From the NCBI GenBank assembly GCA_024280895.1, contig JAJRPI010000039.1, positions 1-51,139 of the forward strand: a DNA stretch of 51,139 nucleotides, written 5' to 3'. Below, piece after piece: positions 1 to 51,139 of the stretch. Origin of the DNA: Alphaproteobacteria bacterium. GTDB taxonomy: Bacteria; Pseudomonadota; Alphaproteobacteria; Rhizobiales; JAKIUO01. Under the pieces are notes generated by a model. It was not told the DNA's origin. It saw only the letters and a program-made list of their open reading frames with translations, and did not search any database. Made by a program: the position numbers and the translations under genes. Positions within the stretch are counted from its first letter, which is position 1. Each line of letters starts with the position of its first letter.

Positions 1-156
1 GGGCCAATTACCGATCTTGCCGATTTTCGCGCAAGTCATCTTCGGCTTGTTGCGACACTTGGGCCAATTACCGATCTTGCCGATTTTCGCGCAAGTCATC
101 TTTGGCTTGTTGCGACACTTGGGCCAGTTGCCAATCTTGCCAATCTTCGCGCAAGT
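1..156. repeat. 60-bp tandem repeat (2.6 copies, continues beyond edge)
   Basis: Positions 1-60 and 61-120 differ at a single base (c/t at 43/103). A third, more diverged partial copy covers 121-156. The unit is 20 codons of the minus-strand giant gene and encodes TCAKIGKIGNWPKCRNKPKM-type repeats with two cysteines and one tryptophan per unit. The array is cut by the window start, so the total copy number is unknown. Confidence 0.95.
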
Positions 157-3100
157 CTGAATGACAATTGGGCGTCTGCCACACCAGTAACCTTTCTTGC
201 GAGAGAGAGTCCAGCCGAGGTTTTTGTAGCGGCGATATGCTTTACTCGACGTCACCTTGGTCTGACCCTTGGCACAGGTTTGTGGCACTGTTTTCTTGAC
301 GCAACGGCGATATTGATCGCGCTGATAGCCACGTTTGCATAGACAGCCATCACTGGTCATGACTTCGTTTCTGTTGCACTGTTTCGCGCCGGGTTTGGCA
401 CAAATGACAGGTACGACACCATTACCGCCAAGGTTCTTTATCTTCCAGCCCTTGTTTTTATAGGTCCGGATTTGACCAGGATTGATCTGTTTCCACGGTT
501 TATCGCATGTGCGGGGTGCCGTGAAGTTCTTCAAACAGATACCCGATGAGCCACGGCGATAGTTTCGCTTGCAGACACACTGGTTCTTCTTGCTCCGGTA
601 CTCGTTGGGGCCGGGGACGCAGCTTTGTGGTTTACCTGGTTTGACACACCAGATTTTCCGCTTGCCCGTGCCTCGACTTTTGGCGTTATAGCCTTTGCCT
701 TTGTAGCCGGCCACTTCACCAAGCCAGACTTTCGTCCAGCCGCTCCAGCAAACCAAGGGGGATTTTGGTTTTTTGGCACAAACACTGCGACCATTGTCGA
801 AATGGCGCTTGAGCGTAGGCCAGCCAGTTGGCACCTTGCCGACAGGGAATTTTGTCCAGCCTGAAGGACACTGGTTGACGGTCGGGCGTTTGCGGGCGCA
901 CCAGATTTGATTGCGGCCTTTCGTACCGCGTGGTTTGACATCAAAGCCGTTTTTCTCATAAGAGCGGATTTGGTTGTCATTTATCTGTTTCCAGCCACTC
1001 CAGCATTGTGGAGGAGGCGTGGTTGTACGCTTGGCGCACCAGATGGTTTGACCGTTCTTGCTACGTGGTTTGACGGTATAGTGCTTTGCACGATAGTCGC
1101 TGGCCTGGCTGGACTTGATCTGTGTCCAGCGATCGCTCCAACATTGAAGCGATGGTTTTTGGGCCGCTTTGGCACACCAGAACTTATAACGACTATTGGG
1201 ACGTCCGATCTGCTTCTTGGTCCAGCCGCGCGGGATTGCCGAGCGGTTTTTATAGAGGGACCAGCCACGATCGCAGCGTGGTTCACCGCAAACAATATCG
1301 CGACCATTGGAGCGAACACTCTTCAAGGCATAGCCCAAAGGTTTGCCTTTAAAGCTGCGGAACCGGTCCAAACCACGAGGGCAGACAGGGTCTTTGCCGA
1401 CAAATGGTGGGATCGGGTCCGTGATGCGGATTGGCGGTATATCACCAAAGCAGCGACGACCATTCCACTTGCTTCCAGAGGGGCACTGACAATTGCCAGC
1501 CTTGTTGAGCACCATGCCGCTGGTGCACTGTTCGGTAGAAGTTTCCTTCGTATTGAAAGGATGACAGGCATAGCGAGGAGATCCCTCATTGGCCTGAGCC
1601 GATCCAGCCCCTTCCAGAGTATCACCAATATCAGCGCTTAGAATACCGGCTTCGCCGATCAATACGCAGTTGCGCATACCGGTTGATGAAGACGGTGGCA
1701 CCGAGCTGTTGGTTGGCGCGTTATTGTCATTTTCGGGTAGCGTGACAATCACCTTGTGCGTGCGGCTTTGACCAGCCCCAAGCGTCACATCGGCAACGCA
1801 ACCAAATGGCAGAGCGGTTGGTTCAACAGCACATCCAAATGGAGGAGTGACCGTAATACCGGCACCAGGAACAAGGCCGCCATTCGCGTCGGTAATGCCG
1901 TCAATAATGGCCAGCTTACCGTTGAAGTCGGTATTGCCTCCGTTTTTAAGAGTGATCTCGAAGTGACAGGGGGTTTCCGAGTCACAGACGCTATCACCGG
2001 TTTTTTCAACGGAGATATCGTTGGGATCTTCTCCAACCGGGGGATCTACTGGATCTGCTCCTCCTTCGACACAAACGCTGTCGAATGTATGAACATCACC
2101 ACCGCCTGATACCAGACCTTCAACACAGTTTTTATAGCGTTGTTGGGTCAGTTCAATACCGCTAAAACTCATCACGAAAGAGCGCGATACGCCGGGTCCA
2201 ACCTTGCTGCCATCGATGGAGCAATTGAGGTTGGCGGCAGGCACGGCTGAGCAGGTCCAGTCGGCTGCCGGGGCGTCAGGTGTGACGCTATTGATGGTGA
2301 TCGCACCGCCACCAACAAGGGTGGTGACGTCATTGATCGAAATCGGACCAACAGCTGAGCCAGCTCCACTATTGGTGACCGTGATCTTGCACACAACCAC
2401 ATTTCCATCCACAGCCGTGAAGGTTTCAGCAGTGCCGCAGTTTTTGGCAAGCTTCAGATCGGGATGCTTGGGATCTGGATCCGGCAGCTTGGCAATGGCG
2501 CAGCTTTTTGGTGATCCGGTCTGCTCTTCCAGCAGGGCGCAGTTTTTCACCTCACGACTTGGATAGTCGGTTTTCGATACCATTGCTTCCACCGTCAAAA
2601 TAGTTTCCGCCATTGGTGGCAGAATGATATTGCGCGTACACTCGAATTTATCCGGTGCGCCATCAGGGCCGCATACCCACGGGGGAACAGGGCTGAAGTT
2701 TGAGCTGATCGGCGCTCCATTTGGATAACGATCACGGACCGTCAGAGGACCGGCATAGACCCCGCTGCCAACATTGCGGATACGGATCTGATAAGTGCAC
2801 AGGGCCTGATCAACGCCAACGCCTAGCAGGCACCACTCGTCGATCACTTTTTTCTCCAGGCGAAGCTCAGGCTTGCCGTCTTCTTCTGGTGGATCACATT
2901 TTTCGACCTCTGGATCGCAGGGGCAGTCTTCCCATTCTGGATCACAAGGAGGAGGAGGTGGTGGGGGAGGTGGTGGCGGAGGACAGTCCTTATCACCTTC
3001 TTCGCACTCTTTGGGACAATCGATATCTATAGGGATGACAATGATGATTTTTTGCACACAGCACAGACCAAGCCCGTTTTTGGAGCCAGCGACATGCTTG

Positions 3101-4086
3101 ACATCGCCATCTGTAAGTCCATTGGCAACGAGGTTGATGCTCATGCCAGGCACAGCGCCATGAATGCTCCATGCGAGCACACCGCCGCCAGCAGGCACAA
3201 TCTGTGAGGGCGGGAAGATGGAAACGCCGGGTGTGGTGGAGACCAGCTCGATGACCTTGCCGCCATATTCGGCACCAATAGTCATTTTATAGATAAAGTC
3301 ACCGGGGTGCTCGAGATCACATTCGACTTCGCCGTTAATGACCTTGAAGCACACTTCGCCCACGGGATCGCCGCCGCCGGTATCTTCAGGACAATCACTG
3401 ACATCGATCAAAATTTGCGTTGGTTCGCCATTGACAGGATCGCCATCTTCGGGAAGTGCGATATCATGAGAAAAAACGGTCTCAGGACCAGACGCTTTGG
3501 CCTGATTGGAGATCATTTTGGGAGCGAGGAATTTGCTTTTGTCGATTTTGGCGAGAATGGTTATCGTGAACTGCCGGTCGTCAGCATTTCCCAGACCGTC
3601 CAGATTGGTTTTCGACAAATGCAGCTTTTTCCAGACCAACGTGTCGTTGGCATGGCTTGTTGTCTGGATTTCGGGGGCCAGCATGAGGCCGCCACCAGGA
3701 CCGGTTACGTCTCCAGTGATCGTCGCGGATTGAATGGACAGACCCTCGGGCAAGACATCTCTTATTCTGATGGCCTTTGCAACAATACTGTCTTGAATGG
3801 TCTCATTATACCACCCAACTAACGGCTTGGTGTAAGTTAGTTTGAACTCGACATAATCGCAGTCGATTTGATGACCGGATTTATAAAATGTCGCTTTTTC
3901 AACTTCTATTAAGGCATTGGCCGGTGCCATAAAGCCCGGTGCAAACTGCATGAACAGTGTTGCGAGCAGCAACAAGGCTGTTTGTTTGGTAGAGATCAGG
4001 GGTTTCATAATCGTCTCCGAAAATGGGAATTTGAGGTGCGCCAAGGACCGTTTGATCGCGGCGGAGAAATTTTGTTTATGTGTCAT
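1..4086 (-). CDS. Giant secreted DUF11-type protein with Cys/Trp-rich repeats (3' end outside window)
   Basis: Open in one frame for 1,362 codons from 4086 to the window edge, so the C-terminus is missing. I chose ATG 4086 because AAGGAGG lies 6 bases upstream, overlapping the stop of the preceding gene; the ATG at 4008 is in frame but has a weaker site. An N-terminal hydrophobic segment ending in APANA (residues ~37-58) looks like a long signal peptide. Then come a domain with TPGVSIFPP...LCCVQK (~270-346) that is homologous to the end of the upstream gene product, a ten-proline linker (~368-380), three DUF11-like repeats (starting ~403, 541, 688), an EGF-like Cys cluster (~850-877), and about eight 35-45-residue modules of the form CxxGW...GxxVKxR...WCAK (from ~900). 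Near-identical 20-residue repeats follow from ~1311. Probably a surface or extracellular structural/adhesive protein; the exact function is unknown. Confidence 0.85.
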   Translation of the reverse strand, partial: MTHKQNFSAAIKRSLAHLKFPFSETIMKPLISTKQTALLLLATLFMQFAPGFMAPANALIEVEKATFYKSGHQIDCDYVEFKLTYTKPLVGWYNETIQDSIVAKAIRIRDVLPEGLSIQSATITGDVTGPGGGLMLAPEIQTTSHANDTLVWKKLHLSKTNLDGLGNADDRQFTITILAKIDKSKFLAPKMISNQAKASGPETVFSHDIALPEDGDPVNGEPTQILIDVSDCPEDTGGGDPVGEVCFKVINGEVECDLEHPGDFIYKMTIGAEYGGKVIELVSTTPGVSIFPPSQIVPAGGGVLAWSIHGAVPGMSINLVANGLTDGDVKHVAGSKNGLGLCCVQKIIIVIPIDIDCPKECEEGDKDCPPPPPPPPPPPPCDPEWEDCPCDPEVEKCDPPEEDGKPELRLEKKVIDEWCLLGVGVDQALCTYQIRIRNVGSGVYAGPLTVRDRYPNGAPISSNFSPVPPWVCGPDGAPDKFECTRNIILPPMAETILTVEAMVSKTDYPSREVKNCALLEEQTGSPKSCAIAKLPDPDPKHPDLKLAKNCGTAETFTAVDGNVVVCKITVTNSGAGSAVGPISINDVTTLVGGGAITINSVTPDAPAADWTCSAVPAANLNCSIDGSKVGPGVSRSFVMSFSGIELTQQRYKNCVEGLVSGGGDVHTFDSVCVEGGADPVDPPVGEDPNDISVEKTGDSVCDSETPCHFEITLKNGGNTDFNGKLAIIDGITDANGGLVPGAGITVTPPFGCAVEPTALPFGCVADVTLGAGQSRTHKVIVTLPENDNNAPTNSSVPPSSSTGMRNCVLIGEAGILSADIGDTLEGAGSAQANEGSPRYACHPFNTKETSTEQCTSGMVLNKAGNCQCPSGSKWNGRRCFGDIPPIRITDPIPPFVGKDPVCPRGLDRFRSFKGKPLGYALKSVRSNGRDIVCGEPRCDRGWSLYKNRSAIPRGWTKKQIGRPNSRYKFWCAKAAQKPSLQCWSDRWTQIKSSQASDYRAKHYTVKPRSKNGQTIWCAKRTTTPPPQCWSGWKQINDNQIRSYEKNGFDVKPRGTKGRNQIWCARKRPTVNQCPSGWTKFPVGKVPTGWPTLKRHFDNGRSVCAKKPKSPLVCWSGWTKVWLGEVAGYKGKGYNAKSRGTGKRKIWCVKPGKPQSCVPGPNEYRSKKNQCVCKRNYRRGSSGICLKNFTAPRTCDKPWKQINPGQIRTYKNKGWKIKNLGGNGVVPVICAKPGAKQCNRNEVMTSDGCLCKRGYQRDQYRRCVKKTVPQTCAKGQTKVTSSKAYRRYKNLGWTLSRKKGYWCGRRPIVIQTCAKIGKIGNWPKCRNKPKMTCAKIGKIGNWPKCRNKPKMTCAKIGKIGNWP

Positions 4087-4096
4087 TATTTCCTCC

Positions 4097-6133
4097 TTAT
4101 GGGGCGCAAATGTCAGTGGGGGTGCGGAGCGGCAATTGTAGCTTGCAGCACGGGAAAGTCTTGCCTGGAATGGCGGCATCGGCCTCCTTGTAGAGGCACA
4201 GATTGAGGTTGACCTTTTTACCAGATCCAGCCCCAACGAAATCAAGCCAGAACGGATCCAGCACCGAGGCGCGTTTTTGCATGGGTGGGAAGACAGAGAC
4301 GCCCGGCGTTGCCGATTGGGTTTTCAGGCTATCAAAACCAAGTCCGGTATTATCTTTTAACCAGATCGAGGCTTCAACTCCGCCTGGATTACAACGATAT
4401 TCGATCCATTCAACATTGGCGCATTTTGGGGTCGGATCGGGGAGGGGTACTGGATAGGGTATAATATCGCCCCAGCCGTAAGAACGACCACCACGACAAG
4501 GGTTCCAGATCTCGATATCACCGACATGACCGCGGACCTCGGGGTCCTCGAAGGTGCCGTCATAATCGACAAAATAGCTGCCGAAAGGCGGGACGTTTTG
4601 AGGCCGCACCAGATGTTTACTGGTCAGCTGGAAACCATGCACATTGAACGGTCCACCTACGGCTAGTTGATCGGCAAGGGCCGCATTATCGCGCAGATTA
4701 TCACCAGTTTTGCCAAGCGTGCCATCGCAGCTGCGCGGGTTGATATTGCCATTTTTATCATAGCCATAACCAAGGTCGATACCGCCAAGTGTCATGCGGT
4801 GCCCTTCTGGGAAACCAACGGCATACTCGGCCGGGGTTTCTATCCAAACGGAGGGAGTTGCCGGATCATCAGGGCTTTCGCGGTGATAGCGAAGTACCTG
4901 CGAGGTTGCGGGTGCCGCGAAACTTGAATAATCATAGGCATTTTTGACATGGCCTCGCTGGGCCAGATACATAAAGCCTTTGCGGTCGAACACAATATCA
5001 GTGACGGGATGATCGCTATCTGATTTGACATCAAGTTCCCAGCGCGCGTCATCCTTGAAGCTGCCGTCATGATTGATGCCGATAGACCAGACTTGCAGGC
5101 CCTCAAACACCGCATAAAACAAGCGATTGCCTTTGACCGCAAGACCGTGCATACGGCGAGCAGTAGAGGTGAATCCCCAGGTTTCTGGATCTTGTGCGTT
5201 AAAGGTTGGGCTGGTGATATCCATGCGGTCGGCGGGGTCATGGGGCACCGCGTCAAAACCATTTTTGGGGCGGCCATTGATGCCATGATCAAAATTGCCC
5301 AGATCGCTGCCTTGCATGTCAAAGCGATGTATCTTGCCAGTATCAAGGTCAGAGACGAACAATTGCTGATGGGTCTGGTCAAAGGCGATATTGCCAAGTC
5401 CAGCGCCTGCATTATCAACGCCATCCAGTTGCACATTGGCAAAAAGCGTCACTTCACCAGTGACGCCGTTTATTTTGTAGATGCTGCCGGGACCGCCACC
5501 AAGATCAAGACCGTGCTGGCCGTCCATGAAGGTGGCGCCAGGGGCACCGGTTTTGATGCGCTCAGGGCGACCATCACCATCGCTATCTGGGACAACGACC
5601 TGCAAGCCATGCAGGGTTGCGGCGCTGACATAAAGATTTGGTACGGTGCGCTTGCCGTCAGTGCGTCCCTCAATGAGGGTACCATTGTCGTACGCGAGGC
5701 CAAATACTTGTCCGATTTTACGCGCTTCCACTTCGAACGGTGGAGGGGTGTTGACGAGCTGGCCTTTGGGCGCTTCGCCAGCAACCCGCACATTGAAAAT
5801 TCGTAAGGTTTTACCGCCTAAATCAATGAATGTTTCGTCCAGCGGATTGATGCCGGGGGGAAGACCTTCTTGCGGAAAAGTAGTGCCGGAAAAACCGGTA
5901 ACCGCGATATTGCCTGGCTTCATCAAGGGGCCATCCGCTGAAGGGCCATCGCTGCTAAACAGGCCTTTGATACCGTCCAATATACCGCCTTGTGCGGCGG
6001 CAGGGCTTATAAGGGCTACGGAAGAAGACAAGCAAAGGAGGGCACCAAGGCTTACGGAGCGCAACAAATCCACCTTGCGTGATGCAGGTGATCTTAACGA
6101 CCTCGTGTGAACTGTTTCAAGTTGCGAGTTCAT
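4097..6133 (-). CDS. Secreted beta-propeller-like protein sharing a C-terminal domain with the downstream giant protein
   Basis: 678 residues starting at ATG 6133, with AAGGAG 9 bases upstream. The N-terminus (about 48 residues, hydrophobic core SLGALLCLSSSVALI, cleavage near PAAAQ) is a long signal peptide. Residues ~75-560 contain repeated blade-like segments (GLAYDNGTL, NIAFDQTHQQLFVSDL, MHGLAVKGNRLFYAVF, DIVFDRKGFMYLAQ) and a Ca-binding-like DSDGDG stretch, resembling NHL/SMP-30-type propellers. The last ~80 residues (TPGVSVFPP ... FPCCK) match a segment of the next gene product. The stop codon TAAGGAGG doubles as the ribosome binding site of that next gene, so the two are translationally coupled. 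The sequence does not reveal a ligand or enzymatic activity. Confidence 0.85.
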   Translation of the reverse strand: MNSQLETVHTRSLRSPASRKVDLLRSVSLGALLCLSSSVALISPAAAQGGILDGIKGLFSSDGPSADGPLMKPGNIAVTGFSGTTFPQEGLPPGINPLDETFIDLGGKTLRIFNVRVAGEAPKGQLVNTPPPFEVEARKIGQVFGLAYDNGTLIEGRTDGKRTVPNLYVSAATLHGLQVVVPDSDGDGRPERIKTGAPGATFMDGQHGLDLGGGPGSIYKINGVTGEVTLFANVQLDGVDNAGAGLGNIAFDQTHQQLFVSDLDTGKIHRFDMQGSDLGNFDHGINGRPKNGFDAVPHDPADRMDITSPTFNAQDPETWGFTSTARRMHGLAVKGNRLFYAVFEGLQVWSIGINHDGSFKDDARWELDVKSDSDHPVTDIVFDRKGFMYLAQRGHVKNAYDYSSFAAPATSQVLRYHRESPDDPATPSVWIETPAEYAVGFPEGHRMTLGGIDLGYGYDKNGNINPRSCDGTLGKTGDNLRDNAALADQLAVGGPFNVHGFQLTSKHLVRPQNVPPFGSYFVDYDGTFEDPEVRGHVGDIEIWNPCRGGRSYGWGDIIPYPVPLPDPTPKCANVEWIEYRCNPGGVEASIWLKDNTGLGFDSLKTQSATPGVSVFPPMQKRASVLDPFWLDFVGAGSGKKVNLNLCLYKEADAAIPGKTFPCCKLQLPLRTPTDICAP

Positions 6134-6327
6134 ACCGACATCTCCTTTGAATTTTTGATGAGATAACAGCCGATGTGAAATAATCCCGACTGATTTTGCT
6201 TTAGATTAGCAATCAGACTATTTTTTATTGTTATCTCGCAAGTATTTGATCGGACCGTATCATAAACTTTCCTGAGACTTCCATATTTATTCACGTTTAC
6301 GTGAAGATCTACACGGTTTTTTTTCAT
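6130..6327 (-). CDS. Possible 65-aa leader ORF ahead of the secreted-protein operon
   Basis: A short ORF beginning MKKNRVDLHV with AGGGAG 6 bases before its ATG; its TGA overlaps the ATG of the 678-aa gene (ATGA). It is AT-rich, has no signal peptide and resembles no family I know. The good ribosome binding site and stop/start overlap argue for translation, possibly as a leader coupled to the big operon. It could equally be an untranslated leader with a chance ORF. Confidence 0.3.
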   Translation of the reverse strand: MKKNRVDLHVNVNKYGSLRKVYDTVRSNTCEITIKNSLIANLKQNQSGLFHIGCYLIKNSKEMSV

Positions 6328-6519
6328 TCTTTTTCTCCCTTGTTTTTTGAACACTGGCCGTTACCAAAACGCATGGATGGCCCGATAAGTGTGCGAGCTG
6401 TTATCCTTTGGTCGCTGTGGGGAGAAAAAAGGTTCAAACTAATTGAAAATAAGCACAAAAAACACCTGCGAGGCTCATTTGAGCCCCGCAGGTGCAAAAA
6501 ACGGTTGTCTGCTTATGAA
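6134..6519. other. Intergenic region upstream of secreted-protein operon
   Basis: Holds the possible 65-aa ORF, the DUF547 terminator, and a perfect inverted repeat TTCACGTTTACGTGAA at 6290-6305. The promoter of the secreted-protein operon must lie here or just upstream of the leader ORF, but I cannot pick a convincing -35/-10 pair. Confidence 0.5.
6463..6494 (-). terminator. Intrinsic terminator after the DUF547 gene
   Basis: Arms 6463-6476 and 6481-6494 (CACCTGCGAGGCTC / GAGCCCCGCAGGTG) pair over 14 bases with one wobble and a four-base loop. On the minus strand the hairpin is followed by TTTTTTGTG. It separates the DUF547 gene from the secreted-protein operon. Confidence 0.85.
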
Positions 6520-7341
6520 TTAACGCTGATCGTTCAAGGACCAGTCATAGTTGTAAGATGAGATACTGCGCGCTGTTTTTAATTTGGCCGCCAGTTTGGG
6601 AGCGGCATAGAGGCGAAGATGTTTCAAGATACCTCGCTCATTGCCCCCAAAGTCTTTCTTGAACCATTTATAGATTTTCGAGGCCTGGACGCGTCCCCTT
6701 GACACTTTGACACCGCGCGGAGAGTTGATATAAGCGCGGGCTCCCGCGTTCAGTAATTTTTGTGAGTTAGCGGCGGTAAAGGCGTCTCTTGCCAGGTTTG
6801 GGCAACCGATGGAGGCGCAATTGACGGCATAATGGATACGGGGGTCGCGCCACAAGCCGCGTAATATCTTATGTTCCACATCATCAAGCGTCAAAGCTTC
6901 GCCATTGACCTTCATGTTTTTAAGTTTCCAGGGGCCGGGGGAAAAAATCCCTGACTTGATTTTCCTGATCGAAGAAACCGGGTATTTGCTCAAGATTATC
7001 TCAATGGTCTTGGCATTATACAAATTGACCCAAAAGGCGAATTGCTCCTTGCGATTAAGGGATTTGACATTGGTCGATTGCAACTGGCGCAAATAGGTTT
7101 TAAGAGCCCTGTGGCCGGATTTCTTGAACGCTTTATAGTCGACTTCATTGAGGCCGGATTTAGTTTTGTGCACATAGGTTTTTAGCAATTTGTCCCAAGT
7201 CGCGTGGTTGACGCTTTTGCTGGAACTTTTCTGGAAGGTTTTAAATGTTTGTGCCGGACCAGCTTTGGCTGGCATCAAGGCGATGTTCGTGCCAGCCAGT
7301 GCAATGGCTATGGTGAGACAAAGGCGTCGAGTAAAAATCAT
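6520..7341 (-). CDS. DUF547 domain-containing secreted protein
   Basis: 273 residues with an N-terminal signal peptide (hydrophobic residues ~8-22, AKAG near 26). DUF547 hallmarks are present: FWVNLYNAKT (~103-112), the conserved VNCASIGCPNL Cys segment (~178-188) and the terminal YNYDWSLN motif. Family members are exported proteins of uncertain, possibly thiol- or peptidase-related, function. The start ATG at 7341 is preceded by AGGAAACC. It stands alone, divergent from the hydrolase at 7535 with a 193-bp shared promoter region, and ends in a strong hairpin terminator. Confidence 0.88.
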   Translation of the reverse strand: MIFTRRLCLTIAIALAGTNIALMPAKAGPAQTFKTFQKSSSKSVNHATWDKLLKTYVHKTKSGLNEVDYKAFKKSGHRALKTYLRQLQSTNVKSLNRKEQFAFWVNLYNAKTIEIILSKYPVSSIRKIKSGIFSPGPWKLKNMKVNGEALTLDDVEHKILRGLWRDPRIHYAVNCASIGCPNLARDAFTAANSQKLLNAGARAYINSPRGVKVSRGRVQASKIYKWFKKDFGGNERGILKHLRLYAAPKLAAKLKTARSISSYNYDWSLNDQR

Positions 7342-7534
7342 GTTGGTTTCCTAAATCAGCTCCAAACAGGAGTATTTTCAGTTTTAATTTTGCGCCATTT
7401 TGAAACAGACCCTGATATTTGGCTGGCATACTATTTCAACTTAGAGAAATCTAGCGGCAAGGATATGGCCCTTCAAGTGATCGTGAAGCCAATTTACTTA
7501 TTGTGACGACCAGCCTGGCAGGATAAATGAGCTT

Positions 7535-8413
7535 ATGACAAGTTTTTTGATCATAGTGGGGGTTTTGTTGATCGGAGCACCAATGGCTTTTGCGGCGTCC
7601 ATGTATATGGGCTTCAAGGCCCCGCGCAACCGCCAAGATGGAGACCCGTCAGATTTCGATATGGCCTTTGAGCAGGTGGAAATACCAACAGATCATGGAT
7701 TTAAACTGTTTGGCTGGCATGTGCTGGCATCAAGTGATCCCCTGAATGCGACCTTGCTGATTGTTCATGGCTGGGGGGCCAATACACAAATGATGCTGCC
7801 CCTGGCGGAACCCTTCTATCATGCGGGTATCAATATTTTGCTGGTGGATGCCCGCAATCACGGTAGCAGCCCGGATGATGGTATTTCGTCCTTGCCAAAA
7901 TTTACGGTTGATGCTGAAAGCTCAATCGACTGGCTCAAAAAACAAACGCGCGATGGCGGTGGGCGCATTGCCTTGCTTGGCCATTCGGTGGGGGCGGGGG
8001 CTGCATTGCTGGCGGCCTCGCGGCGCGATGATATCGATGCGGTGATTTCCATTTCGAGTTTCGCGCATCCCTTGTTGCTGATGCAGCGCCATTTGCAAAG
8101 ACCGTATAAATCGCTGATCATTTTGCGCATGATGGCACCCATTGTCATGGCCTACACGCAATGGCTGATCGGTTATAAATTTGATGAGATCGCCCCTATG
8201 AATGCCCTTTGCAAGATTTCGTGCCCGGTACTTTTGGTGCATGGCACAAAGGATGAAGTGATCCCGCTTTCTGATTTGCGCGGCATTGAGACCAACTGCC
8301 CCGACAAAGTACCAGAAGTGTTGCTGATTGAGGGAGCAGGGCACGAATCCATCAATAAGATCAAACAGCATGACCAGGATCTTGTTGATTTTTTACACCG
8401 TTGCGGCTTCTAG
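7535..8413 (+). CDS. Alpha/beta hydrolase family protein
   Basis: 292 residues. An N-terminal hydrophobic stretch (4-25) suggests membrane anchoring. The alpha/beta hydrolase fold is indicated by the oxyanion strand LLIVHGWGAN (~74-83), DARNHGSS (~105-112), the nucleophile elbow GHSVG (Ser151), the acid Asp240 in VHGTKDEVIP and His270 in GAGHES. A complete Ser-Asp-His triad makes it a likely active serine esterase or related hydrolase; the substrate cannot be inferred. It ends one base before the convergent mtnA stop codon, with no room for a separate terminator. Confidence 0.88.
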   Translation: MTSFLIIVGVLLIGAPMAFAASMYMGFKAPRNRQDGDPSDFDMAFEQVEIPTDHGFKLFGWHVLASSDPLNATLLIVHGWGANTQMMLPLAEPFYHAGINILLVDARNHGSSPDDGISSLPKFTVDAESSIDWLKKQTRDGGGRIALLGHSVGAGAALLAASRRDDIDAVISISSFAHPLLLMQRHLQRPYKSLIILRMMAPIVMAYTQWLIGYKFDEIAPMNALCKISCPVLLVHGTKDEVIPLSDLRGIETNCPDKVPEVLLIEGAGHESINKIKQHDQDLVDFLHRCGF

Positions 8414-8414
8414 T

Positions 8415-9515
8415 CTAGTTGGTCGCAAATTCGGGAAACAATGCGGCAAGGCCTTGTTTGGACGCATCGCAAATACCGCGCTCGGTGATGAGACCGGTGA
8501 CAAGACGCGCTGGCGTGACGTCAAAAGCGGGGTTAGCAACCGGCGTATTATCAGGGCAGATCTGCACCTGCGCCACGGTGCCATCATCAAGCTTGCCCCA
8601 GACGTTAGTGACTTCCAAACCGTCTCGCTGTTCGATGGGGATTTGCGCAACGCCGTTCGACAAGGTCCAGTCGATAGTTGTTGAGGGGAGGGCCACATAG
8701 AACGGTATATCATTATCACGCGCCGCCAGCGCCTTTAGATAGGTGCCGATCTTGTTGCACACATCACCAGAACCGGTTGTGCGGTCCGTGCCGGTGATCA
8801 CCAGATCAATATCGCCGTGCTGCATGAGATGGCCGCCAGCATTGTCAACGATCAGCTGATGGCTAATGCTTTGCTGCGCCAGTTCGAAGGCGGTCAAATG
8901 AGCGCCTTGATTGCGCGGCCTTGTTTCATCGACATATATGTGAACGCGAATATCTTCTTGTGCGGCATGATATATGGGCGAGGTGGCGGTGCCCCAGTCA
9001 ACTGTTGCCAGCCAGCCAGCATTGCAATGGGTCAAGATGTTTACGGGTTCAAACGGGCTTTTGGTGGCGGCGATCTTTTTGATCAGCTCCAGACCATGCA
9101 CGCCGATCATGCGGTTACATTCAACATCTTGCTCGCAGATTTCTTGGGCACGGGTGAGCGCTGTCTGGGGGCGTTGATTTTCAGGCAGAGGCGTTAGCAG
9201 TGCGCGCATTTCATCAAGCGCCCAGGCCAGATTGACGGCGGTGGGCCTTGTCGCCAGCAACAGATCATATGTTTGATCAAGCGACAGGTTTGATGGGTCT
9301 GCTTTCATCTGCACATAAAAGGCATAGGCTGCGGTGGCCCCGATTAGCGGTGCGCCGCGTACCCACATATCGCCAATAGCTGCGATAAATGCGTCGCGAT
9401 TATTGAGTTCAACAATCTTGAATTGATGCGGCAGCCATCGCTGATCAATGATTTTAACCAGTTGGTTTTGCTCATCAAACCAGATTGAGCGGTAATGCTG
9501 ATTGCCGACTTTCAT
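8415..9515 (-). CDS. mtnA: S-methyl-5-thioribose-1-phosphate isomerase
   Basis: 366 residues, normal length for the eIF2B-related MtnA family. It isomerises methylthioribose-1-phosphate to methylthioribulose-1-phosphate in methionine salvage. Landmarks are RGAPLIG (~53-59), the catalytic Cys164 in ILTHCNAGWLAT and the catalytic Asp244 in ITGTDRTTGSGDVCNKIGTY. The ADR of the usual GADRVAANGD segment is TDR here, so this is a somewhat divergent clade. Start ATG 9515 follows the upstream aminotransferase stop by 25 bases on the same strand, so the two probably form an operon. No other methionine-salvage gene is in the window. Confidence 0.93.
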   Translation of the reverse strand: MKVGNQHYRSIWFDEQNQLVKIIDQRWLPHQFKIVELNNRDAFIAAIGDMWVRGAPLIGATAAYAFYVQMKADPSNLSLDQTYDLLLATRPTAVNLAWALDEMRALLTPLPENQRPQTALTRAQEICEQDVECNRMIGVHGLELIKKIAATKSPFEPVNILTHCNAGWLATVDWGTATSPIYHAAQEDIRVHIYVDETRPRNQGAHLTAFELAQQSISHQLIVDNAGGHLMQHGDIDLVITGTDRTTGSGDVCNKIGTYLKALAARDNDIPFYVALPSTTIDWTLSNGVAQIPIEQRDGLEVTNVWGKLDDGTVAQVQICPDNTPVANPAFDVTPARLVTGLITERGICDASKQGLAALFPEFATN

Positions 9516-9540
9516 TTGGAGATCGTTCCCTTCAAAAGGT

Positions 9541-10854
9541 CTAGTCGAGTTTCTTTAAAACTGACCGCAAGCGATCAATCATTTTGTCTATTTGCTCAAT
9601 GGTGATGATGAACGGGGGAGACAAGGCAATGGTGTCACCGGTGACGCGGATCAACAGATTATGCTCAAAACATTCGTTAAAGGCGTCCTGGCCTCTTGAC
9701 CCAGGAGCCTTGCGACGTGGCTCCAGTTCAATCGCTCCAATCAGCCCGAGATTGCGAATATCGACAATATGAGGCAGTCCTTGAAGAGAATGCAGCGCTT
9801 GTTCCCAATAGGGTGAAAGCTCATTGACCTGGGCAAACAGATCTTCTTTTTCGTAGGTTTGCAAGGTGGCGATCATGGCGGCGCAAGCGAGGGGATGGCC
9901 GCTTGTCGTATAGCCGTGCGTGAGTTCGATGCCGTTTTCTGGCCCCTTCATAAAGGCCTCGTGAATTTTATCGGTAACCAACACGGCCCCCATGGGAACC
10001 GTGCCTGATGTCAGTCCCTTGGCCAGTGTGATCATATCTGGCAGGACGCCAAAAAAGTCTGCGGCAAACGGGGCACCAAGGCGTCCAAATCCGGTGATCA
10101 CTTCATCGAAAATCAATAATATATCGTGCTCGTCGCAAATCTCGCGCAACCTGCGCAAATAGCCCTTTGGGGGAATGAGTACTCCGGTTGAGCCGGCAAT
10201 CGGTTCAACGATCACCGCGGCAATGGCATTGGCGCCGTGGCGCTGCACGAGCGCGGTCAAGTCATCGGCAAATTCGATGCCGTGGTCTGGCAGGCCTTTT
10301 GTAAAGGCGTTGCGGGACAGATCATGAGTGTGGCACAGATGATCGGTCTGCGGCAGCAAGGGTCCATAATTCTGCCGGTTGGGGGCCAACCCACCGACCG
10401 ATATGCCGCCAAACCCGACCCCGTGATAACCGCGTTCGCGTCCCACAAGCACGGTGCGCTGTTCTTGTCCGCGTATTTGTTGATAGGCGCGGGCGATTTT
10501 GAGCGCTGAATCGACGGATTCTGAGCCAGAATTGGTAAAAAAGACATGACCAAAACCACGAGGGGCAATGTTTGTAAGCTGATTGGCGGCTTTAAAGGCT
10601 ACGGGGTGGCCTAGCTGAAATCCTGGAGCATAATCAAGTGTAGCGGCGGCTTCTTGAATAGCCTTGATAATGCGGGTGCGCCCATGCCCCGCATTGCAGC
10701 ACCACATGCCCGATGTGCCATCAAGGATCATGCGCCCGCGCGGGGTCTGGTAATACACACCCTTGGCACTGGCAAACAGTTTAGGGTTTTTTTTAAAGGC
10801 GCGATTATTGGTGAACGGCATCCAGTAAGAGCGAAGGTGATCCGATTTGTTCAT
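9541..10854 (-). CDS. Omega-amino acid--pyruvate aminotransferase (class III, PLP)
   Basis: About 437 residues. It transfers an amino group from an omega-amino acid such as beta-alanine to pyruvate. Family features are YWMPFTNNR at the N-terminus, FTNSGSESVDSALK, GYHGVGFGG, the PLP-ring Asp in LIFDEVITGFGR, the Schiff-base Lys in TLAKGLTSG and HGYTTSGHPLACAA. Overall spacing matches the beta-alanine:pyruvate aminotransferases known from Pseudomonas. I prefer the start at 10854 (MNKSDHL, with AGGGA upstream) over the in-frame ATG at 10884, which has no ribosome binding site. It lies upstream of mtnA on the same strand. The true amine donor is uncertain. Confidence 0.88.
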   Translation of the reverse strand: MNKSDHLRSYWMPFTNNRAFKKNPKLFASAKGVYYQTPRGRMILDGTSGMWCCNAGHGRTRIIKAIQEAAATLDYAPGFQLGHPVAFKAANQLTNIAPRGFGHVFFTNSGSESVDSALKIARAYQQIRGQEQRTVLVGRERGYHGVGFGGISVGGLAPNRQNYGPLLPQTDHLCHTHDLSRNAFTKGLPDHGIEFADDLTALVQRHGANAIAAVIVEPIAGSTGVLIPPKGYLRRLREICDEHDILLIFDEVITGFGRLGAPFAADFFGVLPDMITLAKGLTSGTVPMGAVLVTDKIHEAFMKGPENGIELTHGYTTSGHPLACAAMIATLQTYEKEDLFAQVNELSPYWEQALHSLQGLPHIVDIRNLGLIGAIELEPRRKAPGSRGQDAFNECFEHNLLIRVTGDTIALSPPFIITIEQIDKMIDRLRSVLKKLD

Positions 10855-11056
10855 GCCGAAATTTCCCTGTTTTGCGGGTACCATAAAACCAATAAATAAA
10901 TTTGTCCCCTGAAAAATGGAGCGTTTTTAATTTTGATTTCAACTCGCCAAAGGCCAGCAGGGTTAACGATATCATGTAGAGCTATTGGATGATTTTTACG
11001 TTTGTTTCTAAGATCTTATCTTCATAACCGGCCCTATGAGCCTAAATCGAAGGAGT

Positions 11057-11250
11057 GAGTTTTGCCATACGATCTTCGAGGAACCGAGCGTTTGCAGGCT
11101 TTTTTGCCTGCCAAGATATATTTTAATGACAAACGAGCGCGCTTCGTGCTGGATTATGTGGCGCAATATGCTGGAGATCGGTGTCTCATTTGCCCCAAGA
11201 CCTTGTAATGGTGGCAAACGGGTATTGAGGGTGGTGGAAGACACCAGCAG
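11057..11250 (+). pseudogene. Probable PilZ-domain remnant (frameshifted, internally deleted)
   Basis: A TTG-started frame after AAGGAG gives LRGTERLQAFLPAKIYFNDKR..., which looks like the start of a short alphaproteobacterial PilZ protein. A shifted frame then gives CWIMWRNMLEIGVSFAP, resembling the PilZ ending CxVVWRxxxxIGVxF. The middle (DxSxxG region) is missing. Both frames stop soon after. PilZ proteins bind cyclic di-GMP, which would fit the neighbouring exopolysaccharide genes, but this assignment rests on short motif resemblance. Confidence 0.4.
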
Positions 11251-11283
11251 CAAATAGGTATAAAATAGGTTAGGCGAAAAATA

Positions 11284-12495
11284 TCAGGTCGCCGCTTTGA
11301 ACCGGTTTTTAATCGATTGAACGAGCGCAGATTGCCTTTGTACGGCCTTGGCTTTCATCCAGAAATATCGCGGCAGTCCTCGCCATGACAAGGGGCGGCA
11401 AACTTCATGCAATGTGCCTTGTTCGATAGCAAAATATTGCTTGTAGGGCTCATCGCCAATAGTAAAATCGAAATAGTGGTAGCCGTGTTGGTGCAAGGTC
11501 TGCATGGTGCGCTCGGTGAGCAGCCGCCCGGGGGAGCACTTGCTCCATTCTCCGGTTTCATAGCCAGAGACGGTCATGCCATAATGGGAGCCATTGCCAA
11601 ATCCGCACAAGGTGGCCACTGGTTGGCCTGCGACCAGCAAGGCTGTGAAGATCACCGGGCCTTTTGAACAGCCCTTGGTAATGAGTTGCTCATAGAAGCG
11701 TTTCATATGTGGATCATCAAGCAGATAGGGAAGATCAAGGCCCGCCAATCGTTGGCGCTGCTGTGTCATGAGGGTCGAGAGCAAAGCCTTGATGTCTTTC
11801 TCGTCGCGGCACCAGACAAATGATACCTCGCCCTTTTTTTCAAGCACCCGCCAGCGGCGTCGTTGATCCTTGCGAAAATTGCGTTTCAGCGTGTTCCAGT
11901 AATCTTCCCAGCTACCCGTGATCTCGATGCCAAAATGGCATAGATTGCTGTTTTGCAGATCTTTGAGAGCGCAAAGTGGATTGGCCACATTATTGATGTG
12001 ATCAGGTATTTTTTCCAGCTTCAAAAAATCAGCTGCAGGTAGTGAGCGCGTGATGTCGCGCATCAAACCATTGAGCTGTTGCGGATCGAATTGGTGATGG
12101 GGGTCGATGAGCGGTGCATTATAGTCAGCCAGACCAAAGTCGGCAAAGGAGATGATCGAGAGATCCATTTCGAGGCGTTTTGCCAAGGGTAGCAGCAGGA
12201 CAAGTTTGCCTGATTGGCGATCTTCAACCGCGACAATCACGGCTTGCGTCTCTGCGGTATTTGTAAAGGTTTGATACCAGGTAGAGAGCCAGAATTCACT
12301 TTGGAACAGGGTCGTACCGTCCCCTTCAACCTGTTTGGCAAATGTTGCTGCGCGTTCATTCCAACTTGACCAGACATGCACCAGGTAGCCCTGACCTTGA
12401 TCGGCCAGACTGGCTTGGGCCTTTTTAAGGTTTTGGGTTCGAAACATGGCGTCAACTTCGAAAAAAGAGTCGCGATTTACCTGATTGGTTTTCAT
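11284..12495 (-). CDS. CelD/BioF2-type GNAT acyltransferase of the exopolysaccharide cluster
   Basis: 403 residues. It belongs to the FemAB-like GNAT fold often annotated as cellulose-biosynthesis CelD or BioF2-like acetyltransferase. Supporting segments are LFQSEFWLSTWYQTF (N-terminal half), SWEDYWNTLKRNFRKDQRRRWRVLEKKG (typical of the family), and the C-terminal SPGRLLTERTMQTLHQHGYHYFDFTIGDEPYKQYF. Such proteins occur in exopolysaccharide loci and probably acylate a sugar or lipid carrier. It starts 11 bases after the cupin-like gene and is the last gene of the minus arm. Its substrate is unknown. Confidence 0.8.
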   Translation of the reverse strand: MKTNQVNRDSFFEVDAMFRTQNLKKAQASLADQGQGYLVHVWSSWNERAATFAKQVEGDGTTLFQSEFWLSTWYQTFTNTAETQAVIVAVEDRQSGKLVLLLPLAKRLEMDLSIISFADFGLADYNAPLIDPHHQFDPQQLNGLMRDITRSLPAADFLKLEKIPDHINNVANPLCALKDLQNSNLCHFGIEITGSWEDYWNTLKRNFRKDQRRRWRVLEKKGEVSFVWCRDEKDIKALLSTLMTQQRQRLAGLDLPYLLDDPHMKRFYEQLITKGCSKGPVIFTALLVAGQPVATLCGFGNGSHYGMTVSGYETGEWSKCSPGRLLTERTMQTLHQHGYHYFDFTIGDEPYKQYFAIEQGTLHEVCRPLSWRGLPRYFWMKAKAVQRQSALVQSIKNRFKAAT

Positions 12496-12505
12496 GATTT
12501 ATGGC

Positions 12506-13456
12506 TCAACCATTTCCAGGGCTAAGAGTGAAGGGTGTGATATCGAGCATGTTGTGTGGATCGGCGGGGTCGAGCTTGAACTCAATCTTGCGGGCCCAGA
12601 TATGTTTTTTTGCAAGTCCGGACCGGCGCCATATCGATTGTAATATGGCTTTGGAGAGGTAGTTCATCCCGGCTGTACTGTTACTTTTTGGCGCAAATCC
12701 AAATTTGCGCAACAAGGCATTGGCAAAGCGCACCTTGTAAATGCGCTCAATTTCGCTGGTCCAGTGTTCGGTGGTGATAGAAACGCAAAGGCTGTCATAG
12801 TTCTCGACGCGATGCGGGGCAAATTGTGGCCAATGGGCCATCATGCCCGGCTCCATGTCTGCGACCAGTGCGTGATCATCAAACCATTGCTCAAACGGAA
12901 CCTCTTCTTCAGTTTCCTGCATGATCACCTTGTCCAGTGTGTCGTCTGGCATGAAGGGGGCGACCGGTGGATATATATAGGCTTTTTTGCGCCCTCTGAT
13001 ATGCCACAAGGATTGGCCGGGGACATCGCAATGATAATAGGTCTGGGCACCAGGAGAGGTGATCAACATGGTCATTTCGGAGTTCTTGACCTTAAGATCT
13101 GGTACATTGACCTGCATTTCCTCAAATAGCTGGTCGGCCAGTTCTTTGAACCGGGCGCTGTTTTTAGGCAGGTTACGCAGATTGATCCATAAAAAACCTT
13201 CTTTGATGGCTCTAAGGACCTCTGCGCCAGTGGCATCGCCAATATCTCCTTCGCGCCATTTATGATGGTGGTCCTGATCTTGGCGACCGGGGATGACCAG
13301 TGAGTAATCAGCGCGAGGATAGTTTTCAATCAGCTCGGCAAGCCCCTCATCGGTGAACAAGGGAGACTTGTGAAGATTGTGCTGTTGGATCACCGGAATT
13401 TGACCCCAGAGACGAGAATGCTCTGGCTTCCAATTGTCGAAGATTGTTTGTGTCAT
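12506..13456 (-). CDS. JmjC/cupin-like protein in exopolysaccharide cluster
   Basis: 316 residues. The core YYHCDVPGQSLWHIRGRKKAYIYPP (~150-174) followed by MMAHWPQFAPHRVEN (~215-229) fits a double-stranded beta-helix with the His-x-Asp...His iron triad of JmjC-like 2-oxoglutarate oxygenases. No signal peptide is present. ATG 13456 has AGGTGAG upstream. It lies between the glycosyl-1-phosphate transferase and the CelD-like gene on one strand, so it may modify a polysaccharide or precursor. Family members are usually annotated only as cupin-like; hydroxylase activity is an inference. Confidence 0.65.
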   Translation of the reverse strand: MTQTIFDNWKPEHSRLWGQIPVIQQHNLHKSPLFTDEGLAELIENYPRADYSLVIPGRQDQDHHHKWREGDIGDATGAEVLRAIKEGFLWINLRNLPKNSARFKELADQLFEEMQVNVPDLKVKNSEMTMLITSPGAQTYYHCDVPGQSLWHIRGRKKAYIYPPVAPFMPDDTLDKVIMQETEEEVPFEQWFDDHALVADMEPGMMAHWPQFAPHRVENYDSLCVSITTEHWTSEIERIYKVRFANALLRKFGFAPKSNSTAGMNYLSKAILQSIWRRSGLAKKHIWARKIEFKLDPADPHNMLDITPFTLSPGNG

Positions 13457-13538
13457 GGTCTCACCTTTTATTCCTGCATTTCATTTGGGTATTTTAATGC
13501 AAAATGGATGCCGTTTTAACGGATAGCTCGCGCCAATA

Positions 13539-14999
13539 TTAATGGGCGTTATGGTAGGCTTTTCGTGAAAACAAGGTCATCCATATGAGCTTGATATCGA
13601 GGACGAAGGACCAGTTGTCGATATAGTGCAGATCATGCTCGACCCGCAGACGAATTTTTTCGTCCGTATCGGTGGGGCCACGATAGCCGTTGACCTGAGC
13701 CAGCCCTGTTATGCCTGGCTGGACATTCATGCGGCGGGCATATTGGGCGATTTTTTTGGTGAATTCCTGATCATGGGCAACCGCATGGGGGCGCGGGCCA
13801 ACCAGCGACATATCTCCTTTAAGGACATTCCACAGTTGCGGCAGTTCATCAATATTCCATTTACGCATGAAGCGGCCAAATCTGGTTACGCGCGGATCAT
13901 TGGCAACAACCTGTTTCACATCATCGCCATTTTCCATCACCGTCATGGTGCGAAACTTGACGATTTCGAATGGCTCTTGATTAAAGCCATAGCGTGTTTG
14001 GTGGAACAAGGCGGGGCCGGGGCTATCGAGTTTTGTTATAATCGAAAACAATAGCAAGAAAGGCGACAACAGGGTCAGGCCGGCGATCGAGGCGAGAATA
14101 TCAAAAGCCCTTTTCAGAGCGATTTCCATTTTTGATAGCGGTGGGCGTATCAAATTGAGCGTGGCAATCGATCCAAGCTTGGTCAACCGAGCATCAATGA
14201 AGCGGTCGAAAATTGCCTGCGGACCGAGATGAATGGAAACAGAACTGGTGGCAAATTGCTCAACGCAGTGCTCGATGAGCGAGCTTCGCGACCATGGAAG
14301 CAATAAGATGACATCGTCTATGCGATCCTGACGGGTCAGCGATAAGGCGTCATCCAGGATTTTTTCCAGCTTGCGACCATCTCCTTTTTGAGCCGAACCA
14401 TCGAAGTGCTCGTCCAGGATAATCGAATGATTGACCCGCAAGCCGTGGTTCCATGGCTGAAACTGGGTCTGGAAATCTTTTATTTTTGCCTCCGTGCCTA
14501 CCAGCATGACCTGACGGGCGGCGATGCGACCGGTTTTGCATCCCAATGTTACTTGCCTTGCCAGTTGGGCACGCAACAAGGCGATGGCAGCAAACCCTGC
14601 AAAATAGAATAGCACCACCGTGCCACGAGAGAATATATCGGTTGATTTGGTCAAAAATCCCAGGGCAAACATACTGAAAAAGGCATAATTCCAGATAAAG
14701 AACAGGCTGGGGATACGCGCATCGTTTGAGATATAGCTGGCAAGATTGTATTTTTCACGGAACAAGAAAGGCAGTGTAAAGAATAAAGCTACGATTAGTC
14801 CGGCTTCCAAAAACAGCATGAGTGGTCCCATATCGCCATAGGCTGCATAATGATAGCCCGTACCGGTGAGCACTGACATCGCGACGATGGCGCCGATGTC
14901 CGCGGCAAACGCCATGGGACCAAATAGATAGGGATGAAAGAGCATTAAATCACTGCTGTTGGTGATTCTGCCGGGTACGCGTTGGGAGATATCAGACAT
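13539..14999 (-). CDS. Undecaprenyl-phosphate glycosyl-1-phosphate transferase (exopolysaccharide priming enzyme)
   Basis: 486 residues, the length of the WcaJ/ExoY-type polyprenyl glycosylphosphotransferases. Four or five N-terminal membrane segments (~28-140) are followed by a CoA-binding-like central domain ([10 protein letters not shown]) and the C-terminal bacterial sugar transferase domain: [12 protein letters not shown] with its membrane hairpin, [31 protein letters not shown], and [15 protein letters not shown]. It loads the first hexose-1-phosphate onto undecaprenyl phosphate at the inner membrane. It is divergent from the Wzc-like gene across a 460-bp regulatory gap and heads the minus arm. 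Confidence 0.92.
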
Positions 15000-15460
15000 G
15001 ATAAATTACCTGAATGCACTACTGAGAGCATCTATTAAATAGCCACAACAATCGTTTCAACCGTGTTTTGAAACGGGACTTGCCAATGGGATATGCAAGG
15101 AACGTGCGAGGTTGCTATTGATATAAATGAGGATTACGTTTGTTGATTACGATCAGCCACTTATTCACGTTATATGGTAATAATACAACTAAAAATAGTT
15201 AAATATATTTCATCTGCGACGGGCATACGCACTATATTGTGCGATACTCAGATAGATCTCCTGTGTATCATGTATTAATATGATACAACTTCCCATCTAT
15301 TGATGGTTGTTAACCATAATGATCACAAAAACACAATATCCAAGTATCAGGCATAGATATTGCTATCTGTTGGTCTAGTAGATTGCTTATCAATCCGTTA
15401 ACGAATGTTAAGCCGTACGATTTGGAACAAGTGTTTAGTTCAGGAAAAAGTATCAGTCTT
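15000..15460. promoter_or_regulatory. AT-rich divergent control region of the exopolysaccharide cluster
   Basis: A 380-460-bp AT-rich stretch between the two arms. It contains an interrupted palindrome GTATCAT (15265-15271) / ATGATAC (15280-15286), a smaller CCATC/GATGG repeat near 15292-15305, and GGTTGTTAACC just after it. These are plausible operator sites for both promoters. No protein-coding potential beyond a weak TTG-started extension of the Wzc-like frame. Confidence 0.45.
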
Positions 15461-17710
15461 ATGGGTATCAGCAATTTTGACGAATTAAATCGAGATTTTA
15501 CCTCAGGTGGGTACACAGATAATATGGGAGGTGCCTATCAATCTGTGGATGAATTGGATCGCGGTCTCGATATCACCGGATTTTTCAGGATTTTAAAGCA
15601 GCAATGGTTGTTGATTGCCATGATGACCATATTGTCTCTGGCTGCAGCGACTGCTTATTCGATGACGGCAACGACCAAATTTACGGCCTCCTCCAAAATA
15701 TTGATCAACCCGCAACCCAAACGCGTTTTTGGTTCTGACTATATTCCGCAAGACGGCAATACCAATCAGATATTGATCGAGAGCCAAACTCGGGTTATTT
15801 CGTCAAATGCTGTGCTTGAGCGGGTCGTCAAAAGTGAGAATCTGATCTCCGATCCAGAATTTTCAGGTGCTGCCGAGCCAGGTTTGACTGATTGGCTAAA
15901 GCGCCTGGTCGGTATGCAGACTGAACGTCATGAGGTGATCGAGACACCGGCACGCATGCAAGAAGCGTTGCGCCGTCTATATGAAAAGCTTGCTGTTAAA
16001 CGTCCCTCGCAGACCTATATTGTGGAAGTGGCGGTCAGTTCGAGAGATGCTGCAAAGTCAGCCAGGCTATCGCGGGCGGTTTCAGACGCATATATTACTG
16101 ATCAGGAAGAAACCCAAGACAATAACATTCATCAGATTTCCCAGCTTTTGCAAGGGCGTCTGGCGGCACTACGCGCCAAAGTGCTCGAAGCCGAAACCAT
16201 GGCTCAAACGTTCAGGCAAGAAAATGATATTGTTGCCGCAGATGGATCTTTGGTCAATGAGCGCCACCTGTCTCGTCTCAATGACGAGTTGCTGGCCGCG
16301 AAAAACCGTATGGCAGGGGCGGAAGCAAAATCTGCAAAAGTGCGCAGCCTGCTGCGTTCTGGTACCATCCCTGAGAACTTTGACGAAGCCATCAAGTCTC
16401 GTGTGATTGCCAGCCTGCGCGATCAGTATGCGGCAACGGCGCGCCGTGAAAGTCAGCTCGCCAGTGTGCTGGGTGCTCGTCATCCGCAGCTGATTTCAGC
16501 CAGAGCAAGAGTGTCGCGCTCGCGGCAATTGATCAATGCTGAATTGCGGCGCATTGCCAATTCATTACAGGCCGACCTTGGTGTCGAAAAAAGACGTGTC
16601 GCTGCGCTTGGCAAGCGTTTGAGCAGATCACGCGGTGTGACAGATGTCACGAATACCGCCCGGGTTCAACTGGCTGCACTCGAACGCGAAGCCAATGCCA
16701 CGCGGACGGTTTATGAACGGGTTTTGGCAAAAGCGCGCGAAGCCAATGCGCAGGAAAAAATAAATCTGATTGATGCAAGAGTCATTTCCTATGCCAGTAC
16801 GCCTTTGTGGGCCAGTTGGCCTAAAAAGAAGATCATTTTGCCCCTGGCATTGATGCTTGGTCTTGGCCTTGGTCTGGCAGGTGCGCTGGTCAATGATTAT
16901 CGCCAGGATCGTTTTATCAATGGTGCCGAAATTGAACGAGCGCTTGGATTACCTATCATCGGGTCGATCCCGAATTTCACACAAAGTGCATTTTCATCCC
17001 TGCGGTCCTTGTTCCGCCGTCAAACAGGTAATGCTGCGGAGCAAAGCTCTTATTATCGGTTGTATCTGGAGCTTGCCAAAGTCGGCTCTCCCTATGCAAC
17101 ATCTGTGATTGGCCTCGTGCGTAATCTATTGAAGCTGAAACATCCTCAGACTATGTCTCTGGCTGACACACATAGCGTTATGCTGGTGTCGTCAACCGAT
17201 CATGAGGGAAGCTCGTCAGTTGCCTGGAGCGCAGCGATCTCTGCGGCCATGCAAAAGCGCAAGGTTTTGCTGATTGATGGCGATGGCGGCAATGGGGAGT
17301 TGTCCGAGACGCTGGCTCCCGACAACAAAGAAGCTCTTCGTAATGTCCTGTCCGGGGAGGGCAAACTCGCCGATCTCATTGTACAGGACAAATCGCTTGG
17401 CTTGTCATTCCTGCCGATTGTTACAGCCGGTACAAAGCGCCAGGCCATTCATTGGGGCGACTATCAGACCTTGCTCGCGCAACTGCCGCAGATCAGCAAG
17501 GATTACGATCTGGTCGTGGTTGATGGCGGTGCTATTTTGAATTCCGGGCTAGCGCATTTGCTCGTCGATGTGGTTGATAGTGTGGCCGTTGTAGTGCGCA
17601 CTGACGGCACCAGCCGCCAGACCGTCCATGCGGCCTTGCGTGCCCTTGATGCCCCCGTCAGTAAAATGCGCGGCGTCATCGTTTCAGCGGTCGATCCAGA
17701 GACAGTTTAA
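15461..17710 (+). CDS. Wzc/GumC-like polysaccharide chain-length protein with degenerate tyrosine-kinase domain
   Basis: About 749 residues from ATG 15461. The frame is open back to a TTG at 15383, and ATG 15523 is also possible, so the start is uncertain. Order of parts: Wzz domain with a first membrane segment (QQWLLIAMMTILSLAAATAYS), a long coiled coil (ARMQEALRRLYEK to the ARVQLAALEREANATRTVYERVLAKA region), a second membrane segment (IILPLALMLGLGLGLAGALV), and a cytoplasmic P-loop-like domain. The Walker A is degenerate: HEGSSSVA replaces PGEGKST, so the Lys is lost. The A' motif reads LLIDGDGG and Walker B VVVDGGA. No Tyr-rich tail is present. Probably a chain-length/export scaffold without kinase activity. 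Confidence 0.88.
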   Translation: MGISNFDELNRDFTSGGYTDNMGGAYQSVDELDRGLDITGFFRILKQQWLLIAMMTILSLAAATAYSMTATTKFTASSKILINPQPKRVFGSDYIPQDGNTNQILIESQTRVISSNAVLERVVKSENLISDPEFSGAAEPGLTDWLKRLVGMQTERHEVIETPARMQEALRRLYEKLAVKRPSQTYIVEVAVSSRDAAKSARLSRAVSDAYITDQEETQDNNIHQISQLLQGRLAALRAKVLEAETMAQTFRQENDIVAADGSLVNERHLSRLNDELLAAKNRMAGAEAKSAKVRSLLRSGTIPENFDEAIKSRVIASLRDQYAATARRESQLASVLGARHPQLISARARVSRSRQLINAELRRIANSLQADLGVEKRRVAALGKRLSRSRGVTDVTNTARVQLAALEREANATRTVYERVLAKAREANAQEKINLIDARVISYASTPLWASWPKKKIILPLALMLGLGLGLAGALVNDYRQDRFINGAEIERALGLPIIGSIPNFTQSAFSSLRSLFRRQTGNAAEQSSYYRLYLELAKVGSPYATSVIGLVRNLLKLKHPQTMSLADTHSVMLVSSTDHEGSSSVAWSAAISAAMQKRKVLLIDGDGGNGELSETLAPDNKEALRNVLSGEGKLADLIVQDKSLGLSFLPIVTAGTKRQAIHWGDYQTLLAQLPQISKDYDLVVVDGGAILNSGLAHLLVDVVDSVAVVVRTDGTSRQTVHAALRALDAPVSKMRGVIVSAVDPETV

Positions 17711-17806
17711 TATATCTCGCGGCTATTCGCGCTAACGCGCGGCCTCCGATGGGGCGCGCAATGCGCGGCGGCCGCTTGGCCTTGCCGAAGGGTATTTCGG
17801 ATTTCT
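17711..17806 (-). repeat. Multi-hairpin intergenic element, copy L
   Basis: Reads on the minus strand. It carries AAGGCCAAGCGGCCGCC, stem GCGC-ATT-GCGC, ATCGGAGG, stem CGCGC-GTTA-GCGCG (17728-17741), then ATAGCCGCGAGATATA. It begins immediately after the Wzc-like stop codon and lies in inverted orientation to copy R, sharing a perfect 22-bp arm (17767-17788). Confidence 0.8.
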
Positions 17807-17892
17807 TTTCTGAATAGTAAAATTATATTGTACAACGAGTGCCCTGGATATCGGACTCGCGGAACCGAATGTGTGAGAACTCGTATATATAT

Positions 17893-17990
17893 AGAATACC
17901 GATGTACGCATCGGCAAGGCCAAGCGGCCGCCGGGCTGTGGCCCGCCGTATCGGAGGCCCGGCGTCAGCCGGATTAGCCGTGAGATAAAT
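17893..17990 (+). repeat. Multi-hairpin intergenic element, copy R
   Basis: Same element as copy L on the opposite strand, separated by about 86 bp. Its arm 17911-17932 is the exact reverse complement of 17767-17788. Stem 1 is GGGC-TGTG-GCCC (17933-17944) and stem 2 is CCGGC-GTCA-GCCGG (17959-17972). Stem sequences differ from copy L but stay complementary. Confidence 0.8.
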
Positions 17991-18073
17991 CAAAAGCGCA
18001 TCGCGCCCAGCCTATGAATTGGCGCGGCTCGTGCATATAGTGGGACACAGTTAGTTGCAACAGGGCGTGCTCG

Positions 18074-19444
18074 ATGAATGCTGGGTCAAGAATAGCGAGA
18101 AGTCCGCGCCGGTTTGGTGCTGTGTCAAGGCGTCCAAAACGCTCCAAGGCTCTGTATTATCTTCTTTTTATAACGCTGGTTCTATTGTTCGTGCTCTCCA
18201 ATATGGTGCTCACGAAATTTGGCATCCGTTACGACCTGGAAGGCGGTACACCGCTGGAAAAAATCCATCCAGCTCATTTTTTGGCCATTGGCGCCTTCTT
18301 CTTACTGTGGTTCTCTCATACGCGCCCGATGGACTATGTTGATACGCTATTTACCGCCCACAAGGGGACGCTGGTATTTTTGGTGACCTGGGTGCTTTTA
18401 TTGTTTCAGATCACGGTTATTCAGCACAAACCCTTCACGCCGATCATTGATACGTTTATTTTCCCGGCCATATTATTATTTTTGCTTGGCAGCGTCACGG
18501 AGCGCCAGCGTTTCAAGTTGGGACGGCTCATCCATTTTTTGATGCTGGCCAATGCACTGCTTGGATTGTTCGAGTTTCTCACAGGGTTTCGCCTGACGCC
18601 TTTGGATGTTGGTGGTTTCATCATTGAAGGGGACTGGCGATCATCAGCATTTTTGGGGCATCCTTTGACCAATGCGCTGATCACGGGTGGTTATCTTGTG
18701 ACGTTAGCGCTTGGCGGCTGGCGTGATCTGCCCTGGATCATGAAGCCTGCTTTGTTTGGCATTAATCTGCTGGCCATGAACGCCTTTGGTGGGCGTATGG
18801 CTTTGGTGACGATGCTGCTTTTTCTGGTGATAATTTTCAGCTTTAAAATGATTGGGACGTTGAACGGCGCCTCGTCGGCGCGGCGCAACTGGTTGCTTGG
18901 CGTGCTACTCGTGCCACTTGGAATTGGTGCGTTAGTGGTTGGTTTTGAGCTCGGCTTGTTTGATCAATTTGTCGGCCGCTTTATCGATGACAAAGGCAGC
19001 GCCAGTGCGCGGGTCATTATGTTTGAAGTTTTTCGTGATTTGAGCTTGCTGGATATCATGATCGGCCCTGATCCCGAGCATGTGGCGTCCTTGTTACGCT
19101 CTCATGGTCTTAATTTTGGTATTGAAAGTTTCTGGGTCGCTTTCATTTTGTCCTATGGCTTTATCGTCTCCATGATCTTCTTTATTGGTCTGTTCGCCTT
19201 TTTGTATGATGTTGTAAAGGCTTCGTCTCCCGTCGCGATCTGGCCGATCGTCTATTTCCTGACCGTTTCAAGTACGTCGGTCAGCCTGTCGGCCAAAGGT
19301 ACGGATCTGGTTTTCGTGGTCGCCTTGTCGCTCTTATTATTGCAAAAGCCAAAAAAGCGCATCGTGCAGCGTCGTGTAGGTTCGCGTATCATTGCAGGGG
19401 CAAAGCAATCCCTTATTGGTCATAATAGTGCGAGGACATCATGA
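18074..19444 (+). CDS. Wzy/VpsF-like polysaccharide polymerase (integral membrane)
   Basis: 456 residues with about ten hydrophobic segments, among them LYYLLFITLVLLFVLSNMVL, FLAIGAFFLLWFS, GTLVFLVTWVLLLF, FIFPAILLFLLGSV, MALVTMLLFLVIIFSF, LLGVLLVPLGIGALVVG, FWVAFILSYGFIVSMIFFIGLFAF, plus a basic cytoplasmic N-terminus. This topology with a large extracytoplasmic loop (DKGSASARVIMFEVFRDL) matches the VpsF/O-antigen polymerase-ligase group. It probably polymerises repeat units at the periplasmic face. Its stop overlaps the next start (ATGA at 19441), showing tight coupling with the glycosyltransferase. The call is based on topology and context. Confidence 0.78.
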   Translation: MNAGSRIARSPRRFGAVSRRPKRSKALYYLLFITLVLLFVLSNMVLTKFGIRYDLEGGTPLEKIHPAHFLAIGAFFLLWFSHTRPMDYVDTLFTAHKGTLVFLVTWVLLLFQITVIQHKPFTPIIDTFIFPAILLFLLGSVTERQRFKLGRLIHFLMLANALLGLFEFLTGFRLTPLDVGGFIIEGDWRSSAFLGHPLTNALITGGYLVTLALGGWRDLPWIMKPALFGINLLAMNAFGGRMALVTMLLFLVIIFSFKMIGTLNGASSARRNWLLGVLLVPLGIGALVVGFELGLFDQFVGRFIDDKGSASARVIMFEVFRDLSLLDIMIGPDPEHVASLLRSHGLNFGIESFWVAFILSYGFIVSMIFFIGLFAFLYDVVKASSPVAIWPIVYFLTVSSTSVSLSAKGTDLVFVVALSLLLLQKPKKRIVQRRVGSRIIAGAKQSLIGHNSARTS

Positions 19445-20526
19445 TTTCCAAAGCGGATTTGAAGCCCTCCACTCTATTTGTAGATCATACCCATCTTGGT
19501 CGTCATGTGACGGGTCTTGAGCGCATTACGCAGGAGTTGTTTTCTAAAAGTTCGCTAGCGCCTCTAGAGCTGAAGCCCATCACTTCCAGCTCGACCATGG
19601 ATCTGATTTTTCGGCAAAATATCCAGCTACCTGCCAAACTGGTGCGCCACCCTAATACCTTGATGCTTTGCCCTGGTTTTCCTCCCTCATTTGCCTTGTC
19701 GCGATTTGGCCCCCGGGTTATTCCCTATATCCATGATTTGTTCTTGCTGACCAGAAAAGAAGACCTTAATCCGCGCGCCAAGCTCTATATGGCGCCGCCC
19801 TTTCGCTATGGCGTGAAAAATCTGCCCCGCTTCATGGTCAACTCACAATATACAAGGGATGAATTGCGTCAGTTTTGTCGGCCCGATGCGGAAATTTTTC
19901 TCTATCGCCCAGCCGTGCGCAATATTTTTGGTCTCAATGACAAAGTACGTCAAGATGATCCAAAAAGAGTGAAAAAAACCTTGCGTCTGATCGCTCTTGG
20001 GACGGTTGAGCCGCGCAAAAATCTGGGGGCAGCTGTTGATATTTTACAAGCCTTGCAAGCGCAAGGTCATAGAGGAGCGACCCTTGATATTGTCGGGCGT
20101 TTTGGTTGGGGAGATGAGATCGAAAGATTGCAGAACACTCCCGGCGTGACGCTGTATGGATATTTGCCCATTGAGAAAACCCGTGACCTGATGGCGCGGG
20201 CCGACCTGTTTATCAATACCTCTCATGATGAGGGCCTTGGATTGCCGCTTCTTGAGGCTCAATATGGCGGCTTGCCGGTGATTGCTCCGCAACAAAAGGT
20301 GTTCAAGGAGGTGCTGGGAGAAAGCGGCTTGCTGGTTGATCCATCCAATCCACGTCGCGCCGCCGAGCAGATTAGCGCCTTGATCAGCGCATCGGACTGG
20401 GTCAGCCATTACAAACTGATGGCGCAGCAAAACCTGTCACGCTGGAACGGCGATGCTGACAATGATCGCCAAAATCTGGTTGGCACGCTGCGGGCGCTTT
20501 TGGACGCCAGAAGGGTGCCGACATGA
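19441..20526 (+). CDS. Glycosyltransferase family 4
   Basis: 361 residues. The GT4/GT-B pattern is clear: an N-terminal half with IPYIHDLFLLTRKEDL and FMVNSQYTRDELRQF, and a C-terminal nucleotide-sugar half with ALGTVEPRKNL (~185-195), DIVGRFGWGDE, GVTLYGYLPIEKTRDLMARADLFINTSHDEGLGLPLLEAQYGGLPVIAP (EGLGLPLLEA is the EX7E-type motif) and GLLVDPSNP. It adds a sugar to the lipid-linked repeat unit at the cytoplasmic membrane face. Start and stop codons overlap both neighbours (ATGA each time), so it belongs to one operon with the polymerase and the GNAT gene. Donor sugar not determinable. Confidence 0.88.
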   Translation: MISKADLKPSTLFVDHTHLGRHVTGLERITQELFSKSSLAPLELKPITSSSTMDLIFRQNIQLPAKLVRHPNTLMLCPGFPPSFALSRFGPRVIPYIHDLFLLTRKEDLNPRAKLYMAPPFRYGVKNLPRFMVNSQYTRDELRQFCRPDAEIFLYRPAVRNIFGLNDKVRQDDPKRVKKTLRLIALGTVEPRKNLGAAVDILQALQAQGHRGATLDIVGRFGWGDEIERLQNTPGVTLYGYLPIEKTRDLMARADLFINTSHDEGLGLPLLEAQYGGLPVIAPQQKVFKEVLGESGLLVDPSNPRRAAEQISALISASDWVSHYKLMAQQNLSRWNGDADNDRQNLVGTLRALLDARRVPT

Positions 20527-21158
20527 GATCCCGGTTGCATCAGAGTTTAGCAAGGCTCAAGAATCGAGTGATTTCTCGTGATCTGCAAGATATTTATCTG
20601 TTCGACAAGCATTTTATGGGCGATGAATTCGTACAATTACACGCCAAGCGGGCAAGCCAGCGTGCTCAGGCTCAAATCAATTTCAAACTCCATGACAGTG
20701 CCAATGTGCTGGAGTTGATTGATCAAATTAATCCACTGAACGAGCAAGCCCTTCGTTTTGCCCGGCACCGTCTGGATGCGGGAGACAAAGCGGTGATCGG
20801 CTACGATAATGGATTGCCGGTTTTTTATGGTTGGTTGATGTTCGGCGAGATTGAGATGACCTATGGGGTGTTCTTGCCAATGCCCAAAAGCATGGCCTTT
20901 GGTTATAATCTTTTTACGGCAAGCACTCATCGGCGGCGTGGATTGATGACCGGTTTTTATGATTTCGTGGGCGATGATCTAAAATCAAGAAATATTCACA
21001 CCCTTTATGTCGGTATCTCGACGAGGAATATTGCCTCGATCAAGGCCCATAAAAAAAATGGCTTTGGGAAGACCGGCTGTTTTTATACCATCAAACTGCT
21101 GGGCACCTGCTTTACGTGGGCCCGCTTTGTACACGCAAAGCGCTTTTATGTGAACTAA
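20523..21158 (+). CDS. GNAT family N-acetyltransferase
   Basis: 211 residues. The GNAT acetyl-CoA core is STHRRRGLMTGFYDFVGDDL (motif A-like, ~138-157) followed by HTLYVGISTRNIASIKAHKKNGF (motif B, ~164-186). Its ATG overlaps the glycosyltransferase stop (ATGA), so it is the fourth gene of the plus arm. It probably acetylates or acylates a polysaccharide or amino-sugar precursor. It ends with YVN and is followed by a small CCGCATAATATGCGG hairpin (near 21168) without a T-run. Confidence 0.8.
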   Translation: MRSRLHQSLARLKNRVISRDLQDIYLFDKHFMGDEFVQLHAKRASQRAQAQINFKLHDSANVLELIDQINPLNEQALRFARHRLDAGDKAVIGYDNGLPVFYGWLMFGEIEMTYGVFLPMPKSMAFGYNLFTASTHRRRGLMTGFYDFVGDDLKSRNIHTLYVGISTRNIASIKAHKKNGFGKTGCFYTIKLLGTCFTWARFVHAKRFYVN

Positions 21159-21303
21159 GTGCGCGACCGCATAATATGCGGCCAGACCCCAAGCCCTTTT
21201 GCACGTTCAAAAATCAATCCAAACTTTTTCCCTCAACGTATGGTACATAAACCAAGTAAGCACGCACGTGCGCGGGTTTTTTCTGGATGATGGGAGTTCC
21301 GGT

Positions 21304-21891
21304 TTGAAGCGCTTTTTTAAGCCTGAGCAAATGATGCCGATAAATTGGCCAGCTGGTTTTGTCCGCTTGGCGGTGCTGGGGGCTGTTTTGGCAAGCAGCC
21401 TCGCGGTTGCGGCTCCTCGCGGCAAGCTTATCAAACCGGGGCGCTTGATGATCGATGGATTGCGGGTGAATTGTGGGCGTACGCCGGTGCTAATTTCGGA
21501 GCGATCTCCAGACTTTGGAGCAGCAAGGCGCGGTTTGATCATTCTCAATCCCTTGAAGTTACGCCGGTTGCCGCGCGATGCGAAATTGCTGGTCTATTAT
21601 CATGAATGTGCTCACCAATATATTGGCAGCAGTGAATTGGCGGCAGATTGCTGGGCGGTGCAAAAAGTACGACGCGAAGGATTGATGGATTTGGCCGGGC
21701 TGAAAAAGGCTTGTTCGTTCATTAAAAGGCTGCCCGCCAACCGGCGTCATCCCCCGGGCGTCATGCGTTGCCGCCAGATGACGCGCTGTTTTAATCAAAC
21801 GTTCAGGCAAAAAGCCGACAAGCAGCCAGCCTTTCGCGTCCGCAGGCAACTTTCAATCCGTGGTTTTTCCAAGCCGGTAAGAGCTAAATAG
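21304..21891 (+). CDS. Secreted protein with HECAH metalloprotease-like motif
   Basis: Around 195 residues from TTG 21304, which has GGGAG at good spacing; ATG 21331 is an alternative and an upstream TTG at 21199 is unlikely. A membrane or signal segment (FVRLAVLGAVLASSLAVAAP) is followed by LLVYYHECAHQYIGSSELAADCWAVQKVRREG. HECAH...E..AD resembles an HExxH zinc site with a downstream Glu, although the second catalytic residue spacing is unusual. Six cysteines occur in the exported part. The C-terminal 50 residues are strongly basic. It sits between the exopolysaccharide operon and sdhC; no specific family name comes to mind. Confidence 0.65.
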   Translation: MKRFFKPEQMMPINWPAGFVRLAVLGAVLASSLAVAAPRGKLIKPGRLMIDGLRVNCGRTPVLISERSPDFGAARRGLIILNPLKLRRLPRDAKLLVYYHECAHQYIGSSELAADCWAVQKVRREGLMDLAGLKKACSFIKRLPANRRHPPGVMRCRQMTRCFNQTFRQKADKQPAFRVRRQLSIRGFSKPVRAK

Positions 21892-21917
21892 CGGAATATA
21901 GGCGTGTGAATTTCCAC

Positions 21918-21947
21918 TTGTTATGCCTGCCATATCAGTTCTATAGT
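21918..21947 (+). promoter_or_regulatory. Putative sigma-70-type promoter of sdhC
   Basis: TTGTTA at 21918-21923 and TATAGT at 21942-21947 are separated by 18 bases, ending 38 bases before the sdhC ATG. This is a pattern match only. Confidence 0.45.
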
Positions 21948-21985
21948 TTGCCTGAAACAAGATCAAAGCCAGATGGGGACCAACC

Positions 21986-22387
21986 ATGGCAAAATATCGT
22001 ACGCCCGCTGAACGCCCGCTTTCTCCTCACTTGCAGATATATCGCCTCACCATGACCATGATGATGTCGATTGCCCACAGAATTTCGGGGGCAATGCTCT
22101 ATTTCGGCACGTTTCTACTGGCTTGGTGGCTGATCGCGGCAGCGTCCAACGAAAACTATTTCAACCACGTCAATTCGCTGTTCAGCTCCAATATCGGGCG
22201 CATCATATTGCTTGGCTATACCTGGGCGCTTATTCATCACATGCTTGGAGGCATGCGCCACCTTTTGTGGGATACCGGCAGCGGCTTTGGCAAGAAATCA
22301 CTCGAAGTGCTGGCCTATGGAACATTTTTTGGCTCCATCGGCCTGACCATCCTTATCTGGTTCGTGGGCTACTGGGCCAGAGGCTGA
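21986..22387 (+). CDS. sdhC: Succinate dehydrogenase cytochrome b556 subunit
   Basis: 133 residues, normal for SdhC. It anchors complex II in the inner membrane and helps bind heme b and ubiquinone. The signature RPLSPHLQIYR (~10-20), SIAHRISGAML (~28-37, Ser/Arg quinone site) and HHMLGGMRHLLWD (heme ligand His84 or 85) are present, with three membrane helices. ATG 21986 has GGGGA upstream. It should be cotranscribed with sdhD, but 346 bp of repeat-rich DNA separates them instead of the usual few bases. Confidence 0.96.
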   Translation: MAKYRTPAERPLSPHLQIYRLTMTMMMSIAHRISGAMLYFGTFLLAWWLIAAASNENYFNHVNSLFSSNIGRIILLGYTWALIHHMLGGMRHLLWDTGSGFGKKSLEVLAYGTFFGSIGLTILIWFVGYWARG

Positions 22388-22451
22388 CTGCGTCAGCCAA
22401 TGTTGAGTTTTTAGTGTTTAGTGTTGAATGAAGAAGAGAAGTGCGAAGAGA

Positions 22452-22550
22452 GCCTCAATAATGAACGAGACCGATCAGACGTCGCAGTAAAAAAGAATAA
22501 CCGAGCGTTGTGAGGTAAGGTCGCCAGAATACACAAATGGCCGCCGCGCT
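22452..22550 (+). repeat. Direct repeat copy A between sdhC and sdhD
   Basis: About 75 bases (GCCTCAATAATGAACGAGACC... to AAGGTCG) recur exactly 140 bp downstream at 22592-22670 with few changes. Copy A ends with a degraded version of the multi-hairpin element and is followed by a long hairpin (GCGCTCT near 22545 pairing with AGAGCGC near 22587). Confidence 0.85.
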
Positions 22551-22591
22551 CTTTTGATGGTCTACCGCTTCGCTGTTTGAGACCAGAGCGC

Positions 22592-22670
22592 GCCTAAACA
22601 ATGAACGAGACCGACCAGACGTCGCAGTTAAAAAGAATAACCGAGCGTAGCGAGGCAAGGCCGACTGGCC
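22592..22670 (+). repeat. Direct repeat copy B between sdhC and sdhD
   Basis: Second copy of the segment at 22452; it runs without a break into the intact multi-hairpin element that ends at sdhD. The shared part includes ATGAACGAGACCGAYCAGACG and AAAAAGAATAACCGAGCG. Confidence 0.85.
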
Positions 22671-22730
22671 GCCGCGCCTTGCGCGCTCATCCGGAGGCCC
22701 GCCGTTAGGCGGAATAGCCGTGAGGTATAT
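22634..22730 (+). repeat. Multi-hairpin intergenic element, copy 3, abutting sdhD
   Basis: Contains AAGGCCGACTGGCCGCC, stem 1 GCGC-CTT-GCGC, ATCCGGAGG, stem 2 CCGCC-GTTA-GGCGG (22699-22712), and AATAGCCGTGAGGTATA. It ends 3 bases before the sdhD ATG, so its GTGAGG serves as the sdhD ribosome binding site. Confidence 0.8.
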
Positions 22731-22733
22731 AAG

Positions 22734-23114
22734 ATGAGCATGCAAACACCGCTAGGGCGGGTGAGGGGACTGGGTCCGGCGCGTTCGGGGACGTCTCATT
22801 TCTGGTGGCAGCGCCTGACGGCTGTGGCCAATATTGTCCTGACCTTGTTCCTGCTTTTTTCCATTGTCTTTCATGTGGGGGATGATTACGCGTCGGTGAC
22901 GGCCTATCTTGGATCGCCGTTTGTGAGCATCGGGCTTATGCTGTTTATTCTGTCTGTGGTTTTTCACATGTATCTTGGTTTCAAGGTGATTGTCGAAGAC
23001 TACATCCAGCATGAGGGATGGAAAATCCTGTTTCTCATGGGCAATACGTTCTTTTGCATCGCGATTGGCTTTGCTTGCCTGTTTGCGGTATTGAAATTAA
23101 GTTTCGGGAATTAG
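22734..23114 (+). CDS. sdhD: Succinate dehydrogenase membrane anchor subunit
   Basis: 126 residues with three membrane helices (~27-48, 60-80, 95-120). The N-terminal TPLGRVRGLGPARSGTSHFWWQRLTAVAN is typical of alphaproteobacterial SdhD, and FHMYLGFKVIVEDYI carries the heme/quinone-region His and Asp-Tyr. It pairs with SdhC to anchor complex II. Translation appears to start from a site supplied by an intergenic repeat element. sdhA, normally next, is 2.2 kb downstream. Confidence 0.95.
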   Translation: MSMQTPLGRVRGLGPARSGTSHFWWQRLTAVANIVLTLFLLFSIVFHVGDDYASVTAYLGSPFVSIGLMLFILSVVFHMYLGFKVIVEDYIQHEGWKILFLMGNTFFCIAIGFACLFAVLKLSFGN

Positions 23115-23219
23115 AGCACAATCTGAAAAGTGGGCACCGGTTTTCGGATAAATTGTGCGGTAGGAATTAGAGCACAATCTGAAAAGTGGGCACCGGTTTT
23201 CAGATAAATTGTGCGGTAG
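23108..23219 (+). repeat. 56-bp tandem duplication of a rhizobial-type palindrome
   Basis: Copies 23108-23163 and 23164-23219 differ at one base (TTTTCGG versus TTTTCAG). Each holds GCACAAT...GAAAAGTGGGCACCGGTTTTC...ATTGTGC, an imperfect hairpin of a type I associate with Hyphomicrobiales intergenic repeats. The first copy overlaps the sdhD stop region. Confidence 0.9.
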
Positions 23220-23236
23220 GAATAAGAGAGATATAC

Positions 23237-23899
23237 ATGTCGGCGACCTATACAAAGTTTGGCGAAATTATCATCAAGGATTTTTTGGGCGCGCCAGATG
23301 AGGCTGAAATAAAAGCCTTGGAAGCACTGATCCAAACCACATTGCCTGCGAGCTTCAAGGCCTTTTTGCAGGTCGCCAATGGCGGCAATCTGGATGGCTA
23401 TTATGTGGATATTGCTCACCCCGATATGCCAATACCGCGCAGTTTTTCTCTGCTCTATGGGACGAAACCCCGATTGGATGGCAGCAAATTCGGGATCTTC
23501 GACCACGAGATCGCGCAGTCACGAGAAGCCGCGCAACTGCCGCCCCAAGTACTTCCTATTGCGCGCGATAATTCAGGTTGCGAGCTTTATCTTGATCTCA
23601 CCGATTATGCGGTCAGCGGCGAAGATCGGGTTGTGGCGTTTATTCACGGCATTCCCGATATGGATAATCAACCCGAGGCCAATGCCTGGGTGACCATTGC
23701 CTTGAGCTTTGAAGATTTCATCAAACAGCTGCAGCCCGACGAAGAATATTATCTCGAAGTGCTGGAGGAAGCTGGCAAAAAACCTGATTTGGAACGCCAG
23801 ATTCAGACGGTCGATTTCCTCGATCTGGCCCTGCCAAACTGGCGCGAAAACGCGGATTTTGCCGCCTTCAAACAGCTGCAAGGCACGGCGAGGCATTGA
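23237..23899 (+). CDS. SMI1/KNR4 (SUKH) family protein
   Basis: 220 residues from ATG 23237 (GAGAG upstream); the frame is open further upstream only through repeat DNA. The N-terminal half has the SUKH pattern LPASFKAFLQVANGGNLDGYYVDI (~39-62), LPIARDNSGCELYLDL (~113-128) and VVAFIHGIPDMDNQPEANAWVTIALSFEDFIKQL. SUKH proteins are often immunity proteins for contact-dependent or polymorphic toxins, but stand-alone members of unknown role are common. No toxin gene is adjacent. It is the first gene of the accessory insert between sdhD and sdhA. Confidence 0.82.
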   Translation: MSATYTKFGEIIIKDFLGAPDEAEIKALEALIQTTLPASFKAFLQVANGGNLDGYYVDIAHPDMPIPRSFSLLYGTKPRLDGSKFGIFDHEIAQSREAAQLPPQVLPIARDNSGCELYLDLTDYAVSGEDRVVAFIHGIPDMDNQPEANAWVTIALSFEDFIKQLQPDEEYYLEVLEEAGKKPDLERQIQTVDFLDLALPNWRENADFAAFKQLQGTARH

Positions 23900-23910
23900 G
23901 GTTGAATGAC

Positions 23911-24516
23911 ATGTGTGATGAGGAAAACAAAAGAGCACTAGTTGATGTCTCTGGCATGAAAAAAGCTGTCGTGCGTCTGGCGAAGTCGCTCGGAGAAAAT
24001 GCGATTTCCCTATCAGATAACCTAACAGATAAATACGCGGACAATCATCTGAAACTGACAAGTCACAAAGCGATTGGGGAGTTCCTGATCCAAAAGGCAA
24101 AGTCGTTAGCAAAAATCGAAAAAAAACTTAGGCAAAACTATATTGATGCTCCCGATGTTGAACGTATTCGTATACGTAGAGATATCCAAGAAATCGAGAA
24201 AGAAGTCCGCCAGTTCAAAATCATCGGTAAAGCAAAGGATGAGTTGGAGAGTTGTAACGAAACTCTAACAGATGATGACAAAGAAATTTCGCCGCATTGG
24301 ATGGACAAATTCAATGAACTGGCCAAGGCGCATAATGAAGACTGGCGTGAAGAGCTATTGGCTAAAGCTCTGGCTAGTGAGGCGAAGAAACCTGGGTCGA
24401 TCGGTCCTCGTGCTTTGTGGCTGATTGGCACAATGGAGGAGAACTTGTTCCACGCATTCGCTGCTTTGATTGATGTATGCAGTGATATACCGCGCCGAAT
24501 TTTTCTAAGTATATGA
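23911..24516 (+). CDS. DUF2806-like protein, N-terminal part (split by frameshift)
   Basis: 201 residues from ATG 23911 (GAGG upstream). Charged and helical; the segment DDKEISPHWMDKFNELAKAHNEDWREELLAKALASEAKKPGSIGPRAL fits the DUF2806 core in which a Trp/Phe helix precedes ...LAGEIxxPGSFSxRTL. The frame ends at TGA 24514-24516. One extra T in the T5 run at 24500-24504 would join it to the next ORF, so the gene seems to have lost one base. DUF2806 function is unknown. Base composition is more AT-rich than the neighbouring sdh genes. Confidence 0.6.
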   Translation: MCDEENKRALVDVSGMKKAVVRLAKSLGENAISLSDNLTDKYADNHLKLTSHKAIGEFLIQKAKSLAKIEKKLRQNYIDAPDVERIRIRRDIQEIEKEVRQFKIIGKAKDELESCNETLTDDDKEISPHWMDKFNELAKAHNEDWREELLAKALASEAKKPGSIGPRALWLIGTMEENLFHAFAALIDVCSDIPRRIFLSI

Positions 24517-24875
24517 AAGAAAAAATAGTTGTCACTGGTATTGACAAACCGAGGCCTTATTCTCACTTGCTTGGTTTACTCGATGATGCGGGTTTAGTCG
24601 CGAATATGTCGAATATAGCTAAGCCATATTTTTGTGACGACAAGGTTTTAACTTCCTACGGAAATGAATATGCTATTGTTCACTTTAAAAAAGATTACAA
24701 AATAAATGGACTATTGTTAACTGAAATTGGATCGAAAATCGGGAGCTTATATTCACCGAGAGAAACTGACTTGGGGAAGACAATTTATAGAGATTGGCTG
24801 TTATCCTTTGATGAAGATACCGCGTTAATAAGGGATATTAGTGAGCAGGAAAAGAAAGAAAAAAAACTGGTTTAG
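24513..24875 (+). CDS. DUF2806-like protein, C-terminal part (split by frameshift)
   Basis: 120 residues if it starts at ATG 24513, overlapping the previous stop (ATGA). No independent ribosome binding site is evident. The end IVHFKKDYKINGLLLTEIGSKIGSL resembles the C-terminal xxLTxxGxEL pattern of DUF2806 proteins, which supports one ancestral gene of ~325 residues. Either a frameshifted pseudogene, a sequencing indel in a T tract, or less likely a coupled pair. Confidence 0.55.
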   Translation: MKEKIVVTGIDKPRPYSHLLGLLDDAGLVANMSNIAKPYFCDDKVLTSYGNEYAIVHFKKDYKINGLLLTEIGSKIGSLYSPRETDLGKTIYRDWLLSFDEDTALIRDISEQEKKEKKLV

Positions 24876-24888
24876 GCTATCCTATTTT

Positions 24889-24916
24889 GTCATCCCCGCG
24901 AAGGCGGGGATCCATA
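24889..24916 (+). repeat. GTCATCCCCGCG palindrome, left copy
   Basis: GTCATCCCCGCGAAGGCGGG continues to GATCCATA. The hairpin ATCCCCGC-GAAG-GCGGGGAT is perfect. It is inverted relative to the copy at 25276-25303 and lies just upstream of the GIY-YIG gene. Confidence 0.9.
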
Positions 24917-24938
24917 ACCCCAGGACCTGAGGATGTAG

Positions 24939-25238
24939 ATGAGTGGTGAGAAACAGTATTTTGTGTATATCCTCGCCAGTTCGAAACATGGAACAATTTA
25001 TATTGGTGTGACATCTGATCTACTGAAAAGAGTATGGCAACATAAAGAAGGACTGGTTGCAGGATTTACCAAAACTCACGCCGTACACAGGTTGGTATGG
25101 TATGAAGTTCATCAAGAAGTTGAAGCAGCGATCGTACGTGAAAAGAGATTGAAGCACTGGAACCGGGATTGGAAGATCAATCTTATTGAAGAAGAAAATC
25201 CGGATTGGTCGGATCTCTATATCGGTTTGGGACAGTAG
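24939..25238 (+). CDS. GIY-YIG nuclease family protein
   Basis: 99 residues, the size of the small stand-alone GIY-YIG (UPF0213-like) proteins. The catalytic signature is complete: VYILASSKHGTIYIGVTSDLLKRVWQHK (GTIYIGV is the GIY...YIG element, Arg29-type in LLKRVWQH), and the second-half EAAIVREKRLKHWNRDWKINLIEEENPDWSDL with the catalytic Glu. ATG 24939 has GAGG upstream. It is flanked by an inverted pair of GTCATCCCCGCG palindromes, an arrangement often seen for this gene type. Likely a DNA endonuclease linked to element spread or repair; its role is not established. Confidence 0.92.
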   Translation: MSGEKQYFVYILASSKHGTIYIGVTSDLLKRVWQHKEGLVAGFTKTHAVHRLVWYEVHQEVEAAIVREKRLKHWNRDWKINLIEEENPDWSDLYIGLGQ

Positions 25239-25275
25239 ATTGACGGGATTGTCATTCAATTGACAGGCAAGGGGA

Positions 25276-25303
25276 TATGGGTCCCCGCCTTCGCGGGGAT
25301 GAC
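25276..25303 (-). repeat. GTCATCCCCGCG palindrome, right copy
   Basis: Reverse-complement copy of 24889-24916 (GTCATCCCCGCGAAGGCGGG on the minus strand). It lies between the GIY-YIG stop and sdhA. Confidence 0.9.
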
Positions 25304-25348
25304 ACTCCGAAATAAATTCGTGATAGCAACCAGAAGAAGGCGAAAATC

Positions 25349-27187
25349 GTGGCTGAACAAAACAACAATAATGGTGACAAATCTTACGCCAACCCTGGCG
25401 TTTATAATTTCGTTGATCATGATTTTGATGTGCTGGTGGTGGGAGCTGGCGGGGCTGGATTGCGTGCCACGCTTGGTGCCTCTGAAGCCGGGCTTCGCAC
25501 CGGTTGCATTACCAAGGTTTTTCCAACGCGTAGCCATACGGTTGCCGCGCAAGGCGGGGTCGCCGCCTCATTAGGCAATATGGGCCCCGATGACTGGCGC
25601 TGGCATATGTATGATACGGTCAAGGGCTCCGACTGGCTTGGCGATCAGGATAGTATCGAATATTTGTGCCGCGAAGCGCCGGCCGCCGTTTATGAGCTGG
25701 AGCATTATGGCGTACCGTTTTCGCGCAATGATGAAGGCAAGATTTATCAACGCCCATTTGGTGGCATGACGACGGAATATGGCGAGGGACCTCCCGCCAT
25801 GCGCACTTGCGCCGCCGCCGACCGCACCGGCCATGCCATTTTGCATACGCTATATGGGCAGGCGATCCGCCATTCCGCCGAATTTTTCATCGAATATTTC
25901 GCCATTGATCTTATCATGGATGATGAGGGTGCCTGTCGCGGAGTGATCGCGCTTTGTCTCGAAGATGGGTCCTTGCATCGTTTTCGTGCTCATCGCACCA
26001 TCCTTGCAACGGGGGGTTATGGCCGCACCTATTTCTCGGCAACCTCCGCCCATACCTGCACGGGTGATGGTAACGCCATGGTGCTGCGGGCCGGATTGCC
26101 GCTGCAGGATATGGAGTTTGTGCAGTTTCATCCAACCGGCGTTTACGGAGCTGGCGTGCTGATCACCGAAGGAGCGCGCGGTGAGGGCGGTTATTTGACC
26201 AACTCTGAGGGCGAGCGCTTTATGGAGCGCTATGCGCCAAGCGCCAAGGATCTGGCGTCCAGAGATGTGGTATCGCGGGCCATGACCATTGAGATCCGCG
26301 AAGGCCGTGGTATTGGCCCCAACAAGGATCATATCTTTTTGCATCTTGATCATCTTGATCCAGATATTCTGGCCGAGCGTCTGCCGGGTATTACGGAGTC
26401 GGCGTCGATTTTTGCCGGTGTCGATCTGACGCGAGATCCCATTCCCGTGCTGCCGACCTGCCATTATAATATGGGCGGTATTCCAACCAATTTTCATGGC
26501 GAAGTGATCTCGGCAAAAGATGGCGATCCCGATACCATCGTACCCGGGCTGATGGCCATTGGCGAAGCGGCTTGCGTCTCTGTGCACGGTGCCAATCGTC
26601 TTGGCTCAAACTCGCTGATTGATCTGGTGGTGTTTGGCCGCTCCACAGCAGAGCGCTGCGTTGAGCAATTGGAGCCAAATGGCAAACATGCCGATTTGCC
26701 AAAAAATGCCGGTGCTTTTGCGCTGGAACGTCTGGACCGTTTACGCAACGCCGATGGCAATACGCCAACAGCTGAGTTGCGCCTTAAAATGCAGAAAATC
26801 ATGCAAAGCAATTGCGCCGTGTTTCGCACCGGTGAAGTGTTGGCCGAAGGGGCGAAACTATTGAAGGAAGTCTGGGAGCAGGGCGCCGACATCAAGGTTA
26901 CGGACCGATCCTTGATCTGGAACACCGACCTTATCGAGACCCTCGAATATGAGAACCTCATCTTGCAGGCCGTCGCCACGATGGCGGGCGCGGGAGGCCG
27001 TCTTGAAAGTCGCGGTGCTCACGCGCGCGAAGACTATCCCGACCGCGATGACGAAAAATGGATGGTGCATTCCCTGCACTGGGTGGATGATGCAACCCAC
27101 AGTGTGAGATCGGGCTCTCGCCCCGTCCATACCTACACCATGACCGACGAAGTCGAATATATTAAGCCCAAAGTGCGGGTTTATTAG
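25349..27187 (+). CDS. sdhA: Succinate dehydrogenase flavoprotein subunit
   Basis: 612 residues, normal length; GTG start with AAGG upstream. It oxidises succinate to fumarate in complex II on the cytoplasmic side of the inner membrane. Visible motifs are the FAD-binding [13 protein letters not shown] (28-40), the covalent FAD His63 in [40 protein letters not shown] of the active site, and [18 protein letters not shown]. The two last codons overlap the convergent acyltransferase gene. No sdhB follows, although sdhB is normally directly downstream. Confidence 0.97.
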
Positions 27188-29175
27188 GGGCTGGATGCTG
27201 GGCGCAGACGCAGTGCCCGCAAGGCATTTCGTGCGCCAAGGTCATTGATGTGATCATCGTCTTTATATGCGATTTTACCTTCGAGTAGGGGGGAGCAGTC
27301 GCTCTTGTTACAAAAGACATCGCTGGTCTGAACATATCGGATCATCGGGCTGGCTGCGGACATTTTTTTGAATAGCTGCTCTGCATAGGCATGTCGTTTC
27401 CGCACATCGTTGAGTTTTATTTTGCATATTTCGTTTGATGCAGCGGTGAGGATACTCATTTTGACGCAGCGGGGTGGATCGAAATCAAACTCTGGAACCT
27501 GCCCTAATATAACAACCCGTTTACCCGCTGCAATCAACTGATCGGCTGTTTTTTGTAATCCATTGGCAAAGTTTTCCTGGCTTTTTTCGACAGAGACAAA
27601 TGCCCATTTGGCGCGTGTCAGATAAGCACGTCGACCGCCTTCGCTCGCAAACCTGCGAGTTTGCGCGTAATAGTCCCAACGCGCTGCGAGAATAACGGTG
27701 ACTATTCTTTTGTCCTGAAGAATGGCTGTCAGGGTTTTGTTGTTTTTGCCAAAACATCCCTTGGGGATGGACAGGGAATGGCGCTTTAAGAATAGTTTTG
27801 GGATCGGTGGACAGCCCGAAAAAGTATGTAGCGCGAATTTATAATTGGCGGCGAGAGCCTGCGCGCGGACCTCTTGTCCAAAATGCCCGGCATGAGAATC
27901 GCCCCACAAGACCAGTTTTGGAGCCGCAGCATTTCCTGTGTTACTGGCGGTGGAGGAGTTTAAATGGGCTGTTTTGGGTTCTAAATTGGCAAGGGCATTT
28001 AGTGTGGTTTGCGTATAGCGGGTGGGCATGCCTTTGGTATTGATGGCAATGGCACAAATGAGCAGGGTCAGGCTCAAGCTGCCGATGGCAGGAATAGTCA
28101 GTATAGGCGAAAATGGCTGTTTCTTGCCGCGATCGCGAAAGGGAACCTCGACGCTGCGATAGAGTAAAAAGGCGAGAGGCAGGCAGGCAAACAGGGCGAG
28201 GGCGCGCACCAGCAATGATGGTTCCGGGTAGAGGACATAATTCAAATAAACAATGAGCGGCCAGTGAACAAGATAGAGGCTGTAGGATATTTCACCAATC
28301 CAGACCAGAACAGGCAGGCTAAGGAGACGAAAGGTAAGCGCACTGCGCGCCCCAAGATAAATCAGTACACCAGTAGCAAGGGCCGGGATGAGTGCGCCGG
28401 GCGCTGGCAAGGTTAAGCCCTTGTCGATGGCAAAAAATGATATAAGCAAGGTTGCAAGGGCAACGGTGCCCCAGATAGTCGATGAGGACGAGGGGGCGCG
28501 CTCATTGTCTTGTGCGATTTTCACCGCGACCCAGCCGCCAATGGCAAATTCCCATAAACGCGTATACATCATAAAAAATGCCAGTTTATGATCACCGATT
28601 GACAAGGCGGTGCTGAGAATGAGCATTGCGGCGAAAAAGATGGTCAGCGTGCTTGCTAATGTGCGGTTCTTTATTGTGCTGAAAAGCAATAGCAAGAGCG
28701 GCCAAACCAGATAAAACTGGATTTCAACCGCCAGAGACCAGGTGTGCAGCAGCGGCTTGAAGATACCGGACAGATCGAAATAGCCAGACTCTTTGAAAAA
28801 GAAAAAGTTCGAGGAAAATACGGATGAAAATCCGGCAGAGCGACCGAGCCGGGCGAGATCATCTGGCAGCAAGAAGAACCAGCCAGCGGCAAGCGTGAAT
28901 AAGATGACAACGATATAGGCGGGAAAAATTCTCCAAAACCGTTTGGCATAAAACGCCAGTAGATTAGAGGTCGGGTGACTATTTGTGTTTCTTAGCAAAA
29001 TGCTGGTGATCAAGAAACCAGATATGACGAAGAAAATATCAACGCCGAGAAATCCACCATTAATTCCGCCAAAACCGAAATGAAAGAGTAAAACTGCAAT
29101 GATTGCGACGCCGCGAAGGCCCTGAATATCATTGCGAAACGGCCTTTTTACAAGGCCGGGCTGCTTATCGATCAT
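27184..29175 (-). CDS. Acyltransferase 3 / SGNH-domain membrane acyltransferase (OatA-like)
   Basis: 663 residues. The first ~375 form the acyltransferase-3 domain with about ten membrane helices: [21 protein letters not shown] (His of the motif), [65 protein letters not shown]. The periplasmic C-terminal SGNH domain starts at [13 protein letters not shown] (nucleophile Ser) and ends with [10 protein letters not shown] (Asp-x-x-His). Such enzymes O-acetylate peptidoglycan, lipopolysaccharide or exopolysaccharide. It is a single gene, convergent with sdhA with a 4-bp overlap. Confidence 0.92.
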
Positions 29176-29287
29176 ATAAATGCACTGTTCTAAATAACTC
29201 TGGTATCAAATTGATACTATTTTGAGCGCAGTTTGGGAATGACACGGGGTTGTGTCAAGCAAGATATATGGTGATATGGAAAATAGT

Positions 29288-29333
29288 TACCCCACCCCTC
29301 GCCTAGAAGGGCAAGGGATGGGGGCAGGAGGGC
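29288..29333. repeat. CCCTCGCC...GGGATGGGG hairpin element
   Basis: CCCCACCCCTCGCC pairs imperfectly with GGGCAAGGGATGGGG across a short loop. It is similar in type to the hairpin at 43975-44015 (CTCACCCC...GGGGTGAG) and may be a REP-like unit or a terminator for MsrAB on the other side. Confidence 0.5.
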
Positions 29334-29358
29334 AGTGTTGGCTGTGCTCTTGAGCGTG

Positions 29359-30582
29359 TTATTGGCTCATTGCACTTTTGAACTGTTCAGCAAATTTGCC
29401 GTATCCTTTGGCTTTGAGCTCGACCGCTGGAATAAATTTCAGGGACGCCGAGTTGATGCAATAGCGCAGACCGGTGGGCTTTGGACCATCATTGAAGACA
29501 TGTCCCAGATGGCTGTCACCCTTGATCGAACGGATTTCCGTACGCTTGATGAAAAACTTGCGATCTGATTTTTCACTGACGCCATCCTTGACGATGGGGC
29601 GTGTGAAGCTCGGCCAGCCGGTGCCGGATTTGAACTTGTCTTTGGATGAGAACAAGGGTTCCCCGCTGACGATATCGACATAGATGCCAGCCTTTTTATT
29701 ATCCCAATATTCATTTTTGAACGGTGTTTCCGTACCTTCATGCTGGGTCACTTTGTACTGCAATGGTGTCAGGCTTTTTTTCAGTTCAGCGTCGGAGGGT
29801 TTTTTGAACGCGGCTTTTTGCTTGTCGCTCATTTGACCAACCTTCATCACCATGTTGCTTTTCTTGGAGCGGTAGAGCGAATAATCGAGCTTGGCATCTT
29901 TGCCCCAGATTTTTTTGACAAAAGGACCGCGACCAGAACCATTAGTGTATAGCTTGTAATGGATCGGATTTTTGCGTGAATAATCCTGATGATAATCTTC
30001 CGCTTTGTAGAAATTTGTGTAGGCTTCAACGGGGATCACAACCGGCTTGGAAAATCGTGCTGATTTGTCGAGGGCGGCGATTGAGGCTTCTGCAATCTTC
30101 TTTTGCTCGTCATTGTGATAGAAAATCGCTGGGCGATAGGGGGAGCCACGGTCGGCAAATTGCCCACCAAGATCGGTTGGATCCATATAGCGCCACAAGG
30201 TCTGCAACAGGCCTTCATAGCTGATGATTTCCGGGTCATAATAAACTTGCACGGCTTCGGTGTGACCGGTATTGCCACCACCGACCTGTCTATAGGTTGG
30301 GTTTTTGGTCTGGCCACCGGCATAGCCCGAAATGGCGCTGGTGATGCCTGGCTTGCCTTCAAACGCATATTCTACACACCAGAAACAGCCACCGGCGAAG
30401 GTCGCCACTGTGAGGGTTTTGGTTTTGCCCATATCTTTGAGCTCGACTTTGTCGCCGCTCACCACTTTGGCTTTTTGGTAAGCGATATCGCTTTTATCAA
30501 ATGTGGCGGACAGTTTTGGGAATTGCCAGAAACCTAATCCACCCACCGCAATTGCTGCGGCCAATAATCCAAATTTATTCAT
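29359..30582 (-). CDS. msrAB: Fused methionine sulfoxide reductase A/B, membrane-anchored
   Basis: 407 residues from ATG 30582, which has GGAG 7 bases upstream; the frame is open upstream but without a good start. A short N-terminal anchor ([16 protein letters not shown]) is followed by the MsrA domain with [11 protein letters not shown] (catalytic Cys66), [12 protein letters not shown] and NPIHYKLY. The MsrB domain has [27 protein letters not shown] and the catalytic Cys in [11 protein letters not shown]. The zinc-binding CxxC pair of many MsrB proteins is absent ([10 protein letters not shown]). It repairs both Met-S- and Met-R-sulfoxides, probably in the periplasm. Confidence 0.95.
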
Positions 30583-30704
30583 GTCTTTCTCCGTGTGTTC
30601 ATGGTGAGAGCTGTTTTCATCTGAACCAAATATAGGCGCTAAGTCTGGCTCGTGCATCACGCATTTATAACAAAAGCCTAACTTCTAAGCGTGGACAAGG
30701 CCAA

Positions 30705-30869
30705 TCAGCTTAGGGTGATCGGTACAGCCAAGGTAAATTGCGTGCCCTGGCTCTTGGTGCTGGTGACGCGAATATCGCCATGCAGCAACTCCATGATACG
30801 CTTGGCGATGGCCAGTCCAAGGCCGGCATGGTTGGGATTGGCCGAGCCACTTTCACCTTGAAAAAACGG
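30705..30869 (-). pseudogene. C-terminal remnant of the histidine kinase after the nonsense codon
   Basis: 54 codons in the same frame directly after the TAA: PFFQGESGSANPNHAGLGLA, then IAKRIMELLHGDI, ending QFTLAVPITLS and TGA at 30705-30707. These are the G2 box and last strand of a HATPase_c domain. The frame is intact, so the lesion is a single substitution rather than an indel. Confidence 0.85.
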
Positions 30870-32177
30870 TTAGAAAACATGCGGCAGATCATTTGCAGGA
30901 ATGCCTTTGCCGCTATCTGAAATGGTGATCTGTAATGTTTGGCCAAGCGGCGCGAGGGAGACTTTGATATGGCCACCTGCGCGGGTATGGACGAGGGCGT
31001 TATCAATGAGATTATCGAACACGCGCTCCAGCATGGCAATATCAACGCTGGCCAACGGTAATTGAGCGGGCGCGTCGATCTGTAGATCCACTCCTTGTTG
31101 CTGGGCTCTGACCGAATATTTTTGCACCACATCATGGGCCAGCTCGGAAACCGAACAAGGCTCAAGATTTGGTGCCCGCTCGCGCGCATCAAGCCCGGCC
31201 AGTTCAAACAGTGCCTCAACCATGCGCGAAAGCCGCTTGCCCTGGCGCAAGGCGACATCGACAAGTTCGGCGCGCTGCTCTGGCGTAAGGCTATGTTCTT
31301 TCAGTTGCAGGCTTTCCAGATAGCCCTGAATGGAGGCAAGAGGCGTGCGCAGGTCATGGGATACCTGCGCGACAAGGCGGCGGCGTAAATTGTCCTGCTC
31401 GCTCATGGCGTCCAGCTGATCGCTTATGCGTACGGCCATGTGATCAAAACTGGCTCCGAGTTGGTCAATTTCGTCGGTGCGACCAGTGCCTTTGTCCATA
31501 AAGGTAATTTTGTCGGTAAAGCCCGAACGCTCGAAATCGACAATACGGCTGGATAGTCGCTGTAAACGCCGGGTCAACAAGCGAAAGACCATGAGCCCGG
31601 CCAGCAAACCAATACCCAGCGAGATCAACAGGGCCAAAAGGCTACTTTGTCGAAGGAAGCTGTTGCGGGCTAGTCGTTCGGCCTTGGCATATTGCTCACC
31701 GCGCAGCACCACATAGAGATAACCTTCGGGTTTTTCATGGGAGGGCACCGGGGTGACTGAAAAAGCTTTTTGACGGACATGGTCGCGCGGATCATCCCCG
31801 AGCAGGGGGTAGGGTTTTTCCATAGCAAGGAAGGCGCGAATGGGTTGTAGCGATATTTTCTTGCGTTTGATTTTTTTTGGATCAGCTGAATATGAAATGA
31901 TTTCTCCGCTCAGATTCAACAGGTAAATCTCGATGCTTGGATTAATCGTCATATAGGCCGCAAAGGTTTTCTTGAGCGCCGCTTCGTTGATCGCGCCCTC
32001 TTTAACGAGGTTACGATCAGCCACCAGAGCCTGGGCCAGGTTTTGATTGAGCTGCTGATCGATTTGTTGCAAGTGCTGGTTGAGAGCATAATTGCTGATG
32101 AACCCGTAAAGCAGGCCGATAGCGGTGAGCAAGAGCACCAGCCAGAGCGATAATTTTGCATAGAGTGTTTTCAGCAT
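30870..32177 (-). CDS. Sensor histidine kinase truncated by an in-frame stop
   Basis: 435 residues as translated. It has two membrane segments (~10-28, ~180-200) around a periplasmic domain, HAMP (~201-255), HisKA with phosphoacceptor His274 in VSHDLRTPLAS, and the HATPase N box (Asn393 in FDNLIDNALVH) and G1 box DSGKGIP (~421-427). It stops at HVF followed by TAA (30870-30872), where homologues continue F-E/D-P/R-F. The same frame continues for 54 residues with the G2 box GLGLAIAKRI. A GAA-to-TAA change would explain it. Without G2 the ATP-binding domain should fail. Partner regulator lies upstream beyond a MITE-like element. Confidence 0.85.
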   Translation of the reverse strand: MLKTLYAKLSLWLVLLLTAIGLLYGFISNYALNQHLQQIDQQLNQNLAQALVADRNLVKEGAINEAALKKTFAAYMTINPSIEIYLLNLSGEIISYSADPKKIKRKKISLQPIRAFLAMEKPYPLLGDDPRDHVRQKAFSVTPVPSHEKPEGYLYVVLRGEQYAKAERLARNSFLRQSSLLALLISLGIGLLAGLMVFRLLTRRLQRLSSRIVDFERSGFTDKITFMDKGTGRTDEIDQLGASFDHMAVRISDQLDAMSEQDNLRRRLVAQVSHDLRTPLASIQGYLESLQLKEHSLTPEQRAELVDVALRQGKRLSRMVEALFELAGLDARERAPNLEPCSVSELAHDVVQKYSVRAQQQGVDLQIDAPAQLPLASVDIAMLERVFDNLIDNALVHTRAGGHIKVSLAPLGQTLQITISDSGKGIPANDLPHVF

Positions 32178-32180
32178 GCT

Positions 32181-32446
32181 AGGGCCTGTTGTGTATCAGA
32201 GTATAGCGGTGGCGGGAGTGATTTTTTGCGCTGGGTGTGATGCAAAAACGCAGGACTAGCCGCGCTAATTCCAGGCTTTTGCATCGCTGCCAGCGTGAAA
32301 AAGCGCCCCGTCCTTCGGATTGAGCTGGGTAGGCCCATTTTTTTGTCATTCGTCGTTGAATATACACGTATGTCCTTCCTCCTCATAACTAAAAACTGAA
32401 CCAACCCAGCTCAACCAACGCTATGCTCTGATACTCAACAGGTCCT
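32181..32446. mobile_element. MITE-like element with 28-bp terminal inverted repeats
   Basis: Arms 32181-32208 and 32419-32446 are inverted repeats matching at 25 of 28 positions (AGGRCCTGTTG...GTATCAGAG...ATAGCG). The 266-bp body holds no intact transposase; an inner inverted pair (CGCTGG....GATGCAAAA) is visible. It lies between the response-regulator stop and the kinase ATG, ending 3 bases before that ATG, so it replaced the native kinase ribosome binding site. I could not identify a clear target-site duplication. Confidence 0.75.
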
Positions 32447-32460
32447 GGTTTCTTTGCAAG

Positions 32461-33177
32461 TTATGAGCCACCAAATTTGTAGCCCACACCCCATACCGTC
32501 TGGATATAGCTTGGATTTGCGGGGTCTTTTTCGATTTTGGCGCGCAAGCGGTTAATATGGGTGTTGACAGTGTGCTCATAGCCATCGTGATTATAGCCCC
32601 AGACCTGATCCAGCAGTTGCGCACGGCTATAGACATGATCAGGGTGGCTGGCAAAATGATGCAGCAGCTCGAACTCGCGGGCTGTCAGGTCAATGGCCTT
32701 GTCCTCGATAAATAGCTGATGGCGGTCCAGATCAAGTCGCAGATCACCATGGTTGATGATGCGCTGATCAGGGGGGGCGCTGGCCGCACTCGACAAGGCT
32801 TCAACGCGCCGAAAAAGCGCCTTTATGCGCGCTTGCAACTCCGGGATACTAAAAGGTTTGGTCAAATAGTCGTCGGCACCGATTTCAAGGCCCAGCACGC
32901 GATCAAGTTCGGTGGATTTGGCCGTCAGCATCAAGACGGGCACATAGGTTTCATCGCGGCGAATGGCCCTACAGATTTCCAACCCGTCCATACCCGGCAG
33001 CATCACATCAAGCACAACCAGATCAAAGGGCTGTGAGCGTGTCGCACTTTGAAAGGTCGCCAAGCCTTTTGTCCCGTCCGAAATAATCTCACATTGGCAG
33101 TCAATATCGGTGAGGTGCATTTTGATAAGCGCGGCGATATCGCGATCATCCTCAATAATCAGAACCTTGCGTGTCAT
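32461..33177 (-). CDS. OmpR-family response regulator
   Basis: 238 residues from ATG 33177 (MTRKVLIIEDD); the longer frame to 33234 has a poor start. The receiver domain carries the acidic pair Glu9/Asp10-11, the phosphoacceptor Asp57 in LVVLDVMLPGMDG, Thr/Lys switch (LTAK, Lys107 in YLTKPFS). The C-terminal winged helix has the OmpR signature LTAREFELLHHFASHPDHVYSRAQLLDQVWGYN and HINRLRAKIEKDP...IQTVWGVGYKF. Intact. It presumably pairs with the disrupted kinase downstream, and may control the MXKDX gene 94 bp upstream on the same strand. Confidence 0.93.
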   Translation of the reverse strand: MTRKVLIIEDDRDIAALIKMHLTDIDCQCEIISDGTKGLATFQSATRSQPFDLVVLDVMLPGMDGLEICRAIRRDETYVPVLMLTAKSTELDRVLGLEIGADDYLTKPFSIPELQARIKALFRRVEALSSAASAPPDQRIINHGDLRLDLDRHQLFIEDKAIDLTAREFELLHHFASHPDHVYSRAQLLDQVWGYNHDGYEHTVNTHINRLRAKIEKDPANPSYIQTVWGVGYKFGGS

Positions 33178-33270
33178 GCCTTGTTTATCTGCCTGAAATA
33201 AAGGGTCTGGGGGGTTCGAAGCGGAGCACATCAAACATCCCCCAGACCTGAAAAAAGAAGTAGCTTGACG

Positions 33271-33660
33271 CTATTTCATTTTTTTCATTTTATCCATGCC
33301 CATTTTGTCTTTGGCCATGCCGTCTTTTTTCATGGTGTCTTTTTTCATGGCGTCATGCTTCATGCCGTCTTTTTTCATGCCATCCTTCATCATGGTGTCT
33401 TTTTTCATAGCGTCATGCTTCATGCCATCTTTTTTCATGCCATCCTTCATCATGGTGTCTTTTTTCATGGCGTCATGCTTCATGCCATCTTTTTTCATGC
33501 CATCTTTCATCATGGGCTTTTTCATATCGCCCTTCTTCATGTCCTTTTTCATATCCATTTTCTTCATGTCGCCCATTTTTTTGGCGTGACCGGCAGCAAA
33601 GGCCGCGCCGGACATGAGCATGGTGCTTGACAAGATCACGGCAGCTATAAGTTTAGACAT
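33271..33660 (-). CDS. MXKDX pentapeptide-repeat secreted protein
   Basis: 129 residues. A signal peptide (MSKLIAAVILSSTMLMSGAAFA) is followed almost entirely by pentapeptides of the MKKDG/MKHDA/MKKDT type, as in the family 'pentapeptide MXKDX repeat protein'. Met, Lys, Asp and a few His dominate; the protein should be exported and unstructured, and may bind metal ions (inference from Met/His/Asp content). The DNA shows a 60-bp, 20-codon superrepeat. It precedes the response regulator on the same strand. Confidence 0.88.
   Translation of the reverse strand: MSKLIAAVILSSTMLMSGAAFAAGHAKKMGDMKKMDMKKDMKKGDMKKPMMKDGMKKDGMKHDAMKKDTMMKDGMKKDGMKHDAMKKDTMMKDGMKKDGMKHDAMKKDTMKKDGMAKDKMGMDKMKKMK
33350..33515. 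repeat. 60-bp tandem repeat in MXKDX gene
   Basis: About 2.8 copies with near-perfect 60-base periodicity (CATGCCATCTTTTTTCATGC begins units near 33361, 33421 and 33481). Coding repeat, likely variable in copy number by slippage. Confidence 0.9.
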
Positions 33661-33859
33661 AGTTATTTCCTCATGAGTTTAATCCTTGGGCAAAGCGCTC
33701 AAGGTTGGTGTTTCCATCAAACAAAATTGATATCGCGAGGGCATAACGAAGAGTTCACAAATCTATAACATTGCTATGTCTTCGCGAAGGCACAGCGGGC
33801 GTTTGTGCCATCATGGACAAGGCGCCCGCCAGTGCGATTTTGATTGAACCAAGGGATCG

Positions 33860-34666
33860 TTAGAACTTGTAGTTTAGACCAACCCGAACAATGTCGACGC
33901 TGTTCTCGAAGCTATAGGGCTCTGCATTGTTGGTTTGGCCGCTCAATTGCGGAAATTCCATATGCAGATATTCAAGTTTCGTTGAGATATTCTCCGATAA
34001 AGCATATTCAACGCCTGCGCCAAGCACCCAGCCGGTGTGCACCGCCTCATTATAAGTGTTCTGGGTCGCATCATTATCGCCAAGGATCCGCTCATTGGTT
34101 TCCATCATGGCAAGACCGCCTGTGCCATATACGAGCACATTGTCAAAGGCGTAGCCAAGACGCCCGCGCAAGGTTGCCCAAAGGCCGCCAAACTGGCTTT
34201 GCCAGATATGCCCATCCCACAGGCCTGACCTGCCGGCGTCCAGATCCATGATGCCAATATCGCCCTCAAGTCCCACGACAATGTTGTTGCTCAAGCGATA
34301 ATTGTAACCATAGGTCAAAGAGGCGAGATAGCCCGATGGCTCGATTGTCTCAGGGGTCAGGTGATTATTGCCGTTGCGATCATAGGTTGCCCGCGAATTG
34401 CCCCAGCCGCCGCCAATGCTGGCTCCAAGATAAGCCCCGCTCCAGTTCTCACTAAAGCCCGAATAGGGATCGTCGAATGCACCTGCTGGTTTTTCTTTGG
34501 TGCTCGCAGGTGTTGCCGATATGGCCGCAACCGCAATGACAAAGAGCGGCATTAAAAACCGTTTTCTAGACCATCGGTAAAGTGGGATTGCGGGCGAAGC
34601 ACCGCGATTTACAGATAAGAATACCCCCGTATTCAGCCCCATTATGTACGCATGAGTTCTACTCAT
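33860..34666 (-). CDS. Outer-membrane beta-barrel protein (Omp25/Omp31-like)
   Basis: 268 residues including a long N-terminal leader; the hydrophobic stretch FLMPLFVIAVAAISATPAS (~37-55) is the probable signal peptide, so the true start may be the internal Met at ~residue 39. The mature part has alternating beta strands with WSGAYLGASIGGGWG (first strand, typical), YGYNYRLSNNIVVGLEGDIG, GLWATLRGRLGYAFDNVLVYGTGGLA, TGWVLGAGVEYALSENISTKLEYLHMEF, and the terminal VDIVRVGLNYKF ending in Phe, as required for BAM insertion. An eight-stranded porin-like protein typical of Hyphomicrobiales. Monocistronic. Confidence 0.9.
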   Translation of the reverse strand: MSRTHAYIMGLNTGVFLSVNRGASPAIPLYRWSRKRFLMPLFVIAVAAISATPASTKEKPAGAFDDPYSGFSENWSGAYLGASIGGGWGNSRATYDRNGNNHLTPETIEPSGYLASLTYGYNYRLSNNIVVGLEGDIGIMDLDAGRSGLWDGHIWQSQFGGLWATLRGRLGYAFDNVLVYGTGGLAMMETNERILGDNDATQNTYNEAVHTGWVLGAGVEYALSENISTKLEYLHMEFPQLSGQTNNAEPYSFENSVDIVRVGLNYKF

Positions 34667-34947
34667 TACATTACTCCATAGTTTACATAAGGGTTAAGAG
34701 CTGCTTTTGTTTGTTGCAGCACACTCACTAACCATCTGAAATCAGGCGCAAATGCGGAGAGCTTACGGCCACAGCATGGCGAGGATCCATGGCGGCAGGA
34801 TTGGCCGGGGAGTGTGGTATCGAAAACACGAAATAGGGTGGGTGGTTTTAATGGATGCCGCGCGAAAAGCTGGAAATACCGTTGCATCAAAGTGGCGCGA
34901 CAATATGCAAGACTTTATTAGTCGCTTGGGGCGCAGTATATAGTCCT

Positions 34948-35778
34948 ATGACACAGTTGCATGACCCAGAAATATCCGTACTCGATGGCGAAGACGTCTT
35001 AACGCGTGAAGATAGCGCGCCATTTGAGCTGCTTGAAGGAGCGCTTGATCGCGGACTGGTACTTTTATGTGATCATGCCAGCAATCATCTGCCGGCGCAT
35101 TATGGATCACTTGGTTTGCCCAAAGCAGAGTTTGAGCGCCATATCGCCTATGATATTGGCGCCGCGCAGGTGACCAGGAAGATGAGTAAAATTCTTGGGG
35201 TGCCGGCCGTGTTGTCGAAATTCTCGCGGTTGCTGATCGATCCTAATCGTGGTTCAGATGATCCCACCTTGATCATGCAGCTATCGGATGGGGCGATTAT
35301 CCCGGGAAACGCTAATCTCAGCAAGGACGAGCAAGCAAGAAGGCTCGACCAGTATTATCGCCCTTACCATGAAGCCATCGGGCAGCTTTTGGATCGTTGC
35401 GTTAAATCAGGTCGCCCGCCAGCTATTGTCTCGCTGCACAGTTTTACGCAAGAATGGCATGGATCATTGCGCCCCTGGGAAGCGGCGGTGTTGTGGGACA
35501 AGGATGCGCGGCTCGTTAAGCCAATGCTCGATTGCCTGCGCCGGGAAACTGATTTCAGTATTGGCGATAACGAACCCTATGCGGGTAATCTTCAGGGCGA
35601 CACGATGCATCGCCACGGCACGGAGCGCGGGCTGGCCCATGTTCTGGTGGAAATTCGCCAGGATCAGATCAAGGACGCGTCGGGCCAACAAGAGTGGGCG
35701 GGGCGGCTTGCTGATATTTTGACACGCATCATGGCAGACCCAGAGCGTGCTCTTGAACTCTCCATTATCAAAAAATAG
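34948..35778 (+). CDS. N-formylglutamate amidohydrolase family protein
   Basis: 276 residues from ATG 34948; the open frame before it is unlikely to be coding. Family motifs are LVLLCDHASNHLPAHYGSLGL (~38-58), AYDIGAAQVTRKMS, SRLLIDPNRGSDDPTLIMQ, IVSLHSFTQEWHG and HRHGTERGLAHVLVEIRQDQI, the last containing His/Glu residues of the predicted metal/catalytic site. It hydrolyses N-formylglutamate (or a related N-acyl amino acid) to glutamate and formate; the substrate is inferred from family. It stands without other histidine-degradation genes nearby. Confidence 0.88.
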   Translation: MTQLHDPEISVLDGEDVLTREDSAPFELLEGALDRGLVLLCDHASNHLPAHYGSLGLPKAEFERHIAYDIGAAQVTRKMSKILGVPAVLSKFSRLLIDPNRGSDDPTLIMQLSDGAIIPGNANLSKDEQARRLDQYYRPYHEAIGQLLDRCVKSGRPPAIVSLHSFTQEWHGSLRPWEAAVLWDKDARLVKPMLDCLRRETDFSIGDNEPYAGNLQGDTMHRHGTERGLAHVLVEIRQDQIKDASGQQEWAGRLADILTRIMADPERALELSIIKK

Positions 35779-35905
35779 TGCCGGACTGGTGGATAACCCA
35801 GACAGCTTACTTGTAATTCATGGCGCGCTACTTATCCTTGGAAAAAATTTCTAGGGGCTGTCTCTACGCAACCTTCAGCCCCGATCATATTTGGAGGAGT
35901 GAACC

Positions 35906-36169
35906 ATGAATGAATCCGTGCCAGGTGGAACCACAGCAGATCAATTGCGGACTGTCATTGAACGTATTGAAAACCTTGAAGAGGAAAAGGCTAACCTGAC
36001 CGCCGATATACGTGAAATCTATTCGGAAGCCAAAGGCAACGGATTTGACGTCAAGGCTCTGCGAGCGATTGTCCGCATGCGCAAGAAAGACGATCATGAG
36101 CGCATGGAAGAAGAGGCGGTTCTGGCAACTTATATGCACGCACTTGGCATGGCAGATCCAGAAGAATAG
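35906..36169 (+). CDS. gapR: GapR family DNA-binding protein (DUF2312)
   Basis: 87 residues. The DUF2312 signature is complete: [49 protein letters not shown] (~14-63). GapR is a small alphaproteobacterial protein that forms tetramers around overtwisted AT-rich DNA and supports replication and chromosome structure. ATG 35906 has GGAGG 6 bases upstream, a strong site. Its presence is a good alphaproteobacterial marker. Single-gene unit with the upstream gap 35779-35905 presumably containing its promoter. Confidence 0.94.
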
Positions 36170-36187
36170 GGACGCTTTGCTTGCGAC

Positions 36188-37792
36188 CTAACGCTGCGCC
36201 ATTCTATGCGGTCTGGTGGGAGGTTGAATATTGTGCGTATGCTGGCGGATATTGAGAATGGCCTTGCCCTTGAATTGCTTATCCCACAAGGCGTGAGCAT
36301 CTCTTGATGAGGGACGGAACTGCATGGGGATATTTTCACTCGAAGCCAGCAACTCATAAACCCGGTCATATTTTGGTTCAACCATGGCGACGAGCAATTT
36401 ATTTTGCGCGACAGGGGTTGTGGTCATCAGCGGCAGGATCTGGAAGGGGCGATAGGATAATTCGTCAGGATGTTCCTCATCAAAGGCGGGAGCATATGAG
36501 ACCCGCTCGGTATCAAATGTGGTTTGACGTGCCTGTTGCAATGATGGAGCGGTGAGAGCTTCGTAATTGCGCTGATCTTGTGTAAATTGAGCGACGGCAC
36601 CAGGCTTGCGACCCTCATTGTTCTTAACGGGTTCTTCGGTGGTCCAGTTGGCGCGTGGGCTGGCACCATTTACCCATAGATTTTGGCTGTGGTTCGAGCG
36701 TGCAACCAGTGGTGCTTCTGGGGCAAGTGATGCGAGCTGAACGGTGGCGCTGCGCGTCTGAATGGTTGCGCTACGTGTCATGGCATGTGTAGAACCATTG
36801 CCGGTGGGCGGGCTGATGCGATCGGCGCTGGCAAGTCTGTATTGTCCTTTATTGGCCTGAGCAAGCGCGGGTGATGGTATGTTTGCCGCTGGCAAGGCTT
36901 TATTGCCGGGCTTATTGATCCATAACCGATTGGCATTGTTGGCGGGTGTTGGGCGTGAGATGCCGGGAATTTCCATGGTGCCATAGCCATTATTCGATAG
37001 AGCGGCAAGTGTCACGCTTGGCGTGCGGCTCCGAGATGTTCCATTATTGCGTGGGATGCTGGCATTGGCAAGCAAGGTTTTGGTGCGGCTTTTGCGGGCC
37101 AGCGCGGCCAGCCGGACACGGGCTCTCTTGCGATCTTTGGAGTTCAGCGGCCCTCCCGAGCTAGGGCGATGTTTGGTGGTTCCGTGAGGAAATAACATGG
37201 CCAGCTGCGTGCGGTTCATGCGGGGCCAGGCGCGCACGCGGGCGGTATCAACATGCACGAAGGGCAGGGCGGATGTGGGATAATAGCCAACGCCGCCGGT
37301 TTCCAGTAAGAAGGCGTGTTTGCGGACAGTGCTGACCTTGAGGCCGGGGAAATGGATATCCATGGCGCGTCCGCGTACATGCTGGCTCTTTTTGGCCTGC
37401 CCGCCACCCTTGCGGCGCAATCTTCGATTGGTTTTGGCCGAGCGGTGACCAGAGATCACATGAATGGCTTTTTTATATCCAAGTTGCTGCTTCAATTCCC
37501 AGACGAGATCGAACAGATGGGGATCCATTTTGGTTGTGACGCTAGTGCGCCAGTCGCGCATCGCCCAGTTGAGTTTTTTCAGACCAGCGGGGAGATATTT
37601 GCCATCGCGCTTGAAGGTGACGGTGGTGGTTTCTTTTAGATGGATTTCATAAAGGGTCAGCGTGCGTTCGTCACGCGCCGCATCGGCACCGTTTGGCTGC
37701 AACAAAAGACCCGATATAAAAAGGCACCCGCCAGCAGCAATTGCCGTCAGCAAACCCCCGTTCAATCCACGCAAACGTGACCACAAACTCAT
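36188..37792 (-). CDS. DUF882 (MepK-like) murein endopeptidase with long C-terminal extension
   Basis: 534 residues from ATG 37792 (MSLWSRLRG); the frame opens at 37834. A membrane/signal segment (LLTAIAAGGCLFISGLLL) precedes the DUF882/M15 domain with ISGHRSAKTNRRLR (~120), SQHVRGRAMDIHFPG (His-x6-Asp zinc ligands) and GGVGYYPTSALPFVHVDTARVRAWPR (third His). MepK-type enzymes cleave mDap-mDap crosslinks made by L,D-transpeptidases, which fits the neighbouring YcbB-type gene. The C-terminal ~330 residues are Asn/Ser/Pro/Ala-rich, low complexity and not of a known domain, making the protein far longer than the ~180-residue MepK. Confidence 0.85.
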   Translation of the reverse strand: MSLWSRLRGLNGGLLTAIAAGGCLFISGLLLQPNGADAARDERTLTLYEIHLKETTTVTFKRDGKYLPAGLKKLNWAMRDWRTSVTTKMDPHLFDLVWELKQQLGYKKAIHVISGHRSAKTNRRLRRKGGGQAKKSQHVRGRAMDIHFPGLKVSTVRKHAFLLETGGVGYYPTSALPFVHVDTARVRAWPRMNRTQLAMLFPHGTTKHRPSSGGPLNSKDRKRARVRLAALARKSRTKTLLANASIPRNNGTSRSRTPSVTLAALSNNGYGTMEIPGISRPTPANNANRLWINKPGNKALPAANIPSPALAQANKGQYRLASADRISPPTGNGSTHAMTRSATIQTRSATVQLASLAPEAPLVARSNHSQNLWVNGASPRANWTTEEPVKNNEGRKPGAVAQFTQDQRNYEALTAPSLQQARQTTFDTERVSYAPAFDEEHPDELSYRPFQILPLMTTTPVAQNKLLVAMVEPKYDRVYELLASSENIPMQFRPSSRDAHALWDKQFKGKAILNIRQHTHNIQPPTRPHRMAQR

Positions 37793-38173
37793 ACCAGTAC
37801 TTTCAAATATTCCCACGAACGACCAAGCTAGCATATCGGTTTACGCTAGCGGTATCTGCTCCTTTGTTTTGACGAAGAGGGAGTTTCTTTCAAGGAAACA
37901 ATCTGCACGCCGGTCAGGAGCTTTTTCAGGAAGTCTGTTTACTATATCCTGATCCACTAAATTTACCAAAAAACCACGGTTTTTGCGACTGTGGGCTTCA
38001 GTTTTGGTTAGTAAATCGTTAACGTCCATTTATTTTGTACTGGCCTACTATTGAAATCCATTTGGGCAAAACAAAGACGGCAAAGAAGATGTTCTTCTTT
38101 GCCGTCTGGTATGTGTTCTATTTGCCTCACCCTTGAGCGAGGCTATGTTGGATCGGTCTGTTTTCGCATTGCT
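37793..38173. other. Gene-free region between the two cell-wall genes
   Basis: Contains the terminator at 38075-38107 and, in 37835-38040, AT-rich sequence without convincing ORFs that should hold the promoter of the DUF882 gene. An upstream inverted CGCTAGC-like motif near 37850 is too weak to call. Confidence 0.5.
38075..38107 (-). terminator. Intrinsic terminator of the L,D-transpeptidase gene
   Basis: AGACGGCAAAGAA (38075-38087) pairs perfectly with TTCTTTGCCGTCT (38095-38107) over a 7-base loop. On the minus strand it is followed by TTGTTTTG. Confidence 0.8.
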
Positions 38174-39976
38174 CTAGAAGAGCGAGAAAATGTTGTCGAA
38201 AGACGCCTGTTTACGTCTTTGGCGTTGGCGATAGACTCTGACCTTGCGTCTTTTTTGAGCTCTTGTGTTGCGGCCGCCCCAGTATGAAGAGCTGGAGCTA
38301 TCGTTAAACCACCAGTTCTGATAGTTGTTGCGACGCTCATAATCATCGATACGGGCCACTCTTGGCTCAACTTTTTTCTTGCGCACCTCAGGAAACTTGG
38401 CTTTCGCATAGGCAACGCCTTTGGTTGCAGCCGCATAGATGCGGTTGTCATGTCCATAGACATCATTAAAGCTGGTAAGCGTTCCCTTGGCATCCGCCCA
38501 CAATGTGAAATAGGTGAGGTGGACTGGTATTTTAGTTCTCAGTGTTGTTGGGGCATTTACACTTGAAGACCATTTACGATCCGCCTTGGCTTTTGACCAG
38601 CCATTTATTCCATATACCACTTCTGCCAGACGGCGCGGATTTCTGACCCGCACACAGCCATGCGAAAAAGCACGTCGGTTCTTGTTGAACAATGATTTGC
38701 TCGGCGTATCATGTAAATAGACGGCATGCTTATTTGGGAAGAGGAATTTTACCCGGCCAAGTGCATTGCGTGGACCTGGTTTCTGGCGGATCCACATACG
38801 GCCATTGCGATAACCACCTTCATAGCCATTTGGAATGCGCCCATTCATTTCGTTCCAAATGATTGATTGGGGAATATTCCAGTAGGGATTGAAGACAACC
38901 GTTTCCATGACATCAGAAAACACGGGTGTTTTATTGGTATTTTTACCAACAATCACGCGCTCCGTATGGACAACCTTGTTATTTCTTGTCACCCGCACTT
39001 TAAATTCGGGAATATTGACCCGGATATGGGTCTTGCCGAGATCGCGCGGCATCCAGCGCCAGCGCTCCATATTGGCGATGATCTGCTTGTAACGGTTTTG
39101 CTTGGGAGCATTAAGGGCAAAACGGGTTTTGAGGCCAATGACGCCTTCAGCTTTGAGGCCAGCAGACTTCTGGAACGCCATGACGGCTGTTTCCAGTTTT
39201 GCATCATATACTCTTGGATCAATGACCCTATTTTGCACATGTACATTCAGGCGCTTGCGGATCAGCGCAATCTGTGGATGTTTCATGCCATATTTGAGGA
39301 CGGGGCCACGTGGAATTCTGATCCGTTTGGCGGGATCGCTGGTGGCCGTTTTGGTTTTTGCAAGGGCGGTCATGAGGGCCTTGAATTGCGGATGGCTTGG
39401 GTGCTGGGCGACCAGATACTCGCCAGCATTATCCGCATCGGCCAATCCAGCCAGCTTGTCTTTGGCTTTGAACGTTTTAGCCTTGCGATCAAGAAAACGG
39501 CTCAATTCGGTTTGATCAAACCGCCCGCCATTGGCATGGCGCATATAGATCAATGCGGCCTGGCTAATCATCAGCTCGGCATTGGCCAGCTCGCCCGCGA
39601 TCGATCCTTCTCCTTCTCCATCTCCAGACAATACAGGTAGTCGATAGTCTTTAGGATCGAGGCCATATAGACTTGCATTGATCAGCTCATCCATGACTTG
39701 CTGGGCACGTTGATTTATGCGCCCGCCGGTAATCCATAGGGTTTCAAAATCGCGCTTGGCATAAAATGCAGCCAAGGCACTGCGATCGCGCAAAGATCTG
39801 TTGCGTTTACGATTTTTCGCGGAAAGTTTGATTTTGAGCTTGTCGGAAATCAGATTCTTTGTGGAGAAAGCCGCCACAGCTTCTCCGGGCTGAAAGGCCA
39901 TTGAGGAACTAATTCCCAGGCCAGTCAGGATCAAAAACCCCGAAACAAACGCTACGCCCTGCGTCTTCTTTAACAT
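38174..39976 (-). CDS. L,D-transpeptidase, YcbB type
   Basis: 600 residues. Signal peptide (VAFVSGFLILTGLGISSSMAF), a scaffold region FYAKRDFETLWITGGRINQRA, a PG_binding_1 domain (LRK..LNVHVQNRVIDPRVYDAKLETAVMAFQKSAGLKAEGVIGLKTRFALN, ~232-285), and the YkuD catalytic domain with KHAVYLHDTPSKSLFNKNRRAFSHGCVRVRNP (Cys nucleophile in SHGCVR). The C-terminus is basic and Arg/Gln/Ser-rich. It forms 3-3 crosslinks in peptidoglycan and acts in the periplasm. Neighbouring MepK-like gene and NtrC-type regulator suggest a cell-wall locus. Confidence 0.93.
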   Translation of the reverse strand: MLKKTQGVAFVSGFLILTGLGISSSMAFQPGEAVAAFSTKNLISDKLKIKLSAKNRKRNRSLRDRSALAAFYAKRDFETLWITGGRINQRAQQVMDELINASLYGLDPKDYRLPVLSGDGEGEGSIAGELANAELMISQAALIYMRHANGGRFDQTELSRFLDRKAKTFKAKDKLAGLADADNAGEYLVAQHPSHPQFKALMTALAKTKTATSDPAKRIRIPRGPVLKYGMKHPQIALIRKRLNVHVQNRVIDPRVYDAKLETAVMAFQKSAGLKAEGVIGLKTRFALNAPKQNRYKQIIANMERWRWMPRDLGKTHIRVNIPEFKVRVTRNNKVVHTERVIVGKNTNKTPVFSDVMETVVFNPYWNIPQSIIWNEMNGRIPNGYEGGYRNGRMWIRQKPGPRNALGRVKFLFPNKHAVYLHDTPSKSLFNKNRRAFSHGCVRVRNPRRLAEVVYGINGWSKAKADRKWSSSVNAPTTLRTKIPVHLTYFTLWADAKGTLTSFNDVYGHDNRIYAAATKGVAYAKAKFPEVRKKKVEPRVARIDDYERRNNYQNWWFNDSSSSSYWGGRNTRAQKRRKVRVYRQRQRRKQASFDNIFSLF

Positions 39977-40279
39977 GAATACTACCCTTTACTACCCGAT
40001 ATACTATTATATATGGGTACGTCATCACCGCCACAAAAGCCTCTGCATGCAGATTAGCCATATAACCTTGCTTTGAACATGGTTTAGACACAATCAGGCA
40101 GGTTTTCTCGTCACTCTGGTGCGAAAGGGGCACAGAGTGCACGTTGGCCTGTGAATAACGTACCTCGACTTGAACAATCCCGCTATTTCAAGTTTCTCCT
40201 CCTGCTTACCAATTGCCGCGTCGCACTATTAGTTGCGTCAAATCGACTATTGGTTCATTTTTTGGAACGTCAGCCAATG
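39977..40279. other. Intergenic region upstream of the L,D-transpeptidase gene
   Basis: 303 bp between the sigma-54 regulator stop and the L,D-transpeptidase start. AT-rich runs near 39990-40020 may carry the promoter. I see no RNA gene, repeat or credible ORF. Confidence 0.4.
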
Positions 40280-41797
40280 CTAAGCACTGGCTTCGAGGCC
40301 AAATTCGCGCATTTTGCGATACAGCGTCGAGCGCCCGATGCCTAGTTTTTTGGCGATTTCGGTCATGCGTCCGTGATAGCGCCCCAGCGCCAGCCGGATC
40401 ATGTCGGCTTCCACCTCATCAAGAGGGCGCATATCGCCGCTTTCGGTGAGAATCGGAATGCCGATCTGTGATTTATCGCCGACCTGTGTTTGGTCTTTGG
40501 AAAGCTCAATAGTATTGGGCTTGCTACTGGTCTCACCAATCATAGCCGGACCATCGTAGACGGGGCGTTTTTCAACAGGTTTGGGAGCGGCGGGCACTTC
40601 AGCTTCAAAGCCTTCCACATGGGCCGCGATCTGCGGAAATTCGTTGATCCCAAGGGTTGGTTTGTCGGCCAGCACCACGGCGCGAAAAATAGCATTTTCC
40701 ATCTGCCGAACATTGCCCGGCCAAGGATAGCGCCGCATCAATTCCATGGCCTGCTCGCTGATGCCATCGATTTTCTTGCCTTCTTCAAGGGAGAATTTCG
40801 AGATGAAATGGCGCACCAGATCAGGAGTATCTTCTACCCGCTCGCGCATGGGCGGGATCATCACGGGGAACACATTCAAGCGATAATAAAGATCTTCGCG
40901 GAACTTGCCGTCCTGAACGAGCTTGATCATGTCCTGATTAGTTGCCGAGATGATGCGAATATCAACTTTGACGGGGCGCTTGGCGCCAACGGGGTCGACT
41001 TCGCCTTCTTGAATGGCGCGCAAAAGTTTGACCTGAGCTTCGAGCGGAAGTTCGCCGATCTCATCGAGAAACAAAGTGCCACCGTTCGCTTCAACGAATT
41101 TGCCGTCGCGCTTTGCAACCGCACCAGTGAAGGCACCTTTCTCATGGCCAAACAAAATGCTTTCGACAAGGTTTTCTGGAATGGCACCGCAATTGACCGT
41201 GATAAACGGCTTGCCGGCGCGCTCTGAACAACCCTGGATGGCCCGCGCGATCATTTCTTTACCAACACCGCTTTCCCCTTCGATCAGAACCGGGATATTG
41301 GAGCCAGCGGCGCGCTGCCCAAGGTCGACGACGCGATCCATATTGGGGCTTTTGATAATCAGGTCATCAAAGGTCATGGTGCCGGTGGTCTTACGCTTGA
41401 TGCGTTTGATCTCGACTTCCAGCAGATCTATTTTAAGCGCGTTTTTAAGCGACACTTCAAGACGCTCGGGGCTGACGGGTTTGATGACGAAATCGCTGGC
41501 CCCTGCCTGCATGGCCTTGATGGCGGTTTCCATGGAACCATGTGCGGTCTGCACAATCACCGGTGGGCGATTGGGACTATGGCGCATACGATCAAGCACT
41601 TCCATGCCGTCCATTTCGGGCATGACAAGATCGAGTAATAGTATGGAAATATTTTCACCGGCACTGCTCTCCAAAATGGAAAGGGCCTCATCGCCACTGG
41701 CTGCCGCTTTGGTCTTGTAGCCGAACCGTTTGATGGTTTCGGTCAAAAGACGGCGTTGGACGGGATCATCATCGCAAATCAGAACACACTGGGACAT
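40280..41797 (-). CDS. NtrC-family sigma-54-dependent response regulator
   Basis: 505 residues from ATG 41797 (MSQCVLICDDDP). Receiver domain with phosphoacceptor Asp56 in LLLDLVMPEMDGMEV and Lys in VIKPVSPE. The AAA+ domain has Walker A GESGVGKE, the sigma-54-contacting GAFTGA, Walker B GTLFLDEIGELPL, and RRYPWPGNVRQMEN. The Fis-type helix-turn-helix at the end reads LGRYHGRMTEIAKKLGIGRSTLYRKMREFGL. All the functional elements are intact. No kinase gene is adjacent, so its partner is elsewhere. Divergent from pepF. Confidence 0.93.
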   Translation of the reverse strand: MSQCVLICDDDPVQRRLLTETIKRFGYKTKAAASGDEALSILESSAGENISILLLDLVMPEMDGMEVLDRMRHSPNRPPVIVQTAHGSMETAIKAMQAGASDFVIKPVSPERLEVSLKNALKIDLLEVEIKRIKRKTTGTMTFDDLIIKSPNMDRVVDLGQRAAGSNIPVLIEGESGVGKEMIARAIQGCSERAGKPFITVNCGAIPENLVESILFGHEKGAFTGAVAKRDGKFVEANGGTLFLDEIGELPLEAQVKLLRAIQEGEVDPVGAKRPVKVDIRIISATNQDMIKLVQDGKFREDLYYRLNVFPVMIPPMRERVEDTPDLVRHFISKFSLEEGKKIDGISEQAMELMRRYPWPGNVRQMENAIFRAVVLADKPTLGINEFPQIAAHVEGFEAEVPAAPKPVEKRPVYDGPAMIGETSSKPNTIELSKDQTQVGDKSQIGIPILTESGDMRPLDEVEADMIRLALGRYHGRMTEIAKKLGIGRSTLYRKMREFGLEASA

Positions 41798-42131
41798 TAC
41801 ATAAATCTCAACTGGTAACAAACACCACAAAAACATTGAGCACATCCAAAATGAGGATATTGGCCGAAAAGCGAAAACAGGTTTCCGGACAAATTGTGCG
41901 ACAACTCACAAAGAAGCTTACCGCGTCCCGGATTTATATGGGCCGTGTAGGACCCCCGGGGAAACGCGTTAGCTACACACTTGAGACCTATCATGCACAG
42001 TTTTGGTTAACGATCGGTAACCAGCAGTCCGATTTCTGGAATATTTCTGGACGAGGTGCTTGATGTATTTGGGCATCCAGCGCACATTAGCCCGATGGTG
42101 AAAATGGAATCGTTTAGAGGGATTTGATGAG
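41798..42131. other. Divergent spacer between sigma-54 regulator and pepF
   Basis: Contains at 41863-41900 a degenerate copy of the rhizobial palindrome seen at 23108 (CCGAAAAG...GGTTTCCGGACAAATTGTGC), whose left arm is largely lost. The rest should hold both promoters. No credible ORF. Confidence 0.55.
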
Positions 42132-43952
42132 ATGAGTGATGCTGCCAAAATGGATCAAAAGATTGATCTGGGTCAGATGCCAGAATGGAATTTAAGCGAC
42201 CTTTATCCCGGCACGAAGTCGCCAGAGCTAACAGGCGATCTTGAAAAAGCGGCTAGCGAAGCGATCAAATTTCAAGAGGATTGGCAAGGCAAGCTCGAAG
42301 AGATTGCAGCGGGCGAGCAGGGTGGTCAAAAACTTGCAAATGTCATTGCGATCTATGAAGATATGGGAGACCTGATCGGGCGTATCGGCTCTTATGCCGG
42401 ATTGCTTTATGCGGGCAATAATGAAGACCCTGAAACGGCAAAATTCTACGGTGATACGCAGGAAAAACTCACCAATATTTATAACAGCCTGTTGTTCTTC
42501 GAGCTTGAATTTAACCGTATTGACGATGCGGTTATGGACAAGGCTCTGGACGCCAAGGAGCTTACGCATTACCGCCCGTGGATTGATGAGCTGCGCAAGG
42601 AAAAGCCTTATCAGCTGTCCGACGAGCTGGAAAAACTGTTCCACGAAAAATCGATAACTGGACGCGGTGCCTGGAACCGCTTGTTCAATGAAACCATGAC
42701 GAGCCTTCGCTTTGAAGTGGATGGGGAACAGTTGGCGCTGGAAGCCGCGCTCAATCTACTCTCTGACCCAGATGGTGACAAGCGTCGCAAGGGTGCCAAG
42801 GCGATCTCGAAAGTGCTGGGAGAAAATATCCGGCTGTTTTCACTTATCACCAACACATTGTCCAAAGATGTAGAAATATCCAATCGCTGGCGCGGTTTCA
42901 AGGATATTGCCGATAGCCGCCATCTGGGTAATCGCGTTGAAAAAGAAGTAGTGGATGCGTTAGAGACCGCAGTGGTCGATGCCTATCCGCGCCTGTCGCA
43001 TCGCTATTATGCCTTGAAAGCCAAATGGTTTGGGCAAGAAAAGCTGGATTTTTGGGATCGCAATGCGCCATTACCGATGGATAGCAACCGCGTTTACACT
43101 TGGGTGGAAGCGCGCGAAACCGTGCTGCAGGCCTATGATGGTTTTGCTCCCGAAATGGCGCAGATTGCCGAGCCGTTTTTCGACAAGGGCTGGATTGATG
43201 CGCCCGTGCGCAAGGGCAAGACTCCCGGCGCTTTCTCGCACCCGACCGTGCCCAGCGCCCATCCCTATATCCTGCTCAACTATCTGGGTAAACCGCGTGA
43301 CGTGATGACCCTCGCCCATGAGCTTGGCCACGGCGTGCATCAGGTGCTGGCCGCCGGGCAGGGACCACTAATGGCGCAAACACCTTTGACTCTCGCCGAA
43401 ACCGCTTCCGTATTTGGCGAAATGTTGACCTTTCGGGCCCTGCTCGACAAGGCTAAAACAAAGACCGAGCGCAAAGTAATGATCGCTGGCAAGGTCGAGG
43501 ACATGATCAACACCGTTGTGCGCCAGATCGCTTTTTACTCGTTCGAGCGTAAATTGCACACCGAACGCAAATCAGGCGAACTGACCTCAGAGCGCATTGG
43601 CGAACTGTGGATGAGCGTACAAGCAGAAAGCCTTGGCCCCAATATTCGCTTGCATGAAGGCTATGAAAACTATTGGGCCTATATCCCCCATTTCATCCAT
43701 TCGCCGTTTTATGTTTACGCCTATGCGTTTGGCGATTGCCTGGTGAACTCGCTCTATGCAGTTTATCAAAATACCGAAGAGGGTTTTGCGGAAAAATATT
43801 TCGACATGCTGCGCGCCGGTGGCTCCAAGCACCATAAAGAACTGCTGGCCCCGTTTGGGCTCGATGCGTCCGATCCCGCCTTTTGGGGCAAGGGCCTAAG
43901 CATGATCGAAGGGCTGATTGATGAGCTGGAATCAATGGAAGAGGATGCGTGA
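42132..43952 (+). CDS. pepF: M3 family oligoendopeptidase F
   Basis: 606 residues, normal length. Zinc metallopeptidase that degrades short peptides in the cytoplasm. N-terminal PepF region (EWNLSDLYPG, LLYAGNNEDPETAKFYGDTQE), catalytic domain with the HExxH site TLAHELGHGVHQVLAAGQGPLM (~396-417) and the downstream Glu in LAETASVFGEML, and the substrate-binding FIHSPFYVYAYAFGDCLVNSLY near the C-terminus. It starts at ATG 42132 with GAGGGATTTGATGAG ahead. Next to the NtrC-type regulator, the same order often seen in Hyphomicrobiales. Confidence 0.95.
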   Translation: MSDAAKMDQKIDLGQMPEWNLSDLYPGTKSPELTGDLEKAASEAIKFQEDWQGKLEEIAAGEQGGQKLANVIAIYEDMGDLIGRIGSYAGLLYAGNNEDPETAKFYGDTQEKLTNIYNSLLFFELEFNRIDDAVMDKALDAKELTHYRPWIDELRKEKPYQLSDELEKLFHEKSITGRGAWNRLFNETMTSLRFEVDGEQLALEAALNLLSDPDGDKRRKGAKAISKVLGENIRLFSLITNTLSKDVEISNRWRGFKDIADSRHLGNRVEKEVVDALETAVVDAYPRLSHRYYALKAKWFGQEKLDFWDRNAPLPMDSNRVYTWVEARETVLQAYDGFAPEMAQIAEPFFDKGWIDAPVRKGKTPGAFSHPTVPSAHPYILLNYLGKPRDVMTLAHELGHGVHQVLAAGQGPLMAQTPLTLAETASVFGEMLTFRALLDKAKTKTERKVMIAGKVEDMINTVVRQIAFYSFERKLHTERKSGELTSERIGELWMSVQAESLGPNIRLHEGYENYWAYIPHFIHSPFYVYAYAFGDCLVNSLYAVYQNTEEGFAEKYFDMLRAGGSKHHKELLAPFGLDASDPAFWGKGLSMIEGLIDELESMEEDA

Positions 43953-43974
43953 TCAATTTCAAATTGATGCACTT

Positions 43975-44080
43975 CTTACTCCTTCTTCCCACGGGGAAGA
44001 GAGTTGGGGTGAGAAAAGAAATGTCCTGCGCGGACAGCGTTTAAGGGACGCGTCCCTTAAAAATCCCGATTTTTTTGGGG
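43975..44080. terminator. Hairpin pair including a perfect 20-bp palindrome after pepF
   Basis: First a REP-like hairpin at 43975-44015 (CTCCTTCTTCCC...GGGGAAGAGAG), then TTAAGGGACGCGTCCCTTAA (44041-44060, perfect palindrome) followed by AAATCCCGATTTTTTT. A plausible terminator for pepF, and for the lipoprotein gene on the opposite strand. Confidence 0.6.
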
Positions 44081-44150
44081 AAGTAGCTATGAAGAGATTT
44101 AGCGTCATTGTCGGACGGTTTTTGCTAACCCCGCCCGACATTTGGAGCGC

Positions 44151-44315
44151 TCAGCTACCGCGACGGACAGGTCGGCTCGCGGGGGCTGATGTGGGCGCGC
44201 TGTCGGAGTAGCCTTTGTCGGCATTGGAAGCGCCGCAGGCATTGAGCGCCATTCCGGCAACCGCGATCACTAGTATGGTAGCGGCCACTTTGATGGTCCC
44301 GTTGGTCTTATTCAT
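44151..44315 (-). CDS. Small lipoprotein
   Basis: 54 residues: a hydrophobic signal (IKVAATILVIAVAGMALNAC) with lipobox LNAC (Cys at 27), then GASNADKGYSDSAPTSAPAS and a basic end. ATG 44315 has CAGGGGAA upstream. The pattern of CG directly after the lipid Cys and a short Ala/Pro/Ser tail recalls short alphaproteobacterial LptM-like lipoproteins, but length alone cannot confirm that. Inner or outer membrane anchoring expected. Confidence 0.7.
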   Translation of the reverse strand: MNKTNGTIKVAATILVIAVAGMALNACGASNADKGYSDSAPTSAPASRPVRRGS

Positions 44316-44490
44316 TATGTTCCCCTGTTGGTTGTTTTTATGTTTCGATTTTTATCCACGCTAAGCCCGTTGCGCTCGGATCTGCTCCGTATGCTGCGAG
44401 CTTTGGTGAGAGTAATAACATCGCTCCAACGAGGCCAATCAAGTCTTGGTGACATTCGTGTGATTTAAAGTCTGGGGGAAGAGTTGAGCC

Positions 44491-45013
44491 ATGAACAAGA
44501 GACTGCTTTTCTGGATTTGTGCCGCCCTCACCGCTTTGGTCTATGGCATCATGGTAGTTTGGTCTTTACCAATTATTTTGGCTGATGCCGAAGGTCTTTT
44601 ACCCTTTGATTTGCGCCCACTGGGTTATTCCCATGATCAGACAAAAAGTTTTTTGGCGGCTTTGTCCGCTGATGGGACAAGATTTTATCAAACGACACAA
44701 CGAGCCTTGGATACGGCGTTTCCCATTCTTGAAGCGCTGAGCCTTGGCGGGGCCATTTTTATTTTGCTACCGGACCGTTTGGGAGCGAAGCGTTTTTTTA
44801 TTGCCCTATTGGTGCTCCCCGGATCAGTATTTGATCTGCTGGAAAATGCCGGCAGTTGCGGCTTTGTTACGGGCTGGGAGCAGCGGAATTACGCCTGAAA
44901 TGGTGGCGCAGGCCAGCTCTTATACGCAGTTGAAATCTGCTTTTGTGACGCTCTCAATAGTCATTTTGTTATCTGCCCTTGTCACATGGTGGCTCCGACG
45001 ACGTACCGATTGA
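44491..45013 (+). pseudogene. Frameshifted integral membrane protein gene
   Basis: ATG 44491 opens a frame with a membrane segment (LFWICAALTALVYGIMVVWSL), RFYQTTQRALDTAFPILEALSLGGAIFILL and FFIALLVLPGSVFDLLENA, then goes out of register near 44848-44852 (GCCGG). The neighbouring frame continues naturally: AVAALLRAGSSGITPEMVAQASSYTQLKSAFVTLSIVILLSALVTWWLRRR, with another membrane segment, to TGA at 45011. One extra base explains it. Restored length is about 173 residues with four helices. No family recognised. GTG-poor, ribosome site GGGGGAAGAG before ATG. Confidence 0.75.
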
Positions 45014-45167
45014 ATTGGGTGTTGGAGAGGGGGACGAGTTGTTTCTCATTAAGACACCGGATGGTATCAAGATCAGCAACCCTGATGAGAAGTTCAAAAA
45101 GACCATGGAAAATGCAAAAAAGTGCATGGACGAATATAGCGAAACTTTCAAGGTATTGGCTAAATAG
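44979..45167 (+). pseudogene. Truncated AbrB/MazE-type antitoxin fragment
   Basis: The frame gives ELGVGEGDELFLIKTPDGIKISNPDEKFKKTMENAKKCMDEYSETFKVLAK, which matches the second half of AbrB/MazE/SpoVT antitoxins (GLxEGDELxLxETPDGxxLxPYDPEFxxxMEAAR). The DNA-binding N-terminal ~20 residues are missing and the fragment runs into the end of the frameshifted membrane gene. No toxin follows. A remnant of a toxin-antitoxin unit. Confidence 0.65.
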
Positions 45168-45210
45168 TCTGAATGCTGCACTAACACACCCACACATATC
45201 CCATCAATTC

Positions 45211-45270
45211 GGGTTCCAAGGGCTCGCCCTTGGTGCAAGCCGCATGGGGCTGCCGCGCGGCGAGCGCATT
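45211..45270 (+). repeat. GGTTTCCAAAGG-type palindromic element, copy X1
   Basis: Reads GGGTTCCAAGGGCTCGCCC and onward through TGGTGC, GCTGCCGCGCGGCGAGCGC. First stem is CCAAGGG-CTC-GCCCTTGG; other copies have CCAAAGG-CTC-GCCTTTGG, so the stem covaries. Followed by a duplicated proA tail. Confidence 0.85.
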
Positions 45271-45280
45271 TTCTTTATGA

Positions 45281-45331
45281 TTAAGGCCGCACTTGTCCAT
45301 TGCGATGCAATACATATTTGAACGAGATCAG
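45281..45331 (-). pseudogene. Duplicated, degenerate 3' end of proA
   Basis: On the minus strand it encodes LISFKYVLHRNGQVRP then TAA, against [17 protein letters not shown] in proA. Together with element X1 it forms a ~120-bp direct repeat of the proA end plus element X2, 514 bp away. The 17 codons keep the reading frame. Confidence 0.8.
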
Positions 45332-45345
45332 CTATGCGCGCTTGC

Positions 45346-45570
45346 TTATTCCGCCTTATCCGAGGGTTCGGGTTGCATGAATTCTGATGCGTAATCAAGA
45401 GCGGCGAGTAAGTCTTCAGGCTTGAGTTCGGGATGTTCAATGAGCACATCATCGAACGAGCGCACGGCTCCAAGCTTATGGATAAGCATCTCGACGGTAA
45501 TGTCGGTTCCTTTGATGTAAGGTTTACCTTGCCAAAGGTCGGGGTCGGTGGCTATGCGAGGGTGAGACAT
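45346..45570 (-). CDS. DUF433 domain-containing (orphan antitoxin-like) protein
   Basis: 74 residues from ATG 45570 with GGAG 6 bases upstream. The DUF433 pattern RIATDPDLWQGKPYIKGTDITVEMLIHKLGAVRSFDDVLIEHPELKPEDLLAALDYA is complete. DUF433 proteins are usually antitoxins with a downstream DUF5615 PIN-like toxin. Here downstream there is only the proA tail remnant, so it is an orphan. It is bracketed by the proA-tail/X repeats. Role in this strain unclear. Confidence 0.88.
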   Translation of the reverse strand: MSHPRIATDPDLWQGKPYIKGTDITVEMLIHKLGAVRSFDDVLIEHPELKPEDLLAALDYASEFMQPEPSDKAE

Positions 45571-45724
45571 GTGTACTCCAGTGTTCAATCTGATTGTCAT
45601 TTTTAATTAAAGTCGCAGAGCAGGTTCGTGCGAACGGTGCGTTACAGGGCTTTTTATGAGCGTAGGGCCAGACAGCGGGGTTAGATAATTGGCCCTAACA
45701 CGCTTTATTCATACTTTATCAAAA

Positions 45725-45785
45725 TGGGTTCCAAGGGCTTGCCTTTGGTGCCTGCTGCACAAGCAGCCCGCGCGGCGCGCGCATT
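45725..45785 (+). repeat. GGTTTCCAAAGG-type palindromic element, copy X2
   Basis: GGGTTCCAAGGGCTTGCCTT...GCAGCCCGCGCGGCGCGCGC. It lies directly after the proA stop codon. Confidence 0.85.
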
Positions 45786-45789
45786 GATT

Positions 45790-47109
45790 TTAGACCGGCC
45801 GCACCTGTCCATTGCCGTGCACGACATATTTAAACGAGGTCAACTGTTCGACCCCGATGGGGCCGCGCGCGTGCATGCGTCCCGTCGCGATACCGATTTC
45901 GGCGCCCATGCCAAATTCTCCGCCATCGGCGAACTGGGTTGAGGCGTTGTGCATGACGATGGCGCTATCCACCTCATTGAGGAAAGTGGCCACCGCGACA
46001 GGATCCTCGGCAATAATACATTCCGTATGATGAGAGCTATAGCGCTCGATATGGGCGATGGCCCCCGCAACGCCATCGACGCATTTGATGGATATGATGG
46101 CGTCGAGATATTCGGTTGACCAGTCGTTTAATTTCACCGGGATGATGCGCTGATCTATGAGACCCACGGTTTCATCACCGCGCACTTCGCACCCGGCCTC
46201 CAGCAGTGCTGTGACGATGGGAAGCAGTTTTTCTTTGGCGCCATTGCGATCCATCAACAGTGTTTCGGTAGCACCGCAAACGCCGGTGCGTCTCATTTTT
46301 GCATTGAGAACGATGGCAAGCGCCATCGCGGGATCTGCGGAGGCGTCAATATAGGTATGGACGAGGCCCTCGAGATGGGCGTACACCGGTACGCGCGCTT
46401 CTTGTTGGACACGATTAACCAGGCTTTTGCCGCCACGGGGTACAATGACATCTATATTACCTTCAAGGCCAGTGAGCATTGCGCCAACGGCGGCCCGGTC
46501 AGTGGTTGGCACCATCGCGATGGCGGCGCTTGGCAGGGCGGCATGGTGCAGTCCGGCCAGCAAGCACTGATGAATGGCATTACTGGAATGAAAACTGTCG
46601 GAGCCGCCACGCAAGATACAGGCATTGCCAGCTTTCAGGCATAATGCGCCAGCATCGGCGGTAACATTGGGACGGCTTTCATAGATGATGGCGATGACAC
46701 CAAGCGGGGTGCGTACGCGCGAAATTTCCAATCCGTTGGGACGGCGCCATTCGGCGAGCAGCTCGCCAACGGGATCAGCCAATTCAGCGATAGCTTCAAG
46801 GCCAGTGGCCATGCCATTGATACGATCTGGATCGAGCATCAAGCGATCTTTCAGCGCATCAGACATATTGTTTTGGGTGGCAATTTCCATGTCTTTGGCA
46901 TTGGCGGCAAGAATGAGTTCAGCCTGATCACGAATAGCGGCGGCGGCGGCCAGTAGCGCGTCATTTTTCTTTTGCGTTGTGGCAATGGCCAGCATGCTGG
47001 CGGCCGAGCGCGCTTTACGCCCCACATCGAGCATGAGCGCGGCGATATCGCCTTCGCTCATTTGGCTGTGCGTGGCAACTTGTGGTGCCTGGGGGATGTC
47101 TTGCGTCAC
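45790..47109 (-). CDS. proA: Glutamate-5-semialdehyde dehydrogenase (gamma-glutamyl phosphate reductase)
   Basis: About 439 residues from GTG 47109, which has AGGA at good spacing directly after the LprI-like gene's stop; an ATG at 47133 overlaps that gene and has no site. Aldehyde-dehydrogenase fold with [39 protein letters not shown], the catalytic Cys in [13 protein letters not shown], and [45 protein letters not shown]. It reduces gamma-glutamyl phosphate in proline synthesis. proB is not adjacent. The gene's last 17 codons are duplicated at 45281-45331. Confidence 0.95.
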
Positions 47110-47110
47110 G

Positions 47111-47590
47111 TCACTTATTCCTGTGCTTATCATTGATTAAGATATTATCGAGTGTTTTGACACGTTTTTCAAGTAGTTGTACGCGTGCAGCGGCTCGTTT
47201 AATACCGCAGCGGTCAATGGCAATGGAGGCGCCTTTTAAGGAGGGCATAATGTGGGCCTCCCATTCGCAGTCTTTGGGCACCAGTTTTTGCCACAAAGAG
47301 TGGCTCTTGGCGATGGCTTCACTCCAGCGAATTTTCTTGTAACGGCTATAGTTTTTGTGACCGCCCACCATGCCCAGTAATTTGTCGACCAGAATGTCAG
47401 TTCTTTTTTGCAGAATTTCATATTGTTGCAAAAGGCAGCGGTGTAGATGAAATCGGTTCTCGCCGCTTTTTTGTTCGCATTGAGCGACCATTTGTCCAGC
47501 CACAAGATTTGCTTGGCCGTCAGCTGCGCGCACTGGCGTTACGACCATGATGACAAAAGGCAAGAGCAGTAAGAAGTGACGAATGGACAT
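47111..47590 (-). CDS. LprI/DUF1311-like secreted protein
   Basis: 159 residues with a signal peptide ([17 protein letters not shown]). Four Cys: [41 protein letters not shown]. The order [23 protein letters not shown]...C...A.R...LEKRV resembles the lysozyme-inhibitor LprI domain. Periplasmic; a role in lysozyme resistance is only inferred from the domain. Stop TGA lies 1 base from the proA GTG, so proA is translationally linked. Confidence 0.7.
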
Positions 47591-47650
47591 GTTTCCAGCC
47601 TTGTTACAAAATGATTTTTTGCAATCTAACAGCTGCTCGGCAAATAAAAA

Positions 47651-47677
47651 AGGTGAAACGAGCTTGTCGTTTCACCT
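47651..47677 (-). terminator. Intrinsic terminator between the 79-aa gene and the LprI-like gene
   Basis: AGGTGAAACGA (47651-47661) pairs with TCGTTTCACCT (47667-47677) over a 5-base loop; minus strand continues TTTTTTATTTG. It ends the transcript of the gene at 47783-48022. Confidence 0.85.
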
Positions 47678-47782
47678 TCTTCATTTTCCAGGTCTCTTTT
47701 GTAAAGAGGTATTTTACGCTATTTTTACAACTCGATTGAGGGATTTACTACGCTCTACGAGGGATCTTGTTTGCCTTGATTT

Positions 47783-48022
47783 TTAGGCAATTTTGACCGA
47801 GGCCACGGCTTCCATGCCATGTTCTGGATCGGAAATCATTGTGTTGAGGCAGGCCAGGGCTGCATCGAGGTGCGATAGCGCATCTTCGTCTGTGATGCTA
47901 TCATCAAACAAAGCGGTTTGGGCTTTATCGAGATGAGCTTCGGCGCTTTTGCGCAGCTCGGAAAGTTCTTCCATGCTGATGCGTACGTTTTCACCGGGCA
48001 TCATGTTATCATTGTGAGCCAT
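47783..48022 (-). CDS. Small hypothetical protein, 79 aa
   Basis: From ATG 48022 (MAHNDNMMPG) with GGAGG 8 bases upstream; the extra 5 residues of the longer frame contain the ribosome binding site. Acidic, helical (SMEELSELRKSAEAHLDKAQTALFDDSITDEDALSHLDAALACLNTMIS), no membrane segment or signal. No known family recognised. Codon usage and the terminator after it support a real gene. Confidence 0.7.
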   Translation of the reverse strand: MAHNDNMMPGENVRISMEELSELRKSAEAHLDKAQTALFDDSITDEDALSHLDAALACLNTMISDPEHGMEAVASVKIA

Positions 48023-48325
48023 TAAATAAACCTCCATTTACATAGCATTTTACAAAGCGGGGCTCGCTTGCGTTCCATTTAACCTAGTCTTGCAAGCTTA
48101 AAGAGCGGTTAATTACCGTCTCGAAATGAGATCTGGTATATTTTGCGCTTCAGCAGATATTGACTTACGATCTGGTATAAAGCACAGAGACGTTAACCTT
48201 CTGGTAACTTGCTTGCGTCTAAATGAGAACAAAGGACGTACGAAATGGTGCCAGAGCCTTCTCTAACCCAAAACTTCCTTATTATAAGTAGGGTTCAAAT
48301 AGTAAGAACGGATTGAAGATCGATT

Positions 48326-49072
48326 ATGGCAGGCCATTCAAAATTCAAAAATATCATGCACCGCAAAGGTGCACAGGACAAAAAGCGCTCAAAGCTGTTT
48401 TCCAAACTGGCGCGTGAAATCACTACCGCTGCCAAGATGGGCGTCCCGGACCCTGACAGTAATGCGCGTTTGCGTCTGGCCATCAAGGCGGCGCGCTCCC
48501 AGTCAATGCCCAAGGACAATATTGAGCGGGCGGTTAAAAAATCACAAGAAGCTGGCGGCGATAATTTCGAAGAAGTGCGCTATGAGGGATTTGGAATTGG
48601 CGGTGTTGGCGTCATCGTCGAAGCCCTGACCGATAACCGCAACCGCACCGCTTCAGACGTGCGCGCGACTTTTGCGAAAGCTGGCGGCAATCTGGGGGAA
48701 ACAGGGGCCGTCTCGTTTAGCTTTGATCGCCTTGGCTGTGTAACTTACCCAACCGAGACCGCATCCGCTGATGATATGTTTGAAGCGGCGATTGAAGCCG
48801 GGGCTGAGGATTGCGAATCGAGCGATGAAGGCCATGCGCTTTATTGCGAGGTCGATCATTTGCATGATACGGCCCAGACTTTGGAAGACAAATTTGGGGA
48901 AGCGGAAGAGGTCAAGATCATCTGGCGTCCCCAGAATAATATCGACCTGGACGACGAAAAAGGCGAGAAGCTTTTGCGCCTGCTCGATGCTTTGGAAGAA
49001 AACGAAGACGTGCAAAATGTCTACGCGAATTTCGAAGTGTCCGACGGGCTGATTGAAAAAATGAGTTCCTGA
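48326..49072 (+). CDS. yebC: YebC/PmpR family DNA-binding / translation-associated regulator
   Basis: 248 residues, usual length. Starts [33 protein letters not shown], the hallmark YebC N-terminus, followed by [34 protein letters not shown] and [40 protein letters not shown]. YebC proteins bind DNA or, as TACO1-like factors, help translation of difficult peptides. It commonly precedes ruvC, as here. Distance to ruvC is 127 bp, filled by a palindrome pair. Confidence 0.96.
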
Positions 49073-49088
49073 CTGCTCAATCATGTAG

Positions 49089-49169
49089 GGCGCAATGAAT
49101 TGCGCCGTTGGTGACGATCGGCTGGTGCCGGAGAAAGCAGTTAGGCAGCGCGGCGCAATGAATTGCGCC
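49089..49169. repeat. GGCGCAATGAATTGCGCC palindrome pair
   Basis: Two identical 18-mers at 49089-49106 and 49152-49169, with outward TGTAG / CTACA so the whole 49084-49173 is an inverted repeat unit. It occupies the yebC-ruvC gap. Confidence 0.9.
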
Positions 49170-49199
49170 CTACAATCGGGTACTGGGGGAGCGACTATT

Positions 49200-49703
49200 G
49201 TGACTGTAAGAATTATTGGGATTGATCCGGGTTTACGAAAAACCGGTTGGGGCATTATTGAAACCGATGGTATGCGCCTGACTTATCTGGCTTGTGGCAC
49301 CATTCGATCTGACGCCTCGCAAGCTCTCTCGGATCGCTTGATGAGTGTCTATAAAGGCCTTGCCATTCCGCTGGCCGACTGGAAACCAACAGAAGCTGCC
49401 GTCGAGCAAACCTTTGTCAACAAAAACGGGCAAAGTACCTTGAAACTGGGACAGGCGCGCGGTGTTGCTATGGTGGTGCCCGCCATGTGCGGCTTGAAAG
49501 TCGCGGAATATTCCGCCACGCAGGTCAAGAAAACAGTGGTCGGTACGGGACGGGGCGACAAGAAACAGATCGGCGCCATGATCTCGTTTCTATTGCCCAA
49601 AGCCAAACCAGACAGCGAAGACGCCGCCGATGCGCTGGCCATCGCCATCACCCATGCTCACCACCGCAAAGTGCAAGATCTCAAAATGCGGGTCTGCGCG
49701 TAA
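49200..49703 (+). CDS. ruvC: Crossover junction endodeoxyribonuclease RuvC
   Basis: 167 residues from GTG 49200 with GGGGGAG upstream; earlier in-frame Mets translate the repeat. Holliday-junction resolvase with catalytic acidic residues in [16 protein letters not shown] (Asp), [23 protein letters not shown] (Glu) and [17 protein letters not shown] (two Asp). Works with RuvAB. Full length for the family. Confidence 0.96.
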
Positions 49704-49704
49704 G

Positions 49705-49766
49705 AAATGCGCTCGCCGCGCGGGCAGCCTATGCAGCTGGCACCAAAGGCGAGCCTTTGGAAACCG
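49705..49766 (-). repeat. GGTTTCCAAAGG-type palindromic element, copy X3
   Basis: Minus-strand reading GGTTTCCAAAGGCTCGCCTT...GCTGCCCGCGCGGCGAGCGC. Starts 1 base after the ruvC stop. Confidence 0.85.
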
Positions 49767-49815
49767 TTTGATATGAATTGGGGCTGGTTTGGGAACGGCA
49801 CATAAAAAAAATGTG

Positions 49816-49926
49816 TCATCCTCGCGCAGGCGAGGATCCATACGCCGCAGCTTTGAAAACTGTTTGAGGGGCCAGAGCCAAACGACAGATCAGGGGATAT
49901 GGATCCCAGCCTCCGCTGGGATGACA
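49816..49926. repeat. Inverted pair of GTCATCC palindromes in ruvC-ruvA gap
   Basis: GTCATCCTCGCGCAGGCGAG (49816-49843) and its diverged inverse TGGATCCCAGCCTCCGCTGG...GATGACA (near 49900-49926). Same type as the pair around the GIY-YIG gene, but with no gene between them. Confidence 0.8.
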
Positions 49927-49967
49927 AGGGGGGCGTGGAAATGACACTGATGAAAACCACCACAAAT

Positions 49968-50016
49968 GGTTTCCAAAGGTTCGCCTTTGGTGCGAGCTGC
50001 CCGCGCGGCAAGCGCA
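49968..50016 (+). repeat. GGTTTCCAAAGG-type palindromic element, copy X4
   Basis: GGTTTCCAAAGGTTCGCCTT...GCGAGCTGCCCGCGCGGC, slightly shortened (the middle GCATAGGC is lost). It lies 31 bases before ruvA. Confidence 0.8.
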
Positions 50017-50046
50017 AGTCGTGGAACGGTTTTTAAGGGGAACGAT

Positions 50047-50655
50047 ATGATCGGAAAACTCAAAGGTCTTGTTGATGACACCGGCATGGACTGGGCCATT
50101 ATCGACGTCAATGGCGTTGGCTATGAGGTGCATTGTTCGCCGCGTACGTTGGCAGCATTGCCCGCCAAGGGTGAGGCTGTCGAGATACATATTGAAACCC
50201 ACGTGCGTGAAACAGAAATGAAGCTGTTCGCCTTTACCAGCAAAATGGAACGCGAATGGTTTCGCTTGTTGCAATCCGTGCAAGGCATTGGCGCGAAAGT
50301 AGCGCTGGCCGTGCTTGGCACCATGAGCCCGCATGACCTCGCCAACGCCATCGCCATGCGTGACAAGGCGGCGATCACCAAAACACCCGGCGTTGGTCCA
50401 AAAGTCGCGCAGCGCTTGTTAATCGAGCTTAAAGACAAGGTGCCCTCATTGGGCCCGATTGGATCAGGCCCCTTGGAAGTTGGTGCCGGTCCCGTAGAAG
50501 GGCTGGCCGCCGCAGACGCCGTTTCAGCGCTGACAAATCTTGGCTATACGCCGATAAAAGCATCAGATGCCATCGCCACCGCCATGCGTGATGCTGGCGA
50601 CAAGGCCACGGCCAGCGAGCTGATCCGCCTCGGGCTGAAAGTGTTGGCAGGGTGA
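50047..50655 (+). CDS. ruvA: Holliday junction branch migration protein RuvA
   Basis: 202 residues, ATG 50047 with GGGGAA upstream. N-terminal OB domain [28 protein letters not shown], HhH motifs [22 protein letters not shown] and [20 protein letters not shown], and a C-terminal RuvB-binding domain [22 protein letters not shown]...[11 protein letters not shown]. It tetramerises on Holliday junctions and loads RuvB. The gene is followed by a non-ruvB gene. Confidence 0.97.
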
Positions 50656-50674
50656 ATAGTTTTTTGTTATTGAG

Positions 50675-50696
50675 ATATGTTGGCAAACATATTTTT
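50675..50696 (+). terminator. Weak hairpin with T-run after ruvA
   Basis: ATATGTT (50675-50681) pairs with AACATAT (50686-50692) over GGCA, followed by TTTTC. AT-rich 7-bp stem; a modest terminator. Confidence 0.5.
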
Positions 50697-50744
50697 CTCA
50701 GACAGTAAACTGTAGATGAGAGAGAAAGGCAAATGTGAATAAGT

Positions 50745-51139
50745 ATGAAAGAGATTATAACTATAATTCTGGCCGTCATTGGACTAATAGCTAATGCACT
50801 AACTTTATGGTCGTACGGATCAGGTCAAATTTCAGTTAATAGCACGCACCCTATATTGGGTAGTCCTTTCATTATAATCACTATTTCCATAGCAGTTATC
50901 GCTTACTCAGTTTTTCTACTCGCGTTCTCCATAGAGCAAAAAATGAGAGAGAAGCGCTCAATCGATTCGAGAAAATATCAGCAGGTTAAAGATAGCGCTC
51001 TTGGCGTGATAATAGGTCTAACATGGGTACCATCATGTTTTATTTGGATGGTAGCTTCGTGGAATATACTTCCTAGCGATCCACCAGCGAAACAAATGTT
51101 TTTTGGCTTCGTTGCGCTATTCTTTTTGTTTATGGGCAC
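50745..51139 (+). CDS. Partial AT-rich membrane protein (3' end outside window)
   Basis: Open frame from ATG 50745 to the window end (131 codons, no stop). Three hydrophobic segments: IITIILAVIGLIANALTLWSY, GSPFIIITISIAVIAYSVFLLAF and FFGFVALFFLFMG, with a charged QKMREKRSIDSRKYQQVKD linker. Ribosome site poor. AT content is much higher than ruvA, suggesting acquired DNA. It stands where ruvB is expected. No family recognised. Confidence 0.6.
   Translation, partial: MKEIITIILAVIGLIANALTLWSYGSGQISVNSTHPILGSPFIIITISIAVIAYSVFLLAFSIEQKMREKRSIDSRKYQQVKDSALGVIIGLTWVPSCFIWMVASWNILPSDPPAKQMFFGFVALFFLFMG

Follow-up and report, generated by a model that had tools for sequence, protein, structure and literature searches.

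A conserved alphaproteobacterial gene pair predicted to encode a two-polypeptide fibrillar adhesin with a paired domain

The operon described here probably codes for a fibrillar adhesin made as two polypeptides, a propeller head and a DUF7929/DUF11 stalk, which would be joined by docking between a C-terminal domain of the head protein (T1) and a related domain of the stalk protein (T2). T1 and T2 are homologous, they co-occur in the same genomes and are encoded next to each other. Homologues of the head and the stalk also exist as single fused chains, and one of these, L076, is devoid of both domains while being nested among the split forms. Based on these sequence data, the pair appears to be a real, conserved two-gene surface system and a variant of the fibrillar adhesins with a paired domain, for which docking is likely.

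Organization of the gene pair

The window, i.e. the whole stretch of DNA analysed, is an entire contig (C47) of 51139 bases from a draft genome of 96 contigs. Both genes are ORFs on the minus strand. Gene 1 (4097..6133) codes for a propeller-like protein of 678 aa composed, in order, of an N-terminal signal-like segment, the propeller and T1, and it has orthologues 74-93% identical in four other genomes of the family. Gene 2 (1..4086), the stalk gene, starts with an ATG at 4086-4084 and is open at the contig end, with 1362 aa visible. The sequence-only reading had placed the stop codon of the first gene within the ribosome binding site of the second, and this is what we find, as the TAA (4099-4097) overlaps the Shine-Dalgarno-like TAAGGAGG of gene 2 (4092..4099, minus strand). 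Co-translation is likely.

The junction of the four relatives (loci L014, L015, L016 and L017) reads CATAGGAGG, and the stop codon of gene 1 is TAG. There, gene 2 starts in the frame of this TAG; in the window an extra A sets the two out of frame. The idea of programmed read-through at the end of gene 1 was dropped, given the out-of-frame arrangement in the window and the occurrence of the same-frame (+4) spacing in only 6 of 24 pairs, a list that leaves out L016. Two of these relatives show irregularities in gene 1 that may be assembly faults or decay, namely an in-frame TAG between the propeller and T1 (L016:11711-11713) and a gene start divided between two frames, close to undetermined bases (L017:9795-10082).

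The visible part of gene 2 terminates in a 20-aa tandem repeat (TCAKIGKIGNWPKCRNKPKM) at the contig edge. Another contig of the same genome, C13, opens with this repeat, and its frame C13:1-303, which carries a C-terminal end, is probably the continuation and end of gene 2. The break between the two contigs falls inside the repeat, so that the copy number of the repeat and the length of gene 2 seen here are minimum values. Elsewhere in the window are a tandem repeat with 15-, 30- and 60-base periods (33316-33570), presumably coding for a Met/Lys/Asp-rich repeat, and a 56-base direct repeat of approximately two copies (23107-23228).

A domain shared by both proteins

T1 covers residues 571-678 of the gene 1 product (4100..4423, minus strand; ~110 aa) and T2 residues 245-357 of the gene 2 product (3016..3354, minus strand); both are supported by hhalign comparison with each other and by profile searches. 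T1 contains TPGVSVFPP...W...FPCCK and T2 TPGVSIFPP...LCCVQK; the motifs keep their order and are similarly spaced, and the two domains can be aligned over about 105 positions, i.e. nearly their full length. The proposal that both proteins share a domain was borne out: the window pair scores 62, a value reached by 0 of 2000 shuffles (mean 26.5, maximum 61). The hhalign comparison gives E 1.7e-9 for five T1 against five T2 sequences of the genus and E 1e-12, with a probability of 97.8, for wider profiles of 23 T1 and 21 T2 sequences. Its description as a C-terminal-type domain holds for gene 1 but not for gene 2, where it lies in the N-terminal third.

We considered whether T1 and T2 are diverged DUF11 domains. 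As controls, DUF11-type stalk domains were picked by motif pattern from fused or partner proteins; the first such domains of 24 partner and of 22 fused proteins match each other with E 3.3e-31. Against these stalk domains, T1 and T2 gave E values of 0.03-0.11 and probabilities of at most 1.6, compared with 1e-12 between themselves, and a diverged DUF11 origin was rejected. Given their strong mutual match and poor match to the stalk domains, T1 and T2 form one distinct family.

No model in Pfam or NCBIfam matches T1 or T2 in the window proteins. Sequence searches against solved structures yielded nothing for T1 and only matches with E above 1 for T2. Structure comparison of T1 points to a generic Ig-like fold with no specific match (Z at most 7.0), which is not proof of a new fold. 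An AlphaFold model of linked T1-DUF7929-T2 (mean pLDDT 55) shows, at moderate confidence, an identical strand order in T1 and T2. This model provides the domain topology, and its T1:T2 interface is not trustworthy; with low TM-scores, Foldseek matched the model mostly to adhesin, pilin and ciliary chains. Six Cys residues are conserved in the alignment of T1 and five in that of T2, and an inter-partner disulfide is therefore conceivable from the sequences.

The stalk protein

Upstream of T2, the gene 2 product harbours a DUF7929 domain (PF25551; 3397..3888, minus strand) with a CnaA-like adhesin fold, detected by Pfam with E 2.1e-35 and 122.5 bits for a cut-off of 27. In the available text of PMC12617251, DUF7929 is a CnaA-like family of surface proteins with a predicted isopeptide triad, and DUF11 is a stalk domain of fibrillar adhesins. 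By eye and spacing, we assigned K69, D110 and N194 as the candidate triad of gene 2; their spacing is near that of the example given in the same text (Lys 86, Asp 129, Asn 213). By eye in the alignment, the triad is intact in 19 of 23 partner proteins, the exceptions being L056, L068, L071 and L095. The modelled DUF7929 of the orthologue L014 matches pilin and adhesin domains with Z of about 10.

A Pro-rich acidic linker (2866..3015, minus strand), recognized in the translation, separates T2 from the stalk proper; the similarity of the fused protein L076 to gene 2 starts at aa 378. The following region (1531..2865, minus strand; about aa 408-852) contains DUF11/DUF7507-like stalk domains according to Pfam, with DUF11 at 25.5 bits, just above the cut-off of 24.6, and DUF7507 at 18.5 bits, below the cut-off of 27. 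Thus, by its CnaA-like stalk domains and its candidate Lys-Asp-Asn triad, the gene 2 product is a predicted isopeptide-type fibrillar adhesin. The remaining 510 aa (1..1530, minus strand) form a basic tail with 33 Cys, 23 Trp and 114 Lys and Arg versus 19 Asp and Glu residues, and end in the 20-aa repeat at the contig edge. The Cys/Trp modules noted in the sequence-only reading are indeed found in gene 2, but not in gene 1.

Peptidoglycan-binding domains of the PG_binding_1 family score above the Pfam cut-off in three T2 partners (L068, L073 and L146) and in the fused protein L019, and none was found in the visible part of the window gene 2. Their presence in partners and fused tails hints at a location on the cell wall. 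One T2 partner, L070:3322-8490, also has a VWA-like domain below the Pfam cut-off, and its T2, at aa 712-791, is not close to the N-terminus.

The propeller

The propeller region of gene 1 (profile A1) extends over about aa 74-565 (4439..5914, minus strand). The window protein has no match in Pfam; among 50 propeller members, SGL and NHL were each detected once, weakly (E 0.016 and 0.078). An AlphaFold model of gene 1 from five rows (mean pLDDT 35) formed only T1 and gave no usable propeller. A search of PDB profiles with profile A6 revealed weak similarity (E 4.6e-4) to diisopropylfluorophosphatase, an SMP-30-like propeller.

This similarity bears on the possibility that there is no fibre and that the stalk protein retains at the surface a secreted propeller enzyme, of the lactonase or esterase type; we regard this as rather unlikely. 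Two observations would fit an enzyme: among solved structures, the propeller is closest to diisopropylfluorophosphatases and an engineered derivative, and polar residues (D, H, R, E, S, Q) occupy 8 of the 22 columns invariant in the 50 propellers. The best match, however, spans only about 100 of 478 profile positions. Moreover, an enzymatic role would alter the task of the head and not the joint, and it is compatible with the docking step.

Distribution of the pair

Gene 1 is present in all five genomes of the window's family, and gene 2 follows it in the four relatives, which are MAGs labelled Alphaproteobacteria, 'bacterium' or Hyphomicrobiales. Profile A1 detected propellers in 88 of 297 genomes of the order, representing 51 of 122 genera, and in 5 of 289 genomes of a class-wide draw, own genome included. 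Fragments aside, the propeller reading frames are mostly of about 680-770 aa or of 800-2300 aa. Searches of plasmids yielded one distant propeller in Ciceribacter, and the stalk was not found.

We collected T1 and T2 with search profiles of 18 rows each, built from known pairs, so that the search serves as a test for orphans. The two profiles match the same 25 of the 297 genomes of the order, each time with the two domains adjacent on one contig, and neither T1 without T2 nor the reverse was found among the 297. The search for the pair in other genomes, as the sequence-only reading had recommended, thus recovered it well beyond the family. One of the 25 genomes, G115, was not seen to contain either domain before the profile search. 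In the class sample, T1 was found in 4 of 289 genomes, own genome included, among which the newly found G532 (locus L148) has T2 following T1. DUF7929 occurs in 16 of 199 genomes of the order, all of them T1/T2 genomes, and in none of 14 control genomes. T1 is found in one of four genomes of family f38 and in 1 of 20 of family f44. Co-inheritance as an operon could explain part of the T1/T2 co-occurrence.

The environments of the 25 split loci were searched for neighbour clusters present in at least three loci; several of these loci end soon. Leaving aside the gene pair and a shadow frame opposite gene 1, no cluster recurs across more than two families. A telling locus is L146 of G115, on a 3.9-kb contig, where a signal-like segment followed by T1 alone directly precedes a T2 protein. 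Besides T2, this protein has a signal-like segment, a peptidoglycan-binding domain, Cys modules and what appears by eye to be a DUF11-like part. No propeller was found on that contig. A short-tailed propeller without T1 (L147) is present on another contig of G115, where its 5' end is cut, and a 236-aa propeller fragment, L217, is also devoid of T1.

These environments are relevant to a reading in which T1 and T2 each bind a common third component (for instance a receptor of the outer membrane, or a polysaccharide), which would anchor the head and the stalk side by side. A single shared ligand would be natural for two domains homologous over nearly their whole length, and the stalk's own basic Cys/Trp tail leaves T2 free for another purpose. 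Nevertheless, the split loci offer no neighbour recurring across more than two families as a candidate third component, and a headless T1 beside T2, as in L146, is more simply accounted for by direct pairing. We thus consider a common ligand unlikely.

Split and fused propeller proteins

For a comparison of architectures, we used 67 loci, a subset of the places found with profile A1, consisting of 62 stretches chosen by place, the window and L014-L017. T1 follows the propeller after a short tail in 26 of them, 36 have the propeller fused to a longer C-terminal part (4 of these lack their 3' end), and 5 end too soon to be classified. A T2 partner adjoins 25 of the 26 T1 loci; in the remaining one, L069, the contig ends within the partner gene, and T2 is present in the identical twin locus, L070. 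The propeller regions of L069 and L070 are identical, yet their genomes (G434, G521) belong to two families; as G521 is 10% contaminated, one of the two loci is probably a contamination.

Neither T1 nor T2 was detected in any of the 36 fused propeller proteins. Pfam found DUF11 in 21 of their tails and PG_binding_1 in 13, and DUF7929 was not among the matches. Together with the three T2 partners, the PG_binding_1 count suggests from domain content that much of the propeller family may be on the cell wall. In a second sample, of 40 stretches of a single family, f2, T1, T2 and DUF7929 were not found in the 34 complete fused ORFs, nor in L176, L179, L190, L206 and L207, each of which is cut at an end.

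Short tail, T1 and T2 are concordant in 62 of 62 classifiable propeller loci, with L016 set by hand as T1-positive (its T1 lies beyond the TAG) and L069 as T2-positive, and with a short-tail limit of 190 aa chosen after the tails had been seen (at most 188 or at least 241 aa); L147 is outside these 62 rows. In the tree of the propellers (67 rows, 495 columns), 5 changes of the split label are needed, all of them forced by supported branches (5-6 in bootstrap replicates, 5th-95th percentile). A single clade of the 21 main split rows is disfavoured, not rejected (p-AU 0.058). Independent contrasts between architecture and T1/T2 are concordant in 5 of 5 cases, with a sign-test p of 0.0625, the minimum possible with five.

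L076, a fused protein of 2327 aa from family f2, neighbours the window's genus in the tree and is nested among split forms (support 100/96 and 100/98). It is collinear with gene 1 followed by gene 2, being 63% identical to gene 1 over aa 71-548, while its similarity to gene 2, in segments of 35-65% identity, sets in at aa 378. Its summed bit score in this comparison is 797 versus at most 338 with the other fused proteins compared, overlapping pieces included. At E 0.001, L076 has no match to T1 or to aa 1-377 of gene 2, i.e. the signal peptide, DUF7929 and T2. In such relatives the head and the stalk are in one chain, which would make a joint unneeded, and T1 and T2 are absent. We encountered T1 and T2 in relatives solely when head and stalk are distinct proteins, a pattern suggesting that these domains hold the two parts together.

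One could also argue that T1 and T2 have no docking function and are simply Ig-like stalk domains that have diverged, co-occurring because their operon is transmitted as a unit that underwent a few fusions or replacements. The generic fold of T1 and the small number of independent contrasts, only five, are in line with this reading. However, T1 and T2 are unlike the DUF11 stalk domains, L076 lacks both though it kept the rest of the stalk, the two persist together without a propeller in L146, and no genome of the 297 has one without the other. Such a scenario seems to us quite improbable.

Proposed assembly and relation to known systems

In the docking model that we favour, the gene 1 product would be the head, a secreted SMP-30-like beta-propeller with the docking domain T1 at its end. 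The gene 2 product would be the stalk, composed of a signal peptide, the isopeptide-type DUF7929, T2, the Pro-rich linker, a DUF11-type rod and the basic Cys/Trp tail. Both have signal-like N-termini by eye and would be exported separately, after which the homologous, Ig-like T1 and T2 would associate as a heterodimer and couple the head to the stalk. The basic tail probably holds the stalk to the cell envelope, and the fibre may serve in adhesion. The notion of a two-partner extracellular assembly, put forward in the sequence-only reading, is supported by the conservation of the pair and by the one-chain propeller/DUF11-stalk homologues.

Part of this architecture has named counterparts. Fibrillar adhesins with stalks of CnaA-like isopeptide domains (DUF11/'CLIPPER', DUF7507, DUF7929), as they appear in the available text of PMC12617251, resemble gene 2 with its DUF7929 and DUF11 domains. 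In that text they are elongated, surface-anchored monomers; in contrast, the head and the stalk are here two polypeptides with a paired extra domain. The earlier view that no named system matches therefore stands for T1/T2, which matched no Pfam or NCBIfam model, but not for gene 2 with its named adhesin-type domains. The fused propeller proteins of the order, such as L018, L019 and L076, are alike in their homologous propeller followed, in many tails, by DUF11 and in their Cys-rich modules (by eye), and unlike in being one chain devoid of T1, T2 and DUF7929. Our literature search, in which propeller and adhesin papers were represented by their titles and the start of their abstracts, retrieved no description of the gene pair or of the paired domain.

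The cohesin-dockerin couple is a dedicated joint linking extracellular proteins that are made separately, and T1:T2 would be likewise; in contrast with it, T1 and T2 are homologous to each other. No Pfam match to cohesin or dockerin was obtained for gene 1 or the visible gene 2 (E up to 1) or for four partners (E up to 0.01). The gene pair also recalls two-partner secretion (TpsA/TpsB), with its two adjacent genes and large exoprotein. Neither the TPS (haemagglutination activity) domain nor a transporter family was matched by gene 1 or the visible gene 2 in Pfam (E up to 1).

More tentatively, T1:T2 might be a new, dedicated head-to-stalk coupling module, in which a duplicated Ig-like domain would have become a specific heterodimer, perhaps locked by a disulfide. 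Alphaproteobacteria would thereby have fibres with separately made, exchangeable parts, the joint having been repeatedly swapped for a covalent fusion; this wider proposal is possible rather than probable. The docking model offers a plausible function for a domain family without a name and puts DUF7929, a predicted isopeptide domain in the available text of PMC12617251, in a defined gene pair. In addition, the loci form a clean natural experiment on the rule by which fused proteins point to interacting partners, and they comprise a fused protein from which the joint is missing. If docking is true, T1:T2 would be a new heterodimer pair for protein display on Gram-negative cells.

Genes for an ECF sigma factor and an anti-sigma-like protein lie divergently beside the propeller genes of L056 and L058-L062 (family f33), L076, L079 and L110. 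This couple, present beside split and fused forms alike, may be a regulator of the fibre. In f33, L076 and L079, these genes are followed by that of a third protein, which by its motif resembles a subtilisin-type protease.
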